NCBI GenBank assembly: GCA_017999895.1
Contig: JAGNKY010000003.1
Coordinates: 124,001 to 188,000, forward strand
Direction: 5' to 3'
DNA: 64,000 bases
DNA from: Bacteroidales bacterium
GTDB lineage: Bacteria > Bacteroidota > Bacteroidia > Bacteroidales > VadinHA17
Below the pieces are notes generated by a model. That model was given only the letters and a program-made list of their open reading frames with translations, did not search any database and was not told where the DNA came from. The number at the start of each line of letters is the position of its first letter. Position 1 is the first letter of the stretch. A program made the translations under genes and the position numbers. Below are positions 1 through 64,000 of this stretch, piece by piece.

Positions 1-2552
1 CGTTTGCCTATTACGTTATACAGCAGGCTCATCATAAATCCCTTATTGCTGTTCTGGTAATAAATTCCGGTATTTATAATATATGGCGATTGTCCCTCGA
101 GCGGCCTGTTGCGGAAGAGTGAACCGGATTCGAAATGTACCCTGCTTTTTATGAGTGAAGCATTCATGACGAGTGACAGATTATCAAAACCCGGAATGAA
201 TGAAAGCGATTTTCTCATTTCAGTTTCTATTCCTGTGCTGTAGGCTGATTCTACATTCCTGAATGAATACTGGGTAGGGCTGTTGCCAAGGATAACCTGT
301 TCAATAGGATAAATAAAGTTCTTATAAAAAACTCCCAGGCTGAATATTTCTCCATTTGCCGGATAATACTCATATCTAAAGTCATAGTTATGTATATAAG
401 CCTGGCTTATTTCCGGATTTCCGTAGATGCCTGCATTTGCCTCGAAATCAACATAATAAAAAGGTGCTATTTCCCTGAATTCCGGACGGTTAATACTCAT
501 TCCGTATGCAGCCCTTACAAGGCTTTTATCCGAAAAATTGAATGTTAAATTAGCAGAAGGAAAGATATTGACTGTGTCGCGGTCGACATCAACTTTGACT
601 GTTGTTCCCTGCCTGTAGCTCGATAGGGTCTGACGATTTCTTTCGATGCGTATGCCTGTATATAAATTGAGTTTCGGAGTAAAAGGTATTCTCATAGAAG
701 CATAACCTGCCACTTGTGCATTCGAGGCCGTATATGAATCTGAGAGAGCCGTCATTTCCACCAGTTTAATGCCATTGTCCAGATTAATGTTCTCATTTGT
801 AAATATTTCTGACACAGGAAGGCTGGTCTGCCCGAATGAAGATGAAAGGCTGCCTTTAGCATATCCAAAATTTCTGGAATTGAAATTCCTGCTTTTGTTC
901 TCGTAATAGATTCCAGTTCTGACTTCAGGATTTATTCCGAAAAAGAGAGGTCTGAATAAAAGATTTAGCTGACCGGAAATTGTGTTTTCATTCAATTTTA
1001 TCCACATTCGTGATACCGAAGAAAGATCGGCCTGATCGCCAAACAGGATAATATATCGGGTTGTATCCTGCTGGCTGCGTATATAACGGTATCGTTTGGT
1101 ATCTGGTTCGTTTTTTGACGAATATGAATATCCTGCAACCCACTCCAGTCGGGCAGAACCGGTTTCATTAAGCGAATATTCTCCTGCAAGCTGCCCCGAA
1201 TAAATCGATCTACTGAGGTATCTCAGTTCTTCCGATTTTATATAACGTCCGTCATTATACCATTCTCTTCCGCTTCTGCTTATGTTGCTTGCATAACCTG
1301 CCTGATTGAAAAGGTTTCGGAACTCTATTTTACTTCTGCCCCCGGTCAGGAAAACCCAGTTATGCATAATTGCAATTCTGGCTGAATTAGTATAACGCAT
1401 GTCGTTAAACTGATTAAGATACAAAGGTCTGTCGTTGACATAATCATATATCGTATAATCGTTGGTTTGAATCCGGTCAATGTTATCCGACCAGCTATAA
1501 GTCAGGGTTGTTGAGTTACCTGTTTGAATCTTACCTATTTTGAACTTTCTGCTCAAATCCAGTACTAATTTCTGATCGGGTAAAGCAATTCTTTCCAATG
1601 GAATCCATGTTTTGTTCATCGTCCTGCCTAGTAAACTTATTTTTTCCCTGACTGCCGGATTAGTGGCCGACTCATATTCATTCAGATGAGAAGGCATTCC
1701 TGCCGGCAGAGCTCTGCTACCGTCGTCAAACCCCAGAATATCGCTTTTGCTGCCGTCATACTTATAAAAGCTCTTAAAAGTCGAACTTTCATTATAGGCT
1801 GTGCTATATGAAACAGCCGTATTATTTTTTTCCGGCATATTTCTGGTTGTAATTTTTACGAATCCTCCTGAAAAATCAGAAGGAAGTTCAGCAGCAGGCG
1901 ATTTGATTATCATAATGTTCTCTATCACTGAGCTGGGAACTATATCGAAAGAAAAAGCTCTGACATCTGATTCTGAACTTGGAGTAGCGGTATTGTTAAG
2001 CCATACATTGTTATATCTTTCGGAAAGTCCCCTAACAATAATAAACCTGTCATCCTGAATCGTTATACCTGGCACTCTCTTTACAACCTCCGAAGCATCC
2101 TTGTCGAGAGTTTTTGATATTTGCTGTGCCGAAATGCCTGTCGAAACAAAGGCACTTGACTTAATATTACTTATCATTGATATTTCGGTGTTTGTGCGCC
2201 TAACCGCTGTCACGGTAACGTCGGCAAGGCTTATTATATTTTCTTTCATCGAAACATCAACTATAGTAATTTTGCCTGATTCAACTTTCACTTTTTCAAT
2301 AATTTCCGGCATATAGGAAATATACGTCACTTTTAAATTATAATTACCGGGTTTTAGATTCGACAGTTTGAAATTCCCGTCAACATCGGTTGCTGTACCT
2401 GTAGAGGTTCCGTCAATGATAATTGTTGTACCTATGAGCGGTTCTTTTGTTTTCAGGTCTTTAACGGTACCAGCAATTGAACCTGTCTGGCCATTAACTA
2501 ATCCTAAGGCTGAAAACAGAAAAATGGTTAATACAAAAACAGATTTTTTCAT
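1..2552 (-). CDS. TonB-dependent outer-membrane receptor, C-terminus cut by window edge
   Basis: The reading frame is open from an ATG at 2552 to base 1, so about 850 residues are visible and the end of the barrel is missing. After a signal peptide ending near VNGQ come a carboxypeptidase-like regulatory domain (IAGTVKDLKTKEPLIG...), a plug domain with the VVKRVPGITIQDDRFIIVRG segment, then a long barrel rich in aromatic and Asn residues. Receptors of this type take up a ligand across the outer membrane using TonB-ExbBD energy. No SusD partner lies upstream, so a SusC call is not supported. It lies next to the phosphate regulator genes, and TTACA-like repeats occur upstream at 2615-2662, so a phosphate-related ligand is possible but unproven. 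Confidence 0.88.
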   Translation of the reverse strand, partial: MKKSVFVLTIFLFSALGLVNGQTGSIAGTVKDLKTKEPLIGTTIIIDGTSTGTATDVDGNFKLSNLKPGNYNLKVTYISYMPEIIEKVKVESGKITIVDVSMKENIISLADVTVTAVRRTNTEISMISNIKSSAFVSTGISAQQISKTLDKDASEVVKRVPGITIQDDRFIIVRGLSERYNNVWLNNTATPSSESDVRAFSFDIVPSSVIENIMIIKSPAAELPSDFSGGFVKITTRNMPEKNNTAVSYSTAYNESSTFKSFYKYDGSKSDILGFDDGSRALPAGMPSHLNEYESATNPAVREKISLLGRTMNKTWIPLERIALPDQKLVLDLSRKFKIGKIQTGNSTTLTYSWSDNIDRIQTNDYTIYDYVNDRPLYLNQFNDMRYTNSARIAIMHNWVFLTGGRSKIEFRNLFNQAGYASNISRSGREWYNDGRYIKSEELRYLSRSIYSGQLAGEYSLNETGSARLEWVAGYSYSSKNEPDTKRYRYIRSQQDTTRYIILFGDQADLSSVSRMWIKLNENTISGQLNLLFRPLFFGINPEVRTGIYYENKSRNFNSRNFGYAKGSLSSSFGQTSLPVSEIFTNENINLDNGIKLVEMTALSDSYTASNAQVAGYASMRIPFTPKLNLYTGIRIERNRQTLSSYRQGTTVKVDVDRDTVNIFPSANLTFNFSDKSLVRAAYGMSINRPEFREIAPFYYVDFEANAGIYGNPEISQAYIHNYDFRYEYYPANGEIFSLGVFYKNFIYPIEQVILGNSPTQYSFRNVESAYSTGIETEMRKSLSFIPGFDNLSLVMNASLIKSRVHFESGSLFRNRPLEGQSPYIINTGIYYQNSNKGFMMSLLYNVIGK

Positions 2553-2880
2553 ATATTACAAAATATTACGATTTTTTCATTGTTTAAACAGTACAAAGAT
2601 GAGAAACAAATGCCCTACAAGCGGTTACAAACCGGTAAAGGTTTTGTAAAATTTAAGTTACAAACTGGAAAAAATCGTAATAAAATTGTAACATAATGAA
2701 TGTAAAAGAGATTATAAATAAATGACAGGGGTTGTTCAGATATGACAGGAAGGAATAGAAATGAAAGGATGATAATGAAAGTGTTTCTTTTCATAACCAT
2801 AAGGTTAATCAAGGGGTGAAAGTAAGAAAATCCGGTATTTTAACCACCTCGAATGCCGGGGTAATTAAGGTTGTTCCGTG
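2553..2880. other. Intergenic region between phoR end and TonB receptor start
   Basis: No gene is supported here. On the minus strand there is a weak -7-like box (CATCTTTG, 2601 to 2594) for the receptor gene. Further upstream TTACA or near matches fall at 2625, 2636, 2647 and 2658, an 11-base period like that seen before pstS, although the two middle units are poor. A hairpin at 2832-2859 lies behind phoR. Confidence 0.4.
2832..2859 (-). terminator. Possible terminator behind phoR
   Basis: An 8-base stem (CCGGTATT with AATGCCGG, one G-T pair) encloses a 12-base loop. Read on the minus strand it is followed by ATTTTCTTACTTTC, a loose T-rich tail, 22 bases after the phoR stop codon. The tail is imperfect, so this is a moderate call. 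Confidence 0.45.
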
Positions 2881-4641
2881 TTACTTCGGCAGTGTAATGA
2901 TGAACTCGGTGCCGCCACCCGGGCGTGTTCTGACAGATATTTCTCCCTTATGCAACAGCACTGCATTCTTAACGATGGCAAGACCCAGACCTGTGCCCCC
3001 GCTTTTTCTTGATCGTCCGTCATCTATCCTGTAGAACCTTTCAAAGATACGCGGCTGATGCTCCTCAGGTATGCCGATGCCATTGTCTGCAAAAGAGAAG
3101 CTACAGTAACCCGGTTCAGCCGGGAGACTCTTTACTGTGATGGTTATGTTTTCGCCTGCATAGGTAATAGCATTCTCCATCAGGTTCTGGAAGACCGAGA
3201 CTATCAGTGACCTGTTGGCATTGATGCTTGTTCCGTGTTCTATTTCATTCTCCACTTTTATCTTTTTCCTGTTTATGGCTGTAAGCAGGTTATCACGCAC
3301 TTCATTTACAACGGAAGCGACATCCACTTCTTCAAAGGCGAAGCTGCTGCCTGCCTCATCAAGTTTATTAAGAGTTACGATATCATTAATAAGGTCAGTG
3401 ACCCTGTTTGATTGTGCAAGAGCCTTTTCAAGGAAATACTGTTTTTTTTCTTCGTCAAGACCGCTGTTTACAAGGAGGGTCTCAAGGTATCCCTTGATGG
3501 AGGCTATCGGTGTCTTAAGCTCATGTGCTATATTTGAGGTCATCTGCTGGCGCATGGCCTTGTTATGCTCGGTACGAGTTATATCAGTAAGAATTATTTC
3601 AGAGCTGTTGTCATTGAAAAGAATGCAGCGTATGACGAAGAACTTGCCTGATTTTTCGACCTGGTATTCCGTTGATGGTATCTCATGCCCGCCATCCTGC
3701 GTGTTCTGATGATCATCAAGAAAGGTTTTCACACCTTTAAATACCGGGTGGTCAATAAACCCTTCCGCTGTTATTGAGTGTGACCCTGTAATGGTATTAA
3801 GGAAGATCATGAAATGGCTGTTTGAGAGTGTCACATGGCGTTCTGGGGAAAGAAACGCCACTCCTTCATTGAGCACATGCAGGTGTCTGAAAAGCTTTTC
3901 CTTCTGTAGCGAAAGCTCTTCAGTCTTCTTTGCAAGATTGTTATATATTCTCACAATCTCTTTCCCTGTTTCGCCTATCTCATTTTTCGGGAAGATCACT
4001 TTCGGATCATTGCCTTCGCCCCGTCTCATCCTTGCAGCAAAATCGCGCAGGGTTGTTATACTTTTCCCAAGCTGCCGGGTTGCCAGGGCTAGAAGTGACC
4101 AGATGACTATAAAGATCCCTGCCATGAACAAGAGGAACATTTTTTCATGCTTCAGGAATCCCTGTATCCTTATGTTGTATTCTTCAGCGATCCTGATGTA
4201 ATACCGGCTGAAGAACCTTGAGAAATAGTAATATTCCTTCCCTGTTGAGGCAGACCGGCGCACAGCGGTTCCGTACGGCGAATACAATGATTTGCCCACC
4301 TCGGGCCTGTTGAGATGGTTCTCCATTGAAGACCAGTCATTTACTGAACTGTCATACAGCACTCTGCCGTCTATGCCAATGACAGTGATACGCAGATCCG
4401 GAACAGGCATCAGGTTAAACAGAGAGTCAATCAGGATAAAGTTGTCATTTGCTTCCAGTGCGTTGGCTCTGATATAATTATCAACCAGTTCAGACATGTC
4501 GTTAAGCCTGTTGTCGAGGGCATCGAGCCTTATCTCTTTTTCACGGTGATACTGGAAAACAATCACTATCACCATGAACAGCAGGAATATGCTGAAGTAA
4601 TAAATGAATAGTTTTCGTCTGAAGTTGCTTTTTTCTGCCAT
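2881..4641 (-). CDS. phoR: Phosphate-regulon sensor histidine kinase PhoR
   Basis: 586-residue membrane histidine kinase. Transmembrane helices lie near residues 12-30 and 167-187 and bracket a periplasmic segment of about 135 residues. A HAMP-like linker and a PAS-like region follow, then the phospho-acceptor His373 in NIAHELKTP, the N box around NAITYAG, and the ATP-lid glycines DNGIGIP and GGTGLGL. It is the last gene of the pst-pho operon, 12 bases behind phoB. In this family PhoR phosphorylates PhoB when PstSCAB and PhoU report low phosphate. The periplasmic segment is larger than that of E. coli PhoR, as in Gram-positive PhoR, so direct sensing is possible. Confidence 0.93.
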   Translation of the reverse strand: MAEKSNFRRKLFIYYFSIFLLFMVIVIVFQYHREKEIRLDALDNRLNDMSELVDNYIRANALEANDNFILIDSLFNLMPVPDLRITVIGIDGRVLYDSSVNDWSSMENHLNRPEVGKSLYSPYGTAVRRSASTGKEYYYFSRFFSRYYIRIAEEYNIRIQGFLKHEKMFLLFMAGIFIVIWSLLALATRQLGKSITTLRDFAARMRRGEGNDPKVIFPKNEIGETGKEIVRIYNNLAKKTEELSLQKEKLFRHLHVLNEGVAFLSPERHVTLSNSHFMIFLNTITGSHSITAEGFIDHPVFKGVKTFLDDHQNTQDGGHEIPSTEYQVEKSGKFFVIRCILFNDNSSEIILTDITRTEHNKAMRQQMTSNIAHELKTPIASIKGYLETLLVNSGLDEEKKQYFLEKALAQSNRVTDLINDIVTLNKLDEAGSSFAFEEVDVASVVNEVRDNLLTAINRKKIKVENEIEHGTSINANRSLIVSVFQNLMENAITYAGENITITVKSLPAEPGYCSFSFADNGIGIPEEHQPRIFERFYRIDDGRSRKSGGTGLGLAIVKNAVLLHKGEISVRTRPGGGTEFIITLPK

Positions 4642-4653
4642 ATAATCCTGTTT

Positions 4654-5337
4654 TCAGTCTCCGAAATAGTAGCCGTATCCCATTTTGTTTTTTATCATAA
4701 TGCCTTTGTCGCCGAGTTTTTTCCGCAGGCGGGCTATTGTAACATCAACGGTGCGGTCTGTTACTATCACATCGTTGCCCCAGACTCGCGAAAGGATCTC
4801 GGAGCGGGGTAATATTTTTCCGGCATTCTGTATGAACATAACCAGTATATCATACTCTTTTCTTGTCAGTTCAACAGGCTTGTCGTCAGAAAAAATCTGT
4901 TTGCCTTCCATATCAATCCTGAAGTCGCCTGAGGTTGTGGCTATTGTGACCTGTGCCGGCGAGGATCTTCTCAGTATTGCTTTTACCCTTGCTGCCAGTT
5001 CTCTCACACTGAAAGGTTTGGCGATATAATCATCAGCCCCGAGATTGAAACCTGTTATCATGTCATTCTCAGTATCGCGGGCAGTCAGGAAAATTATCGG
5101 GGTTGTCAGGCTGAGGTCCTTTCTCATTCTCTCAGCCAGGTGGAAGCCTGACATAGGACTCATCATCACGTCAAGGATAAAAAGGTCATAATTATGGAGA
5201 TTCTTTCTGAGTGCATCTTCGGCAGATGCAGCAGTGTCAACTTCATAACCTTCTCCCGTGAGGTTAAAGGAGAGTATCTCAAGGATGTCCTCCTCATCAT
5301 CTACTGCCAGTATCCTTTTTTTGTCACTCATATACAT
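4654..5337 (-). CDS. phoB: Phosphate-regulon response regulator PhoB
   Basis: 227-residue OmpR/PhoB-class regulator. The receiver domain has the acidic pair in AVDDEED, phospho-acceptor Asp56 in LFILDVMM, and Lys in DDYIAKPF. A winged-helix DNA-binding domain follows (VELTRKEYDILVMF ... VDVTIARLRKKLG). The start may be the first Met or the third residue (MSDKKR, 5331). It is expected to bind the 11-base TGTAA repeats in front of pstS. It sits between phoU and phoR, giving the order pstSCAB-phoU-phoB-phoR. Confidence 0.93.
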   Translation of the reverse strand: MYMSDKKRILAVDDEEDILEILSFNLTGEGYEVDTAASAEDALRKNLHNYDLFILDVMMSPMSGFHLAERMRKDLSLTTPIIFLTARDTENDMITGFNLGADDYIAKPFSVRELAARVKAILRRSSPAQVTIATTSGDFRIDMEGKQIFSDDKPVELTRKEYDILVMFIQNAGKILPRSEILSRVWGNDVIVTDRTVDVTIARLRKKLGDKGIMIKNKMGYGYYFGD

Positions 5338-5374
5338 TCGCTCCCTCTGAAAGTCTGAGAGTCTGAAGTCTCTC

Positions 5375-5402
5375 CTTTCTCCTTTATCCTTTCTCCTTTA
5401 TC
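5375..5402. repeat. Tandem 14-base repeat between phoU and phoB
   Basis: CTTTCTCCTTTATC occurs twice in tandem at 5375-5388 and 5389-5402; the second copy contains the phoU stop codon. Related pyrimidine-rich text (TCTGAGAGTCTGAAGTCT) precedes it. On the sense strand of the operon the tract is purine-rich with several AGGAG-like cores about 40 bases ahead of phoB, so it may be replication-slippage sequence or affect phoB translation. Confidence 0.75.
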
Positions 5403-6090
5403 CCTCCTTACCTATCCCAGTATGCCTTATGTCTGTTCCCTGCATCGAATATATTGATGCTTCTGCCAGGTTGGTTGCATGATCGGCAATACGCTCAATA
5501 TTTGAGATCATATCTCTGAGTTCTACATAGCTCATCACCATTGAGCGCATGCGGTCATCCATTTCTGATTTCATGATATGGCTTATAAGCAGTCTTCGGT
5601 TCATTTCATCAACCACCGAATCATTTTTTATAGTCCAGATGGCAAAGTCAGGATCAGAATTGATGAATGAAAGAAGTGCCTTCTCAACCATCATTGTACT
5701 GGAAGATAGCATGTTCTCTAACAGGGAGGAGATTGAAGCATATTCATCACTGCTTCTTATTTCCGCTATTATTCTCCTGAGGTTAATAATGCGGTCGCCT
5801 ATACGCTCAAGGTTAATGCTCATGCGATAGCATGCTAACAGACGCCGTAAATCAGAGGCAACGGGATGAAACAATACAATAGTATTGGTAAACTGTTCCC
5901 CAATGACCACCTCCATTTTGTCTATGAGGTTCTCATCGGTTTCCATTTCAGCAAAGAGGTCAGAAAATTCTTCTTCATCAGCGGCGTTCATCATCTTCTC
6001 AAGTCGGGTGAGCTGGCTCATTACCAGCCTGGCCATCTCGTTGAAGCTGGCCATTACTTCATTCAATGCCTGTTCTTTCTTTTCACTCAT
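5398..6090 (-). CDS. phoU: Phosphate transport regulator PhoU
   Basis: About 230 residues of helical PhoU family, with two repeated three-helix units carrying the acidic metal-site patterns (ETDENLIDKMEVVI in the first, SNIERIADHATNLAE in the second). The chosen start is the ATG at 6090 (MSEKKEQ), although an in-frame ATG exists at 6108. PhoU couples the PstSCAB transporter to PhoR and keeps the Pho response off when phosphate is plentiful. It lies 40 bases behind pstB, as is usual. Confidence 0.92.
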   Translation of the reverse strand: MSEKKEQALNEVMASFNEMARLVMSQLTRLEKMMNAADEEEFSDLFAEMETDENLIDKMEVVIGEQFTNTIVLFHPVASDLRRLLACYRMSINLERIGDRIINLRRIIAEIRSSDEYASISSLLENMLSSSTMMVEKALLSFINSDPDFAIWTIKNDSVVDEMNRRLLISHIMKSEMDDRMRSMVMSYVELRDMISNIERIADHATNLAEASIYSMQGTDIRHTGIGKEG

Positions 6091-6130
6091 ATCCGGAAGT
6101 TTTAACAAATTTAGTAATTAATTGCCTCAA

Positions 6131-6907
6131 TCAACCGAATTTGCCAGTAAGATAAGCTTCTGTACGTGCATCTTTCGGGTTGGTAAATAAGGTAGTAGTC
6201 GGACCCGACTCAACGAGTTCACCAAGGTACATGAATATTGAGTCGTCTGATATCCTGGCGGCCTGTGACATATTATGGGTAACCAGAACGATTGTATAGT
6301 TTTTTTTCAGTTCGCCGAGCAAATCTTCGATCCTGGAAGTGGCTAAAGGATCAAGGGCTGAGGTAGGCTCATCAAGAAGAAGTACCTCTGGATTGAAAGC
6401 TATTGCACGTGCCACACAGAGGCGCTGCTGCTGCCCGCCTGACAGGAAAGTGCCTTTCCGGTAAAGAAACTCTTTTACTTCATCCCATAGTCCGACATTT
6501 CTGAGCGCATTCTCAACTATTTCATCACGCTGTCTCTTTTTTAGCCTTATATCATTGAGGCTGTAAGCTGCAACCACGTTCTCATAGATGGTCATGTTTG
6601 GAAACGGATTGGGTCGCTGGAAGACCATTCCTACCTTGCGTCGGAGTTCAATGACTGACATAGAGAAGATGCTGCGACCGTCAAGCAATATTTCTCCTTT
6701 TGTCTCGATATTGCGATAAAGTTCATGCAATCGGTTAATGGCACGTAACAGGGTGCTCTTCCCGCACCCTGACGGGCCCATAATGGCAGTGATGCTGTTA
6801 CGCCTGATGGCGGTCGTCACATTGTTTACGGCATAGCGACCGGCCTCATAAGCTATTGAAAGGCCTTCAATTTTAATGACAGGTTCGTTAATTGCGGCGT
6901 TACTCAT
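6131..6907 (-). CDS. pstB: Phosphate ABC transporter ATP-binding protein PstB
   Basis: About 258 residues from the ATG at 6907 (MSNAAINEP). The frame stays open upstream to 6994, but that part lies inside pstA and is unlike PstB. Walker A is GPSGCGKST, the Q-loop is VFQRPNPFP, the ABC signature is LSGGQQQRL, and Walker B with D-loop is LLLDEPTSALD. The switch His is in LVTHN. The start codon overlaps the pstA stop codon (TGATG), indicating translational coupling. It powers high-affinity phosphate import. Confidence 0.95.
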   Translation of the reverse strand: MSNAAINEPVIKIEGLSIAYEAGRYAVNNVTTAIRRNSITAIMGPSGCGKSTLLRAINRLHELYRNIETKGEILLDGRSIFSMSVIELRRKVGMVFQRPNPFPNMTIYENVVAAYSLNDIRLKKRQRDEIVENALRNVGLWDEVKEFLYRKGTFLSGGQQQRLCVARAIAFNPEVLLLDEPTSALDPLATSRIEDLLGELKKNYTIVLVTHNMSQAARISDDSIFMYLGELVESGPTTTLFTNPKDARTEAYLTGKFG

Positions 6908-7803
6908 CAGATATATTTTCTTTTTGAGGAAATGCTCCTTGAAAGCAGGTTCAGGGAAAGAACGAAGACCATTAGAAAGAGCGAAGCGCTCCATACCATA
7001 TTTACCATGTTTGGATCATTGTAAAAGTCCCAAATAAGCAGAGGCACTGCACTCACAGGTTTGGTTATGTCAAAGCTCACTGACGGGCTTCCCAGGGCAG
7101 TAAACATAAGTGGGGCAGTCTCGCCCATGATCCGCGATAAGGCCAGGAGCACTCCCGTTGCCAGGCCGCTGAAGCTCACAGGGATAAGGATCTTATAAAT
7201 CATCTTGTAATATGGCGTCCCAAGTGCGAAGGCTGCCTCCTTGATGGTGACCGGAATCATCTTCATAGTCTCTTCCGTTGATCTTATGATCAGCGGAAGC
7301 ATCATGATGGCAAGTGCTGCGCTGCCTGCCAGGGCTGAATAACCCTGTGTGACATTTTTAACTATCCAAAGATAGGAGATAATTCCGAGAATGATTGAAG
7401 GCATTCCCTGGAGGATTTCAGTCAGGCTGCGGATAAAAGCGGCATAGCGACTGTTACCGCTCTCATAAAGGTAAATACCCGTGAAAAGACCGAGCGGTAT
7501 TGCCACCAGTGAAGCAAGCAGCACCATAAGCAGTGATCCCGTGAGGCCGTTGGCTATGCCACCCGGGATGACCTCACCGGCAGAAGAAGCTATCATTGCC
7601 TGTAATGTGTCAGGGGCAGACTCTGTGAAAAATGCAAAGTTAATCTGGCGGTACCCCTTGACTGCAAGGTTACCTACTATAAGAAAGATGGGAATTATTG
7701 TTAATATGGCGCCGGCAATAATAAGGTACCTGAACCTGTCATTTGACCGCTTGCGGCGTTTTATGTTATCTGTCAGAATGATATCCATGGCTGTCTCAGG
7801 CAA
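6907..7803 (-). CDS. pstA: Phosphate ABC transporter permease PstA
   Basis: 298-residue inner-membrane permease with about six transmembrane helices and the cytoplasmic coupling segment EAAFALGTPYYKMIYKILIP, which contacts PstB. The first ATG overlaps the end of pstC by 8 bases; a second ATG at 7788 (MDIIL) is also possible. The gene lies in the compact pstSCAB run and forms the channel with PstC. Confidence 0.94.
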   Translation of the reverse strand: MPETAMDIILTDNIKRRKRSNDRFRYLIIAGAILTIIPIFLIVGNLAVKGYRQINFAFFTESAPDTLQAMIASSAGEVIPGGIANGLTGSLLMVLLASLVAIPLGLFTGIYLYESGNSRYAAFIRSLTEILQGMPSIILGIISYLWIVKNVTQGYSALAGSAALAIMMLPLIIRSTEETMKMIPVTIKEAAFALGTPYYKMIYKILIPVSFSGLATGVLLALSRIMGETAPLMFTALGSPSVSFDITKPVSAVPLLIWDFYNDPNMVNMVWSASLFLMVFVLSLNLLSRSISSKRKYI

Positions 7804-8647
7804 AGCGTTTAATAATAAGTTTTCCTAAACCGTTCACTACAGCCGTTATCACGAACAGTAGCAGACCTATAGCTATCAGTGCGCTCATCTTCAGCCCGTC
7901 AGCCTCACCGAACTGGTTTGCTATAACTGATGCCATAGTGTTACCCGGAGAAAAGAGCCCTTTTGGTACAAGGTTGGCATTGCCAATAAGCATGGTCACT
8001 GCCATTGTCTCCCCCAGTGCTCTTCCGAGGGCAAGGATATAGCTTGCCACGATACCCGAGCGGGCTGAAGGTATTATAACCCCTGATATGACTTCGCGCC
8101 TTGTGGCACCGAGTGAATATGCGGCTTCCTTCAACTCGGCAGGAACCATGGAGATGATCTCGCTGCTAAGTGATGTGGCATAAGGCACAATCATTATGGC
8201 CAGTACGAGTGATGCCGTGAATATACCGAAACCCTGGTCTGTAAGACCTGTCCTGATAAGAAGAGGACGGAGTGCATAGAACCCCCAGAAGCCGTAAACA
8301 ATTGATGGTATCCCGGCCAGCAGATCAACAAGACCTCTCAATATCGTGGCAACGCGCGTTGAGTTATAGTATTCTGCTATGAACAGAGATGCGGAAAATG
8401 CCATCGGTATGCATATTACGAGGGACAGGAGTGATGTGATCATCGTCCCGGCGATGAAAGGCAGAGCACCGTACTGCTCATGGCCGGCAGTGGGGTTCCA
8501 GACTGTTGAGGTGATGAACCTGAGCCCGTATTCACGGAATACCGGGACAGCTCCTACGGCAAGAGACAGAACTATCGCTGCACTGAGAATGAGTATTATC
8601 AGTGACGATATGAAAAGCAGTGCCTTTGTGATCCTGTCGCCGTCCAT
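7796..8647 (-). CDS. pstC: Phosphate ABC transporter permease PstC
   Basis: 283-residue permease with a typical N-terminal helix and five further transmembrane segments. The coupling loop is KEAAYSLGATRREVISGVIIP. It is separated from pstS by only three bases and overlaps pstA, so the four transporter genes are almost certainly one message. Confidence 0.94.
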   Translation of the reverse strand: MDGDRITKALLFISSLIILILSAAIVLSLAVGAVPVFREYGLRFITSTVWNPTAGHEQYGALPFIAGTMITSLLSLVICIPMAFSASLFIAEYYNSTRVATILRGLVDLLAGIPSIVYGFWGFYALRPLLIRTGLTDQGFGIFTASLVLAIMIVPYATSLSSEIISMVPAELKEAAYSLGATRREVISGVIIPSARSGIVASYILALGRALGETMAVTMLIGNANLVPKGLFSPGNTMASVIANQFGEADGLKMSALIAIGLLLFVITAVVNGLGKLIIKRFA

Positions 8648-8650
8648 GTA

Positions 8651-9715
8651 CTATTCCAGGACGGGTTTTCCTTCATAAGTTATTCCACGGAGAAGAGCTT
8701 CTGCCTTCTCCACAGCCTGCTGAGGCAATGAAGCATAGTGGACGCTTGTTGCAATAGCCTGGGCATCAGGCATGGTGAGCCATCTGACAGCTTCAACGGT
8801 TGCCTTTGCAACCTCAAGGGTACGATTGGCATACGCCTGCTCCTTGTATAATATTATCCATGTAAAACTGGTGATGGGGTAAGCATCAGGGTTTGGCGAA
8901 TTGGTTATCATTACCCTTGTGTCATCCGGGATCTCGACATTTGCCGCGCTGGTAAATGATGCCAGGGTTGGCTCAATGAAGTTACCGGAGCTGTTCATTA
9001 TCAGTGCCATTGGTATCCTCTGGGCAAACGCGTACTCAAAACCAATATAACCGATTGTTCCCTGGCTCTGGCTGATGGTTCCCGCCACACCCGGGTTACC
9101 TTTGGCCCCTATACCTGTAGTCCAGTTCAGGGCTTTGCCTGTTCCGAGTTTTTCTTTCCATAGAGGACTTACCTTAGACATGTAATCACTGAAAATATAT
9201 GTCGTTCCACTGCCATCTGATCTGTAGACGATAGTGATATTCATATCCGGAAAAGTGATATCCGGGTTTATGCGTGCTATCTCCGGATCATTCCATTTTT
9301 TGATGTTGCCGAGAAAGATGCCTGCGAGGAGTTCGGGAGTCAGTTTCAGGCCGGTCACTCCCGGGAGGTTATAGGCAATGACCACTGCGCCGATGCATGT
9401 GGGGATATGCACTACCATCCGGGGCATCTCAGCCATCTCCGCATCAGAGAGGAAAGCATCAGTGACCCCGAAATCCACCACCTGGTCACGAAGACTCCTG
9501 ATGCCGCCGCCGGAGCCAATGCCACCGTAGTTTATTACGGAGCCGCCGTCGTCACTGTATTTCCTGAATGCCAGGTTATAAAAAGGCTGGGGGAACGTGG
9601 CTCCTGCAGCCGAAAGAGTTACCTGTTTTGCCTTTCCTGATTTCTGCCCGCCGCCACCGCATGAAATGGCTGCCAGCGCAATGATCGTTGCTAAGAATAC
9701 GATTGTCTTTTTCAT
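8651..9715 (-). CDS. pstS: Phosphate-binding lipoprotein PstS
   Basis: About 354 residues from the ATG at 9715; the frame extends to 9745, but the first Met there is not followed by a signal sequence. The lipobox LAAISC puts the lipid-bearing Cys at residue 19. Phosphate-binding elements follow: SAAGATFPQPFYN, GSGGGIRSLRDQVVDFGVTDA and YRSDGSGTTYIFSDY. It captures phosphate in the periplasm and feeds PstCAB. As first gene of the pst-pho operon it sits just downstream of an 11-base-phased repeat that looks like a Pho box. Confidence 0.94.
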   Translation of the reverse strand: MKKTIVFLATIIALAAISCGGGGQKSGKAKQVTLSAAGATFPQPFYNLAFRKYSDDGGSVINYGGIGSGGGIRSLRDQVVDFGVTDAFLSDAEMAEMPRMVVHIPTCIGAVVIAYNLPGVTGLKLTPELLAGIFLGNIKKWNDPEIARINPDITFPDMNITIVYRSDGSGTTYIFSDYMSKVSPLWKEKLGTGKALNWTTGIGAKGNPGVAGTISQSQGTIGYIGFEYAFAQRIPMALIMNSSGNFIEPTLASFTSAANVEIPDDTRVMITNSPNPDAYPITSFTWIILYKEQAYANRTLEVAKATVEAVRWLTMPDAQAIATSVHYASLPQQAVEKAEALLRGITYEGKPVLE

Positions 9716-9742
9716 TATGAACCGTCTGATGGTCTGACACTG

Positions 9743-9750
9743 CAAAAATC
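9743..9750 (-). promoter_or_regulatory. -7 box of the pst-pho operon
   Basis: GATTTTTG on the minus strand matches the Bacteroidota -7 consensus TAnnTTTG at all but the first base. It lies 11 bases downstream of the nearest TGTAA repeat and about 28 bases before the pstS ATG. That is the geometry expected when an activator replaces the upstream promoter element. Confidence 0.55.
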
Positions 9751-9760
9751 TCAGGTAATT

Positions 9761-9799
9761 GTTACATGCAGATTACATATATGTTACAAAATTGTAACA
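9761..9799 (-). promoter_or_regulatory. Candidate Pho box: TGTAA direct repeats at 11-base spacing
   Basis: TTACA on the plus strand (TGTAA on the minus strand) occurs at 9762, 9773 and 9784, exactly 11 bases apart; a fourth, weaker unit (TAACA) falls at 9795. OmpR/PhoB-class activators bind direct repeats of one helical turn, and the B. subtilis PhoP box is similar in sequence (TTAACA-like units). The outer part also forms an inverted repeat, TGTTACAA-AA-TTGTAACA (9782-9799). It is probably the PhoB operator for pstS through phoR. Confidence 0.7.
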
Positions 9800-10161
9800 A
9801 ACTTAACATAATCCCAGAATTGTCATTAGGGGATTTTTCTAATGACTGCCATTAGAGAAAATATGATATAATTATTTGTATTGCAGATGAATACATTTGT
9901 AAAATGGTATTAGAGTTTCCAGTAAAAAATGATCGTCAAATAGTCCAAGTGGATTAATGTTTTTCATTTTGATTATTTTTATACTGGAAAACTAAGTAAA
10001 TATTTCTATTATATTATTCTTATGTTATTAACATTTAAATAATTATATCAATAATGGGTTTTTAGAGATGCCCTTAAATAAATTGAATCAAAAATCGTTT
10101 AATTTTAGGCCGGGAAAGTCTGTGTAGTATTATTGAAATACAATATATAAATTTTATCAAA
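9800..10161. other. Divergent intergenic region between pstS and a secreted hydrolase
   Basis: AT-rich sequence without a supported gene. Apart from the pstS regulatory repeats at its left end no clear promoter, hairpin or riboswitch was recognised. Confidence 0.4.
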
Positions 10162-11592
10162 ATGAAAAAAATTTCAATACCCTTATTGTCTTTAATTATT
10201 TTTCTTCTTCTGAAACCTTCCTTTGCATGTTGTCAGATCGACAAAAAGATGCTTGCCGGTTCATGGATCGGGAACCTGGAAACAGGAGCCATAAATCTCA
10301 GGCTTGTCTTTAATCTGACATTGAATGATATGGATTCTCTTACAGCCACTCTCGACAGTCCGGATCAGGGAGCAAAGAATATTCCTCTTGGGAAAGTGTC
10401 AGTCAGGAACGATTCACTTGAAATAGAAGCGCCTCTTTTAAAAGGTTTATACCATGGAATAATTGTAAATGATACACTTATCAACGGTACATGGGAACAA
10501 AGCGGCATGTCGTTTAATGTCAATCTGAAAAAACTCTTATCGAAATTTGTTCTCAACCGGCCTCAGGAGCCACACCCGCCTTATCCTTATAGAGTTGAAG
10601 AAGTTACAATACCAAACAAAAAATTCAATATTTTTCTCTCAGGAACACTGACAATTCCTGAAGGTAACGGTCCATTTCCTGGTGTTGTTCTGATTACAGG
10701 TTCTGGTGCCCAGAATCGCGATGAAGCTATTATGGGCCATAAGCCTTTTCTGGTTATCGCCGACCGGCTTACAAGGAATGGAATTGCAGTGTTACGTTAT
10801 GACGACCGCGGCGTTGGGAAGTCGCAGGGCACTAATGCTGAAGCCACTACAGCTGATCTCGCCACTGATGCCGAGGCGGCATTTCAATTTCTGAAATCAC
10901 ACAAAGATATAAATCCTTCTGCTGTCGGATTGCTCGGTCACAGTGAAGGAGCACTTATTGCAGCCATAGTTGCCGCATCAAATAACGATGTAGCTTTTAT
11001 TGTATCTATGGCCGGACCAGGAGTAAAGGGGGAAGAGATACTTTTTCGGCAGCAGGCCGATATAAGCAGGCTCTCTGGCATAAAGGAAGAGGATATCAAA
11101 ACATCTGCCGCTATTAACCGCAAACTTTTTGATATTATAACGAAAGAAAAAGATGACCTCAAAGCCGAAGAAAAAGTAATGAATTATTATAGCAAAATAC
11201 TCAGTAAACAGAAAATATCACCTCAGGAGAGAGAGAAATTAATGTCACAACTTCAGTCCAGCTTCAATGCGTCAGCATATCCGTGGCTCAGGTTTTTCCT
11301 CACTACAGATCCCTCAGTTTACTGGAAAAAAGTAAAATGTCCGGTTCTTGCGCTAAATGGCGAAAAAGACACACAAGTGGCTGCAGATATAAACCTGCCT
11401 GCAATTGAGAAAGCTGTAAAGGCCGGCGGAAATAATAAAATAAAAACCGTAAAACTTCCGGAATTAAATCATCTTTTCCAGCATTGCAGCACAGGACTCC
11501 CCTCCGAATACGGACAGATCGAGGAAACGATATCACCGGAAGTTCTGGAAATAATTTGCGAGTGGATTAAATCTCACCAGTTTTCTTTATAA
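10162..11592 (+). CDS. Secreted alpha/beta hydrolase with N-terminal beta domain
   Basis: 476 residues with a signal peptide (to about residue 25, ...SFACCQ). An N-terminal beta-rich domain of about 100 residues (SWIGNLETGAINLRLVF...) comes first, then an alpha/beta hydrolase domain. The oxyanion/strand segment VLITGSGAQNRD, the RYDDRGVGKS motif, nucleophile Ser near 261 in GLLGHSEGA, acidic residue in LNGEKDTQ near 403 and His in LPELNHLFQ near 436 form a likely catalytic triad. The family contains esterases and acyl hydrolases; the substrate cannot be told. Its 3' end overlaps the opposite gene by 26 bases. Confidence 0.85.
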   Translation: MKKISIPLLSLIIFLLLKPSFACCQIDKKMLAGSWIGNLETGAINLRLVFNLTLNDMDSLTATLDSPDQGAKNIPLGKVSVRNDSLEIEAPLLKGLYHGIIVNDTLINGTWEQSGMSFNVNLKKLLSKFVLNRPQEPHPPYPYRVEEVTIPNKKFNIFLSGTLTIPEGNGPFPGVVLITGSGAQNRDEAIMGHKPFLVIADRLTRNGIAVLRYDDRGVGKSQGTNAEATTADLATDAEAAFQFLKSHKDINPSAVGLLGHSEGALIAAIVAASNNDVAFIVSMAGPGVKGEEILFRQQADISRLSGIKEEDIKTSAAINRKLFDIITKEKDDLKAEEKVMNYYSKILSKQKISPQEREKLMSQLQSSFNASAYPWLRFFLTTDPSVYWKKVKCPVLALNGEKDTQVAADINLPAIEKAVKAGGNNKIKTVKLPELNHLFQHCSTGLPSEYGQIEETISPEVLEIICEWIKSHQFSL

Positions 11593-12043
11593 GTTCTTCA
11601 TACTGAGGAATAGCCATAAGATATTCCCATCGTTTATTTTCGTGGTCAATTTTGCATGCATAATTTATCATGCCATTGGTTACCACGATGTAAGGCACCT
11701 TAAACCGCATGTTATACGTAACAATCTGATCAAAAACTCTTTCATCCAGACGGGAATTATACGATTTACATTCGATTATCATAATTGGTTGACCTTTCCT
11801 GTCGTGAACCAGAATATCGGCCCGTTTCTTCATACCGTTCATTTTAAATGTCACCTCAACCCCCATAAGTCCGGCAGGGTAATTACCTTCTTCATGAAGA
11901 TACTTGATGAAATTCTGCCTCACCCATTCCTCGGGAGTAAGTCTTACAAATCTTCTTCTTATAGTATCAAATATCATTTCACTTCCAGGCGGACCAGTAA
12001 TCCTGAAATTATATGCGGGTAAATTAAGTTCCGGTAGATTCAC
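11567..12043 (-). CDS. Stand-alone HsdR-N-type nuclease-fold protein
   Basis: 158 residues, matching the N-terminal domain of type I restriction R subunits (HSDR_N_2 family). The PD-(D/E)xK site is visible as Asp76 in RADILV, then Glu91-Cys-Lys93 in IIECKSY, with the following FDQIVTYN motif. No helicase domain and no HsdM/HsdS gene is nearby. Small single-domain versions are widespread in Bacteroidota with unknown function; it should not be called a restriction enzyme. It ends tail to tail with the hydrolase gene, with a 26-base overlap. Confidence 0.8.
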   Translation of the reverse strand: MNLPELNLPAYNFRITGPPGSEMIFDTIRRRFVRLTPEEWVRQNFIKYLHEEGNYPAGLMGVEVTFKMNGMKKRADILVHDRKGQPIMIIECKSYNSRLDERVFDQIVTYNMRFKVPYIVVTNGMINYACKIDHENKRWEYLMAIPQYEELIKKTGEI

Positions 12044-12275
12044 TTAAGTTTTGTATTTTCAGCCTGATTTTTATATTAAAATTTACCGTTTTGTATATCA
12101 TGTTTAAAGTTACAAAATCATATTTCAGCTATTCCAATAAATTATCAAAAAGAAGTAAAAAGATTATTTTTAACAAATATATCGAGATAAGATTTTTCTT
12201 GTTTTGAATAATCTTTTAAATAAACGCCTTTAAGAAAAAATGGTATTTAAAATTTGAAAACTTAATATTCAGACG

Positions 12276-13292
12276 ATGAAAGCGGAGACTTATGAAGAAA
12301 TCATCAGAGATCTGAAGAATCGGATTTTCAGCACAACATATTTTCTTGCCGGAGATGAACCCTACTATATTGATTTAATAACAAACTATATAGAAGACAA
12401 TGTATTGGATGAATCGGAAAAAGCTTTCAATCAGATAACATTATATGGCAATGATGTAACTTATGCCCAGGTGGTCGATGTAGCCCGCAGATATCCAATG
12501 GTAGCTGCTCACCAGGTAGTTATAGTGAAAGAAGCTCAGAACATAAAAAATATCGAAGAGATGCTACCCTACATACAAAATCCTCAGAAATCCACAATAC
12601 TTGTAATCAATTACAAGTATAAGATTCTTGACAAAAGAACTAAATTTTATAAAGCAATTATTGAAAAGGGAGTATATTTCGAATCGAATAGAATGCGCGA
12701 TTATGAAGTCCCGGGATGGATTGAGAATTATCTGATGCGCAGAGGGATAAAAGCCGAACCCGATGCCGGCAGACTGCTTACAGAATATCTTGGAACGGAT
12801 TTGCATAAACTTTCGAATGAACTCGAAAAGCTGATTATTACACTTCCTTCCGGTAAACCCGTAATAACAATAACGCATATTGAAAAAAACATTGGTATAA
12901 GCAAGGATTTCAATATTTTCGAACTACAGAAGGCTATAGGAGAAAAAAACGTATTCAAAGCAGCGCTGATAGTCAAATATTTCGACAGCAATCCGAAAGA
13001 CAATCCGATAAATTTAAGTATTGCTTCCCTTGCCGGCTATTTCATAAAAATTATGAAATATCATTATCTATCCGACAAATCGAAAAACAATGTGGCTTCA
13101 GTTCTCAGCATAAATCCATACTTTGTGAAGGAATACGAGGTTGCCGCATCGAATTACGGCGCCCGTAAAGTAGAGAAAATTATAAACCTGCTCAGGATAT
13201 ATGACCTGAAGAGCAAGGGTTTTGGCGACACGAACTCTTCTCCCGGGGATCTGCTTAAAGAGCTTGTTTTCAAAATAATACATATCCAATGA
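12276..13292 (+). CDS. holA: DNA polymerase III delta subunit
   Basis: 338 residues, the normal length of HolA. It has the N-terminal AAA+-like domain (YFLAGDEPYYIDLITNYIE) and the middle helical domain (LTEYLGTDLHKLSNELEKL), followed by a C-terminal helical domain. HolA opens the beta clamp inside the clamp loader. Its stop overlaps the next start by four bases (ATGA), so it is coupled to the heptose-phosphatase gene. Confidence 0.93.
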   Translation: MKAETYEEIIRDLKNRIFSTTYFLAGDEPYYIDLITNYIEDNVLDESEKAFNQITLYGNDVTYAQVVDVARRYPMVAAHQVVIVKEAQNIKNIEEMLPYIQNPQKSTILVINYKYKILDKRTKFYKAIIEKGVYFESNRMRDYEVPGWIENYLMRRGIKAEPDAGRLLTEYLGTDLHKLSNELEKLIITLPSGKPVITITHIEKNIGISKDFNIFELQKAIGEKNVFKAALIVKYFDSNPKDNPINLSIASLAGYFIKIMKYHYLSDKSKNNVASVLSINPYFVKEYEVAASNYGARKVEKIINLLRIYDLKSKGFGDTNSSPGDLLKELVFKIIHIQ

Positions 13293-13786
13293 TAAAAAAG
13301 GCCATTTTCTTAGATCGTGACGGGGTCATAAACCATAAGGGAGGTCCATATTATATCTATAAAAAAGAAGATTTTATACTCAACGACGGCATAATTCCTG
13401 CACTTTCATTTTTTCAGGAAAAAGGATATCTACTCATTGTAATTACAAACCAGGGGGGTGTTGCTAAGGGACTCTTCACAGAACAAGATGTCGAGAAAAT
13501 TCATGAGTATATGATCGATATACTGAAAATTCACGGCATAAAGCTTACTGCTGTTTACTATTGTCCTCATCACCCTGATGTTTCTCCGTGTAATTGCCGC
13601 AAGCCCGGGACACTTCTTTTCGAAAAAGCTATTGAAAAGTATAAAATAGATCCTAAGGCCTCATGGATGATAGGCGACAGTAATATTGACATTGAAGCTG
13701 CTGAAAAGCTTGGAATAAAATGTATTCTTATCCCCGAAAACGGAAATTTAATGGATCTGGTTGTAAAGCCGGGATTAATATCCTGA
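13289..13786 (+). CDS. gmhB: HAD-IIIA phosphatase, GmhB type
   Basis: 165 residues. The HAD nucleophile and acid are Asp9 and Asp11 in FLDRDGVIN. Motif II is VITNQGG, and the C-terminal Asp pair is in MIGDSNIDIEAA. A zinc-binding loop typical of GmhB and histidinol phosphatases is present (YYCPHHPDVSPCNCRKPG). GmhB removes the 7-phosphate from heptose 1,7-bisphosphate for LPS core synthesis. Histidinol-phosphatase activity is the alternative, but no his genes are near. Confidence 0.85.
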   Translation: MIKKAIFLDRDGVINHKGGPYYIYKKEDFILNDGIIPALSFFQEKGYLLIVITNQGGVAKGLFTEQDVEKIHEYMIDILKIHGIKLTAVYYCPHHPDVSPCNCRKPGTLLFEKAIEKYKIDPKASWMIGDSNIDIEAAEKLGIKCILIPENGNLMDLVVKPGLIS

Positions 13787-13802
13787 AATAAAAACAGTCA
13801 TT

Positions 13803-14393
13803 CTAATTCATTTCGGGCGATTCAGGGAAGTCGGCCCATATACGGTATTTATTGTTAAGGCTTTTAAGAACTTTTTTCCATGTATCGGGTCCTTTGCTTG
13901 TCATAATAATATCGGGGTTGATACAAGCAATAACCCATGAATTCTCTTTCAGCTCACGCTCGAGCTGCCCCGCAGACCAGCCCGAATAACCGAGAAAAAA
14001 TCTTATCTGGTGAGGTTTAATTTTTTTAGATGAGATAAGATCTTTAATTGTTTCAATATCACCACTCCAGTATATATTTTTATATACATGAATACTCTTT
14101 GGTATGACATTACCGAGGGTATGAATATAATGTAGAGTATCGGGAGCCACAGGACCACCCATACTCAGATTTTCTTTCCAGTTGTCAAAACCGTCCACGG
14201 CATCGCATAACCTCAAGTCAAGCATTTTATTGAGAATGAATCCTACAGAGCCTTCCTTTGTGTGCTCAGTAAGAAATACAATACTGCGGTTGAAAAAAGT
14301 ATCCGGTAAAAAAGGTTCTGATATTAACACTCTTCCTCTTTCTGCTATTTTGTCTTCAGGTAAAATACTGAAAAAATCATAATCCTTCTGCAT
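13803..14393 (-). CDS. YqgE/AlgH family protein
   Basis: 196 residues with the family hallmarks GRVLISEPFLPDTFFNRSIVFLTEH, GSVGFILNK, and FLGYSGWSAGQLERELKENSW. It is a cytoplasmic alpha/beta protein whose biochemical role is not settled. It lies convergent to gmhB and divergent from the PEPCK-like gene. Confidence 0.92.
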   Translation of the reverse strand: MQKDYDFFSILPEDKIAERGRVLISEPFLPDTFFNRSIVFLTEHTKEGSVGFILNKMLDLRLCDAVDGFDNWKENLSMGGPVAPDTLHYIHTLGNVIPKSIHVYKNIYWSGDIETIKDLISSKKIKPHQIRFFLGYSGWSAGQLERELKENSWVIACINPDIIMTSKGPDTWKKVLKSLNNKYRIWADFPESPEMN

Positions 14394-14646
14394 AAAAAAA
14401 ATCCTTTATAATTATAAATATAAGCAAAAAAATACTACAAATTACATTCCATTCAAAAAACATTTTAAATAGACATTATATAAACTTTTGCAACTTATTA
14501 AAACAGTAAATAATATAGTTTAAGAATTAATGATATTTAACTTAATGATTGAAACATAAATAGTTAATTTTTTTATTATAAATAATTAATTAAGCTTTTT
14601 TTTGATAATATATTAATTGATTTCCCTCAATTATTATTTTTTATTT

Positions 14647-14654
14647 TAATTTTG
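14647..14654 (+). promoter_or_regulatory. -7 box TAATTTTG for the PEPCK-like gene
   Basis: A perfect TAnnTTTG box. Transcription would begin a few bases downstream, beyond a possible TTG start at 14652, which supports the ATG at 14673 as the real start. No well-spaced upstream TTG was seen. Confidence 0.5.
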
Positions 14655-14672
14655 TCTGATTTTATAGTAACA

Positions 14673-16436
14673 ATGGAAAAAAATGTTTTAAGAATCGAAG
14701 GCAACAAAGCAATACTTTACATAAGAGAGAGAATGTGTGAAACTCCTGAAGAATTGCTAAGAACGAATAAATTCAGGACAACTCTGGAACTTTGTCTGCG
14801 ACAGCTGGAAAAGAATGATTCTCCCCTACTGGAAATTTTTGAAGATAGTCGTGTTACTGAAGAAGGCGTAGTGAATCTTATTAAAACGCTGATAAATCTC
14901 GAAAAATATAAATACGATGTAATAAAGCACATCTCGCCTGAGTCAACTGTTTTTTTTCGTGACAGACAGCTTCTCAACAGTTTTGTCGAATATCTGTATA
15001 ATTTCTGGCGACATTTTGACAGATTTATAATTAATGACTCTCAAGGTGACAGACTTGATAAAAGGCCATACCGTACTTTTAACGAGACTATTGAGCAACT
15101 TACTCATTTAGTTCGTACCGTTTACAGGCATATTCAGGAAAATATTACAGGTTGCCCTCCGATGGTTTACCGTCAGGTGGCGGCAGGCGCTGAGATAGCG
15201 GTTATATCTCTTCCAAAGAAAATATCTTATATAGGTGAAATTTATAATAAGCTCATTAATATTCCTATTATCAGACAAATGCTCATATATCCCCCTCTGG
15301 TTATCCAGCAACCGATGAATAAGAGGACCGGATATTTCAGGAAGATTTCAGCGAATCCTCTGGAGCTTTTCCAAATCCATCCTGATGAATACATGTGCTA
15401 TCCTGCGAAAGTTGGAAAGCTTCTTATAATGGTAGTATTTCATATTTCATTTTTCGAACTTGGGTTTTCCCTATGTAACCTTTTTGAAATTGCAAGCAAC
15501 GAGGATCTTTCAAGAAAACCCGATGCTGTCTTTATTTATGGCGTACCCGGAGAAATACTTAATAATCTTGCCGATTATCCCACTGTGTTTTATGGAGATA
15601 CAGAAAATGGTATTTTTGTAGGAGCCATTCCTGCCAAACCTGAATTCGGTTATTTCGGCTATCTAAAAAAGATGATTCTCACACTTCATAATGCTATCAA
15701 GATTAATGAGAACATTCTCCCGTTCCATGGAGCTATGGTTAAAATACTTCTAAAGGGCAACAAGGAAGCTACGGTACTAATGATGGGTGATACGGGAGCA
15801 GGAAAATCGGAAACACTCGAAGCCTTGAGGATAGCAGGTGAAAAAGATATACGCCAGCTTACTATTATAGCTGACGACATGGGTTCGATAGAGCTAGATG
15901 CCGACGGATTCCCAATAGGGTATGGAACCGAAACAGGTGCTTTTCTTCGACTCGACGACCTTCAGCCCGGTTATGCTTACGGGCATCTCGACCGATCAAT
16001 CATCATGAATCCCAGCCAGGTAAACGCAAGAATTGTGATTCCTGTAACCACCTATGAAACAATAATAAAAGGTCATAAAATTGACTTTGTCCTTTATGCC
16101 AACAATTATGAAGACACAGATGCCGAACATCCTGTGATTGAGCGTTTCAGTTCTGCGTCAGAAGCTCTAAATGTTTTCAGTGAAGGTAAAGTGATGAGCA
16201 AAGGAACGACAACCTCGACCGGCATCGTAAAGTCCTATTTTGCAAATATTTTCGGCCCACCGGAATACAAAGAACTTCATGATAAAATTGCTTCAAGGTA
16301 TTTCGAGTCATTTTTCAGAAACGGTATCTTTGTAGGCCAGATGCGAACAAAACTTGGCATACCCGGACATGAAACATCAGGTCCTCGCGAAGCTGCCGCT
16401 GAATTGCTAAAAGTGATAACGAACTATAAAGCTTGA
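14673..16436 (+). CDS. PEPCK/HPr-kinase-superfamily P-loop protein
   Basis: 587 residues from the ATG at 14673. The first 350 residues match nothing I recognise. The C-terminal part has ILPFHGAMV followed by the P-loop GDTGAGKSE (residues 372-380) and IIADDMG (about 398-404). The order His-before-P-loop, GxxGxGKS and DD is that of PEP carboxykinases and HPr kinases. The final segment (FVGQMRTKLGIPGHETSGPREAA) resembles pyrophosphate-type PEPCK as I remember it, but that enzyme is almost twice as long. It could be a short PEPCK-like enzyme or a protein kinase; the activity is not assigned. Confidence 0.7.
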   Translation: MEKNVLRIEGNKAILYIRERMCETPEELLRTNKFRTTLELCLRQLEKNDSPLLEIFEDSRVTEEGVVNLIKTLINLEKYKYDVIKHISPESTVFFRDRQLLNSFVEYLYNFWRHFDRFIINDSQGDRLDKRPYRTFNETIEQLTHLVRTVYRHIQENITGCPPMVYRQVAAGAEIAVISLPKKISYIGEIYNKLINIPIIRQMLIYPPLVIQQPMNKRTGYFRKISANPLELFQIHPDEYMCYPAKVGKLLIMVVFHISFFELGFSLCNLFEIASNEDLSRKPDAVFIYGVPGEILNNLADYPTVFYGDTENGIFVGAIPAKPEFGYFGYLKKMILTLHNAIKINENILPFHGAMVKILLKGNKEATVLMMGDTGAGKSETLEALRIAGEKDIRQLTIIADDMGSIELDADGFPIGYGTETGAFLRLDDLQPGYAYGHLDRSIIMNPSQVNARIVIPVTTYETIIKGHKIDFVLYANNYEDTDAEHPVIERFSSASEALNVFSEGKVMSKGTTTSTGIVKSYFANIFGPPEYKELHDKIASRYFESFFRNGIFVGQMRTKLGIPGHETSGPREAAAELLKVITNYKA

Positions 16437-16493
16437 TGATTCTGAGTCGAATAAATTTGACTATAAATAAATTAATTATAATTTCTTACTTCG

Positions 16494-16715
16494 ATGTTTC
16501 TGAATATATTGATAATAAGTATTTTATTAATTACAGTGGCATTTGCCGGATTAGGCATAAACATACTTTTAAAGAAAGATGGTAAATTCCCGGATAGACA
16601 TTCTGGTTATAACGATAGAAAAATAAACACAGAAGGAAAATGTTATAAAAATGTCGGGTTATCAGAGGGCGAGATAGATAAGTCTATATGCAGCAATTGC
16701 CGGAATGCATTGTAA
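16494..16715 (+). CDS. Small membrane protein with conserved Cys residues
   Basis: 73 residues: one N-terminal transmembrane helix (about 4-26), then a charged tail with KFPDRHSGYN, a Cys near 50 and a CSNC pair close to the end. Comparable one-helix, Cys-bearing proteins occur near NQR or RNF genes in other Bacteroidota, as I recall. It faces the apbE gene end to end with a 6-base gap. The Cys pattern suggests a metal or Fe-S site, but function is unknown. Confidence 0.6.
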   Translation: MFLNILIISILLITVAFAGLGINILLKKDGKFPDRHSGYNDRKINTEGKCYKNVGLSEGEIDKSICSNCRNAL

Positions 16716-16721
16716 AAGCAT

Positions 16722-17732
16722 CTATTCTTCAACGATTTTATTTTTCAGGCTTTCACTCATCCATGTTACATAATTACCGGAGTCGTCAGAGTAAACAAAA
16801 TAAGCTTCGAATTCCGGATGATTTTCCATAAACTCAATTGATTTTTCTATACCCATAACCATACAGGCAGTAGCCACTGCATCGGCAACCGAACATTTAT
16901 CGGCAACAACGGTTGCACTTAGAAGTCTGTTACGTGCAGGATATCCGGTCGCCGGATCAATGGTATGAGAATATTTTATTCCATTCTCGATATAAAATTT
17001 TCTATAATTACCTGATGTTGCTACTGCCCCTCCGCTCATCTCAATTATTGCCTGCAGATTTTCTCCAGGAAAAATATTGTTGTCGAAAGGCTTGTCAATT
17101 CCGATTCTCCATGGTTTTCCATTCTTTGTGCCCTTTACTTTTACTTCTCCTCCTATTTCAACAAGGTAATTTTTAACTCCGAGTGAATCGAAAAACCTGC
17201 TTATCACGTCTGCAGTATAACCTTGTGCTATTGCATTTAGATCTAAAATAATTCCGGAATTATCTTTTACAAGCCTGTTATTTTCTATCCTTACCTTATT
17301 GTATCCAACAAGATTTAGCAAACTATCCAGTTTATCGGAGTCAAATTCTTTTTTCTCATTGGGTCCGAAGCCCCAGGCACGCACAAGAGGGCCTAATGTG
17401 ATATCAAAAGCTCCGCCTGTAAGTTCCGATATCTCCTGAGAGATATCGAACACTTCTTTAAAATATTTTCCAACTTCAATATTCTCACCTCTGTTTAATT
17501 TCGAAATAACAGAAGAATCATTATAAATCGAAAGGGAATAGTCAATGTCGCGCAGAATTCTTTTTACGCCCGACTCCACTTTTTCTTTGGATATGCCACG
17601 ATGTTTTTCATAAATAATACTATATGATGTACCCTGGGTGGAACCGGAAATGCGAATAAAATTATCCTTTTTACTGCATGCTGCTAAAGTTAGTGCAGTC
17701 AATAAAAAGATAAATCCGAAATTCTGTTTCAT
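16722..17732 (-). CDS. apbE: FAD:protein FMN transferase ApbE
   Basis: About 336 residues from the ATG at 17732. The chosen start gives a lipoprotein signal with lipobox LTLAAC (Cys19); the open frame begins at 17777. Family motifs are FDITLGPLVRAWGFG, LDLNAIAQGYTAD, VEIGGEV, WRIGIDKPF, GGAVATSGNYRKF and SHTIDPATGYP. ApbE joins FMN covalently to Thr residues of NqrB and NqrC, and it directly follows the nqr operon in the same direction, 84 bases behind nqrF, which fits that task. Confidence 0.94.
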   Translation of the reverse strand: MKQNFGFIFLLTALTLAACSKKDNFIRISGSTQGTSYSIIYEKHRGISKEKVESGVKRILRDIDYSLSIYNDSSVISKLNRGENIEVGKYFKEVFDISQEISELTGGAFDITLGPLVRAWGFGPNEKKEFDSDKLDSLLNLVGYNKVRIENNRLVKDNSGIILDLNAIAQGYTADVISRFFDSLGVKNYLVEIGGEVKVKGTKNGKPWRIGIDKPFDNNIFPGENLQAIIEMSGGAVATSGNYRKFYIENGIKYSHTIDPATGYPARNRLLSATVVADKCSVADAVATACMVMGIEKSIEFMENHPEFEAYFVYSDDSGNYVTWMSESLKNKIVEE

Positions 17733-17816
17733 TTCTGTTAAAACATGATCAAGAAAATATAATCCAAAAATACTCAAATAAAAAAGGCAAAAAACCTATA
17801 TAAACAGTTTATCGTT

Positions 17817-19070
17817 TTATATTCCAAAATCATCGAATGCAATATTTTCTTTCGGGATTCCTAGATCATCGAGCATTTTGATTACTGCCTTGTTCATCAT
17901 TGGTGGCCCGCAGAAATAATATTCAATTTCTTCCGGAGCACTATGTCTTGAAAGGTAATTATCATAAAGAACCTGATGAATGAAACCGGTATATCCGTTC
18001 CAGTTGTCTTCGGGAAGAGGTTCGGAAAGAGCTATATGGAAGCTAAAGTTGGGAAATTCTTTTTGTATTTCCTCAAATTCTTCGCGGTAAAATATTTCTC
18101 TCAGCGATCTTGCTCCGTACCAGTAAGAAACTTTTCTAGTCGTCTTCAATGTTTTGAAAAGGTGGAATATGTGTGATCGCAATGGGGCCATACCTGCTCC
18201 ACCTCCGATATATATCATTTCAGCATTCGTGTTTTTAATATGAAATTCGCCATAAGGGCCTGAAATCATTACTTTGTGGCCCGGTTTTCTTGAAAAAATA
18301 TATGTCGAACAGATTCCAGGAGGAACTTTCATGAATCTCTTCTTTACTTCATCCCATGGCGGTGTGGCAATACGGACATTAAGCTTGATTATGTTTTTTT
18401 CGGCCGGGTAATTTGCCATTGAATATGCTCGACATGTTTCTTCATTGTTTTTCACTTTCAGCTTCCACATTTCGTATCTGTCCCATTCGTCTCTAAATTG
18501 TTCTTCGATGTCAAAGTCACGGAATGAGGCTTCATATTCAGGAACATAAATCTGGATATATTCTCCGGGTTCGAAATTAAATGTTTCGTTTTCGGGAAGT
18601 TTAACGACAAACTCTTTAATAAAGGTTGCCACGTTTCGGTTTGAAATAACTTCACATTGAAATTTTTTTACTTCAAGTAATGCTTCAGGTACTTTCACAA
18701 CCATGTCGCTCTTTACCTTTACCTGACATCCGAGTCGCCAGTTATTTAGCTGTTCCTTACGTTTGAGAAAGCTTGTCTCGGTAGGCAATATTGTTCCTCC
18801 TCCTGATAAAACCTGGCATTTGCACATGCCGCAGGTTCCCTTCCCACCACAGGCTGAAGGCAGATATATTCCGTTTGAAGAAAGAGTGAATAACAGATTT
18901 GAACCAGGTGTTACTGTTATTTCCCTATTGTTGACCTTTATAGTTACTTTGCCCAACGGGGTAAGCTTGTTCTGGGCATAGAGAAGTACAGTTATCAGAA
19001 GGATAGTAATCAGAAGAAAAACGACAATACTTAAAAGAATTGTTCCTGCCGTTGTGTTTATAAAAGTCAT
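17817..19070 (-). CDS. nqrF: Na+-translocating NADH:quinone reductase subunit F
   Basis: 417 residues. An N-terminal membrane helix (about 11-31) is followed by a 2Fe-2S domain with Cys74, Cys80, Cys83 and Cys115, the spacing of V. cholerae NqrF. Then come the FAD domain (AYSMANYP) and the NAD-binding domain ([22 protein letters not shown]). This subunit takes electrons from NADH and passes them into the complex. Confidence 0.96.
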
Positions 19071-19095
19071 AATTGTTTACAGTTCTTAAATTTTA

Positions 19096-19713
19096 TTAAA
19101 GTTTAATTCCCATCAATCCCATAAATGCTATTGCCATGAGTCCTGTCAGAATAAATGTAATACCCAGTCCTCTGAGTGGTGCCGGTACATTGCTGTAGCG
19201 CATTTTTTCGCGTATTGCAGCGAGGCTCACAATAGCAAGCAACCAGCCGATGCCAGAGCCAAAAGCAAAAGATATAACCTCGCCCATATTGTTGTATTCA
19301 CGTTCCTGCATAAAGAGAGAAGCGCCGAGTATAGCACAGTTTACGGCAATAAGTGGAAGAAATATACCAAGTGAGTTATAAAGCGATGGAGAGAATTTTT
19401 CGACAACCATTTCAACTATTTGAACTATTGCGGCGATCACTGCGATAAATATCATAAAAGAAAGAAAGCTAAGATCGACTTCGGCAAATCCTTTCCCCAG
19501 CCATACCAGTGCGCCCTTTTTTAAAATATAAGTATCGATCAGATAATTAACCGGAACTGTTATCACAAGTACAAAGGTCACAGCAATACCCAATCCAACC
19601 GATGTTTTTACAGTTTTAGAAACTGCAAGATAAGAGCACATACCAAGGAAGTATGCGAAGATCATGTTGTCGATGAAAACCGATTTTATAAAAATATTTA
19701 GAATATTTTCCAT
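19096..19713 (-). CDS. nqrE: Na+-translocating NADH:quinone reductase subunit E
   Basis: 205-residue integral membrane subunit of about six helices, with the paired Cys-containing segments [12 protein letters not shown] and AVNCAILG that hold the intramembrane Fe site shared with NqrD. It lies 11 bases behind nqrD and 25 bases before nqrF. Confidence 0.95.
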
Positions 19714-19724
19714 ATAACTGCGGT

Positions 19725-20384
19725 TTATTTTTGTTCGATAAGGCTCTTATTTCGGCTTCGTTGTAACCATATTAAAAGGCCTAGAATAATCAAGGCCATA
19801 GGTGGAAGAATCATCAGACCGTTATTTTCATAACCGATGGAATAGAGTCCCAATTTCCGGATAACAGGATAACCAAGTATAGTGCCAGAACCAAATAATT
19901 CTCTGAAAAAAGAGACAATGATAAGAATTAAGCCGTAACCTGCTCCGTTCCCCAATCCGTCGAGAAACGACTGCCATGGTTTGTTGTATAATGCAAAAGC
20001 TTCGAGCCTGCCCATAATAATACAGTTCGTGATAATGAGCCCCACAAACACGGAAAGCTGTTTGCTCACGTCGAATGCATAAGCCTTAAGTATCTGGTCA
20101 ACAATAATTACCAGTGTGGCGATGACAACAAGCTGAACGATAATCCTTATACGTTCGGGAATGTATGACCTCATCGAAGAAATGATAAGATTTGAGACTG
20201 AAACAACAATAGTCACCGAAAGCGCCATAACAAGTGCAGGTTTTAATTTAACAGTTACAGCAAGAGCCGAACAGATACCGAGCACCTGTATTATAACAGG
20301 GTTGTTTTTACCTATCGGTGAGGTTATTAGTTTCATGTTTTTTGCCGAAAAGAGCGGCTCTTTTACTTTTATTTTTGTATCCAT
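19725..20384 (-). CDS. nqrD: Na+-translocating NADH:quinone reductase subunit D
   Basis: 219 residues from the ATG at 20384 (MDTKIKVKE); an upstream in-frame ATG at 20417 lies inside nqrC. It is a six-helix membrane subunit, homologous to NqrE, with LGICSALAV and [14 protein letters not shown] carrying the Cys residues of the Fe centre. Its start directly follows the nqrC stop codon. Confidence 0.95.
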
Positions 20385-20385
20385 A

Positions 20386-21087
20386 TTATTCAGCGTTTTT
20401 CTTAAGGTAATCAACATATCTTTCTATACAGTTATAAAGCATTGCTTCAAGAGCTTTACTTGTAATTGTTCCTCCTGAAATTGCATCAACAGAGTGATTC
20501 TCGATACGTTTTTCGTTCGACTTCAATACTTTAACGGAAACAAACTTTCCATCTTCAAAAATTTTCAATCCGGCAAATTGTTTTTCAAATGCCGGAGTGT
20601 TGATTTCTGCTCCAAGACCTGGTGTTTCACCCTTATGGTCGAATGTTGCTCCATAGATAGTATTCATGTCGGACTTAAAAGAAATATAGCCCCAGATCGG
20701 GCCCCATAGTCCTTTCCCTTCGAGAGGCACAATTGTTATTTTTTCACCTTCATCATTTTTTGCAATGAAAACAGGCAGGTTTTGCTCCTCAACAGGTTTT
20801 TTTTCTTCAATCCTCATCTCTACCTTAAAAGCATCAATACCTGATTTAATTTCTCCTTTTGAGTTAATAACAAAACTTTCGATAATATACTTTGAATAAA
20901 GTTCATCTGCATTGCTGAAATCGGCAGAAATATTTATTGATTCGAGAATACTTTTTTTCTTTTCGAGTTCGAGGTTCCGGGCCTGACGTGGCTGAAGCAA
21001 AGTTGCAGCCAGAGAAAGTATTATAGCCACAACTATAACCAAGACTGATGAAAAAAAGAAGATATATCTGTTACTGAACTGTTTCAT
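20386..21087 (-). CDS. nqrC: Na+-translocating NADH:quinone reductase subunit C
   Basis: 233 residues with one N-terminal helix (about 10-31) and a periplasmic FMN-binding domain. The flavinylation motif reads DAISGGTIT, so the FMN-bearing Thr is expected at 207; the common form is SGAT, and Ala is replaced by Gly here. The start overlaps nqrB by four bases. ApbE, encoded downstream, should attach the FMN. Confidence 0.94.
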
Positions 21088-22259
21088 CTGACATTGGAGT
21101 TAAGTGTGACTTTGGCTCTTTTAAGTCTTTTTCTGATATTTGCCTCCACGACGTAATGATCAATAAGAGGCGCAAACACATTCATAAGCAGAATTGCAAG
21201 CATCATTCCTTCGGGATATGCTGGATTTACAACACGTATAAGTATTGCAAGCAATCCTATCAGGAATCCATATATCCATTTTCCTGTTTCAGTCTGAGCT
21301 CCAGTCACAGGGTCAGTAGCCATAAAGACTGCACCGAAAGCAAACCCGCCCATAACAATGTGATAATAAAATGGCAATTGCATATACTCATTTGCTCCGA
21401 TAATATTTAGAAGTATCCCCATAAAAATACCTCCGGCAAATACACTTGTAATAATTTTCCAGCTTCCGATGCCAGTTAAAATCAATAGTGCAGCGCCTAT
21501 CAGAATTGCAATTTTGGATGTTTCGCCTACGGAACCCGGGATTGTTCCAATAAACATCTCCATGAATGAGGGCAGCGATTCAGTGTGATTCTGAGCAAGA
21601 AGCGACAAAGGTGTTGCACCACTAAAACCGTCAATTACGCCTTTCCCCTGAGTAAGACCCTCGATCCATACTTTATCCCCCGTAATCCACTTAGGGTAGC
21701 TGAAAAATAGGAAAGCCCGTGCGATGAGTGCAGGATTGAATATATTCATACCCGTCCCGCCAAAAATCTCCTTACCTAATATGACGGCGAAAGCAGTAGC
21801 CAGAGCCAGCATCCAGAGAGGGATATCTATCGGCACAATCATCGGAATAAGTATTCCGGTGACAAGAAAGCCTTCATTAATTTCATGTCCTCTTATCTGT
21901 GCAGAAATGAATTCAATTGCAAGTCCGGTAACATAAGTGACGATTATCAGCGGAAGCAATTTCACAAATCCAAACCAAAACGTCTGTAAAAAGCCTGCCT
22001 CAACGCCAACCGACCGGTAATGCTGAAAACCGGTATTCCACATACCGAAAAGTAATGGAGGGAAAAGCGCTAAAATCATAACCGACATAACGCGTTTAAG
22101 ATCGATGCTATCGCGTATATGAGCTCCTGTAGTTGTGACAGTATTGGGCACATAGAGAAAGCTCTCAAAACCTTCGAATACTGATCTTAATTTTTCGAAT
22201 TTGCCTCCTTCAGTAAAGTGGATTTTTATATTATCAATCTTTTCCCTTAAAGATTTCAT
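21084..22259 (-). CDS. nqrB: Na+-translocating NADH:quinone reductase subunit B
   Basis: 391-residue membrane subunit of about ten helices. The covalent FMN site is DGFSGATPLS with Thr216. It also carries the riboflavin and quinone region near the sodium path in this family. It lies 22 bases behind nqrA and overlaps nqrC. Confidence 0.96.
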   Translation of the reverse strand: MKSLREKIDNIKIHFTEGGKFEKLRSVFEGFESFLYVPNTVTTTGAHIRDSIDLKRVMSVMILALFPPLLFGMWNTGFQHYRSVGVEAGFLQTFWFGFVKLLPLIIVTYVTGLAIEFISAQIRGHEINEGFLVTGILIPMIVPIDIPLWMLALATAFAVILGKEIFGGTGMNIFNPALIARAFLFFSYPKWITGDKVWIEGLTQGKGVIDGFSGATPLSLLAQNHTESLPSFMEMFIGTIPGSVGETSKIAILIGAALLILTGIGSWKIITSVFAGGIFMGILLNIIGANEYMQLPFYYHIVMGGFAFGAVFMATDPVTGAQTETGKWIYGFLIGLLAILIRVVNPAYPEGMMLAILLMNVFAPLIDHYVVEANIRKRLKRAKVTLNSNVR

Positions 22260-22281
22260 TCTATCACTAAACAGTTTATAA

Positions 22282-23634
22282 TTAACTCATTTCTTTTATC
22301 ATCATGTTTATGCCCTGTCGTATTATTGTCTGTATTTCCATTTTTGAGGGGCAAATAAATTCGCAAAGTGCAAAATCTTCCTCGGCAACTTCATAAATGC
22401 CGAGATTTTCCATCATTTCAATGTCTTCTGCAAGTATTGCTTTTAAAAGCTGCATTGGATAAATATCCATAGGCAGTACTTTTTCGTAAAGACCTGTCAT
22501 TACAAAAGGTCTATGGCTACCATGCAAATTTGTATCGAGCCTGTATTCCTTCTTTTTGAATATAGAAGACAGAAATGCTCTGGAAAAGCTGTATTTATTA
22601 ATACCGGGTAAAGCCCATCCGAAAAGCTCATAATAATTTCCTTCGGGTATTACAGAAATCATCGAATCGTAGAAACCAAGAAATCCATTAATACCTACAT
22701 TTGTACCTGTAAGCACATTACCACTAATATATCTGACAATACCTTCTTTTATATTGCCTGCAACTATATCTTTTATACAGGCTCCATTCCTTACCTTATA
22801 ATACCCAGGGCTTTGGACTTCGGAGCCTGTCAGAGCGATTATACGTTCATTCTTGTATATCCCTTCTTCGAAAAGTCTTCCAAGTGTAACAATATCCTGC
22901 AGATTCACATACCATATTACCTCACCTTTATTCACAGGGTCGATATGATTGATATGTACTCCTATATTACCAGCGGGATGGGGACCTTTGAAATATGAGA
23001 TAACTACATTCTTCGCATTTTTAAGAACAGGCGATGGTTCAGTGTCACTATTTAAAATAAGATTTACTTTGCCGTCGGTAAGTTTTGTTAGAACATCAAG
23101 CCCTGTCTGAAAATAGCTGGAGGCAGTATTATCCATCACGAAATTCATATCAGGTGCAAGAGGGGCAGTGTCGAATCCAGAGATAAATATTGATTTCGGC
23201 TTACGTTCAGGCCAGGCAATTATGTGATATGGCCTCTGTCGTATTGCAGGCCATAGGCCGGCCTTCATAATATCCCGTATTATCTCTTCGCGCGTGAGTT
23301 TGGAAACCTCAGCTTTCCCAAAATATTCATATTCATCACCATCTCTCTCAATAACAACTTCAAGGATTTTTCGTTGCTCTCCGCGATTCACCGCTATAAC
23401 TTTGCCACTAACCGGAGAAGTAAATCTTATTTCCGGCCTTACTTTATCAAAAAAAAGTGAAGTGCCAATTTTCACATTATCGCCAGGTTTAACACAAAGG
23501 CTTACAGTAAGTCCAGGAAAATCAGGAGGTTTAATCCCATAAAAAGCAGATAATATTTCCCCATTTAAATGCCTTTCAGCTTTCCCTGCAAGTTTTATAT
23601 CAAATCCTTTTTTTAATTTGTATAATTTTGACAT
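22282..23634 (-). CDS. nqrA: Na+-translocating NADH:quinone reductase subunit A
   Basis: 450 residues, soluble cytoplasmic-side subunit. It starts with the NqrA barrel-sandwich domain (GFDIKLAGKAE ... PGDNVKIGTSLFFDK) and ends with ALCEFICPSKMEIQTIIRQG. It is first in nqrABCDEF-apbE. NQR couples NADH oxidation by quinone, here presumably menaquinone made through mqnB/mqnD, to sodium export. Confidence 0.95.
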   Translation of the reverse strand: MSKLYKLKKGFDIKLAGKAERHLNGEILSAFYGIKPPDFPGLTVSLCVKPGDNVKIGTSLFFDKVRPEIRFTSPVSGKVIAVNRGEQRKILEVVIERDGDEYEYFGKAEVSKLTREEIIRDIMKAGLWPAIRQRPYHIIAWPERKPKSIFISGFDTAPLAPDMNFVMDNTASSYFQTGLDVLTKLTDGKVNLILNSDTEPSPVLKNAKNVVISYFKGPHPAGNIGVHINHIDPVNKGEVIWYVNLQDIVTLGRLFEEGIYKNERIIALTGSEVQSPGYYKVRNGACIKDIVAGNIKEGIVRYISGNVLTGTNVGINGFLGFYDSMISVIPEGNYYELFGWALPGINKYSFSRAFLSSIFKKKEYRLDTNLHGSHRPFVMTGLYEKVLPMDIYPMQLLKAILAEDIEMMENLGIYEVAEEDFALCEFICPSKMEIQTIIRQGINMMIKEMS

Positions 23635-23701
23635 CCTATATATTGTAGCTTATATATTTACAGTGAATTCATTTTTATATTTTTTTATAAAATAAAATTT
23701 T

Positions 23702-23709
23702 CAAATTTA
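23702..23709 (-). promoter_or_regulatory. -7 box TAAATTTG for the nqr operon
   Basis: A perfect TAnnTTTG on the minus strand about 67 bases before the nqrA ATG. No TTG at the usual distance upstream was found, so only the -7 part is supported. Confidence 0.45.
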
Positions 23710-23789
23710 AACTTATCTGGTAAATATTTTTCTTAAATTTTGATTATGATTGTAATTTTAACATTATAAAATATTCAATATCCTATAAA

Positions 23790-25085
23790 GTGAAAATAAT
23801 ATCCCATATCAAAATTTTTGTATCAATATTGATTTTTATTTTGTATTTCAAATCAGGTGTTTCAGGTCAGGAACCGCTATATGACATGATTTTTGATAAG
23901 CGAATAAAGACATTACAATTGTACCGTGAAGGATGGAACCTTTGTTATCCTGTGATAAAACTTAATGGTCAGGAAAGGCTTTTTCTAAATTTCGACTTGC
24001 TTGCCGACATCCCTGAGTCATATTATTATACCATTATTCACTGTGACAAAGACTGGAACGAATCTTCAATATTTCCTTCTGATTATCTTACAGGCTTTAT
24101 GGATGATCAGATTCAAAATTATCGTTCCTCTTTCAATACAAAGGTCAATTATTACCACTACAGTGTGGTAATTCCTAATGAACATATAAGCATAAAACTA
24201 TCAGGAAATTACGTTATAAAGGTTTACCCGACTGGTGAACCTGGAAAACCTGCGTTTACAAAAAGGTTTATGGTATCAGAAGAAATAGCTGGAATAAAGG
24301 CTTATATTCAGAGGCCTCTTCCTGGAGAATTCTATAATACATGTCAGCAAGTGGGATTAAGTGTAAAAATTACACAAATTTCAGTCAGAGATCCATATAA
24401 TGAAATTTTCACTTTTATTTTCAGAAATGGTAATTTCAACGAGGCAAAGGAAAATCTTAAACCCGATTTTGTTATCGGGAACGAACTAAAATTCAACACA
24501 TTATCAAATACTAATATTTTTTATGCAGGTAACGAATACAGATACTTCGATATCAGGTCAATTCATTATACCACTGAATTTGTCAGAAAAATTGATTATG
24601 TGAATGGTCTGTATCACTTTTTTCTCATGCCTTCAGATAACAGAGAGTTTAAACCTTATTTTTTCCGGCAAGATTTTAATGGGAAATATTATGTAGCTGT
24701 TCAGGAGGGCCGGGACATGGATACTGAAGCAGATTATGCTTATGTTTATTTCACTCTTCCGTCGTCCAATGAGATACCTGGTGGAAAAATGTATATTTCC
24801 GGTGCATTAAGCAACTGGTCTTTTACAACAGAAAACCGTATGTCGTATAATTATGAAAAATCTCATTATGAAGGTACTATGCTTTTAAAACAGGGATGGT
24901 ACGATTATGAATATATCTTTCTAAAAGATGGTCAGAAGAGTGCTCCACCTTCATTTTTCGAAGGAAATCATTATGAAACCGAAAACGACTATCTTATTCT
25001 TGTTTACTACCGTAATCCAAGAGAGAGGTTCGACAGGCTTATAGGTTCCGCTATAGCAAATTCCTCAAAAAAAGAAAATTTTTGA
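23790..25085 (+). CDS. Type IX secretion system plug protein (DUF5103)
   Basis: 431 residues starting at GTG 23790, with a signal peptide (to about residue 26, SGVSGQ). The DUF5103 pattern is visible: YYTIIHCDKDWN, LSGNYVIKVY, YFDIRSIHYTTEF, and a C-terminal carbohydrate-binding-module-like part (YISGALSNWSFTTENRM, WYDYEYIF). In Flavobacterium this protein is the plug that closes the periplasmic side of the SprA translocon when no substrate is engaged. It supports a working T9SS in this organism. Confidence 0.85.
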   Translation: MKIISHIKIFVSILIFILYFKSGVSGQEPLYDMIFDKRIKTLQLYREGWNLCYPVIKLNGQERLFLNFDLLADIPESYYYTIIHCDKDWNESSIFPSDYLTGFMDDQIQNYRSSFNTKVNYYHYSVVIPNEHISIKLSGNYVIKVYPTGEPGKPAFTKRFMVSEEIAGIKAYIQRPLPGEFYNTCQQVGLSVKITQISVRDPYNEIFTFIFRNGNFNEAKENLKPDFVIGNELKFNTLSNTNIFYAGNEYRYFDIRSIHYTTEFVRKIDYVNGLYHFFLMPSDNREFKPYFFRQDFNGKYYVAVQEGRDMDTEADYAYVYFTLPSSNEIPGGKMYISGALSNWSFTTENRMSYNYEKSHYEGTMLLKQGWYDYEYIFLKDGQKSAPPSFFEGNHYETENDYLILVYYRNPRERFDRLIGSAIANSSKKENF

Positions 25086-25200
25086 TTTTCATTCATTTCT
25101 TTTAAAATTTTATTTAAATCTCGGCGGATGCAATAAATAATGCTTATGTTGCAAATAATTTATTCAAAAATTAGAGGATGAATATAAAATTAAAATATTA

Positions 25201-25208
25201 TAATTTTG
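25201..25208 (+). promoter_or_regulatory. -7 box TAATTTTG just before the ftsB/divIC-type gene
   Basis: A perfect TAnnTTTG box ends only five bases before the GTG start at 25213, so transcription would begin at or next to the start codon, implying a leaderless message. No good upstream TTG is present. Confidence 0.45.
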
Positions 25209-25212
25209 TATT

Positions 25213-25551
25213 GTGAAGATAAGGTTAAAATATGCCGATCATATTCCTCCGCTGCTAAGAAATAAGTATTTTCTGGCAGTTGCAATCTTTCTTGTATGGA
25301 TTTTTCTTCTCGATTCAAACAACCTTATTGACAGATTCGGTCAGATGAATGAAATACGGAAGCTTAAAAAAGAGAAAGAGTATTATGAGAAAAAAATTAA
25401 TGAAGACAAAAAAACTCTTGAGAAGCTGAAGGAAGACAATGATTACTTCGAGAAATTTGCAAGGGAAAAATATCTAATGAAAAAAGAAGATGAAGAGTTA
25501 TTTATTGTTATTACACCCCGTGAGGAACGCACGAAGCATCAACAACAGTAA
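25213..25551 (+). CDS. Septum formation initiator, FtsB/DivIC family
   Basis: 112 residues from a GTG. One transmembrane helix (about 20-36) is followed by a coiled coil (EIRKLKKEKEYYEKKINEDKKTLEKL, shown in part) and the ending FAREKYLMKKEDEELFIV, which is typical of FtsB/DivIC. It joins the divisome with FtsL and FtsQ homologues. GTG is preferred because no ATG occurs before the helix. Confidence 0.85.
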   Translation: MKIRLKYADHIPPLLRNKYFLAVAIFLVWIFLLDSNNLIDRFGQMNEIRKLKKEKEYYEKKINEDKKTLEKLKEDNDYFEKFAREKYLMKKEDEELFIVITPREERTKHQQQ

Positions 25552-25565
25552 AGTAAACTTAATCC

Positions 25566-26165
25566 TTATTTCTTTTCAGCCCTGTATTTGTCATTAAGAG
25601 CTTTAAGTACCTTATAAGTAATGTCGAGCACACTATCGGCATACAGAACAGGGCCACCGAAACTTTTTCCCAGTATGAACTGATAATTATATTCTTTCTT
25701 GTTTTCCTCTAAAAACTTAGTGATGTAATCAATTATCTGTCTGTTCATTACTTGTTCCTCTTCCAGGAGATCGCTCTGTAGTTTATCTCTGAGTGAAATC
25801 AGCTCCTGTTGCTGTTGCATAAGAGATTGTTCCATTTGCTGGGCAGTAGCTCTGGTAATCAGACCTTTGCTCACTTTTTCCTGGTAATCTTTTACACTAC
25901 TCTCATACTGTGATCCTTTTGAATTTAGTTCGGCTTCGGCTTTTCTCTGTTTATCAAGAAGATCGTTTCTTCTATCGGCAAACATATCGAAGTTAAAAAT
26001 AATTGTATCAATGTTAACATAAACGATCCCATGTGATTCCGCTACGGTACTACCGACAGGCTCCATTACCCCTTTTGTTTTTTTACCTGTAAAATGTAAT
26101 ACATATAAAGCTGCTACTGCGACAAAAAGCAGGGCGAACAGAATTATTGACAGTTTCTTCATCAT
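25566..26165 (-). CDS. OmpH/Skp-like coiled-coil protein with membrane anchor
   Basis: 199 residues. A hydrophobic N-terminal helix (about 5-25) is followed by the OmpH pattern (IVYVNIDTIIFNFDMFADRRNDL), a long coiled coil, then YNYQFILGKSFGGPVLYADSVLDIT. Skp-type proteins hold unfolded outer-membrane proteins in the periplasm. This copy is longer than the pair at 35679-36754 and may stay anchored to the membrane. Confidence 0.82.
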   Translation of the reverse strand: MMKKLSIILFALLFVAVAALYVLHFTGKKTKGVMEPVGSTVAESHGIVYVNIDTIIFNFDMFADRRNDLLDKQRKAEAELNSKGSQYESSVKDYQEKVSKGLITRATAQQMEQSLMQQQQELISLRDKLQSDLLEEEQVMNRQIIDYITKFLEENKKEYNYQFILGKSFGGPVLYADSVLDITYKVLKALNDKYRAEKK

Positions 26166-26200
26166 TATATTAATTAATTTCTTTCAATGTTTATCATCGG

Positions 26201-26232
26201 CAAATATAAATAATAATAGAAGAAAAAGGCAA
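26201..26232 (-). promoter_or_regulatory. Promoter TTG-N21-TATATTTG for the OmpH-like gene
   Basis: The -7 box TATATTTG (26208 to 26201) is perfect, and TTG at 26232 to 26230 lies 21 bases upstream, within the range known for Bacteroidota. The ATG at 26165 is 36 bases downstream of the box. Confidence 0.6.
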
Positions 26233-26289
26233 CACTGAGTATAACAGGGAAATAAAAAATTTATTATTTGTATTTAAAAGGGTAGTAGT

Positions 26290-27294
26290 TTAAAATTCAG
26301 GACATGGTATTGCTCTGATTCTTTTTTTGTTCCCTGTTATTGAAGATGAAGTAAACTCATAAATAATTGAAATTTCATGAGCTCCTCCTGAAGAGGTTAT
26401 AAGATTTGAAATTGTAAAATCGTAACTATAGCCTATATGTAGTTTGTCGGTTTTTATCCCAATCAGACCGATTACTGCATCGCCTGCCTGAGATGTCATA
26501 AAAGGAATTCCGCGGTACCATAATCCCAGTATAATAGGGCTTTTATAGTAATAAAGGCCTATGTCGGTCTGATAGAACTTACTTTGTGTCTGGAAATTTA
26601 CAGCTATTGAAAATGCCTCCACCATTTTTTTCATGAGACGTGTTTTCCCTGAAATTCTAACTCCTCCATACATATTAAATTTTATTGGCAATTTTGATTC
26701 GTCACCATAAAATGATTGTTTTGGTGTAAAAAGATGGTCGAGTGTAAAACCTGCCCAAATCTGGTCGTTATAAGCAAGTGCTGAAGTAGCAAAATCCACA
26801 TCTGCAACTTTATCGAAAGGAGGCGGAGTTACGGGCGGCGTAGTACCGCTTCCTGTTATCTGGCTTGCAAAAACAAGTTTATAAATATCCAGCCCAAGGT
26901 AATAAAACTTGAAATGAACGCCGGGCCTGATATGCCAGTCCTGTGAAATGTTAAAATCATAGGAATAAAGTATTCCTATATTTGTTGTACTCAGGTCGCC
27001 CGATCCGGCCACATCGTATGTAGCAAGTAAACCCACACCTGAGTTGAAATTTGGCATTGCCTTGTCGAATGATATACTATAAGTATGAAAAACGCCCGGG
27101 ATTGAAGGCCACTGATTACGATAGTTTATTCCCAATCTAAAATCTTCTGTAGAGCCAGCAAATGATGGAGAAAGGTAAAGCTGATTAGCATAGAACTGAG
27201 AAAATGTTGGATCCTGTCCGAATGCATTACCTGCAAAGAGATAAAAAAACAGTATTAAAAAATATTTATACCTTCTTAGCAAATCAGGATACAT
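26290..27294 (-). CDS. PorP/SprF family T9SS outer-membrane protein
   Basis: 334 residues with a signal peptide (to AFGQ near residue 27) and the family start DPTFSQFYANQLYLSPSFAGS. Beta-strand patterns of an outer-membrane barrel continue to YSYDFTISNL and IIYEF. SprF-type proteins are needed to export and attach T9SS substrates that carry type B sorting domains. The gene lies just behind a gene for such a protein (27469-28746), so they are probably a cognate pair. Confidence 0.9.
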   Translation of the reverse strand: MYPDLLRRYKYFLILFFYLFAGNAFGQDPTFSQFYANQLYLSPSFAGSTEDFRLGINYRNQWPSIPGVFHTYSISFDKAMPNFNSGVGLLATYDVAGSGDLSTTNIGILYSYDFNISQDWHIRPGVHFKFYYLGLDIYKLVFASQITGSGTTPPVTPPPFDKVADVDFATSALAYNDQIWAGFTLDHLFTPKQSFYGDESKLPIKFNMYGGVRISGKTRLMKKMVEAFSIAVNFQTQSKFYQTDIGLYYYKSPIILGLWYRGIPFMTSQAGDAVIGLIGIKTDKLHIGYSYDFTISNLITSSGGAHEISIIYEFTSSSITGNKKRIRAIPCPEF

Positions 27295-27468
27295 TGTGTA
27301 TTTATATGACGAAAGTAATCATTTGTTTGAATTTATTCCACTTTGTTAAACGTATTTTCTAAATAAAGGGTACAAAAAAATGAATATTTTTAACTAATAT
27401 TCATTATTTATAGACGAAAGCGAATATTTCTTTGATAAAAATTCGGATAGAAAAACTTTCTTAAATAG

Positions 27469-28746
27469 TCATCTATATTTTATAAGAATTACATCTCCTG
27501 TTTTAGTGAAGGTTTCGCCGTTTTTATATCGTCCGGTTACCTTCCATATATATACACCAGGTTCGCAGAGGTTCCCTTTGTTGTAGCCATCCCACCCTAT
27601 GTTTATATCATTGGTTTCAAATATCAGTACTCCTGCTCGGCTGAATATCTTCAGGTTATAGTCGACGACTCCGTTTGCAACAGGGTGAAAAATATGAGCC
27701 GAAGCATCGCTCGAGGCGGAATAATATCCACCTGTGGGACCTTGCATATTCGGGATGAAAGCATTAGGAAACTCAATATAATATGCTGAACTTCCGGAAG
27801 AATATATAATTGAAGCTGTATCAGCACATCCTTTATCGTTCCATACAATTAATTTGATATTATATTTACCTGATTTTTCATATTGATGAACAGGTTCGAA
27901 TACTGTTGAAGTTTTTCCATCGCCAAAATCCCATTTATATCTTACTGCATTATCAGAATAGTTAATAAGTCTTATTTCATTATCTGCAGACTCACGTTCT
28001 GATACCTGGATATCGAATCGAGCCGAAGGAGGTGCATTAACTTTTATTTTTCCGGTCGCATAGGATGAACTCCCGTCAGTTCCGAATATTTTAAGTGTAA
28101 CCGTATATTCTCCCGGTATGTTATATACCCATTCCGGTTCTTTAACGAATGAAGTTCCGCCATCGCCAAAGGACCATTCACATGAATTAAAACCAGTTGA
28201 GGTATTACTGAATTTAACTTTTAAAGGTATGCAGCCTTCCGAAGGGATAGCCGTAAAAGATGCAGATATGTTCATACGAAGATTTGTATTTAATAAACCT
28301 TCCGATATATTCACCGATGCTTCCGTTTTTCTTAATGTATCGGTCATTGTTGCCGGAGCCTTAATCATATCCACTGTCGTTGTTTCTGAAGACATTTTCA
28401 CACGTTTCAGAGTATCAAACGCTTCGTGTTTTTTGTAAGTCCCTTCTTTAATTTGGACCTGTTCAGGGGATGGGGCATTTATTATCGAAATAGAGTCAGT
28501 TTTGATTTCTTTATTAACTTCTATATTGTTGTCCAATTGTTTTTTAGCTGATCCGGTCAAAAGAAGAAATGCAAGAGCAGCAATAGCCACTGAAGCTCCG
28601 GCCAGATAATAGATATTTAATTTTGCCGGATTAAAATGCATAAACTCTTTTTTTGCCAGCCTCTTCATGAGTGTCTGCTTTACTACTGCATCAGGAATGA
28701 CTTCAGCATTTTCAAGCTTGCTCCTGAAAAGCTCCTCAATGTCCAT
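27469..28746 (-). CDS. Anti-sigma-like membrane protein with PKD and T9SS type B domains
   Basis: 425 residues from the ATG at 28746 (an earlier ATG at 28767 is possible). Residues 1-43 are charged and cytoplasmic-looking, 44-64 form a single membrane helix, and 65-160 are a low-complexity Ser/Thr/Lys stretch. Two PKD domains follow (about 161-236 with WSFGDGG, 241-316 with WDFGDGK). Last is a gliding-motility-associated C-terminal domain, 325-425 (FPNAFIPN ... LKIFSRAGVLIF ... GWDGYNKG ... PGVYIWKV). Proteins with this type of head and helix beside an ECF sigma gene usually act as anti-sigma factors. The sorting domain is normally found on secreted proteins with a cleaved signal, which is absent here. 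Confidence 0.78.
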   Translation of the reverse strand: MDIEELFRSKLENAEVIPDAVVKQTLMKRLAKKEFMHFNPAKLNIYYLAGASVAIAALAFLLLTGSAKKQLDNNIEVNKEIKTDSISIINAPSPEQVQIKEGTYKKHEAFDTLKRVKMSSETTTVDMIKAPATMTDTLRKTEASVNISEGLLNTNLRMNISASFTAIPSEGCIPLKVKFSNTSTGFNSCEWSFGDGGTSFVKEPEWVYNIPGEYTVTLKIFGTDGSSSYATGKIKVNAPPSARFDIQVSERESADNEIRLINYSDNAVRYKWDFGDGKTSTVFEPVHQYEKSGKYNIKLIVWNDKGCADTASIIYSSGSSAYYIEFPNAFIPNMQGPTGGYYSASSDASAHIFHPVANGVVDYNLKIFSRAGVLIFETNDINIGWDGYNKGNLCEPGVYIWKVTGRYKNGETFTKTGDVILIKYR

Positions 28747-28774
28747 ATTTTTTCTTTCGCTGCCCAATTCCCAA

Positions 28775-29353
28775 TTACTTATTATTATTGTTTTCGGAAG
28801 CTGGATAATTCTTCTTTATTGTTCTCAGTATCTCGAGTCTTTCGCGTATAGCAGCTTTTGCCCTGCTATATTGTGATTTGGAAGTATTTATATCGATGCC
28901 AAGCATCTCCGAAATTTCTTTGTGTTTATAACCTTCAATGGCATACAGATTAAATACCATCCTATAGCCAGGTGAAAGCTCATTTAAAACTCTGATAAGC
29001 TCATCAGCAGTAAACATATCTTCCTCAAAACTTTCTGCTCCTGTTTCTATTGACACGTATTCTTCAATATCAATATTATATCTATGCTTCAAATTTTTAT
29101 GATACGAGGTTATCGCAGTGTTTACCGCAATTTTTCTTATCCATCCTATGAAAGAACCCGTTCCTGAATAATCTTTTATATTAAAGAATATTTTCAAGAA
29201 AGTCTCCTGAAGCATATCTTCTGCTTCCGCCTTGTCGCTTGCATAGCGCATACAAACACCTAACAGCAGGCGTGAATACCTGTCGTATAGCATCTGTTGT
29301 GCCTTCCTCTCGTGACGGGAACAACCTTCAATTATCTCTACGTCACTCAACAT
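28775..29353 (-). CDS. ECF-type RNA polymerase sigma factor
   Basis: 192 residues. Region 2 is visible as YDRYSRLLLGVCMRYASDKAEAEDMLQETFLKIFFNI (shown only as landmarks YDRYSRLLLGVC and AEDMLQETF), and region 4 as LSPGYRMVFNLYAIEGYKHKEI with helix-turn-helix KHKEISEMLGID. The stop codon is 28 bases before the start of the anti-sigma-like gene, so both are surely cotranscribed. It probably directs transcription of envelope genes, perhaps its own operon. Confidence 0.93.
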   Translation of the reverse strand: MLSDVEIIEGCSRHERKAQQMLYDRYSRLLLGVCMRYASDKAEAEDMLQETFLKIFFNIKDYSGTGSFIGWIRKIAVNTAITSYHKNLKHRYNIDIEEYVSIETGAESFEEDMFTADELIRVLNELSPGYRMVFNLYAIEGYKHKEISEMLGIDINTSKSQYSRAKAAIRERLEILRTIKKNYPASENNNNK

Positions 29354-29518
29354 TTGCCTTCGACAATTTTAAGACAATCATATAACCTCAATGGTTGCAC
29401 TGTTTAAAAAATGTTTATAAAATTAACGGATTAATTCAACTCATTATTTCAATATAACAAAGGTCGGGAAAAATTATAAAATTACATTGATAAATTTTAT
29501 AAGTAAAAATTGATTGCA

Positions 29519-29547
29519 TTGAGATTTAAAAGTAATTTTTACCTTCG
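29519..29547 (+). promoter_or_regulatory. Promoter TTG-N18-TACCTTCG for proline dehydrogenase
   Basis: TTG at 29519-29521 and TACCTTCG at 29540-29547 are 18 bases apart. The -7 box differs from TAnnTTTG at one base. The gene begins at ATG 29581. Confidence 0.5.
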
Positions 29548-29580
29548 CAACTTACTATTAACATTAAAAGCTTACTTGAC

Positions 29581-30492
29581 ATGATAAATAAACTCATTTC
29601 ATCTATTTTGCCCTACTTTCCAAAAAAGTTCATCTGGATTTTTTCAAGGTCGTACATAGCCGGTGAAACTATAGAAGATGCCATACGTGTTTCTAAAGAG
29701 CTTAACAATCAGAAAATAAAAGTTACGCTCGACGTGCTTGGTGAATTCATAAAAAATCTGGATGAGGCTGAAAGGAATAAGAAAGAATATTTAAATCTCA
29801 TCGATTTTACAATTGGCAATGGAATAGACGGTAATTTTTCACTTAAACCTTCAAGTTTTGGACTTCTTATTGACAGGGAACTCTGCTATAACCATATCCG
29901 TGAGATTGTTGCAAAAGCAGCTTCAGTAAATAGCTTCATTAGAATTGATATGGAAGACTCGACATGTACTGATATGGAAATCGAGCTTTACAGGAGGCTA
30001 AAAGCCGAGTTCCCAAAAAGTGTCGGACTTGTTCTTCAGGCATATCTTCGTCGCACTTATAGCGATATCGAAAAATTGTTAGATATTCATACGCCTGAAT
30101 CACCTTTGAATTTCAGACTCTGTAAGGGTATTTATGTTGAACCGGCTTCAATAGCATATAAAAAGTATGAAGAAATAAATGCCCATTATCTTGAAGATCT
30201 TGAGCTGATGCTCAGTAAGAAAATATTTGTTGGAATTGCCACACACGACAGGCCACTTGTCGAAGGAGCATATAATCTTATAAAGAAATATGATGTACCG
30301 AAAAACATGTATGAGTTCCAGATGCTTTACGGAGTAACTCCAAAGTTAAGAGAAAGCATTGTTAATGAGGGACATACAATGCGTGTTTATGTGCCTTTCG
30401 GGAAAGAATGGTTTAATTATTCGACTCGCCGTCTGAAAGAAAATCCAAAAATAGCAAGTCATATAATAAAAGCAATTTTTTATAAAGGATAA
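29581..30492 (+). CDS. Proline dehydrogenase, single-domain
   Basis: 303 residues, the size of monofunctional PRODH. The barrel segments FSLKPSSFG, FIRIDMEDS, VLQAYLRRT, FRLCKGIYVEP, GIATHDRPL, YEFQMLYGV and RVYVPFGKEWFNYSTRRLKENP match the family's FAD and substrate-binding strands. It oxidises proline to pyrroline-5-carboxylate and hands electrons to the quinone pool. Confidence 0.93.
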   Translation: MINKLISSILPYFPKKFIWIFSRSYIAGETIEDAIRVSKELNNQKIKVTLDVLGEFIKNLDEAERNKKEYLNLIDFTIGNGIDGNFSLKPSSFGLLIDRELCYNHIREIVAKAASVNSFIRIDMEDSTCTDMEIELYRRLKAEFPKSVGLVLQAYLRRTYSDIEKLLDIHTPESPLNFRLCKGIYVEPASIAYKKYEEINAHYLEDLELMLSKKIFVGIATHDRPLVEGAYNLIKKYDVPKNMYEFQMLYGVTPKLRESIVNEGHTMRVYVPFGKEWFNYSTRRLKENPKIASHIIKAIFYKG

Positions 30493-30503
30493 AAAAGATT
30501 TTT

Positions 30504-31076
30504 TCATAACTTAAGAATAAGTTCATCAATTGTTCTTTTTGGAACATGATGAACTTTATTTTCGTCGCGCCAGTATTTTACATCGTTGTTTATTATATCC
30601 TCAACAACAACTTTTTCAACGGGTTTGCCAAGTGCTATTATAAGTAGTATTTCATACTGTTCAGGTATTTGAAGTTCGCTTCGCAATTGTTTTTTTTCGA
30701 TTGAAGCTATCATGCAGCCGCCGAAACCTGCTTCGGTTGCTCCTAACTTTATACTCTGCGCTGCTATTCCGGGGTCAATTCCAAAAGAGTCTGAAATTTT
30801 AGTATCACCAAGAATTATAATATAGGCAGTTGGTCTTTCCCCTGGTTCAGGGCCATGCCAGTCGGAAAGATAACCTGCCCAGTTAGTACATGGAAATATC
30901 TTATCGCAGTCGGAGGGTGAATTATATAACAAAAATTTCAACGGCTGTTTGTTTGATGCCGAAGGTGAAAGTCTTACATATCCAATCAGCCTTTTCAAAA
31001 AATCATATTCAATCCTCACAGATTCATCAAACCTGCGGTAGCTTCTGCATTTAGCAACTAACTCTGAAAAATCCAT
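30504..31076 (-). CDS. Nitroreductase family protein
   Basis: About 190 residues from the ATG at 31076 (MDFSELVAKCRSYRRF); the frame opens upstream to 31157, but this would run into mqnD and shows no homology. FMN-binding features are CRSYRRFD, RLSPSASNKQP and GATEAGFGGCMIASI. It uses NAD(P)H to reduce an unknown acceptor. It follows mqnD closely and may belong to the same message. Confidence 0.85.
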   Translation of the reverse strand: MDFSELVAKCRSYRRFDESVRIEYDFLKRLIGYVRLSPSASNKQPLKFLLYNSPSDCDKIFPCTNWAGYLSDWHGPEPGERPTAYIIILGDTKISDSFGIDPGIAAQSIKLGATEAGFGGCMIASIEKKQLRSELQIPEQYEILLIIALGKPVEKVVVEDIINNDVKYWRDENKVHHVPKRTIDELILKL

Positions 31077-31113
31077 TTTAATATTTTTTATTGTAAAATT
31101 AAACAAAAGCAAG

Positions 31114-31941
31114 TTAAAGAAAAACTCTTTCCGGCAATTTAGGAATAACGCCAGCATTCATGGCTGTCGAAAAAAAATTTTTCACAGCCTCTCTGCCTTC
31201 CATTCCCAGGCTATAAGTATATTTATTTACATAAAGTTTTATATGACTTCTTATCACATCGGCATCAGTTTCCTTTGCATACTGACGTACAAAATTGAAA
31301 GAGAAATCCTGATTTTTAAATGCATACTCTATGCTTCTTTTTATTATTCTATTGACTTTTTGAGAAATATCTTCTGGTAATGATCTATTTACTGTTATTG
31401 CACCTAAAGGCACAGGAAGGCCGGTCAGTTTTTCCCAATATTCTCCGAGATCTGCAATTTTTCTCAGCCCTTTTTCATGATAGGTAAATCTTGTTTCATG
31501 GATAATAATTCCGGCGTCAGCTTCTTCTTTAAGTATTACATCAGGAATTTCAGAAAAAAGATAGACTTTTTTATTTAACGCTTCAGGGCAACAAATACTA
31601 AAAAGCAAATTTGCAGTAGTATATTTCCCAGGGATAGCAATAGTAAGAAGCGGTATTTCATCCATTTTGATTTCTTTCTTGCTTATCAGAAGGGGGCCAT
31701 TACCTCGGCCGATGGCACTTCCGGCATCTAATATCAGATAGTTTTCAGCTACGTATGTATAGGCATGATAACTTAATTTAAGAATATCTGTTTTACCTTC
31801 AAAGGCTTTACGGTTAAGTTGTTCAACGTCGGCAAGGAAATAATCGAATTCAAGCCCTTCAGTATCTACTTTTCCAAGTACCATAGCACCGAAAATAAAT
31901 GTATCGTTCGGGCAGGGAGAAAAACCCAGAGAAAGTTTCAT
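31114..31941 (-). CDS. mqnD: 1,4-dihydroxy-6-naphthoate synthase
   Basis: 275 residues with the MqnD opening LGFSPCPNDTFIFGA, then KLSYHAY, LISKKEI and IIIHETRFTYHEKGL. It converts cyclic dehypoxanthinyl futalosine to 1,4-dihydroxy-6-naphthoate in the futalosine pathway for menaquinone. It is four bases behind mqnB. The pathway fits the anaerobic-type respiratory chain with NQR. Confidence 0.94.
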   Translation of the reverse strand: MKLSLGFSPCPNDTFIFGAMVLGKVDTEGLEFDYFLADVEQLNRKAFEGKTDILKLSYHAYTYVAENYLILDAGSAIGRGNGPLLISKKEIKMDEIPLLTIAIPGKYTTANLLFSICCPEALNKKVYLFSEIPDVILKEEADAGIIIHETRFTYHEKGLRKIADLGEYWEKLTGLPVPLGAITVNRSLPEDISQKVNRIIKRSIEYAFKNQDFSFNFVRQYAKETDADVIRSHIKLYVNKYTYSLGMEGREAVKNFFSTAMNAGVIPKLPERVFL

Positions 31942-31945
31942 TCAA

Positions 31946-32611
31946 TTACTTTATTAGAAGTAATATTTCATTAAGCTTATTTCTAACTCTTTTTAGTGCA
32001 AGAGGCATATTCCAGCTCTCACTTCTTCTTTCTCCAACAAAATTTGAAACAGCTCTTAAAGCTATATATGGTATATTTTCCATAATACATGTATAAAAAA
32101 ATGCAGCACCCTCCATCGTTTCAATATCTGGATTAAATAGGAACCGTAGTTTTTCTGCTCTCTCATCTGTACCTGTTACCGTGTTTACAGTAATTGCCCT
32201 GACAGTTCTTAATTTATGAGCTATTTTCCTCGTATACTTATTAATACAGTATATTCTGTCGGTAATAAAAGGACATTCTTCATCTCTTATGCCCATGTCT
32301 TTGAGAGGTATGAAACCTTCCCTTGTTTCAATTCCAATATCCGCAAAAGAGTCAGAAACAGGCATCACCACGTCTCCAACAGGTATTTCATCGGTGAAAG
32401 AGCCTGCAATACCGACATTTATCGCCAGGTCGGGTTTATTAGACATGGAAAAATAGTGTTTCACGTGCCAGACTGTTTGAACTGAACTTACTCCTGTAAC
32501 CAGCACCGAAATTTCATGAGGCCCATAAATAATTTTATCTGAATCGGTAAAACCAGGTTTTTTCAGAATATCGGCCTCTTCATTGGTTGCAAATACTATT
32601 AATATTTTCAC
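31946..32611 (-). CDS. mqnB: Futalosine hydrolase
   Basis: 221 residues of the nucleoside phosphorylase/hydrolase fold: VLVTGVSSVQTVWHV, AINVGIAGSF, VGDVVMPVSDSFADIGIE and the substrate-binding end ETMEGAAFFYTCIMENIPYIALRAVSNFVGER (landmarks METMEGAAFF, RAVSNFVGER). It removes hypoxanthine from futalosine. Pairing with mqnD makes this specific function likely over MTA/SAH nucleosidase. Confidence 0.9.
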   Translation of the reverse strand: MKILIVFATNEEADILKKPGFTDSDKIIYGPHEISVLVTGVSSVQTVWHVKHYFSMSNKPDLAINVGIAGSFTDEIPVGDVVMPVSDSFADIGIETREGFIPLKDMGIRDEECPFITDRIYCINKYTRKIAHKLRTVRAITVNTVTGTDERAEKLRFLFNPDIETMEGAAFFYTCIMENIPYIALRAVSNFVGERRSESWNMPLALKRVRNKLNEILLLIK

Positions 32612-33004
32612 GGGTTAACTTCTTATTGTTAAAACTTAAAATTGCAATTTATTGTTTTTTTTACGAAAATAAATAAACTTTAGCCCCTCAAAATCAACAA
32701 TATTTCCTGAAATTCTAAAAATATCATTGAATATTTCGACTTTTAAAAAATATAGAGTATTTAACTTTGGGAAAATTATAAAAAGAATTAATAATATGGA
32801 TATAAGGTTTGAATTACTCATAAATGTGCACTTATCTTCTCCTTTTCAAAGCTCAGGTTTTCCTCCGACCTAAGCATCGGGAGGCATTGAAGGGGATTAG
32901 TTCGTAGTTTAAAAATATAATCAATTTGATATAAACTACTTTTATAAGTTTTAAAATTTTCTCGCACAATTAACTGAGATAAAAAAATATTAACAATTAA
33001 TATT
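32612..33004. other. Divergent intergenic region mqnB / folE with a hairpin
   Basis: No gene is supported. A hairpin at 32862-32884 pairs CCTCCGA with TCGGGAGG (one bulged G, 8-base loop) and has no T-tract. It lies about 120 bases before folE. No known riboswitch was recognised. Confidence 0.4.
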
Positions 33005-33652
33005 ATGGCAAAAAAAATTAAAGAAATTGAAAACGGCATTGAAGAAGAAAAATCGGGTTATCTGAAAATCGAGCAATGGAACAAAGAAAATGTTGAGGAA
33101 ATAGCAGGTTATTATCGTAAAATATTAAGTTTACTTGGTGAAGATCCTGATCGAGAAGGTTTGCTGAAAACTCCTGAAAGGGTTGCAAAAACACTTTATT
33201 TCATGACAATGGGTTATCAACAGGATGCACGTCAGATACTTAATTCGGCAAAATTCAGGGAAGAATACAAACACATGGTGCTTGTAAAAGATATAGATAT
33301 TTATTCTTTATGCGAGCATCACATGTTACCTTTTTTTGGCAGAGCTCATGTGGCATATATACCTAATGAATATATAACGGGATTAAGCAAGATAGCACGA
33401 GTAGTTGAAGCATTCAGCCGCAGGTTACAGGTACAGGAAAGGCTAACTGTTCAGATAAGGGATTGTATCCAGGAATGCCTTCAGCCGATGGGAGTTGCTG
33501 TAGTTATCGAAGCCGAGCACATGTGCATGCAGATAAGAGGGGTTCAGAAACAAAATTCTGTAACTACTACATCAGCATTCACGGGATGTTTCCTCGATAA
33601 TTTCAGAACAAGAGAAGAATTCATGCATCTTATTGGAACAAAACTGCATTAG
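33005..33652 (+). CDS. folE: GTP cyclohydrolase I
   Basis: 215 residues. Zinc ligands are Cys103 and His106 in [12 protein letters not shown] and Cys174 in [42 protein letters not shown] is the family core (landmark [10 protein letters not shown]). It makes dihydroneopterin triphosphate for folate or queuosine. The extended charged N-terminus (first about 25 residues) is common in FolE. Confidence 0.96.
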
Positions 33653-33659
33653 TTTTTTC

Positions 33660-33667
33660 TATTTTTG
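33660..33667 (+). promoter_or_regulatory. -7 box TATTTTTG before fabD
   Basis: A perfect TAnnTTTG box followed by CAG, 38 bases before the fabD ATG. The closest TTG upstream is 24 bases away, a little far. Confidence 0.45.
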
Positions 33668-33705
33668 CAGCTTTGTAATATTTCTAACTCAAAATCGGAA
33701 TTTAT

Positions 33706-34587
33706 ATGAAAGCTTATGTTTTCCCCGGACAAGGTTCACAATATCCGGGCATGGGGAAAGATCTTTATGAAAAATATCCATTAGCAAGAGAGCTTTTTGA
33801 AAAAGCAAACTCAATTGTTGGTTATAGGATATCTGATGTAATGTTTTACGGAAGCGAGGAGGATCTAAAGCAGACAAGAGTAACTCAACCTGCAATATTT
33901 CTTCATTCGGTAATAATAGCATCTGTCGTTGGCGAATCTTTTATGCCCGATATGGTAGCAGGACATTCTTTGGGAGAGTTTTCAGCACTCGTTGCCAATC
34001 GTACGCTTACTTTCGAGGATGGATTGATGCTTGTCTTGACCAGAGCTTCTGCCATGCAAAGGGCTTGTGAAATGAACCCGTCAACAATGGCGGCAATCCT
34101 TGGACTTGACGATAATATAGTGGAGGAAGTATGTGCTGGATTCAATGGAGAAGTAGTGCCGGCAAATTATAATAGTCCAGGGCAGATTGTAATTTCAGGC
34201 ACCAATGAGGCAATTGATAAGGCTATTGAAATACTTAAATCGAGAGGAGCTAAACGTGCCTTGAAACTTTCGGTAGGTGGGGCTTTTCACTCGCCATTAA
34301 TGGAACCTGCAAGAAAAGAACTCGAAGAAGCTATAAACAAAACTTCATTCCGCAAATCATTGTGCCCTATATTTCAGAATGTAAATGCAAAACCTTCAAT
34401 TGATCCGGAAGAGATAAAAGCCAATCTGGTAATGCAATTGACCTCGCCTGTAAGATGGAGCCAAACAATAATTAACATGATAAAAGCAGGTGCAACAAGT
34501 TTCACAGAAGTAGGCCCGGGAAATGTTCTTCAGGGTCTGATAAAAAAAATAAACAAAGATGCAATTACCGAAAGTATTATTGTTTGA
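33706..34587 (+). CDS. fabD: Malonyl-CoA:ACP transacylase
   Basis: 293 residues with FPGQGSQYPGMG at the N-terminus, nucleophile Ser88 in AGHSLGE, the Arg-bearing TRASAMQRA segment, and catalytic His195 in GGAFHSPLM. It loads malonyl groups on acyl carrier protein for fatty acid synthesis. It stands alone here, convergent with murI. Confidence 0.96.
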   Translation: MKAYVFPGQGSQYPGMGKDLYEKYPLARELFEKANSIVGYRISDVMFYGSEEDLKQTRVTQPAIFLHSVIIASVVGESFMPDMVAGHSLGEFSALVANRTLTFEDGLMLVLTRASAMQRACEMNPSTMAAILGLDDNIVEEVCAGFNGEVVPANYNSPGQIVISGTNEAIDKAIEILKSRGAKRALKLSVGGAFHSPLMEPARKELEEAINKTSFRKSLCPIFQNVNAKPSIDPEEIKANLVMQLTSPVRWSQTIINMIKAGATSFTEVGPGNVLQGLIKKINKDAITESIIV

Positions 34588-34747
34588 TTTACAGGTTAAA
34601 CATTCTGAAGCAATAAAATATATTATCGCTCAGACATAACTTCATTTTATGTGCGAACTTAGGTTATTTTAGTTTTTTAACGAAACCAAAATGCATATAA
34701 TATTATCTTGGTTATTATTCAAAACGAAGAAGTTTATAGATATTTTT

Positions 34748-35548
34748 TCATGCCCAGATGTCGGCCTTTTCGAGATGAATATCCTTCTCAAAAAACATTC
34801 TTGCTATTTTACCGAAATAATCAGTATAATCTGAGACCATGAATTTGTCATTACTGTAGCCCCCATCATTGATAAGGTTATTCGAATGGAGCATTTGTTT
34901 GAAAGCAGCCGATACAATCTTTGATGAATCAACGATTTCAATATTAAAATCAAAGAATTTAATTATCTGGTTTCGAATTATAGGATAGTGAGTACAGCCA
35001 AGAATTAGAGCCTCAATACCGTTGAAAGCCTCATTTGAAAGGTAGGCTCTGATGATTAAATTACTAATTTCATCATAGATAAAGCCTTCTTCAATCATAG
35101 GAACAAGCAAAGGTGTGGCCAGAGAAATCACTTCCGTGTCAGGTAATTTTTCAGCCAGTGTATTTCTGTAAATTCCTGAAGTTATTGTACGTTTTGTACC
35201 TATTACGCCGATTTTACGATAATTCCGGCTAACTATATAATCAATAACCGGGGTTATAACATCCATAATAACCGTACGTTCTCCAAATTTTTCTTTCAGA
35301 TAAGCATAAGCCGAAGCTGAAGCTGAATTGCAGGCTATGAGGATTGCCTTAGCATTGAAACTTAGAAGATATTCGACTATTTTTTCGGAATATTGCTTTA
35401 TAGCTTCAGCCGATTTGTCGCCAAAGGGTAAATGTGCAGTGTCGCCGAAATAAAGCAGAGATTCGCCCGGTAATATTTGTTTGATTGCATGGGCTACGGT
35501 CAAACCTCCAACGCCGGAGTCAAATATACCAATTGGTCTTTCGTCCAC
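34748..35548 (-). CDS. murI: Glutamate racemase
   Basis: 266 residues. It opens with IGIFDSGVGGLTV and has catalytic Cys73 in ACNSASA and Cys185 in LGCTHYP. It supplies D-glutamate for peptidoglycan and follows the ompH-bamA group in the same direction, separated by a terminator. Confidence 0.95.
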   Translation of the reverse strand: MDERPIGIFDSGVGGLTVAHAIKQILPGESLLYFGDTAHLPFGDKSAEAIKQYSEKIVEYLLSFNAKAILIACNSASASAYAYLKEKFGERTVIMDVITPVIDYIVSRNYRKIGVIGTKRTITSGIYRNTLAEKLPDTEVISLATPLLVPMIEEGFIYDEISNLIIRAYLSNEAFNGIEALILGCTHYPIIRNQIIKFFDFNIEIVDSSKIVSAAFKQMLHSNNLINDGGYSNDKFMVSDYTDYFGKIARMFFEKDIHLEKADIWA

Positions 35549-35617
35549 AGCCAGATGCTACATTAATTAATTTATTATTCTATATAAATATTGATAAAAT
35601 AAACTATTTAACCAGTT

Positions 35618-35659
35618 GCAAAAAAGAGGGCATCCACCAATTATTACCGGCAGATGCCC
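35618..35659 (-). terminator. Rho-independent terminator behind the ompH pair
   Basis: Read on the minus strand, GGGCATC pairs with GATGCCC across an 18-base loop and is followed directly by TCTTTTTTG. It lies 20 bases after the stop codon of the last ompH gene and separates the envelope operon from murI. Confidence 0.8.
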
Positions 35660-35678
35660 AGCGTCGTCAGCCTATTGT

Positions 35679-36194
35679 TTATTTAATACCAAGTTTTGCC
35701 TTAACCTGGGGCATGACATTTACACTTTTTGTTTCGTCAAAATAGCGCAATTGTGTTGCATCAAAAACATAAATAAATCCTCCTTCTTTTCCAACATCTC
35801 TTATGGCCTTGTCAACTTTTTCAAAAATAGGTCTTGTCAGGTTTGTTTGTTCTTCCTGAAGCTGGTTTTGAGCCTGAAGCTGGAAATCCTGAATGCGTTT
35901 GCTCATATCGGCAAGTTCCTGCTCTTTTGTCTGGCGAACAAGTTCAGTATAATTCTTACTTTCCTTATTGTAAGTTTCATACTTGTTATTTAGTTCAACC
36001 TGCATCAATTCGAGTTCATTAATAAGTTCCTTCTGAATTCTCGTAAGTTTTGCCATGGCCGAATCATATTCAGGCATTGCTCTAATAAGTTCATCGGTAT
36101 TGATATGACCAAACTTCAATGCCTGTGCTTCAACTTTCAGGCCAGGGATTGAAAAAATTACAAATACAGTTGTAATCAATAATATCTTTCTCAT
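35679..36194 (-). CDS. OmpH/Skp family periplasmic chaperone (second copy)
   Basis: 171 residues: signal peptide to VEAQA near 24, then the OmpH start LKFGHINTDELIRAMPEYDSAM, a coiled coil, and VGKEGGFIYVFDATQ. It should shield outer-membrane proteins on their way to BamA, encoded just upstream. It sits 44 bases behind a paralogue of the same length. Confidence 0.92.
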   Translation of the reverse strand: MRKILLITTVFVIFSIPGLKVEAQALKFGHINTDELIRAMPEYDSAMAKLTRIQKELINELELMQVELNNKYETYNKESKNYTELVRQTKEQELADMSKRIQDFQLQAQNQLQEEQTNLTRPIFEKVDKAIRDVGKEGGFIYVFDATQLRYFDETKSVNVMPQVKAKLGIK

Positions 36195-36225
36195 TATTAA
36201 AAATATTAGTGTTTTTACTTTTTTG

Positions 36226-36233
36226 CAAAAATA
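36226..36233 (-). promoter_or_regulatory. -7 box TATTTTTG between the two ompH genes
   Basis: A perfect TAnnTTTG on the minus strand, 32 bases before the second ompH ATG. No TTG at normal spacing was found, so an internal promoter is only possible. Confidence 0.35.
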
Positions 36234-36238
36234 TACAA

Positions 36239-36754
36239 TTAATTTTTATATCCTAATTTTTCAAGTACCTGGTCGCTCACGTCGTACTTTGGATTTGCAA
36301 AAAGAATATATCCTCCGGCTGCAGTGTCGAATATTGCTGCATAACTTCCTTCGACTGCAATTTCTTTTATTGCCTTTAGAATTTCATCCTGAATAGGTTT
36401 TATAAGTTCTTCACGTTTCTTGAAAAGCTCTCCTTCAACTCCAAAATATTTGTTTTGAAGTTCCTTAACCTCTTTTTCCTTATTAACAATAGCTTCTTCT
36501 CTTTTAGTTTTCATTTCCTGAGAAAGAAGCACAGCTTCATTCTGGTAAGCTTTGTACATCTTTTCAACTTCTGCATAGCCGTCTGCTATTTCTTTCTCCC
36601 ATTGCTTTGAAAGATTATCGAGCTTTTCCTGGGCTGAATTGAAAGCCGGGATGTTTTTTCTGATATATTCTGAATCGACAAAAGCATATTTTTGTGCAGC
36701 AGCAAATGATGAAGTCAGAATTATTGTTACGATAAATACTGCTAATTTTTTCAT
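36239..36754 (-). CDS. OmpH/Skp family periplasmic chaperone (first copy)
   Basis: 171 residues with signal peptide MKKLAVFIVTIILTSSFAAA, then KYAFVDSEYIRKNIPAFNSAQEKL and a long coiled-coil stretch. It lies 28 bases behind bamA. Two ompH copies after bamA are usual in Bacteroidota. Confidence 0.92.
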   Translation of the reverse strand: MKKLAVFIVTIILTSSFAAAQKYAFVDSEYIRKNIPAFNSAQEKLDNLSKQWEKEIADGYAEVEKMYKAYQNEAVLLSQEMKTKREEAIVNKEKEVKELQNKYFGVEGELFKKREELIKPIQDEILKAIKEIAVEGSYAAIFDTAAGGYILFANPKYDVSDQVLEKLGYKN

Positions 36755-36782
36755 AATTTTCTGTTTTTAAGTTTCTTATCAA

Positions 36783-39281
36783 TTAAAATTGTTGTCCAAT
36801 AACAAAATGGAATTGCGATTTATTTGCATCGGGATTACCCGGGACAGGGTCAAATCCGTAACCCCAGTCGATTCCAAGAAGACCAAACATCGGGAGGTTG
36901 GCTCTGAGTCCTACACCTGCCGAACGATTCATCCTGAATGGGTTATATTCTTTAAGTTCATACCATGCTTTACCTGCTTCGAGGAAGGCAAGGCCATATA
37001 TAGTTGCCTGTTGATTAAGGGTAATAGGGTATCTTATCTCGAATGTTAGTTTCGAATAAACATTGCCTGAAGGAGAAGACTTTTTTGGGTCCAATGGAGT
37101 CAGTGAACCATTTGTATATCCACGCAATGCAATCACTTCACGGCCGTAAAAACTATAGCCTGTCATGCCATCGCCTCCTAAATAGAAATTTTCGAAAGGC
37201 GACGGACCTATATCTTTATTATAGAATCCAAGATATCCAAAAGCAAACTTTGTGTTAAGAACCAGTTTGTCATTTCTTGTAATTGGATAATAATAATCAG
37301 CTTTAAAAACCCATTTATGAAATTCTATCCATTTATATTTTACGTCGTCGGTTGCATCCTTGTAATTGATGTTGCTAAAGAGAGAATAAGGAGGAGTTAC
37401 CTGCAATGAGAGTGAGAAGCTCGAGCCACTTCGTGGATATATTAGATTAGGTGATGTAGAGAACCTCATTATTCGGGCAGAAACGCTAAAGAGGTTAGAA
37501 CTTCCATTTTCAAACAAAAAACGGTAAACATTGTAATTGTTCAAATCATATCTCTGGTAATTCAGTTCCCCGTACAATGAAAACCAGTCGTCTGGCCATT
37601 CAAGTCTCTTCCCCAGTCCTATTGAAGCTCCGTCAATTATCATTGACTGTCTTCCATCTTCACTTTTTTTCTGGCCATTTGTCATAACAGATCTATAAAA
37701 AGATATTGAAAATGTATTAGGTTTTTTCCCACCAAGCCAGGGCTCTATAAATGATACGTTATATGACTGATATACACGGCCGTTTGTTTGTGCCCTTATG
37801 CTCAATGACTGTCCGTCGCCTGATGGGTATGGTTTCCATTCGTTGAGATTGAAAAAGTTACGCATTGCAAAATTATTGAACCTTACTCCAACAGTACCTA
37901 CCAGCATACCTGCACCCCAACCTCCGGATATTTCGAACTGATCGTTTGCCCTTTCTTCAAGATTATATAATAGATCTACTGTTCCATTCATTGGATCGGG
38001 GATAGGTTGAGGATTTATTTTTTCGGGGTCAAAATGACCAAGAACTCCAATTTGCCTTACTGAACGTAAAATATTCTCCTTACTGAAAAGATCTCCCGGA
38101 AGAGTGTATAACTCTCTTCGTGCAACATGCTCATTGGTCCTGGTATTTCCATTTATAATTATATCATTCAGGTAAGCCTGGTCGCCTTCATATATTCTGA
38201 CTTCAATATCAACAGAATCTCCCACTACATTTACTTCAACAGGTGTCAGGTCTGAAAAAAGATATCCGTTATCGAGGTAAAGTGAGCTGACCGCATCTTC
38301 ATCCTGTTTAAGTCTTTTGTTGAGAAGAGTTTTATTGTAAACCGAACCTTTCTCTATGTTAAGAGCTCGGTCGAGTAATGATGTCGGATATATACTGTTT
38401 CCTACCCATTTGATATTTCTCAGAAAATATTGTTTCCCTTCGTCAACTTTGATAATAAGTCCTACACGATCAGGAGAAATCTGATAAAGTGAATCGGAAA
38501 GTATGGCGAAATCTTTAAATCCGTTATCATTATAAAATGTATAAATTTTTTCTTTATCTTCTGCAAATTTATCTGCAATATATTTCGAGGATCTGAAGAA
38601 ATTCAAATTCTTTTCCTTTGTGCCCTTCATTTTTCTTTTTAGCTTACTATCTTCAAAATGAACGTTTCCCATGAAATCTATATCTGCTATTTTAACCTTT
38701 TCATTCTTATTTATTTCAATTGTAAGTATCACATTATTAGGTCTGTCAGGATCATCTTTCTGTATAAATTTTACTGTTGTATTTAAGAATCCTTTCCCAA
38801 GGTAATGGTCTTTAATAGTCCTTTCAGTATTATTAAGTACAAAAGATGTTATTTGAGATCCGGCTGGAAGTTTTATTTTCTCAGTCAGGTCGTTAATTTC
38901 CGATTTCTTTACACCTGTTATTTTTAAAGTTGATAAACGTGGTCGTTCCTGAATAAAAATATCGAGGTAAACAGTATCGGACAATATTTTGGTTACAGAT
39001 ATTCTGATATCTGAAAATAGACCCTGATTCCAGAGATTTTTAGCTGCTCTTGTTATTTCCTCTCCGGGAATGGTTATTTCCTGACCCTGTTTAAGGCCGG
39101 ATATTCCTATAAGCGTATTATTATCAAGGTATTTAATGCCTGAAATTGTTATATCTCCAATAATATAATCCTCTATTCTCCGGTAATCATAAATTTCTGT
39201 AGTATCCTCCTGGGATATTACTTCGGCAGGTAACAAAAACAGAATAAATATCGAAACGATTCCGATAATCTTAATCTTCAT
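36783..39281 (-). CDS. bamA: Outer-membrane protein assembly factor BamA
   Basis: About 832 residues from the ATG at 39281 (MKIKII); ATGs at 39287 and 39350 are alternatives, the latter inside uppS. After a signal peptide come POTRA repeats (IGDITISGIKYLDN, LKITGVKKSEIND, IADIDFMGNVHF, LRNIKWVGNSIY, LNDIIINGNTRTNEH), then the Omp85 barrel with GWGAGMLVGTVGVRFNNF and ending FHFVIGQQF. It folds and inserts outer-membrane barrels. Confidence 0.95.
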   Translation of the reverse strand: MKIKIIGIVSIFILFLLPAEVISQEDTTEIYDYRRIEDYIIGDITISGIKYLDNNTLIGISGLKQGQEITIPGEEITRAAKNLWNQGLFSDIRISVTKILSDTVYLDIFIQERPRLSTLKITGVKKSEINDLTEKIKLPAGSQITSFVLNNTERTIKDHYLGKGFLNTTVKFIQKDDPDRPNNVILTIEINKNEKVKIADIDFMGNVHFEDSKLKRKMKGTKEKNLNFFRSSKYIADKFAEDKEKIYTFYNDNGFKDFAILSDSLYQISPDRVGLIIKVDEGKQYFLRNIKWVGNSIYPTSLLDRALNIEKGSVYNKTLLNKRLKQDEDAVSSLYLDNGYLFSDLTPVEVNVVGDSVDIEVRIYEGDQAYLNDIIINGNTRTNEHVARRELYTLPGDLFSKENILRSVRQIGVLGHFDPEKINPQPIPDPMNGTVDLLYNLEERANDQFEISGGWGAGMLVGTVGVRFNNFAMRNFFNLNEWKPYPSGDGQSLSIRAQTNGRVYQSYNVSFIEPWLGGKKPNTFSISFYRSVMTNGQKKSEDGRQSMIIDGASIGLGKRLEWPDDWFSLYGELNYQRYDLNNYNVYRFLFENGSSNLFSVSARIMRFSTSPNLIYPRSGSSFSLSLQVTPPYSLFSNINYKDATDDVKYKWIEFHKWVFKADYYYPITRNDKLVLNTKFAFGYLGFYNKDIGPSPFENFYLGGDGMTGYSFYGREVIALRGYTNGSLTPLDPKKSSPSGNVYSKLTFEIRYPITLNQQATIYGLAFLEAGKAWYELKEYNPFRMNRSAGVGLRANLPMFGLLGIDWGYGFDPVPGNPDANKSQFHFVIGQQF

Positions 39282-39291
39282 AATCATTATT

Positions 39292-40035
39292 CTATTCCAG
39301 AATTTGTTCACTTGTTTTTCCAAATCTTCTTTCACGTTTCTGGTAATCAATTATAGCTTCGTAAAAATTTTCTCTGCGAAAATCAGGCCAAAGAATATCG
39401 GTAAAATATAATTCAGTATATGCAATCTGCCAGAGAAGAAAATTACTTATTCTCATCTCCCCGCTTGTACGTATTAATAGTTCGGGGTCAGGGATTCCGG
39501 CAGTGGCCAGATAATTTCCAAAAATAGTTTCATCGTTGGCTGACGGGTCAATTATTCCATTCATTAGATCGGCAGCAAATTTCTTTGCAGCCTGAAAAAT
39601 TTCCCATCTTGAACTATAACTCAATGCAACAATAAGTGTAAGCCCATCGGCTTTTGATGTAATATCAATTGTATTGAGTAGCTTTGCTCTTATATTGGAT
39701 CCTAGTTGCTGAATATCTCCTATAACAAGGAGTTTTATATTGTTTTTAGTCAGCGTTTCTGTCTCGTTATTAAGAGATTCGATCATAAGATTCATCAGTG
39801 CGACGACTTCGGAATCAGGTCTGCTCCAGTTTTCTTTTGAAAAAGCATACAGGGTGAGATATTTCAATTTTAATTCGGCTGCACACTTAATTATTTCTCT
39901 CACAACTTTAACGCCTTCCTGATGCCCCATATTCCTTTCAAGGCCGTGCTTACGTGCCCATCTGCCGTTGCCATCCATTATAATAGCAACATGTTGCGGC
40001 ATCTTATCGGTATCTATTTGCTCCAAAAGAGTCAT
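39292..40035 (-). CDS. uppS: Undecaprenyl diphosphate synthase (isoprenyl transferase)
   Basis: 247 residues. The active site is in HVAIIMDGNGRWARKHG, followed by GHQEGVKVVREI, LTLYAFSKENWSRP and LIRTSGEMRISNFLLWQIAYTE. It makes the carrier lipid of peptidoglycan and O-antigen synthesis. It sits right before bamA in the same direction. Confidence 0.95.
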   Translation of the reverse strand: MTLLEQIDTDKMPQHVAIIMDGNGRWARKHGLERNMGHQEGVKVVREIIKCAAELKLKYLTLYAFSKENWSRPDSEVVALMNLMIESLNNETETLTKNNIKLLVIGDIQQLGSNIRAKLLNTIDITSKADGLTLIVALSYSSRWEIFQAAKKFAADLMNGIIDPSANDETIFGNYLATAGIPDPELLIRTSGEMRISNFLLWQIAYTELYFTDILWPDFRRENFYEAIIDYQKRERRFGKTSEQILE

Positions 40036-40038
40036 CGG

Positions 40039-40731
40039 TCAGCGTTTCTTTTTCTTTCCTGATTTAACATCATTGTAAACGGGACATCCTGCCAGCTTGT
40101 TGTATATTTTCCATGTAAACGAAATTCCGGTATATGAGTACCAGTCGTTATTATGAATCCAGCCGTGTTCATCCGGGTCAACAAAGTCAGTTAAGCCGTC
40201 AAAATTATCATAAAAAGTTTTACGAAAACCATATTCCGCTTCAAGACCAAGATTATTATAAATATTCAGTTTTATACCAAATGAGAACGGGAATACCGGC
40301 GTATAGGTAAAATCGATAGTATTTATGAAAACAAATCCTGCTCCTGCTGCCAGATATGGTGTTGATTTCCATCTCTTACCCTGTGTATGATAAGGGAAAA
40401 AATTAAATTCGAATACAGTGCTCCATTCTCCAATTGTACCTGAAAATGAGTTTGCTCTTGACTGTTGAAAAGAGTTATTAAAATCAAGGTCATTTCCTTC
40501 AATACCTCCGAAAAGAAAGTTTATTCTGAATGCTTCTCTGGGGTTTAGATTATACCTGTAAAATAAACCTGCTGCAGGCTGAATGGAATAGAGGAGTTTC
40601 CCGGGATTGATATCTCCGATATATGAAGTAACTCCACCTGTTGCTCCGTAATCGGCATTACGCTGTGCATTGATGCCTGTATATATTGAAGCAACTAAAA
40701 AAAATAGAATAACTTTTTTCATTAACATCAA
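40039..40731 (-). CDS. DUF6089 family outer-membrane protein
   Basis: 230 residues (the start may be the fourth codon, MKKVIL at 40722). A signal peptide ends near GINAQ, then GATGGVTSYIGDINPGK, YRYNLNPREAFRINFLFG and WSTVFEFNFFPY, the pattern of DUF6089 barrels. Such genes lie regularly beside uppS-bamA in Bacteroidota and are thought to be envelope proteins; the function is unknown. Confidence 0.82.
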   Translation of the reverse strand: MMLMKKVILFFLVASIYTGINAQRNADYGATGGVTSYIGDINPGKLLYSIQPAAGLFYRYNLNPREAFRINFLFGGIEGNDLDFNNSFQQSRANSFSGTIGEWSTVFEFNFFPYHTQGKRWKSTPYLAAGAGFVFINTIDFTYTPVFPFSFGIKLNIYNNLGLEAEYGFRKTFYDNFDGLTDFVDPDEHGWIHNNDWYSYTGISFTWKIYNKLAGCPVYNDVKSGKKKKR

Positions 40732-40738
40732 TCCCTGT

Positions 40739-41500
40739 TCAGAATTTTCGGCTGCTTAAGAATAAAGGAATTCCACTACTGTTTGTCGGAATTTTATAAG
40801 TAAGAGTGAAGTTAAAAAAATAATATATATCATTTGAACGTGAATAGATTGAAGTATATCCGTCAAGATAATCGGAAAAGGCATACCTTCCTCCAAGCTC
40901 AAGACCTATATTATAATCGGGCATAATAAGTAAATTAACTCCCAGACCAACGGGAATAATTGCGGTTAAACCACCATCCTTCATTCCTTTTGATACAAGT
41001 TCATCGTTCCCTTTCACACTATAAGATAGTGCACCTACTCCGGTAAATGCATAAACATCAAGTGAAGAAATTATGCTGTTGAATCTTGTTTTTCTTCCTC
41101 GAGAGAATAGATAACTATTTTCTCTCTGGCTTTTTATAAAATAATATTCTCCTGTAAGTGCTGGTTCAAAGATAGTCGAAGTAGCTTCCATTTCTCTATT
41201 TTCATTCGATCCTCTTTTATCAGTGGCATGTAAAGTTCCGATAGAAAATCCAAGCTTCACACTGAGGTTCTGAAGAATTCTGTATTTAAGTCCGGCATTG
41301 ACATTAAAACGTGTTTGATGAAAACTGAAGTCCTTTATTCCAAGAACGTTTTCCTTAGGGGAGTAACCTCCAATATCGCCAAAAAACTGAGTTGTACCGA
41401 GGCCTGCAACAGCTTCACATCTTTTTCTTTCCCAGAGTTGTCCGGCAACAAATTGCGGTATGAAACCAAAAATTAAAACCAAAAGGAATAATTTTTTCAT
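40739..41500 (-). CDS. Outer-membrane beta-barrel protein, related to DUF6089
   Basis: 253 residues with signal peptide to FVAGQ. The segment GLGTTQFFGDIGGYSP and later strands (LKYRILQNLSVKLGFSIGT) resemble the neighbouring DUF6089 protein, so it is likely a diverged paralogue. It is 7 bases upstream of that gene. No function known. Confidence 0.75.
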   Translation of the reverse strand: MKKLFLLVLIFGFIPQFVAGQLWERKRCEAVAGLGTTQFFGDIGGYSPKENVLGIKDFSFHQTRFNVNAGLKYRILQNLSVKLGFSIGTLHATDKRGSNENREMEATSTIFEPALTGEYYFIKSQRENSYLFSRGRKTRFNSIISSLDVYAFTGVGALSYSVKGNDELVSKGMKDGGLTAIIPVGLGVNLLIMPDYNIGLELGGRYAFSDYLDGYTSIYSRSNDIYYFFNFTLTYKIPTNSSGIPLFLSSRKF

Positions 41501-41671
41501 GTAAAAATTATATATTTATTTACAGGAACTCCAATGTCAATAATATTATCTTAATTATTTTCAGTATATAAAAAATGAGATGTATTTACCAACTGATTTA
41601 TTTGTTAAATTTTTCTTATACAAATATAATAATCTATAGTTTATTAACGGATAAAACTATATAGAATTGTA

Positions 41672-42550
41672 TCAGTTTCTTTTATCGGCTCCCCACATAA
41701 GCTTATCTCTTAAGGTACTATAAAAATCATGTCCTTTCAGCATTACAGTTTTAAGTTTTGTATCTGATTTTTTTATCTGGATTTGCTGGCCGGAAAGGAG
41801 TTTTTCAACTCTAAAATCACATGTTGCCAGATATTCATTGTTTCTACTTTCAACAAACATTCTTAGTTTACTATGGCCTGGAAGTACTATTGGCCTTACC
41901 GTCAGATTATGTGCCGAAAGAGGTGAAATGATAATACTTTCATCGCCCGGAGGCAGAATAGGTCCGCCCGCACTCAGGTTATAAGCAGTGGAACCTGTTG
42001 CTGTTGAAACAATAAGTCCATCGGCCCAGTAAGTATTAAGGTATACCTCATCAACAAATACTGTTATAGTTATCATATTAAGTCCCGACTTTTGAATTGT
42101 AACCTCATTGAGTGCCACAGGATCGTAACCTCCAAATTTGCCAGCAGGTTCATTTATTTCAAGAAGTGATCTTTCTACTATATCAAAGTCATTATTATAA
42201 AGCATCTCCAGTGCCTGGCATACTTCATCTTCGGAAATGTTTGCAAGGAATCCGAGCCTGCCGGTATTAATCCCTGCTACCGGAACCTGTAAATCTTTAA
42301 CCATCGTCATAGTTTCAAGAAATGTCCCATCTCCACCAATACTCATGATCAGTTCAGGCTTTTCTGAAAGGTCTGCAGGACTCAGAAATTTCTCAATCGA
42401 ACCTTTTTCTCCAATATCATTTAACTGACCTGCCCTATCATAAAAATAAATCTTGATCGCTTTCCCTGAAAACCCCCTGATAATATTATTAATAACTTTT
42501 TTTGTCCGTTCATTAATTTCAGAACTGAATATTGCCACGCTTTTTAGCAT
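41672..42550 (-). CDS. nadK: NAD kinase
   Basis: 292 residues with MSIGGDGTFLETM, GINTGRLGFLANI, LNEVTIQKSGLNMI, DGLIVSTATGSTAYNLSAGGPI and PLSAHNLTVRPIVLP. It phosphorylates NAD to NADP. It lies 12 bases behind the CBS gene and a gap of 171 bases separates it from the outer-membrane genes. Confidence 0.95.
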   Translation of the reverse strand: MLKSVAIFSSEINERTKKVINNIIRGFSGKAIKIYFYDRAGQLNDIGEKGSIEKFLSPADLSEKPELIMSIGGDGTFLETMTMVKDLQVPVAGINTGRLGFLANISEDEVCQALEMLYNNDFDIVERSLLEINEPAGKFGGYDPVALNEVTIQKSGLNMITITVFVDEVYLNTYWADGLIVSTATGSTAYNLSAGGPILPPGDESIIISPLSAHNLTVRPIVLPGHSKLRMFVESRNNEYLATCDFRVEKLLSGQQIQIKKSDTKLKTVMLKGHDFYSTLRDKLMWGADKRN

Positions 42551-42562
42551 TTTCCTATATTA

Positions 42563-43228
42563 TCAGATATTCATATATTTTATCAACATATCGAGCCTTT
42601 CCGAATAGAACCTGTCAAGTGTATCGTCTTCTGAAATCCATTTTTTAATATTATATCCATATCTCTCAAAGGTTTTAATTACTGAAGCCAGATCGTTTGA
42701 ATTAAGCTTCAGTGTTACTTCGAGTTTAGTTGATTCCGGAGGCGAGGTAATAAACATGCTGAGAACTTTCAAGTTATTCCCTTCGGCAATTTGCGCAATC
42801 TGGGAAAGAGAATAATCTCTTTCGAGCAATTCAAGTACTATAATACCCCCTGGTTGATCCAATGATAAAAACTTCGCTACATTCATAATCAGATTATTCA
42901 CTGTTATGACGCCCTTGTAATGACCTTTCTCGTCGAGAACAGGAATAACACTGAGTTTAAGTTTTGATGCAAGCGCTATTACTTCAAAAATATGTTGATC
43001 GGCTTTAACATAAGGTTTAAAAAGTGTAAGTTGTTGTTTACCTATCGGCTTATCAGGCTGACTCATATCAAGTATGTTTGCATCGGATATGAGACCAAGA
43101 AAATCCTGATTATTGACAACAGGGAGCTGAGATATCTTATAGGCTTCCATCAAGTTGAGAGCGGTCTGCCCTGTATCGGATGTCTTTAATGGTGGTATCG
43201 TTTCAGATATAAGATCTTTTGCCTGCAT
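42563..43228 (-). CDS. Protein with two CBS domains
   Basis: 221 residues. A pair of CBS domains fills residues 1-125 (ISETIPPLKTSDTGQTAL, LPVVNNQDFLGLISD, LSVIPVLDEKGHYKGVIT). The C-terminal part (IIVLELLERDYSLSQIAQIAEGNN) looks like an ACT-type regulatory domain. Such proteins bind adenine nucleotides; pairing with nadK suggests a regulatory part in cofactor metabolism, an inference. Confidence 0.85.
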   Translation of the reverse strand: MQAKDLISETIPPLKTSDTGQTALNLMEAYKISQLPVVNNQDFLGLISDANILDMSQPDKPIGKQQLTLFKPYVKADQHIFEVIALASKLKLSVIPVLDEKGHYKGVITVNNLIMNVAKFLSLDQPGGIIVLELLERDYSLSQIAQIAEGNNLKVLSMFITSPPESTKLEVTLKLNSNDLASVIKTFERYGYNIKKWISEDDTLDRFYSERLDMLIKYMNI

Positions 43229-43290
43229 ATATTATTTTCTTAAATAATTGTTTTTAATTTAAATATAGCGAAAAAAATTGATAGTTATTA

Positions 43291-43298
43291 TATTTTTG
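43291..43298 (+). promoter_or_regulatory. -7 box TATTTTTG before pdxJ
   Basis: A perfect TAnnTTTG box, 25 bases before the pdxJ ATG at 43324. No upstream TTG at normal distance. Confidence 0.45.
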
Positions 43299-43323
43299 TT
43301 AATTAATTATAAGTAAACCTTTG

Positions 43324-44049
43324 ATGACAAAATTAAGTGTAAATATTAATAAAATAGCAACTCTTCGCAATGCAAGGGGAGGAAATATTCCTGATGTTAG
43401 ACTTGCCGCAATCAATTGTCAGAAATTTGGTGCTGACGGGATAACAGTTCACCCTCGCCCCGATGAAAGGCATATTCGATATTCGGATGTATTTGAGATT
43501 AAGCCTATAATTACTACCGAATTCAACATAGAAGGGTATCCCTCCGAAAGATTCATCAACCTTGTTTTATCAGTGAAACCTGATCAGGTTACACTTGTCC
43601 CCGATTCACCGGATGCCATTACTTCAAACGCCGGCTGGGATACTAAAAAACACTTTTCATTTCTAAAGAATATTGTTTCTGTTTTTAAGGATGCCAGCAT
43701 AAGAATATCGATATTTGTTGGAACTGACCCTGAAGATATAGAATATGCCGCACTTGCAGGTGCAGACAGAGTTGAGTTATATACCGAACCTTACGCAAGA
43801 ATTTACTTGTCGGACAAACAAAAAGCAGTAGAACCATACATCGCGGCATCAAAAAAAGCAAAAGAATCAGGACTCGGTATAAATGCCGGACACGACCTTA
43901 ATCTGCAAAATTTGAGATACCTTTCAGAAAAAATCCCATATCTCGATGAAGTCTCAATAGGCCATGCACTTATTTCTGATGCTCTCTACCTGGGACTTGA
44001 AAATACGATTCAAATGTACAAAAGGCAATTAACCTGCTCAACCTTATAA
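43324..44049 (+). CDS. pdxJ: Pyridoxine 5'-phosphate synthase
   Basis: 241 residues from the ATG at 43324 (a TTG immediately before is in frame but not preferred). Landmarks: [76 protein letters not shown]. It joins 3-amino-2-oxopropyl phosphate and deoxyxylulose phosphate in the DXP-dependent route to vitamin B6. Confidence 0.95.
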
Positions 44050-44055
44050 ATAACT

Positions 44056-44778
44056 TCAGAACACAGTTATAGATTCTATTTTATCAAGGCTTATCGCTGA
44101 TGTATTCATAAATCTCAAAAGTATTTGCGCAACACAAATAACATCTTTCTCGCAATATTTTACTATTCGCTTAATATCGTGTTCTTTCCAGTAAACATCG
44201 GACACCATGCTTCCGTCAATATCATCTTTTGATGAGTCAATGCCCAGTATAGCCGAAAGAGTTTCAAGAGAAGTATAGTTTTTATGGTCTCCAAATTTCC
44301 AGAGTTCCATTGTATCGAGTAATTTCACTTCCCATGGTTTTTTACCCGCATTATCAAGTATGTTGGGTATAGAGAGGGAATTGACTATCATCCTGCGGGC
44401 AATATATGGATAATCGAATTCCTTTCCATTATGGGCGCATAGAACAGCATCCCTGCTCGATGAAGTTTTTTTAAGCATAGAGGAAAATTCTGAAAGAATA
44501 GTTTTTTCATCATCGCCAAAGAATGATTTCAGTCTGAAGCCAAAAGGCTCCTTCTCTTTTACAAAACCTGCGGAAATACAAATTATTTTCCCGAATTCAG
44601 CGTAAATTCCTGCCCTCTGATACACTTCCGAGGCACTTTGAGATACTTCTCTGAAAGAAGCTGATTTTTTATCCCACAGCGACTGCATTAAAGGGCTTAA
44701 CTCTTCGTACGAAGCGGCGGAAGGCACTGTTTCAATATCAAGAAACAGAATGTTCTCGAGTTTTAAATCTTCAAACAT
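44056..44778 (-). CDS. Predicted 3'-5' exonuclease, DEDD superfamily
   Basis: 240 residues. Exo I is ILFLDIETVPS (Asp and Glu), exo II lies in AVLCAHNGKEFDYPYIARRM, and exo III in IVKYCEKDVICVAQILLRF. It matches the DNA polymerase B-type exonuclease-like family (PF10108), which has no polymerase part. It probably acts in nucleic acid turnover or repair. It converges on pdxJ with a 6-base gap. Confidence 0.85.
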   Translation of the reverse strand: MFEDLKLENILFLDIETVPSAASYEELSPLMQSLWDKKSASFREVSQSASEVYQRAGIYAEFGKIICISAGFVKEKEPFGFRLKSFFGDDEKTILSEFSSMLKKTSSSRDAVLCAHNGKEFDYPYIARRMIVNSLSIPNILDNAGKKPWEVKLLDTMELWKFGDHKNYTSLETLSAILGIDSSKDDIDGSMVSDVYWKEHDIKRIVKYCEKDVICVAQILLRFMNTSAISLDKIESITVF

Positions 44779-45198
44779 AACTATATGATAGTTTATTATT
44801 AAACACGGTATATTTCCATTAAAACAGGTAATTGAGATTCAATATTATTTTCTTTTCCTATTGATAATTTATTCTATAATCCCATTTTGTCCCTGACGTC
44901 GCTAACATTGATTGCCTCAAACAAGACCCAAACTGTTTCAATAATAATCATATTTTCTTATTTTTGTATTGCTTTTCTTTTCACACGTTAAAATTATAAA
45001 TAAATCAGGTTGAAACGATATAATAAATTAGAATTGTCTAATAAAATTTGGAAACCTAAAAAAGTAATATTGATTTCATTTCTTAAAACTTCGAACTCAA
45101 ACTTTGAATTCCTTGAACCATTGCTAAGCGAGGAAGGTAGTGAATAAGTTATTGAAAGGTTATGAAAGCGGGTTTCCTGTTATTATTCATAAGAGAAA
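44779..45198. other. Intergenic region before manA; possible tiny reading frame
   Basis: Divergent region of 420 bases. A 45-codon frame runs from TTG 45010 to TAA 45147 (product with KPKKVILISFLKTSNSNFEF, no match known to me); it lacks a convincing start and is not called as a gene. No terminator or clear promoter was recognised. Confidence 0.35.
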
Positions 45199-46209
45199 AT
45201 GAATGAATTATATCCTATTAAGTTCGAACCTATTCTTAAGGAGAAGATATGGGGGGGTAAATCTCTGGTAACAAATTACGGTAAAAAAGCCGGTAATCAT
45301 GGGCTTATAGGTGAAAGCTGGGAAATATCGGCCGTATCCGACAATCTTTCGGTGGTTGCAAATGGTTTTCTCAAAGGCAATAATATAGAAGAAATAATTG
45401 AAGTTTATATGGGCGATATAACGGGGGAAAAGGTTTTTGAGAAATTCGGAATAGAATTCCCATTGCTTATCAAGTTAATAGAAGCTTCTTCGAATTTATC
45501 AGTGCAGGTTCACCCTGATAATAATATTGCAAGGGAGAAACATAATGCATGGGGGAAGACGGAAATGTGGTATATTCTTGAGGCAAAACCTGGTTCACGG
45601 ATTTATTCTGGCTTCAAAGAGCCAATCAACGAAGAAATATTCAGAAAGGCTCTGAACAACGGAAAATTACCGGAGTTGCTAAATATAGAATACCCCAGAC
45701 CTGGAGATGCATTTTTCACTCCGGCGGGCCGCATTCACGCTATAGGAGGAGGTATCACACTGGTCGAAATTCAGCAGACTTCCGATATAACTTACAGAAT
45801 TTTCGACTGGAATAGAAATGATAATAATATGAAACCAAGGGAATTACATATAGAACTTGCTGCAGAATCACTTGATTACAACGCCTGCGGCAATGCATTA
45901 ATAAGAAAAGAACCTGTTGCCGACAAAACTGTAAATATTGTTGAATCAGAATATTTTGTAACAAATATTATATATCTGAAGTCATCATTGAAAAAAGATT
46001 ATACTTTCATCGATTCTTTTGTGATTTATATCTGTGTGGAAGGCAGATTCAATATTTATTGGGATAAAGGTATTGAAACGGCAGTTAAAGGTGAGACTAT
46101 CTTACTTCCGGCTGCAATTACGGAAGTGATTCTTGAAGCAATGCCGGAGGCAAAAATTCTGGAAGTTTTTATTAAGTCTAATATAAAAAATAAACATAAT
46201 ATATCATGA
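45199..46209 (+). CDS. manA: Mannose-6-phosphate isomerase
   Basis: 336 residues, cupin-type isomerase. It starts with PIKFEPILKEKIWGGKSL. Metal-site residues are in VQVHPDNN, TEMWYILEAKPG and AGRIHAIGGGITLVEIQQTSD. It converts fructose 6-phosphate and mannose 6-phosphate, feeding GDP-sugars for surface polysaccharides. Its stop overlaps the next gene by four bases. Confidence 0.93.
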   Translation: MNELYPIKFEPILKEKIWGGKSLVTNYGKKAGNHGLIGESWEISAVSDNLSVVANGFLKGNNIEEIIEVYMGDITGEKVFEKFGIEFPLLIKLIEASSNLSVQVHPDNNIAREKHNAWGKTEMWYILEAKPGSRIYSGFKEPINEEIFRKALNNGKLPELLNIEYPRPGDAFFTPAGRIHAIGGGITLVEIQQTSDITYRIFDWNRNDNNMKPRELHIELAAESLDYNACGNALIRKEPVADKTVNIVESEYFVTNIIYLKSSLKKDYTFIDSFVIYICVEGRFNIYWDKGIETAVKGETILLPAAITEVILEAMPEAKILEVFIKSNIKNKHNIS

Positions 46210-46964
46210 AAAAAACTATTATCTTTTTATTCGCCTTTGTACCTCTGATATATTTTTCAGGGTGTCATGGCAAAAGCAAGCAAAAAGCCAATGAAGTCGA
46301 CACGACAGAAGTGTCTTTTGTACCCGACACAATCAAAAAATTGTACAGCGGTAATATGCTCACGTCAGAAATTACATTCAGAAATGGAGTGAGACATGGT
46401 TTAATGAAAACTTATTATCCTTCAGGGAAATTACGTCAGACTTTCTGGTATGAAAACGGTTTGAGAGAAGATACTGCGGTATGGTATTATGAGGATGGAA
46501 AAGTATTCCGCAAAACCCCTTACAGAAGAGACACCATACATGGGACACAGATTCAATATTATAAATCGGGCAGGGTAAAGGCAAAACTTGAATTTGAAAA
46601 GGGCTTAAGAAAACCTTATCTTGAAGAGTTCAATAGTGACGGCACTCCAATAAAAGATTATCCTGAGGTTGTAATTGAAACTATAGATAATTACAAAACC
46701 GATGGAACTTATACAATCAAACTAAGTCTGAACAAGAAAGATGTCAAAGTTAATTTCTACAGGGGTGGATATGTAAACGGACTATTTGACCCTCAGAAGG
46801 TTACAAAAATTAATGATTCGGAATATACTGGAATAATCCGACTAAAAAAAACAGGTACCCAGCAACCTGATTATGTTGAAATTATCGCAGAAATTTCAAC
46901 GCCCATGGGAAACAAACTACTTGTAAACAAGAAGATCAACCTGCCATACAATGATCTGAAATAA
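46206..46964 (+). CDS. YwqK/MORN-type lipoprotein
   Basis: 252 residues with lipobox LIYFSGC (Cys near residue 20). MORN-like repeats follow: MLTSEITFRNGVRHGLMKTYYPSGKLRQTF, ENGLREDTAVWYYEDGKVF, RRDTIHGTQIQYYKSGRVKAKLEF (landmarks GVRHGLMKTYYPSGK, IHGTQIQYYKSGR). Databases often label this family an antitoxin, but no toxin gene is near. It overlaps manA by four bases; its role on the envelope is unknown. Confidence 0.85.
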   Translation: MKKTIIFLFAFVPLIYFSGCHGKSKQKANEVDTTEVSFVPDTIKKLYSGNMLTSEITFRNGVRHGLMKTYYPSGKLRQTFWYENGLREDTAVWYYEDGKVFRKTPYRRDTIHGTQIQYYKSGRVKAKLEFEKGLRKPYLEEFNSDGTPIKDYPEVVIETIDNYKTDGTYTIKLSLNKKDVKVNFYRGGYVNGLFDPQKVTKINDSEYTGIIRLKKTGTQQPDYVEIIAEISTPMGNKLLVNKKINLPYNDLK

Positions 46965-47005
46965 GGGTATTAAAGTTGAACTTATAGATAAATATTTTCA
47001 ACATA

Positions 47006-47614
47006 ATGATTATCAGGTCGGCAAAGTTTATTTCCTCGAGCAGCAATCTATCCGGTTGTCCTTTGCCTGATAAACCTGATTTTGCTTTTACAGGTCGTTC
47101 GAATGTTGGCAAGTCGTCTCTTATAAACATGCTGACATCAAGAAATAAACTTGCGCGAGTTTCACGTTCGCCGGGACGAACCCGCACAATCAATCACTTT
47201 CTTATTAACGACGAGTGGTATCTTGTAGATCTGCCGGGTTACGGTTATGCCGGAACGTCATCAGAAACAAGAAAAAACTGGCAAAAAGAAACCTATAATT
47301 ATATCATTAACCGGAAAAATCTTTTCTGCATTTTTGTACTTATTGATATAAGAATAAAGCCGCAATCGTCCGATCTCAGATTCATGGAAACTCTTGGCAC
47401 TAATCGTATTCCTTTTGTAAGAGTATTCACAAAATCCGATAAGTTGCGACCCGAAAATATCGCAAAACGGATAAGGGAATATGACAAAATAATGCTTGAA
47501 ACATGGGAAGAATTGCCTGTAACATTTGTAACATCCTCTGTAACAAAGGCAGGCAGAAATGAAATTCTTGATTTTATAGAAGAAACTGTTAACAAATCAC
47601 GAAAAGATTTATGA
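47006..47614 (+). CDS. engB: Ribosome biogenesis GTPase EngB (YihA/YsxC)
   Basis: 202 residues. G1 is GRSNVGKSSLIN, the switch region is ARVSRSPGRTRTINHF, G3 is DLPGYGYAG, G4 is TKSDKL and G5 is VTSSVTKAG. It helps late assembly of the large ribosomal subunit. Confidence 0.95.
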   Translation: MIIRSAKFISSSSNLSGCPLPDKPDFAFTGRSNVGKSSLINMLTSRNKLARVSRSPGRTRTINHFLINDEWYLVDLPGYGYAGTSSETRKNWQKETYNYIINRKNLFCIFVLIDIRIKPQSSDLRFMETLGTNRIPFVRVFTKSDKLRPENIAKRIREYDKIMLETWEELPVTFVTSSVTKAGRNEILDFIEETVNKSRKDL

Positions 47615-47630
47615 ATTGTATTTGATTTTT

Positions 47631-47638
47631 TACTTTTG
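47631..47638 (+). promoter_or_regulatory. -7 box TACTTTTG before prs
   Basis: A perfect TAnnTTTG box, 30 bases before the prs ATG. No upstream TTG at proper spacing. Confidence 0.45.
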
Positions 47639-47668
47639 TACGGTTTAGAAAAATAAAAAATATTCAAA

Positions 47669-48607
47669 ATGTTTGGAAAAGCACCAATGAAACTTTTTGC
47701 TTGCAGATCTTCAATAGAACTTGCTGGAAAAATTGCCCAGGAACTTGGCATAGAGCTGGGTAAATGTTCGGTTACTGAATTCAGTGACGGGGAATTTCAA
47801 CCATGTTACGACGAATCGGTACGCGGATGTATGGTTTTTATTGTGCAGTCGACCAATCCGCCTGCAGAAAATCTTCTTGAGCTTCTGCTTATGATTGACG
47901 CTGCCAAAAGAGCTTCGGCATATAAAGTAATTGCCGTCATTCCTTATTATGGCTTTGCAAGACAAGACAGGAAGGACCGGCCGAGGGTATCCATAGGATC
48001 GAAACTCACTGCCGATCTCCTAAGTGCTGCAGGTGTTGACCGTGTAATAACTATGGACCTGCATGCCGACCAGATACAGGGATTTTTCAATGTACCAGTC
48101 GATCACCTGTTCGGTTCTGCAATTTTTGCTCCTTACATTGAATCTCTTAACCTTCCAAATCTTGTAATTTCTGCACCTGATATGGGAGGTTCAAAACGTG
48201 CAAATGCATATGCTCGAAACCTCCAGGCAGAGCTCGTTCTATGCTATAAACTCAGGAAAAAACCCAATGTAGTGGAAGAAATGTCGATAATCGGTGATGT
48301 CGAAGATAAAAATGTTGTGATAATAGATGATATGATTGATACTGGAAGTACGGTAGTTCTGGCAGCCCAGATGATAAAAGAAAGAGGTGCAAAAAGCGTA
48401 CGGGCTTTCGCCACGCATCCTGTTCTTTCTGGCAACTCCGTTGAAAGAATAAATAATTCCTCAATTGAGGAGCTCTTTGTAACAGATTCATTGCCATTTA
48501 ATAATAATTCACCAAAGATTAAAGTGCTATCAATTGCAAAAATTTTTGCCAATACAATTTATGCTGTTGCAACAAACCAATCAATAAGCACTAATTTTGT
48601 ATTTTAA
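47669..48607 (+). CDS. prs: Ribose-phosphate pyrophosphokinase
   Basis: 312 residues. Landmarks: FACRSSIELAGKIAQELG, FSDGEFQPCYDESVRG, IAVIPYYGFARQDRKDRPR, TMDLHADQIQGFF, VSAPD-type strand ISAPDMGGSKRA, and the PRPP loop VVIIDDMIDTGSTVV. It makes PRPP for nucleotides, His and Trp. The next genes, rplY and pth, are translation genes in the same direction; prs-ctc-pth is a common order. Confidence 0.96.
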   Translation: MFGKAPMKLFACRSSIELAGKIAQELGIELGKCSVTEFSDGEFQPCYDESVRGCMVFIVQSTNPPAENLLELLLMIDAAKRASAYKVIAVIPYYGFARQDRKDRPRVSIGSKLTADLLSAAGVDRVITMDLHADQIQGFFNVPVDHLFGSAIFAPYIESLNLPNLVISAPDMGGSKRANAYARNLQAELVLCYKLRKKPNVVEEMSIIGDVEDKNVVIIDDMIDTGSTVVLAAQMIKERGAKSVRAFATHPVLSGNSVERINNSSIEELFVTDSLPFNNNSPKIKVLSIAKIFANTIYAVATNQSISTNFVF

Positions 48608-48626
48608 TTCATTTATAATAAATTTG
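48597..48626 (+). promoter_or_regulatory. Promoter TTG-N19-TAAATTTG for rplY-pth
   Basis: TTG at 48597-48599 and TAAATTTG at 48619-48626 are separated by 19 bases, a full match to the Bacteroidota consensus. It overlaps the prs stop codon and gives a leader of about 80 bases before rplY. Confidence 0.6.
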
Positions 48627-48711
48627 CAGGCCGATTTTAAAAATATAAATATATATAGCGAAGTTATTTACCGGCGTAAGAACTTTAAGCATTATAACAA
48701 CTCACAGACAG

Positions 48712-49347
48712 ATGAAAACGTTAGAAATCAATGGTTCATTAAGAAAATCTTCAGGCAAAAAAGATGCAGCCATACTGAGAAAATCAAACATGGTACCATG
48801 TATTTTGTATGGAGGTAAGGAAAATATACAATTCTCGACTCATGAGAACAGTTTTCTAAAACTTGTTTATACCAGTGATGTCCACTTTGTAAAACTTCAT
48901 ATTGACGGAATGGAGTTCAATGCTATCCTTAAAGATATTCAATTCCATCCGGTTAGCGACAAAATAATACATGCTGATTTCACAGAGATATTCGACGATA
49001 AACCTATAGTGGTATCCATTCCTGTAAAAGTTACCGGTGATGCTCCAGGTGTAAAGGCCGGAGGCAAACTTAAATTAAACAAAAGATACCTGAAAATAAA
49101 AGGGCTTCCAAAAGATATTCCCGATCACATAACTATTGATATAACCAATCTGAAAATACATGATTCGATAAAAGCAGGTGATATTTCTATTGAAAATATT
49201 GAACTGCTTGAACCTGATAGTCTTATGATAATCAATATTGCCACTTCAAGAGTAGCCCAGAAAGCAGAAGAAACTGCACCAGAAGCTGAAAAAGTACCTT
49301 CAGAACAGACTGTAGAAAAAACAAGTACGGAAGAAGTTAAAAAATAA
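48712..49347 (+). CDS. rplY: 50S ribosomal protein L25, long (Ctc) form
   Basis: 211 residues: an N-terminal L25 domain that binds 5S rRNA (EINGSLRKSSGKKDAAILRKSNMVPCILYGG; landmarks LRKSSGKKDA, VPCILYGG) and the C-terminal TL5/CTC beta domain (VKVTGDAPGVKAGGKL), then an acidic tail of Glu/Ala/Thr. The stop codon overlaps the pth ATG by one base. Confidence 0.94.
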   Translation: MKTLEINGSLRKSSGKKDAAILRKSNMVPCILYGGKENIQFSTHENSFLKLVYTSDVHFVKLHIDGMEFNAILKDIQFHPVSDKIIHADFTEIFDDKPIVVSIPVKVTGDAPGVKAGGKLKLNKRYLKIKGLPKDIPDHITIDITNLKIHDSIKAGDISIENIELLEPDSLMIINIATSRVAQKAEETAPEAEKVPSEQTVEKTSTEEVKK

Positions 49348-49988
49348 TGTTTTCCTCCGGAAAATCATTCGATAACTTGAAATATCTAATTGTCGGACTT
49401 GGTAATGTCGGCGAAGAATACAAAGATACCCGCCATAATGTAGGTTTTTTGGTACTTGATGCTTTTGCCCATGATTGCGGTGCGACATTCACCGACAAGA
49501 GGTATGGCTTTATCAGTAACGTTAACTATAAGGGCAGAAAAATATACCTCCTTAAACCTTCGACCTTTATGAACCTGAGTGGCAATGCCGTAAATTATTG
49601 GATGAAAAAAGAAAAAATTGAAATCAGTAATCTTCTCGTTATAGTTGACGACCTGGCCCTTCCATTAGGCACTATAAGGATGAGACCAAAAGGAAGCGAC
49701 GGCGGACATAACGGACTGGCTCACATAACTTCAGTACTTGGCACAAACGAATATACAAGAATAAGATTCGGTATTAGGAATTCATTCAGCCGCGGCAGGC
49801 AAAAAGAGTATGTGCTCAGTAACTGGACACCTGAAGAAAAAATGTTAGTTGAAGAAAAAATACCATACGTCATTCAGATGATTAAATCATTTGTAACTGA
49901 AGGCACTGACCTGACAATGACAAGATTTAACAAACCTGCTGACGGTGAAAAAACAGCAGATAAAAAAGGATTACTGCCTTCAGAATAG
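49347..49988 (+). CDS. pth: Peptidyl-tRNA hydrolase
   Basis: 213 residues. Active-site residues are Asn20 in VGLGNVGEEY, His30 in DTRHNVGF, the Asn in STFMNLSG, and Asp in IVDDLALPLG followed by GSDGGHNGL. It frees tRNA from stalled peptidyl-tRNA. Translation is coupled to rplY (TAATG). Confidence 0.96.
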   Translation: MFSSGKSFDNLKYLIVGLGNVGEEYKDTRHNVGFLVLDAFAHDCGATFTDKRYGFISNVNYKGRKIYLLKPSTFMNLSGNAVNYWMKKEKIEISNLLVIVDDLALPLGTIRMRPKGSDGGHNGLAHITSVLGTNEYTRIRFGIRNSFSRGRQKEYVLSNWTPEEKMLVEEKIPYVIQMIKSFVTEGTDLTMTRFNKPADGEKTADKKGLLPSE

Positions 49989-49989
49989 A

Positions 49990-51210
49990 TTAAAATATTA
50001 TATTCTTGCCTGCAAATTCTTCTGCGGCACGAAGGACACGCATGAAATTGCCTCCCCATATCTTTTCGATATCTTTCCTGGAATAACCTCTCCTTACAAG
50101 TTCGATTGTGATATTTTTCATTTCCGACACATTTCGGCATCCGTTAATTCCACCGCCGCCATCAAAATCGGAACCAATGCCCACATAGTCGATTCCGATC
50201 ACCTGCACTACATGGTCAATATGGTCAACCGCATCTTTCACTGTGGCAAGTTTTTCATATTTTTTCCTCACGGCACGGAATTCCTCTCTCTTCTGATTAT
50301 GCTTTTCCTTATCCATAGAACCAGGTTCTCCGTATTTCATACGTATTTTACTAAGTGCCGAATCGAGTTCCGGATTTGGTTCGGGCGATTTAAGATAATT
50401 GCTCAGTAAACAAATTTGTATCACTCCTCCATTTTGTTTCAATGCGATAAGCATATCGTCGCTCATATTTCTGGGATTTTCACATAAAGCCCTGCATGAA
50501 GAATGAGATGCAATAACAGGAACCATGGTTACTTTAAGGACATCATAGAAAGCCTCATCCGAAATATGTGATACATCAACCATAATACCCAGCCTGTTCA
50601 TTTCCCTAACCACTTCCTCGCCAAAAGGTGATAATCCATTATGTTCAGGTCCGGACATATCCGTTGATGAGTCGCATATATCGTTATTTTTTGAATGACA
50701 AAGAGTTATATATCTTGCACCAAGCTTATAATATTGTTTTATTCTTGTCAAGTCTTTCCCAATAGGGTATCCATTTTCAACACATATAAAGGCAGCGATC
50801 TTTCCTATTTTTTCTATTGTGTAAGCATCGTCGGCAGTCAGTGCAATTTCGGCCATTGAAAAATTCTTTTCCACATTATTACGAATAGAGTTGAAAATGC
50901 TCAAAGCTTTTTCATGAGCTTTTAAAAAGGAGATATTGTCTCTTGGCCCCTGTTCTATAAAAACTGCGAAGAATTCGGCGTCGAGACCGCCTTCTTTCAT
51001 TTTAGGAAAGTCTATACAAGCATATTCCTGGCGTTGACCAAGGTCGAAACCGGGGCGTATAAAGTTCATTGGTGTGTCGCAATGAGTATCTAATGTAAGA
51101 ACAGCAGCATGTATTTTTTCTGCCTTATTAATCAGTTCCTTCTCAGTATCCCTGCATGCCGGAGAAAAAAACAAAATTATGCATAGAATGATACTTAATG
51201 ATTTCTTCAT
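49990..51210 (-). CDS. Membrane dipeptidase, peptidase family M19, lipoprotein
   Basis: About 406 residues from the ATG at 51210 (MKKSLSIILC); the frame starts at 51258. The lipobox is ILFFSPAC. Metal ligands fit LTLDTHCDTPMNF (HxD), ICVENGYPIG (bridging Glu), MVDVSHISDEAF and PVIASHSSCRALC (His), and IDYVGIGSDFDGGGG (Asp). Family members cleave dipeptides with broad specificity. It converges on pth with one base between. Confidence 0.92.
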   Translation of the reverse strand: MKKSLSIILCIILFFSPACRDTEKELINKAEKIHAAVLTLDTHCDTPMNFIRPGFDLGQRQEYACIDFPKMKEGGLDAEFFAVFIEQGPRDNISFLKAHEKALSIFNSIRNNVEKNFSMAEIALTADDAYTIEKIGKIAAFICVENGYPIGKDLTRIKQYYKLGARYITLCHSKNNDICDSSTDMSGPEHNGLSPFGEEVVREMNRLGIMVDVSHISDEAFYDVLKVTMVPVIASHSSCRALCENPRNMSDDMLIALKQNGGVIQICLLSNYLKSPEPNPELDSALSKIRMKYGEPGSMDKEKHNQKREEFRAVRKKYEKLATVKDAVDHIDHVVQVIGIDYVGIGSDFDGGGGINGCRNVSEMKNITIELVRRGYSRKDIEKIWGGNFMRVLRAAEEFAGKNIIF

Positions 51211-51283
51211 ACTTTTTTTTGCTAATATATTAAAATGGGAAGGGAAATGTACAACCAAAAGTAATTTGAAAACTTAAAAATAC

Positions 51284-51311
51284 TTAAAAAATGGTATGTC
51301 ATCCGCGTACC
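51284..51311 (-). terminator. Rho-independent terminator behind the small T9SS protein gene
   Basis: On the minus strand GGTACGC and its complement form a 7-base stem with two G-T pairs and a 5-base loop, directly followed by ATTTTTTAAG. It lies about 29 bases after the stop codon at 51340. Confidence 0.65.
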
Positions 51312-51339
51312 GGAACCGGAATTGTAAAATATATTAGAT

Positions 51340-51831
51340 TTAGAGTTTAACTATCTTATAAACGTTTGCTACATTGCCTTTTAAAAGCCTTAAGTAATAT
51401 GTTCCAGAAGGAAGATCCTGGAGATTGAGCGTTTTCTCAATAATCGATTCTTCGATTCTGTCGGTTTTTATAAGTCTCCCCTGTCCGTCTATAATCTGAA
51501 TATCAATAAGTCTGTCAACTGCCGATTCGAATTTAATTTTTACCGATTCGCTTGTAGGGTTGGGATAAATAGTTACTCTAATAGGCACTTCCAGATTTTC
51601 TTCTATAGCTGTAATAATCAGCTTTTGCTGAAAACCGTAATCGATAATAAGCTGTCCGTCATTTGATTTATATGATTGAATAATGGTTTCGCCAAGAGTC
51701 CAGCTTATTGATATTGAATTATCGGAACTCTTGTCATATCCGCCGGCACTTGCAATAACATCCTGCTTTTCCTGACCTGAGACTGATAAAATAAAAAACA
51801 TTATCTGAATTACCAGAAAACAACGTTTCAT
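51340..51831 (-). CDS. Short T9SS substrate with type A sorting domain
   Basis: About 163 residues from the ATG at 51831 (MKRCFLVIQ; a first ATG at 51852 is possible). Signal peptide to VSGQ, then a small domain of about 50 residues (VIASAGGYDKSSDNSISISW, TLGETIIQS), and a T9SS type A tail (VTIYPNPTSESVKIKFE ... IIDGQGRLI ... DLPSGTYYLRLLKGN). It should be exported by T9SS and attached to the surface; the small domain has no known activity. Confidence 0.85.
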   Translation of the reverse strand: MKRCFLVIQIMFFILSVSGQEKQDVIASAGGYDKSSDNSISISWTLGETIIQSYKSNDGQLIIDYGFQQKLIITAIEENLEVPIRVTIYPNPTSESVKIKFESAVDRLIDIQIIDGQGRLIKTDRIEESIIEKTLNLQDLPSGTYYLRLLKGNVANVYKIVKL

Positions 51832-51937
51832 AGCTTTATTTTTCAAAGACAATACTATGTGTAAAGTTAACTAATTAAAAATCAAAAAGCAATTATAATT
51901 AAATAAATTTCACAAATAAGAAAAAAATGTAGACGAA

Positions 51938-53899
51938 CTACCTTTTTAAGGTGGTAAACATCAAAATTCCTTCATCAAGCCATTTTGTATACAATTCAAT
52001 ATTCATATTTGTTGACATTGGCTTATTAAGAGGATTGCCCTCATAATCTGTAATTACATGCAACGGTATTGCATTTGTTTTGAACTTTATTATTTCAAGG
52101 TTTTCATTTATCCTGCCTAAAGTTTTCTTAATTTTTCCATCAAACTGAGATGTAATCCATTCGCTTTCCGGCAGTTGAGTGCGATCGTCGGTATATAAAG
52201 CAATAATAACAAATTTTCTCAGACGTTCAAGAACTTTCGTATCTGACCACACTTTTGCCTCCATGAGCTTGCAGTTGGAACATGCATGGCCCTTAAATGT
52301 TATCAATACAGGCTTCCCTTGTTCTTTTGCACATTCGATGCCCTGTTTGTAATCGAAATATCCATGGAGGCCATAGGGCATTGTAAATTTATCGGCGTAT
52401 TTTGGCCTGGAACAATCGGTATTAAGTGACTGCCAGCCAGCAGGATTTTCTGGAAATTCCTGTGAGGTGATTTGAGTTAAGTTAAAGGATGTAGATTTTT
52501 GTGTGGGAAGAATTGATGCAAGATTTTTTAGAGGTGCTCCAAACAGTCCGGGAACCATGTAAACCACAAAAGAAAACACAATAATAGCAAGAAACAATCG
52601 GAAAAATCCTATATGGTGAATCTCGCTGTCGTTAATAAATTTTATTTTTCCAAGCAGATATAAACCAAGCAATGAAAAGATAACAATCCAAATTGCAATA
52701 AATGCTTCTCTCGAAAGAATATTAAGATTGTAAACGCTATCGATGTTTACAATAAATTTCAAGCTAAAAGCAAGCATCAGGAATCCCAGAACAATTTTTA
52801 CAGAGTTAAGCCATCCGCCTGATTTTGGCAGACGTTTTAATACGGCAGGGAAAAATGCAAAAATTGTGAATGGGATAGCAAAAGCCAGGCCGAATGCAAA
52901 CATTCCGATTACCGGCCTTAATATATCGCCTGTTGCTGCTTCAACAAGAAGGCTTCCCACAATAGGGCCAGTGCAAGAAAAAGAGATTACTACTGTTGTG
53001 AGTGCGAGGAAGAAAGATGCAAAAGCCCCACCCCTATCAACTATAGAATCGGCACCGGTAGCCCATTTATTTGGAAGAGTTATTTCAAAACCTCCGAAAA
53101 ATGAAACTGCAAAAATGACAAAAAGCAGAAAGAAAATAATATTTGGAATCCAGTGTGTACTGAGTGTATTAGTAAAGTCAACACCAGCCCCGGTCAGAGA
53201 GATTATTAATCCGGGGAATGTATAAATCAGCACTATTGAAATACCGAAAATAAGGGCATTAATAGTTGATTTTGATTGATTTTCCGTACCTCTTGTAAAA
53301 AAGGCAACAGTCATTGGAATCATGGGGTAAACGCAAGGAGTTAGTACACCTATTAGTCCGAGCAGGAATGATCCGATAAAGAACTTAATAAAGCTCTTTT
53401 TAGGCGCCGCACTGTCGGAAATTAAAAGTGTCTGTTCCTTTTTTTGTGTATCTTCTATTTCCACTGAAAACCTAATATCTTTCGGTGGGAGGCATATTGA
53501 ATTGGAGCACGACATAAATGTAACGGTGCCGCTGACAATGAAATTTGTTTTTTCGGATTTAATCTTCTGTCTGAATTCTGCTGTATCGCTGAAGGTTTTT
53601 ATTTTAATGCCGAATGCCTCGTCAAATTTCTCAACAGGTGTGGTAACCTCGTAAGGTTTACCGATTAATGTGTAGCTACCTGTTGAGTCGAATATGAATG
53701 ACGTTGGCAACGGGCCATTTTCAGGTACAGTGAGAGCATAAATATAAGAACCCTTTTGAATGCTTGCAGTCATTATTATCTCATACTGGTCTGCATTCGT
53801 TTTCAGGTAACTGAAGCTCCATGATACAGGATCATATATCTGGGCTTTCAGCCCTGTAATAAAAAAAGTAAGAGATAAAACTGCAATGAATTTCTTCAT
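51938..53899 (-). CDS. DsbD-like thiol:disulfide interchange protein
   Basis: About 653 residues from the ATG at 53899; upstream in-frame ATG 53953 falls in the promoter and is rejected. Signal peptide, N-terminal DsbD domain (about 20-160), a CcdA-type membrane core of about eight helices with LLGLIGVLTPCVYPMIP and SFSCTGPIVGSLL, and a C-terminal thioredoxin domain with CSNC in KGHACSNCKLMEAKVW. It moves reducing power from the cytoplasm to the periplasm for thiol repair or cytochrome assembly. Confidence 0.92.
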   Translation of the reverse strand: MKKFIAVLSLTFFITGLKAQIYDPVSWSFSYLKTNADQYEIIMTASIQKGSYIYALTVPENGPLPTSFIFDSTGSYTLIGKPYEVTTPVEKFDEAFGIKIKTFSDTAEFRQKIKSEKTNFIVSGTVTFMSCSNSICLPPKDIRFSVEIEDTQKKEQTLLISDSAAPKKSFIKFFIGSFLLGLIGVLTPCVYPMIPMTVAFFTRGTENQSKSTINALIFGISIVLIYTFPGLIISLTGAGVDFTNTLSTHWIPNIIFFLLFVIFAVSFFGGFEITLPNKWATGADSIVDRGGAFASFFLALTTVVISFSCTGPIVGSLLVEAATGDILRPVIGMFAFGLAFAIPFTIFAFFPAVLKRLPKSGGWLNSVKIVLGFLMLAFSLKFIVNIDSVYNLNILSREAFIAIWIVIFSLLGLYLLGKIKFINDSEIHHIGFFRLFLAIIVFSFVVYMVPGLFGAPLKNLASILPTQKSTSFNLTQITSQEFPENPAGWQSLNTDCSRPKYADKFTMPYGLHGYFDYKQGIECAKEQGKPVLITFKGHACSNCKLMEAKVWSDTKVLERLRKFVIIALYTDDRTQLPESEWITSQFDGKIKKTLGRINENLEIIKFKTNAIPLHVITDYEGNPLNKPMSTNMNIELYTKWLDEGILMFTTLKR

Positions 53900-53925
53900 C
53901 AGGGAAAAATTAACGGATGATTTTA

Positions 53926-53955
53926 CAAAATTAAGATTTTGATAATAAATCACAA
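53926..53955 (-). promoter_or_regulatory. Promoter TTG-N19-TAATTTTG for the DsbD-like gene
   Basis: TTG at 53955 to 53953 and TAATTTTG at 53933 to 53926 are 19 bases apart, a full consensus match. The box lies 27 bases before the ATG at 53899 and so fixes that start. Confidence 0.65.
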
Positions 53956-53990
53956 CAATTGATACAATAACAGTTTAATCCGTTAAGTGT

Positions 53991-55550
53991 TCAGGAAAGG
54001 TCTATTTCGTTTTCATGTCTGTCGAAGAAGTGGTATTCAAGCATGTGGTATGACGGGGTGGCCTGTACTTTAAGGCAAATATGGTATTTAAAATTCCATT
54101 TCATATAAAGCGGTAAGATGCCTTTTGTAAGATATGCGGCCACAAAAGGATGGACGTTAAGTTGCAATTTACGTGTTTTAACTATTTTTACAATTTCAGA
54201 AAGTTTATTTTGAATTTCATCGGTAAGGAGCAAAGACGGTTTAACCTCCCCTGTTCCTCTGCATGCCGGGCATTTTTCTTCGGTGGTGATGCTCATTTCA
54301 GGTCTGACTCTCTGGCGCGTAATTTGCATTATTCCGAATTTTGTAAGGGGCAAAATGTTATGTTTTGCTCTGTCGTGTTCCATGGCTTCCTTCATACGGT
54401 CTAAGAGAAGTTGACGATGTTCAGCCGATTGCATATCAATAAAATCTATAACAATTATTCCTCCCATGTCTCTTAGTCTAAGCTGGCGAGCAATTTCATT
54501 TGCAGCAGCAAGGTTTACTTCGAGGGAACTAGTTTCCTGGTCGGTTCCGCTTCTTGATCTGTTTCCGCTATTTACGTCAATTACGTGGAGAGCCTCAGTA
54601 TGTTCGATTATAAGATATGCTCCATGCCAGAACGATATTGTTCGGCCGAAAAGAGATTTTAATTGTTTTGTAACTCCGAAATAGTCAAAAATCGGAAGAG
54701 TTCCTTTATAGTATTTAACAATACCTTCCTTTTCAGGAGCTATTTCTTTTATGTATTTTTTTATGTTTTCAAAAAGTGTATAATCATTCACATGTATGCT
54801 GTTGAATGATTCATTCAGCATATCGCGAAGGATTGTAGAAATCCTATCCATTTCGCCAATGAACAGTCGGGGCGATTTAATATCTTTTCTTAAGTTTTCA
54901 AAAGCTCCTTCCCATTTACGTATAAGCTCTCTCAATTCAGCGTCGATGACTGCTAATTTTTTTCCTTCTGCGGCCGTTCTTATGATTACACCATAATTAT
55001 CTGGTTTAATGCTCTGTACGAGAGTACGCAATCTGTTTCTTTCTTCCTGATTTTCTATTTTCGTTGACACCGATACTTTGTCGGAGAAAGGGATAAGGAC
55101 GAGATTACGGCCTGCGATTGAGATTTCCGAAGAAAGGCGCGGACCTTTTGTTGATATTGGTTCTTTGGTTATTTGTACAATAACTGTCTGGCCGTTAGTA
55201 AGAACATCTCCAATTTTACCATCTTTTTGAATATCTGGTTCCCTTTTGAATTTATGTACAGGTCCGGGTTTCCCTTTCTTTTGTATGGCCGATTCGTAGT
55301 ATTTATGGAGTGTTCGGAATTGCGGTCCTAAGTCGAAATAATGAAGGAAAGCATCTTTTTCGTAACCAACATTGATAAATGCCGCATTAAGCCCTGGCAT
55401 TATTTTCTTAACCTTTCCAAGGTAAATATCCCCGACTGAAAATCTTATACTTCTTTTTTCTTTGTGTAGCTCGACAAGCTGTTTATCTTCAAGTAAAGCC
55501 AAAGAAATTTCTTTATCACCCGCGTCGATGATTAAATCCCTACTTTCCAC
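53991..55550 (-). CDS. rng: Ribonuclease G/E
   Basis: 519 residues, RNase G size. The S1 domain lies near residues 35-130 (VGDIYLGKVKKIMPGLNAAFINVG, landmark GKVKKIMPGLNAAF). The catalytic core has IIEHTEALHVIDVNSGNRS and IVIDFIDM with the Mg-binding Asp residues. The zinc-link Cys pair is CPACRGTGE. It matures 16S rRNA and degrades RNA. A terminator-like hairpin lies upstream at 55608-55637. Confidence 0.95.
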   Translation of the reverse strand: MESRDLIIDAGDKEISLALLEDKQLVELHKEKRSIRFSVGDIYLGKVKKIMPGLNAAFINVGYEKDAFLHYFDLGPQFRTLHKYYESAIQKKGKPGPVHKFKREPDIQKDGKIGDVLTNGQTVIVQITKEPISTKGPRLSSEISIAGRNLVLIPFSDKVSVSTKIENQEERNRLRTLVQSIKPDNYGVIIRTAAEGKKLAVIDAELRELIRKWEGAFENLRKDIKSPRLFIGEMDRISTILRDMLNESFNSIHVNDYTLFENIKKYIKEIAPEKEGIVKYYKGTLPIFDYFGVTKQLKSLFGRTISFWHGAYLIIEHTEALHVIDVNSGNRSRSGTDQETSSLEVNLAAANEIARQLRLRDMGGIIVIDFIDMQSAEHRQLLLDRMKEAMEHDRAKHNILPLTKFGIMQITRQRVRPEMSITTEEKCPACRGTGEVKPSLLLTDEIQNKLSEIVKIVKTRKLQLNVHPFVAAYLTKGILPLYMKWNFKYHICLKVQATPSYHMLEYHFFDRHENEIDLS

Positions 55551-55607
55551 TTTATATAAAAAACTGAAATAAGATGTTATCTGTTTATCTCAAATACAAA
55601 ATACAAC

Positions 55608-55637
55608 AAACCTAAAGATCAAATGACCTTTAGGTTT
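55608..55637. terminator. Perfect 10-base hairpin between rng and the HU message
   Basis: AAACCTAAAG and CTTTAGGTTT form a perfect 10-base inverted repeat with a 10-base loop. On the minus strand it is followed by GTTGTATTTTGTATTTG, 33 bases after the stop of the small basic gene. It is likely the terminator of the HU message. Confidence 0.65.
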
Positions 55638-55669
55638 ATAATGTAAACATTACAGACCATTATGATCTT

Positions 55670-55759
55670 TTATTTTTTCTTATGTCTGTTCTTACGCAAG
55701 CGTTTTTTACGCTTGTGTGTAGCCATTTTATGTCTCTTTCTCTTTTTACCGCTTGGCAT
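55670..55759 (-). CDS. 29-residue highly basic ribosomal-type protein (COX24/AURKAIP1-like)
   Basis: The product is MPSGKKRKRHKMATHKRKKR followed by LRKNRHKKK: 29 residues, about two thirds Lys, Arg or His. The KRHKMATHKRKKRLRKNR core resembles the bacterial COX24/AURKAIP1 C-terminal family, whose members sit in the small ribosomal subunit of mitochondria and some bacteria. It starts five bases behind HU in the same direction, so it is cotranscribed. It is too short for most gene finders. Confidence 0.8.
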   Translation of the reverse strand: MPSGKKRKRHKMATHKRKKRLRKNRHKKK

Positions 55760-55764
55760 AAATT

Positions 55765-56052
55765 TTATTTCTTGGTTTGCGATTTCACTTTATTAACAAA
55801 AGACTTGGCAGGTTTAAATGCCGGTATATTATGGGCCGGAATAATAATAGTAGTATTCTTCGAAATGTTCCGGGCTGTTTTTTTGGCTCTTTTCTTAATT
55901 ACAAAACTCCCAAAACCCCTTAAGTATACATTGTTACCAGCAATCATTGAGTTTTTGACTGTTTCCATGAAGGCCTCAACAGTTTTCTGAACCGTTGCCT
56001 TTTCAATACCAGTACTCTTGGCAATCTCGTTTACGATGTCTGCTTTAGTCAT
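55765..56052 (-). CDS. HU-family DNA-binding protein
   Basis: 95 residues: MTKADIVNEIAKSTGIEKATVQKTVEAF (landmark VNEIAKSTGIEKATVQ), VYLRGFGSFVIKKRAKKTARNI and HNIPAFKPAKSFV. It carries the beta-arm motif that bends DNA, with a standard HU length. A -7 box lies upstream at 56112-56119. Confidence 0.95.
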   Translation of the reverse strand: MTKADIVNEIAKSTGIEKATVQKTVEAFMETVKNSMIAGNNVYLRGFGSFVIKKRAKKTARNISKNTTIIIPAHNIPAFKPAKSFVNKVKSQTKK

Positions 56053-56364
56053 TTCTTATGAAATTTTAAAATTCAACAAATATTTTAATTATTTAATTTT
56101 TTTCAATCCTGCAAATATAGAAATATTATTTATTTAAATTGAAACACTTACGGAATTTTTATTTTTATCGAACATTCCTATAGCCCAATATGCACTGGAA
56201 ATAACAATAAACGGATAAAAATTCTATTAAAAAGAGGACAATTCGATTAATCGGCATACAATATACGATTTTCCTTTTATCTATATTTCTGATGCATGAA
56301 TGTTTTTTCAATCTGAGTGTATTTTTTATTAAATTTACATGCAGAAAATCAAATTTATTAAAAT
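56053..56364. other. Divergent intergenic region HU / ssb
   Basis: 312 bases, AT-rich, with the HU -7 box near the left and no gene. A clear promoter for ssb was not seen. Confidence 0.4.
56112..56119 (-). promoter_or_regulatory. -7 box TATATTTG for the HU gene
   Basis: A perfect TAnnTTTG followed by CAGG, 60 bases before the HU start. No TTG at normal upstream spacing. Confidence 0.5.
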
Positions 56365-56892
56365 ATGTCTATTAATAAAGTAATTCTGGTTGGAAATGTC
56401 GGAAAAGACCCTGTGATAAGATATTTTGATAAAGGAGTTGCAAAAGCTACATTTCCGCTTGCAACAAGTGAGACTTACAGAAATCAGAAAGGAGAAAGAG
56501 TAACAAATACCGAATGGCACAATATTGTATTATGGAGGTCGCTCGCGGAAGTGGCTGAAAAGAGCGTCAAAAAAGGAACGCAACTTTACATTTCTGGTAA
56601 AATTAAAACAAGGTCTTATATTGATAAGGACGGAAACAATAAGTATATCACTGAAATACTTGCCGACACGATGTTCGTTCTTGACCGTAAGCAAGGCACA
56701 TCGATCAGTAATGAAGCTAATGATAGCATTCAGGAAAATGAAGGTTATAAACCTCTTGAAAATGGCAATCATTCATCATATTACAATAGTTCCGGCAAAA
56801 AGCCGGATACATTTAATGAACCGGATAAAATGAATTATCCTTTTGATGAAGAGCCAATTCAGCCAATGCCTGAGGATGATCTTCCTTTCTGA
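56365..56892 (+). CDS. ssb: Single-stranded DNA-binding protein
   Basis: 175 residues: OB fold (SINKVILVGNVGKDPVIRYF, NTEWHNIVLWRSLAE, LYISGKIKTRSY), a Ser/Asn-rich linker, and the acidic tail ending MPEDDLPF, which recruits partner proteins. It is followed by gldE 21 bases later. Confidence 0.96.
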   Translation: MSINKVILVGNVGKDPVIRYFDKGVAKATFPLATSETYRNQKGERVTNTEWHNIVLWRSLAEVAEKSVKKGTQLYISGKIKTRSYIDKDGNNKYITEILADTMFVLDRKQGTSISNEANDSIQENEGYKPLENGNHSSYYNSSGKKPDTFNEPDKMNYPFDEEPIQPMPEDDLPF

Positions 56893-56913
56893 TTAAAACA
56901 AAATGCATATCTC

Positions 56914-58257
56914 TTGATAGCTGCTGACAGTTATGTAAATATTATTTTAACTACAGGAGTTAAAATACTACCTCCTGATATTTCTGTAATTACTGGAATT
57001 ATTATTCTCATTTTTCTTCTTGTACTATCAGCATTGATGTCGGGTTCGGAATTGGCTTTTTTCTCACTCAGCCCTGAAGATATTAAGAATATAAAGAAAG
57101 AAAAAAGCAAAAGAGCAAGTGCTGTTCTCTCCTTATACGGTGAGCCTGAAAAGTTGCTCAGTACAATTATTGTCGGCAATAATCTTATTAATGTAGCTAT
57201 AACTATTCTTTCAGCCTTTCTGAGCAGACAGATTTTCGAATTTGGAGGCTCGCAGTTGACAAGGTTTATAATTGAAGTTGTTGTAATTACATTTCTTATT
57301 ATTCTCTTCGGCGATATTATTCCGAAAGTATATGCCACCAGAAATCATCTGGCTGTAGTCTATTCTATGGCTTTTCCTCTTCTCACATTGGAAAAGATTT
57401 TCAAGCCTGTTACATCTATACTTATGCTTTCGACAAGGATAGTCAAAAACAGAAAATTACAAAATAAACAAAACATTAGTATTGGCGACTTATCGGATGC
57501 ACTTGAGCTTACTTCCGGGGAACTTGAGGAAGAAGAAAAAATTCTTAAAGGAATAGTAAATTTCGGAAATATTCCAGCTAATGCTATTATGTGTCCGAGA
57601 GTCGATGTAACAGCAATCGATATAAAATCGGGGTTCAATAAAGTAATTGATGTAATTGTGAAATCCGGATTCTCAAGAATACCTGTCTATGCCGGCTCAT
57701 TTGACAACGTAGTTGGAATACTCTATGCCAAAGATATACTACCTTACATCGGTAATCCAGATTCATTCAAATGGCAGCATCTTATAAGGCCGCCATACTT
57801 TGTACCGGAAACAAAAAAGATTAATGAACTTCTTAAGGAATTCCAGGTAAGAAAAATACACATGGCAATAGTAATTGATGAATATGGAGGAACATCGGGC
57901 ATTGTCACACTCGAGGATATTCTGGAAGAAATCGTTGGAGATATTATTGATGAAAGCGATGAAGAAGTCTCACTTTACGAAAAAGTTGATAACAATACAT
58001 ATATTTTCGACGGCAAAGTATTACTTAACGATTTCTATAAAATTCTTAATATTGACGGAGATCCCTTTAAGGATGTAAGAGGAGATTCTGAAACACTTGC
58101 AGGTCTTTTGCTCGAACTTACAGGTAAAATGCCTGAAGAAATTAAAACTGCTGAATACAATGCATTTAAATTTATAGTTGAATCGGCCGATAAAAGACGA
58201 ATAAAAAAGATAAGAGTAATCATAAACGAGAAAGATGAAGAGAGCCAGAAATTATGA
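56914..58257 (+). CDS. gldE: Gliding motility-associated protein GldE (CorC/HlyC family)
   Basis: 447 residues starting at a TTG (no ATG occurs before the first helix). A DUF21 membrane region of about four helices (LSALMSGSELAFFSLS) precedes a CBS pair (AIMCPRVDVTAID ... MAIVIDEYGGTSGIVTLEDILEEIVGDIIDE, landmark DEYGGTSGIVTLED) and a CorC/HlyC C-terminal domain. Adjacency to gldD is diagnostic of GldE. The family is linked to metal ions; GldE supports gliding and T9SS function. Confidence 0.92.
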   Translation: MIAADSYVNIILTTGVKILPPDISVITGIIILIFLLVLSALMSGSELAFFSLSPEDIKNIKKEKSKRASAVLSLYGEPEKLLSTIIVGNNLINVAITILSAFLSRQIFEFGGSQLTRFIIEVVVITFLIILFGDIIPKVYATRNHLAVVYSMAFPLLTLEKIFKPVTSILMLSTRIVKNRKLQNKQNISIGDLSDALELTSGELEEEEKILKGIVNFGNIPANAIMCPRVDVTAIDIKSGFNKVIDVIVKSGFSRIPVYAGSFDNVVGILYAKDILPYIGNPDSFKWQHLIRPPYFVPETKKINELLKEFQVRKIHMAIVIDEYGGTSGIVTLEDILEEIVGDIIDESDEEVSLYEKVDNNTYIFDGKVLLNDFYKILNIDGDPFKDVRGDSETLAGLLLELTGKMPEEIKTAEYNAFKFIVESADKRRIKKIRVIINEKDEESQKL

Positions 58258-58825
58258 ACTACTATCAACTATGTTAATCCTTTTGCTGCTTTTTTCATGC
58301 AGAGAAAAGAGTATTCCCAGGCCCAGGAGTTATTTCAGGATCGAATTCCCTGAGAAACAATATACTTATTTTGACACTATCTGTCCTTTTACATTTGAAT
58401 ATCCGGCTTACGGTAAAATATCATACGATATAAACGGAAAGGTTGAGCCCTGCTGGTTCAATCTCGAATTCCCGCAGTACAAAGCGACCATACATTTCAG
58501 CTATAAGCAAATCAATGGCAATTTGGCTGTAATTCTCAAAGAATCGAACGAATACGTTTACACTCATACTATAAAGGCCGATGCAATAACCGAACAACCA
58601 TGGTTTAATAAAGAAAAAAAAGTATATGGCATTCTTTACGATATAAAGGGTAACACTGCGTCCTCGGTACAATTCTTTCTTACCGACAGTACAAAGCATT
58701 TCCTGCGAGGTGCACTTTATTTCTATGTTCAGACAAGGGAAGATTCACTTGCACCTGTGATAAGCTTCTTCAGGGAAGACATTGTTCATCTCATCGAATC
58801 GTTCCAATGGAAATCTGAAGGATAA
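58235..58825 (+). CDS. gldD: Gliding motility lipoprotein GldD
   Basis: 196 residues with lipobox LLLFSC, then PRPRSYFRIEFPEKQYTYFD, FTFEYPAYGKI and FFLTDSTKHFLRGALYFY, characteristic of GldD. It overlaps gldE by 23 bases. In Flavobacterium it is needed for gliding and T9SS; non-gliding Bacteroidota keep it as well. Confidence 0.93.
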   Translation: MKRARNYELLSTMLILLLLFSCREKSIPRPRSYFRIEFPEKQYTYFDTICPFTFEYPAYGKISYDINGKVEPCWFNLEFPQYKATIHFSYKQINGNLAVILKESNEYVYTHTIKADAITEQPWFNKEKKVYGILYDIKGNTASSVQFFLTDSTKHFLRGALYFYVQTREDSLAPVISFFREDIVHLIESFQWKSEG

Positions 58826-58836
58826 AAAAGTAATAT

Positions 58837-59478
58837 ATGGGCTGTATAACCAAACATTATCTGAACGAATATTCTGTGCTTGGCGTATGGAAGATTGAAG
58901 AAGATATCAATAATCTTCTGAGTATGGTTGAACTTAGCAGGGAAGACATGAAGAGATTCCGCGAGTTCAGAAGCAATTCGAGGAAACTTGAATTTCTGAG
59001 CGTAAGAGCTCTTCTGGCAGAACTCATTGGAAAAGAAGCACGTATAGTTTACAACAAAAACAACAAACCTTTTATAAAAGACGGAAGTCATTTTATAAGC
59101 ATCTCGCATTCATACCGCCTTACTTCAATACTTCTCAGTACAAATGAACAAGTTGGAATTGACCTTGAATATATGAATGCAAATATTTCGGCATTTATGT
59201 CGAAGTTTATAAACAAAAAGGAAAAAATAACAAAAGACGCCGATCTTATTAAATATCATCTTTATATTCACTGGTGTGCTAAAGAGGCATTATATAAAAT
59301 ATGCGACAAAGAGGGTATCAGTCTGCAGAATAATATAACGATACAACCGTTCAAATTGAAAGATTCAGGAGAGATAAAGGGAAGAGTGCACACTGATAAA
59401 ATAAACATGTTATTCGACCTGTTTTATACTAAATACGATAATTATGCCATAGTCTGGACAAAAAAGAAGATTCTATGA
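58837..59478 (+). CDS. 4'-phosphopantetheinyl transferase superfamily protein
   Basis: 213 residues with the Sfp-type motifs VGIDLEYM (Mg-binding Asp and Glu) and IHWCAKEALYK, plus FLSVRALLAELIG. It transfers phosphopantetheine from CoA to carrier proteins. It sits 11 bases behind gldD and overlaps the next gene by four bases. Confidence 0.9.
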   Translation: MGCITKHYLNEYSVLGVWKIEEDINNLLSMVELSREDMKRFREFRSNSRKLEFLSVRALLAELIGKEARIVYNKNNKPFIKDGSHFISISHSYRLTSILLSTNEQVGIDLEYMNANISAFMSKFINKKEKITKDADLIKYHLYIHWCAKEALYKICDKEGISLQNNITIQPFKLKDSGEIKGRVHTDKINMLFDLFYTKYDNYAIVWTKKKIL

Positions 59479-60209
59479 TACCGGATTTAGTTCCATTCGA
59501 AAAATCAGTTGCGCTTCTTCTCGATCCTGATAAAGCAAGCGGAAAGGTTTTCGAAAATATAATCGAAATTGCAGTAAGCTTTAAAGCCGATTATATACTT
59601 ACCGGCGGAAGTATAACTTTTAATAAAATTGATTATTTCATCAATTGCATAAAAAATAGATGTACTATACCGGTGATTCTTTTCCCTGGCAGTCTTCTTC
59701 AGTTAACCACAAAAGCCGACGGCATTTATTTTCTTTCGCTAATTTCAGGCCGCAATCCGGAACTGCTTATTGGAAATCATGTTATTGCTGCACCTTATCT
59801 TAGAGAAATAAAAGACCGTGTAGTTCCAGTCGGCTACATGCTTATCAGTTGTGGGTCAAGGACGTCGGTAGAATACATGAGTCAGACCGAACCAATACCA
59901 CCCGATAAAACCGATATAATTATTGCAACTGCTCTCGCAGGAGAAATGCTTGGAATGAAGATGGTTTATCTCGAAGGGGGCAGCGGAGCAAAGTCGCCTG
60001 TACCTGCCAGTGTAATCAGAGCTGTTAAAGAAAATGTTTCAATTCCTGTTATTGTCGGCGGTGGATTGAAGAACGTAAAACACGTGCAGGATGCATTCGA
60101 ATCGGGTGCCGATATGATCGTTATTGGAAATGGATGTGAAAAGAGGCCTGCCCTTCTTGCTGAAGCCTGCAAAGTAAGAGATTTATTCAGAACCGGAACC
60201 ACTATCTGA
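59475..60209 (+). CDS. Geranylgeranylglyceryl phosphate synthase family
   Basis: 244 residues, TIM barrel with SVALLLDPDKAS, YILTGGSIT, VILFPGSLLQLT, YLISCGSRTSVEYM, MVYLEGGSGAKSPV, VIVGGGLKNVKHVQ and DMIVIGNGCE. It forms the ether bond between glycerol 1-phosphate and a polyprenyl diphosphate. Archaea use it for membrane lipids; Bacteroidota have group II members. Its stop overlaps the opposite phosphatase gene by 8 bases. Confidence 0.92.
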   Translation: MIPDLVPFEKSVALLLDPDKASGKVFENIIEIAVSFKADYILTGGSITFNKIDYFINCIKNRCTIPVILFPGSLLQLTTKADGIYFLSLISGRNPELLIGNHVIAAPYLREIKDRVVPVGYMLISCGSRTSVEYMSQTEPIPPDKTDIIIATALAGEMLGMKMVYLEGGSGAKSPVPASVIRAVKENVSIPVIVGGGLKNVKHVQDAFESGADMIVIGNGCEKRPALLAEACKVRDLFRTGTTI

Positions 60210-61866
60210 GCAATTCATTAGCCGGTTCGCCTGTGCACGTGTTTGGAACCGGAATGCCGCACATAACTGATAACGTAGGTGCAATGTCCGTCATGTTAAC
60301 TCTGCGGTTTACAGTTGCTCTGTTAACAGTCCAACCGTACCATATCAAAGGAACATGAGTATCATAATTATATGGAGATTTATGGCCGGTAACAGCGTAT
60401 TCGCTTGCTTCAACCCATCCGGGGTTAAGGATAATTAGGACATCACCGGAACGTTGAGGAACAAAATTGTTATCAGCCATGTGCAGGCGGCCGTTTACGA
60501 AATCGGCAGTTTCAAAAATCGACAACGGATAGGCTGCCGCCACGCCACTGTTCTGAACCATGAACCTTGCCACTCTCTTTTGAATCTCCTCTAACGATAT
60601 TCTGGCATCTTCAATTAATATCCGATTGAGATAAACCTGGTTATCGAAATATCCTTTTATCCAATCGCCCTGGCCATATATGGCATTTAAATAAATCCTC
60701 AAAAGTTGTAATGCCTGAGTGTGTATGAAATACCCTGCAGGAATTCTATTAGCTTCGAGCAAGGCAGGCGTTTCCGAAACACCATGAGAAGCAGTAAAAC
60801 AAATAAGTACGTTCTTTTTTTCGATTTTTTCTAAAAGAAAGCCCAGAATTTCTGCTATATCGGCATCGAGCCTTAGAAGAGCATCTGCAGCTTCAACCGA
60901 TGAAGGTCCGAATCTGTGCCCAATATTATCTGTAGCCGAAAAACATATTGAAATAAAATCTGTAATATTATCATTTCCAAGGCCTTCTTCTTTAATTAGC
61001 TTCAAAGCAAAATCCTTAGTATAGCTGTTACCAAATGGCGTATCAGCCAGAAGTGAATAATCCTTTTTAATTCCTGATACTCCTTTTGAATGCATCTTTT
61101 TCAGGTCATAGGGAAACCATGATATCCCATTAAATCCTGCCTCATATTTATTTGAATCCGGAGAACAATCGCTGTATTCCTCTATCTTCTTAAGAGGCTG
61201 CCATATCTTTTCGAGATAAGAATCTGCGATTCTCATTGCATTGAAATCATTTACCCAGGCCGGCAGGTCTTTCATATAATAAGAGCTCGACATCCATGTT
61301 CCGGTATTACTATCGAACCAGAAAACTCCGTTTGCAGTATGGCCCGCGGAAAGTATAGCCGAGCTTTCCTTTAGCCCAACCGAATATATTTTAGCTTTAC
61401 CTTTTGTAGCAAGAAAAAGTTCATCTGAAAATGTTGATGCCATAAGATTGACAGGAGAATGAAGCCCCGATTCATAAGAACCGCCCACTGGATTAACTCC
61501 TTTATCGGCGGTACAGTAAATAATTTCATTCTTCAGAGGAACCTGCCAGTAGTCTGAAGTGATGCCATGAGCCGAAGGTTCCGCACCAGTTGCAATAGTA
61601 GCATGGCCAGGGGCCGACTGAGTGTGAATGTAATTAAAAAAAGCATTATTGAAACATGTGCCTTCATTTATCATCATCCGTAAACCCTTATCCGAAAACC
61701 TGTTCTTCATCTTCTCGATCTGGTCAAATCTTAACTGCTCAACTATTATTTGTACTATTAGCCTGGGTTTATCAGGAGGAATATACACTCTTTGACCTGA
61801 TAACGAAAAGGTTAACAAAAACAACTGCACTGTCGATGCCAGAATCAATAGCTTTTTTCTGCTCAT
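60202..61866 (-). CDS. PafA/NPP-like alkaline phosphatase family protein with altered active site
   Basis: 554 residues with signal peptide (to LSGQ, 25). The overall pattern is that of PafA: VEQLRFD, HTQSAPGHATIATGAEPSAHGI, DNIGHRFG (Asp313, His317), TASHG and YDTHVPLIWYG (His504). But Glu43 stands where an Asp metal ligand is expected, Ser84 replaces the nucleophile Thr, Ser360 replaces a second Asp ligand, and KES (166-168) replaces the Lys-x-Arg pair. It may have changed activity or none. A strong promoter lies at 61980-62009. Confidence 0.8.
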   Translation of the reverse strand: MSRKKLLILASTVQLFLLTFSLSGQRVYIPPDKPRLIVQIIVEQLRFDQIEKMKNRFSDKGLRMMINEGTCFNNAFFNYIHTQSAPGHATIATGAEPSAHGITSDYWQVPLKNEIIYCTADKGVNPVGGSYESGLHSPVNLMASTFSDELFLATKGKAKIYSVGLKESSAILSAGHTANGVFWFDSNTGTWMSSSYYMKDLPAWVNDFNAMRIADSYLEKIWQPLKKIEEYSDCSPDSNKYEAGFNGISWFPYDLKKMHSKGVSGIKKDYSLLADTPFGNSYTKDFALKLIKEEGLGNDNITDFISICFSATDNIGHRFGPSSVEAADALLRLDADIAEILGFLLEKIEKKNVLICFTASHGVSETPALLEANRIPAGYFIHTQALQLLRIYLNAIYGQGDWIKGYFDNQVYLNRILIEDARISLEEIQKRVARFMVQNSGVAAAYPLSIFETADFVNGRLHMADNNFVPQRSGDVLIILNPGWVEASEYAVTGHKSPYNYDTHVPLIWYGWTVNRATVNRRVNMTDIAPTLSVMCGIPVPNTCTGEPANELLR

Positions 61867-61979
61867 AAATAATCTCTCTTTTCTTTTTGAAAATTTATAT
61901 TATATGTGTCCAATTAACCGGTGGGATTCGATTTTGAAACCTCACTTTACCGAATTAAATTTCCTGACAGCCGGTGTTG

Positions 61980-62009
61980 CAAAAATATATGTTTTGGTTT
62001 CAGGGACAA
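61980..62009 (-). promoter_or_regulatory. Promoter TTG-N19-TATTTTTG for the PafA-like gene
   Basis: TTG at 62009 to 62007 and TATTTTTG at 61987 to 61980 are separated by 19 bases, a full consensus match. The leader is about 108 bases. It lies behind the M14 gene, so the phosphatase is independently transcribed. Confidence 0.6.
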
Positions 62010-62024
62010 GAAAAAAAACAAAAA

Positions 62025-63716
62025 TTAGAAATTCCTCGCCGGAACTACAAATCGGCTCTCGAATGAAATACCGCTTCTCTGAGATGTGAAAATAATAACA
62101 TAGACTCCGGCAGATAAACCTCTGACGTCAAGTATCACAGGCTTTTCGTTTGAAATAAATTCCATGACTTTTTTACCCTGAATATTTATAACGGTTACTC
62201 TTACCGCTCCTTCAAGATTATCGGGAAGTCTGCATTCTATAGTAAATGACGACGGATTGGGAAAAAGAAGTGGTTTTTCTATTTTTACAATAGAATTATC
62301 TGACTGTTTCATATACACAATCAGTTCGGTTTTTCGATTATCTGCCACATCTATATCCGTAATAATCGTATCGTTGTAACCTTTTGCAGTAAATAACAGA
62401 TTCCATGTTCCAGGATAGAGAAATCTGATAAAATTTCCGTTAGTTGTATCGGCATAAACATGAGAGCTATCCTTGTCGTGTTGGGGTATGTAGATTTTTG
62501 CAGGGACAGGTTTGCCAGAATCATAATCGAGCACTGTGCCATGTATCCCGTAGAGGGCATTTTTAATGTATTGGAGCAGCGACTGCCTGTTATACTGCCA
62601 TAGTGATTCGAGCTGTGATGCCGGAGTTTGTTTAGTATAGTCGAGTTCTATTGTAACCTCCCTGCCCTGTAGTTCCCAGGTAACAAAATCCTGCCGGCCA
62701 CCGTAAATCACATACCAATCCGACCCTCGTGTAACGCCGTTAATTTTAAAGGTCATATATCCCGATCCGGAATATGTATGCACAGTATCGGCATATTTTC
62801 TGCTTATATTATAAAACCAGTCATTATCGGCATGATATTTACTGTACCACCTGTCCCACGGGTAATTTACTACTTCGCTGCCGGCATGAAAATTAGCTGA
62901 AAGGACAAAATGATGCTGCCGCATAAATTTAATCATATCAACAGTCTCCTTTTGCTTAACAGGGTCGTCAACGACCGGATCAGGAAAATTTCTGTTCAGA
63001 TCATATCCGTTTGCATTAGCTCTGACCGGGTTTGAAATCACATCGCCCGATCTGTATGTTCCGTCGGGGTTTGCAAGGGGATTAATCCATATTTCGAGGT
63101 TGTCAACCATATTTTTTACCCCGGGATCAGTGTAATAGTTCTTCAGAAGATAATCGGCGAGCCTGAGCATCAATACAAAACCTCCAAGTTCGTCTCCGTG
63201 AATTGTCGAGGAAAAAAACACATCGGGTTCATCTTCATCAACTGATGCATTATCGGAAATCTTTAGTGCAAGAACCAGTTTGCCGCTTATGCTTGTGCCT
63301 ATTGTATCAAGTCTGCAGAGAGACGGATAATCCGACTGGAATTTTTGCATTATCGAGTCGTACTGGGGATACGTCGGGTAGCAGTTCCATTGCATTGCCT
63401 TGCTTACCGAGCCGGCCGAAATGACACCTTTGCCTTCGTCCCTCTGAATAATCTCATAATCGAATCTGCTGTCGAGAAACCATTTCAGAGTTACAGGAGA
63501 AAGTGTAATATATACACTTTTATTGCGAACACTTGTGACTGATACGTTTCTGGTTATTACGTCCATTGCCTGTCGGCCCGGATATGGGATAACAACTTCG
63601 GCCTGGCCGTATTTTTCTATCTCTTTCTTTAGTTTTTCGTCCCTGTCAGCCTGGGCTAAACAAACAAATGATGAAATTGTAAATAACAGAAACAATATAG
63701 AAGTAAGTTGTCTCAC
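62025..63716 (-). CDS. Secreted M14 zinc carboxypeptidase with T9SS type A tail
   Basis: 563 residues with a signal peptide (to CLAQA near 22). The M14 site is His173/Glu176 in IHGDELGG, His277 in NFHAGSEV and catalytic Glu357 in EVTIELDY; the substrate-binding Asn-Arg is in GYDLNRNFPDP. A carboxypeptidase-type regulatory beta domain follows (about 388-470), then a type A sorting domain (about 475-563: LLFPNPSSFTIEC, VINIQGKKV, GLSAGVYVIIF). It should be released or surface-bound through T9SS. It starts six bases behind ychF. Confidence 0.93.
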   Translation of the reverse strand: MRQLTSILFLLFTISSFVCLAQADRDEKLKKEIEKYGQAEVVIPYPGRQAMDVITRNVSVTSVRNKSVYITLSPVTLKWFLDSRFDYEIIQRDEGKGVISAGSVSKAMQWNCYPTYPQYDSIMQKFQSDYPSLCRLDTIGTSISGKLVLALKISDNASVDEDEPDVFFSSTIHGDELGGFVLMLRLADYLLKNYYTDPGVKNMVDNLEIWINPLANPDGTYRSGDVISNPVRANANGYDLNRNFPDPVVDDPVKQKETVDMIKFMRQHHFVLSANFHAGSEVVNYPWDRWYSKYHADNDWFYNISRKYADTVHTYSGSGYMTFKINGVTRGSDWYVIYGGRQDFVTWELQGREVTIELDYTKQTPASQLESLWQYNRQSLLQYIKNALYGIHGTVLDYDSGKPVPAKIYIPQHDKDSSHVYADTTNGNFIRFLYPGTWNLLFTAKGYNDTIITDIDVADNRKTELIVYMKQSDNSIVKIEKPLLFPNPSSFTIECRLPDNLEGAVRVTVINIQGKKVMEFISNEKPVILDVRGLSAGVYVIIFTSQRSGISFESRFVVPARNF

Positions 63717-63722
63717 GAAATA

Positions 63723-64000
63723 TTAAACGTTAAAACGGATATGAAGTATATCTCCGTCTTCAACGATATAGTTTTTTCCTTCGATATAGAATTTACCTGC
63801 TTCTCTGCATGCATGTTCCGAACCGAGTGTTACAAAATCTTTATATTTCATTACTTCAGCACGAATAAATCCTCTTTCGAGGTCACTATGTATAGTCCCG
63901 GCTGCCTGTTGTACATTCATTCCTTTTTTGATAGTCCATGCTCTGATTTCTTTTGGTCCAACAGTAAAGAATGTGAGCAGATTAAGCATTTTGTATGCGG
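63723..64000 (-). CDS. ychF: Redox-regulated ATPase YchF, C-terminal part
   Basis: About 92 codons are visible; the gene continues past the right edge. The segment AYKMLNLLTFFTVGPKEIRAWT, GMNVQQAAGTIHSDLERGFIRAEV and the end GDILHIRFNV are the TGS domain of YchF/Ola1 (landmarks FFTVGPKEIRAWT, HSDLERGFIRAE). The family binds ribosomes and hydrolyses ATP or GTP. Confidence 0.92.
   Translation of the reverse strand, partial: AYKMLNLLTFFTVGPKEIRAWTIKKGMNVQQAAGTIHSDLERGFIRAEVMKYKDFVTLGSEHACREAGKFYIEGKNYIVEDGDILHIRFNV

Follow-up and report, generated by a model that had tools for sequence, protein, structure and literature searches.

Several described systems come close to the locus examined here. 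In Dma proteins, an anti-sigma head is followed by one inner-membrane helix, a long disordered tether and an outer-membrane beta-barrel, and an ECF21-type sigma is encoded adjacently (as described in papers citing PMC10927553). The partner sigma of a barrel-type anti-sigma in P. vulgatus turns on when that anti-sigma is lost, and it is also induced by exposure to an antibacterial toxin, which the authors interpret as envelope stress (PMC9308784). As for T9SS, type B C-terminal domains (CTDs) bind their cognate PorP/SprF proteins (PMC9143113 and PMC12618676), and for the described T9SS-sensing route, PorA-PorXY-SigP, no connection between the surface and the inner membrane is known. We found no paper in the literature on an anti-sigma-like head combined with a T9SS sorting domain.

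The locus lies in a 64,000-nucleotide stretch of a Bacteroidales genome, the whole of which was analyzed and is hereafter called the window. The original prediction, that an ECF sigma gene, a single-pass protein gene and a PorP/SprF gene lie here in the same direction, was correct in position and strand:

28775 to 29353, minus strand: ECF sigma gene, 192 aa (Sigma70_r2, Sigma70_r4_2 and sigma70-ECF matches; sigma tree)
27469 to 28746, minus strand: predicted Dma-like anti-sigma with a T9SS type B-like C-terminal domain, 425 aa (domains, homologues, AlphaFold2)
26290 to 27294, minus strand: PorP/SprF-family outer-membrane barrel, likely docking partner (family match)

The sigma matched Sigma70_r2 (54.2 bits), r4_2 (58.7 bits) and NCBIfam sigma70-ECF (99.2 bits; cut-off, 42.9), and the PorP/SprF match reached 213.2 bits against a cut-off of 90.55. 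The middle protein, for which ATG 28746 is the most likely start (425 aa), is divided as follows:

28618 to 28746, minus strand: cytoplasmic head, residues 1-43, two predicted helices; predicted sigma-binding domain (AlphaFold2, profile, loci)
28558 to 28614, minus strand: single inner-membrane helix, residues 45-63, positive side facing the head (AlphaFold2, homologue charge)
28279 to 28554, minus strand: disordered periplasmic tether, residues 65-156 (AlphaFold2, column identity)
28027 to 28269, minus strand: first PKD domain, about residues 160-240 (PKD_4 match, AlphaFold2)
27793 to 28026, minus strand: second PKD domain, about residues 241-318 (PKD_4 match, AlphaFold2)
27472 to 27783, minus strand: type B-like sorting domain (CHU_C), about residues 322-425, in which SRAG replaces NRWG, without the cargo Trp

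AlphaFold2 placed helices at residues 3-13 and 20-36, the membrane helix at 45-63 and disorder at 65-156 (pLDDT <50), followed by two beta-sandwich domains and then a C-terminal beta domain, with low to moderate confidence for the head and the C-terminal domain. The beta-sandwich region matched PKD_4 at 100.2 bits, and the anticipated arrangement of a cytoplasmic head, one membrane helix and two PKD domains was thus recovered. As in Dma, only one transmembrane helix follows the head, by AlphaFold2 as well as by hydrophobicity: in 120 homologues the best hydrophobic window had a mean of 2.08, and the next best had a mean of 1.02 and a maximum of 1.61. Positive charge was higher before the helix than after it in 119 of the 120, and the tether was 99 to 114 residues long in the 119 homologues in which it was measurable. 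A cleaved signal peptide, named beforehand as a refuting sign, is disfavored by the sequence, in which 43 conserved residues precede a full-length helix. On this sequence evidence the middle protein appears to be inner-membrane anchored and anti-sigma-like, unlike ordinary Sec-secreted cargo, as had been proposed.

The architecture is not a chance one: of 7991 candidates scored in the protein search, 1218 matched at E<=1e-3, although weak matches may be cargo with PKD domains and a CTD. The listed homologues, 120 in number, are 426 to 456 aa long, with a PKD annotation in all and a CHU_C annotation in only 32 (counted from the listing). In an alignment of the window protein and 35 homologues, the head, helix and C-terminal domain were conserved throughout; mean column identity over the 36 sequences was highest in the CTD (0.82), followed by the head (0.69), the PKD domains (0.65 and 0.67) and the helix (0.64), and was 0.30 in the tether, which together with its low pLDDT agrees with the long disordered tether of Dma. 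An ECF sigma gene lay upstream on the same strand in all 26 readable head loci outside the order (a 27th match, L151, was left out as a frame with stops) and, with gaps of up to ~350 nt, in all 29 loci read within the order, these being the best-scoring among 98 genomes with a head match. The expected sigma pairing is thus conserved in relatives, and the 43-residue head appears to belong to a short anti-sigma-like domain paired with an ECF sigma, for which sigma binding is predicted. In one locus, L108, head and CTD were present with no sigma within 4.9 kb; its protein keeps the head, helix, tether and CTD and has lost both PKD domains. Another protein, G016:C54, was rejected as a natural CTD-less variant, since it is cut by a contig end.

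PKD domains, a type B-like CTD and an adjacent PorP make up a common cargo layout, and the middle protein could accordingly be ordinary T9SS type B cargo with an odd N-terminus, next to which the sigma is a chance neighbor. We consider this highly improbable, since the 43-residue head is conserved, is shared with barrel-ended proteins and is sigma linked in 26/26 and 29/29 loci read. Signal peptides, moreover, typically have a much shorter n-region than the stretch ahead of this helix.

For the predicted type B sorting domain, CHU_C barely exceeded its cut-off (29.1 versus 27 bits), and TIGR04131, the model named at the outset, stayed under its cut-off of 35 (20.0 bits in the protein scan and 22.6 bits in the genome scan). 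The cargo Trp was absent from 120/120 listed homologues and 59/59 scored locus sequences, which are overlapping sets. The missing RWG Trp was rejected as an absolute mark of the sensor, since, by eye, four of the genome's seven other CTD proteins lack it as well. AlphaFold2 modelled the CTD by itself only poorly (mean pLDDT, 57.2), Foldseek with the full model gave generic Ig, adhesin and PKD-type matches alone among the 50 matches listed, and a profile search against solved structures matched the PKD region but neither the head nor the CTD. Given the score under the TIGR04131 cut-off, the sparse CHU_C annotation and the lack of the cargo Trp, T9SS may not handle this CTD.

By profile comparison, the heads of CTD-ended proteins are related to those of barrel-ended proteins from the same class of bacteria (hhalign probability, 97.6); the heads of the barrel proteins of family f26 gave no significant match to the head profile (E values of 0.37 and 0.82). 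In each of four Bacteroidales genomes of family f26, the best match to the window sigma precedes a barrel-ended single-pass protein, and two of these four loci are adjoined by NigD-like genes, NigD1 being a reported Dma1/Das1 target. Based on a tree of 83 chosen sigmas, made by a quick method, we found that the 77 from head-bearing loci split from 6 other ECF sigmas (SH-aLRT, 97), that CTD-type and barrel-type loci are interleaved, and that the window sigma groups with sigmas from barrel-type loci. The window's own genome contains a barrel-type paralogue, with a sigma 46% identical to that of the window, followed by a protein matching OMP_b-brl_2 (36.1 bits; cut-off, 27). The window protein has no C-terminal outer-membrane beta-barrel, unlike many relatives for which one is predicted, and carries two PKD domains and CHU_C instead.

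Because of the head family, the sigma grouping and the barrel-type paralogue, we read the window protein as a putative Dma-like anti-sigma in which a T9SS sorting domain takes the barrel's place and probably docks in the neighboring PorP. The window sigma would belong to the lineage accompanying Dma-type anti-sigmas and may be ECF21-like. The original statement that no system of this form was described is only partly right, since the head-helix-tether layout is that of the published, barrel-ended Dma family; the undescribed part is the T9SS sorting domain at the barrel's place.

We propose, with a probability of about 0.5, that the sorting domain of this Dma-like anti-sigma docks in PorP and that the sigma is held in the docked state and released in the undocked state. 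The sorting domain would act as the sensor, with PorP/SprF as its likely receptor, and the membrane protein would likely report a working T9SS and outer-membrane docking. Head residues 1-43 would bind the sigma, which would stay held while the sorting domain is docked in the barrel; failure of T9SS or of outer-membrane docking would lead to proteolysis of the anti-sigma and release of the sigma, and more transcription through porP would restore docking capacity. Release on failure is preferred because the P. vulgatus barrel-type sigma turns on with anti-sigma loss or toxin. An identical anatomy would serve the reverse arrangement, in which capture of the CTD by PorP/T9SS pulls the anti-sigma or exposes it to proteolysis, and the sigma reports successful T9SS traffic. 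This resembles TonB-dependent cell-surface signalling, in which an outer-membrane signal is passed to an anti-sigma. We regard activation by docking as possible, though rather unlikely, since the barrel-type relative in P. vulgatus is on after anti-sigma loss and after toxin exposure, read as envelope stress (PMC9308784), and since a sigma-raised porP would presumably mean positive feedback.

The regulatory elements and the nearest conserved neighbor are as follows:

29373 to 29399, minus strand: ECF-type promoter TGCAACC-N17-GTC, strongly conserved
27310 to 27317, minus strand: box TACTTTCG (TATTTTCG in many relatives) before porP, a possible separate promoter
25566 to 26165, minus strand: OmpH/Skp-like periplasmic chaperone, conserved neighbor, with its own housekeeping-like TATATTTG box

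The search proposed at the outset, for similar proteins beside an ECF sigma and porP, succeeded: porP was next to the module in 52 of the 59 loci with both sigma and anti-sigma, some loci being cut by contig ends. In the window, porP lies next door, as an adjacent PorP/SprF often does in type B cargo. In six more distant loci with at least 2.5 kb downstream (L079, L086, L093, L107, L119 and L120), porP was not seen near the module. The unrelated PRODH-like and DivIC genes are also conserved, nearly as much as porP, and because the whole neighborhood is stable, conservation of a PorP gene beside the module tells less than it appears to; synteny as proof of a sigma-PorP link was rejected on this ground. 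The genome encodes six other PorP proteins. A PorP gene follows four of its seven other CTD proteins and 8 of 21 cargo-type loci, the remaining 13 having none. The OmpH/Skp-like gene is uncertain as a part of the module, and the T9SS plug gene at 23790-25085 was rejected as one: of 42 loci with enough sequence around the module, L039 alone has it nearby. T9SS was found in 275 of 294 genomes of the order, and its co-occurrence with the module says little because it is nearly universal there. SprA was missing in 2 of the 98 head-match genomes, G547 (82% complete) and G511 (frame with stop); the association (Fisher p, 0.04; 0.009 without G511) was not accepted as evidence, as it is uncorrected for kinship and includes barrel-type heads.

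These features also accord with a periplasmic sensor independent of T9SS, in which PKD domains and a CTD of cargo origin now serve only to detect some periplasmic ligand or stress, with porP as a passive neighbor. The CTD score under the TIGR04131 cut-off, the lack of the cargo Trp (120/120 and 59/59), the nearly equal conservation of unrelated neighbors and the six distant loci without porP are all as it would have them. We nevertheless judge it unlikely, since the CTD is the most conserved part (0.82), L108 lost both PKD domains yet kept the CTD, though it is also sigma-less, and relatives bear an outer-membrane barrel at the same end.

The PorP C-tail, PCPEF, has one Cys (codon 26302-26304) and is a constant element in sensor-linked PorP. 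A C-tail Cys was rejected as unique to the sensor's PorP, since 6 of 8 cargo-linked PorPs have a Cys within the last 16 residues. A trans-envelope force gauge, with the CTD locked in a dedicated PorP and the invariant C-tail Cys of that PorP bonded to the moving PorK/GldK track, seems distinctly unlikely; if it were true, motor movement would strain the tether, the inner-membrane anti-sigma would turn strain into sigma release, and without the cargo Trp the CTD would stay docked and unsecreted.

The sigma is predicted to autoregulate via TGCAACC-N17-GTC, the first T of which lies 46 nt from the sigma ATG. The strict motif had 5 genome matches versus 0 in the reversed control, and a relaxed motif had 10 versus 3. 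Across the genome, the strict motif gave no convincing second target, and a wide regulon was rejected, since its sites other than the window's own fall in or across open frames. Sigma control of porP and ompH is only putative because both have promoter-like boxes of their own.

Since an outer-membrane-directed domain and a predicted anti-sigma are joined in one chain with a likely receptor adjacent, T9SS sensing becomes testable with three genes. Our results suggest that either a barrel or a sorting domain can form the outer end of the Dma leash, as exchangeable modules, and that fusion of the sigma itself to a Dma-type leash is possible. Compared with Dma as described, the window protein shares the single helix, disordered tether and outer-membrane-directed end; it has an anti-sigma-like head, related by profile to heads of barrel-ended proteins of the class, and an adjacent ECF sigma, and its sigma groups with sigmas beside barrel-ended proteins fitting that description; it differs in ending in PKD domains and a type B-like CTD, with a separate PorP/SprF encoded next door. 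P. vulgatus M0N98_03760 and its sigma are alike in that a cytoplasm-to-outer-membrane anti-sigma is predicted, its loss activates the sigma and envelope stress is the likely signal, whereas its end is a beta-barrel, and a sorting domain or PorP is not mentioned in the accessible sections (PMC9308784).

SprB-SprF and PG1035-PorP resemble the window arrangement in combining a type B CTD, which in the window is only type B-like, with a cognate PorP/SprF, often adjacent, whereas these cargo proteins have a Sec signal peptide and exit from the inner membrane (PMC12618676, PMC9143113 and PMC12635249). SprF and the window PorP both have C-tail Cys, as Cys-X-Cys in SprF and as a single Cys (PCPEF) in the window. 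In F. psychrophilum, SM6 ECF-type promoters serve T9SS genes and one ECF sigma/anti-sigma pair, but the part consulted gives neither the architecture of the anti-sigma nor any CTD link (PMC9723704). Finally, in the PorA-PorXY-SigP route of Porphyromonas gingivalis, a CTD protein also signals to an ECF sigma controlling T9SS genes, whereas that protein, PorA, has a signal peptide, sits at the surface and acts in trans via a two-component system (PMC7712824); in the window, the sensor and the predicted anti-sigma would be united in one polypeptide.

The module lies on one strand and in one direction, as the original prediction had it, with a PorP/SprF gene as its third member:

28775-29353, minus: ECF sigma factor gene
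27469-28746, minus: anti-sigma-like protein of 425 residues, ATG at 28746
26290-27294, minus: porP/sprF
25566-26165, minus: OmpH/Skp-like gene, a neighbour of uncertain membership in the module

The reading frame of the 425-residue protein continues seven codons upstream of its ATG, up to a TTG. An AlphaFold2 model built on 36 sequences (mean pLDDT, 66.8; pTM, 0.40) places short helices at residues 3-13 and 20-36, a membrane helix at 45-63, and a disordered tether at 65-156; the outer part consists of two PKD domains, modelled with confidence, and a C-terminal beta domain, modelled with less. For the type B sorting domain (CTD) proposed for this end, CHU_C is barely above its cut-off and TIGR04131 falls below. 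TIGR04131 has eight matches in the window's genome (G000), seven above the cut-off and the eighth being this protein, and the T9SS parts SprA and GldK and seven PorP/SprF proteins are present. Close to the module, a T9SS plug protein homologue (PF17116, 148.7 bits) lies at 23790-25085 on the plus strand; elsewhere, a plug gene was near the module only at locus L039 among 42 loci with room.

A protein search (7991 candidates scored) gave 1218 homologues at E ≤ 1e-3; the best 120 of these are 426-456 residues long, and PKD is annotated in every one but CHU_C in 32, counted by hand. Some match occurred in 57 of 60 related genomes, many being PKD-CTD ends of large cargo. The combination of sigma gene, middle protein and porP recurs in relatives, in each of the 29 loci retrieved from the genus (L010-L038) and, among 59 loci from L039-L122 selected for having both sigma and middle protein (some share genomes with L010-L038), with porP in 52 and ompH in 46. 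With at least 6.5 kb downstream (42 loci), each of the two was present in 41; porP was not found in L079, L086, L093, L107, L119 and L120, each with at least 2.5 kb downstream. Because unrelated PRODH-like (46/59) and DivIC (44/59) genes are kept too, the porP adjacency is partly that of a stable neighbourhood. Four sensor-type loci among L039-L094, L107 and L108 have no sigma gene: L084, L092 and L093, which start inside the middle gene or just before it, and L108, where none was found among open frames in the 4.9 kb upstream. The L108 protein (5024-6049) has the head, the helix, a 174-residue low-complexity tether and the CTD, with both PKDs missing; we place little weight on it, because of the absent sigma gene and the low-complexity tether.

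The pairing of the head (residues 1-43) with a sigma gene extends well beyond the genus. A profile from 25 aligned heads matched 28 of 392 genomes of the phylum; the 27 matches outside the window's genome comprised one frame with stops and 26 readable genes, all from outside the order, every one with a sigma-like gene upstream; by eye, 14 of the 26 terminate in an outer-membrane barrel, the other 12 in short tails. Within the order, 98 of 294 genomes matched, and the sigma gene was present in all of the best 29 loci read (L152-L180), whose ends, by eye, were PKD plus CTD (19), barrel (7), Ig-like plus divergent CTD (2) or cut by the contig (1). Pfam backs a barrel in only part of the barrel-called loci tested: L178 was above the cut-off, L161, L163, L169, L126 and L129 were below it, and L165, L171 and L174 had no match. 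In a profile comparison, the heads of CTD-type proteins matched those of barrel-type proteins from the class (probability, 97.6; 40 columns). A tandem duplicated head precedes the membrane helix in L171, L174, L176 and L180, with double head matches in further genomes of the order, and therefore a single such protein might keep two sigma factors bound. In L176 and L180 the same head is followed by Ig/PKD_6-like domains and a divergent CHU_C-like end.

By column, the CTD is the most conserved part of the sensor protein (0.82) and the tether the least (0.30). At the position of the Trp in the cargo motif xxRWG, none of the best 120 homologues has Trp, eleven different residues standing there instead, and neither does any of 59 scored sensor locus sequences (overlapping the 120; one more lay outside the expression). 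In a cargo set chosen by similarity this Trp was found in 21 of 22 by pattern and in the 22nd by eye; of the other seven CTD proteins in the window's genome, four lack it. Sensor-linked PorPs end in PCPEF in 47 of 51 cases, the other four being cut or split. A Cys lies within the last 16 residues of six of eight cargo-linked PorPs; none was found there in the six other PorP proteins of the window's genome.

Upstream of the sigma gene, 47 of 54 regions fit TGCAAC plus GTC[TA]; in 46 of these, the first T and GTC are spaced by exactly 24 nt and the ATG lies at a distance of 44-52 nt. The remaining seven show [AT]GCAAC with the second box altered or missing. The window holds one match (0.06 expected). 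In many relatives AATGACCTTTGTCATT, an inverted repeat or housekeeping-type box, lies some 100-115 nt upstream of the sigma start codon; it is degenerate in the window (29451-29470). Near-matches to the sigma promoter with two mismatches (L190, G000:C11:19970; L192, C19:4554) precede a secreted-looking protein and, by eye, a membrane-protein gene like a sugar transferase; both are possible regulon members.

We suggest that the head would bind the sigma factor and that the tether, if extended, would by our estimate be long enough to cross the periplasm. Whereas the outer end of barrel-type relatives sits in the outer membrane itself, the CTD would depend on reaching a receptor in that membrane. 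Cognate PorP/SprF proteins are reported to bind type B CTDs (PMC9143113, PMC12618676), and in the window's genome four of the other seven CTD proteins are followed by a PorP gene. As reported for P. vulgatus, the sigma paired with a barrel-type anti-sigma becomes active when that anti-sigma is lost, and toxin exposure, taken as envelope stress, induces the sigma (PMC9308784); because of these two responses, our preferred reading, by analogy, is that the sigma factor would be freed when CTD docking fails. A scan of the minus strand gave no terminator-like site in the interval from the anti-sigma gene to porP, and therefore read-through from the sigma promoter could raise PorP, closing the loop; one weak terminator-like site lies inside the anti-sigma gene, and promoter-like boxes of their own precede porP and ompH. 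Alternatively, the CTD might be locked in a PorP whose C-tail Cys is bonded to PorK/GldK, so that motor strain would release the sigma factor. This rests on the reported bond between the SprF C-tail Cys and GldK (PMC12635249), in which the GldK residue is that of F. johnsoniae; by count, the GldK encoded in the window's genome carries two further Cys in addition to its lipid Cys. We regard this reading as improbable.

The sigma factors point to a link with barrel-type systems. In a tree of 83 selected sigmas, built by a quick method, with long branches flagged and protein ends assigned by eye, the 77 from head-bearing loci stand apart from six other ECF sigmas (support, 97). The window's sigma is placed with CTD types, interspersed with barrel types from its order; the starred branches are compatible with a single origin of the CTD type. 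The window's genome itself has a barrel-type paralogue (L213; sigma 46% identical, barrel 36.1 versus 27 bits). A further sigma paralogue (L218, G000:C12:113766-114269) is followed by a short protein of 195 residues with one membrane span and no recognised outer end. In each of four genomes from one Bacteroidales family, f26, which we infer to be Bacteroidaceae, the best-matching sigma gene precedes a single-pass protein whose barrel is above the Pfam cut-off (L209/L204, L210, L211/L207 and L212), and NigD-like genes adjoin two of these four loci. SprA was not found in the three f26 genomes covered by the SprA scan. The head profile reached two f26 barrel proteins at E values of 0.37 and 0.82, not significant, and its best match there (E = 0.066) is another kind of protein.

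Among the titles and abstract openings listed by literature searches, none describes an anti-sigma combined with a type IX sorting domain, PKD or PorP. The original prediction knew of no described system of this form, which stands for the sorting-domain end with its PorP neighbour, the new part, but not for the leash principle, already known from dual membrane-spanning anti-sigma (Dma) proteins. nigD1 has been reported as the route of action of Dma1 and Das1. Dma proteins are described as an anti-sigma domain, a transmembrane helix, a disordered tether and a C-terminal beta-barrel, with an adjacent ECF21 sigma, and Dma3 as carrying its own sigma fused at the N terminus (PMC13088901). L216 (403-2061, minus), a single 553-residue open frame of ECF sigma, membrane helix, tether and outer-membrane barrel, resembles Dma3 so described. 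The window's protein differs from Dma in the C-terminal beta-barrel, and because this defining feature is absent, we withhold the strict Dma label.
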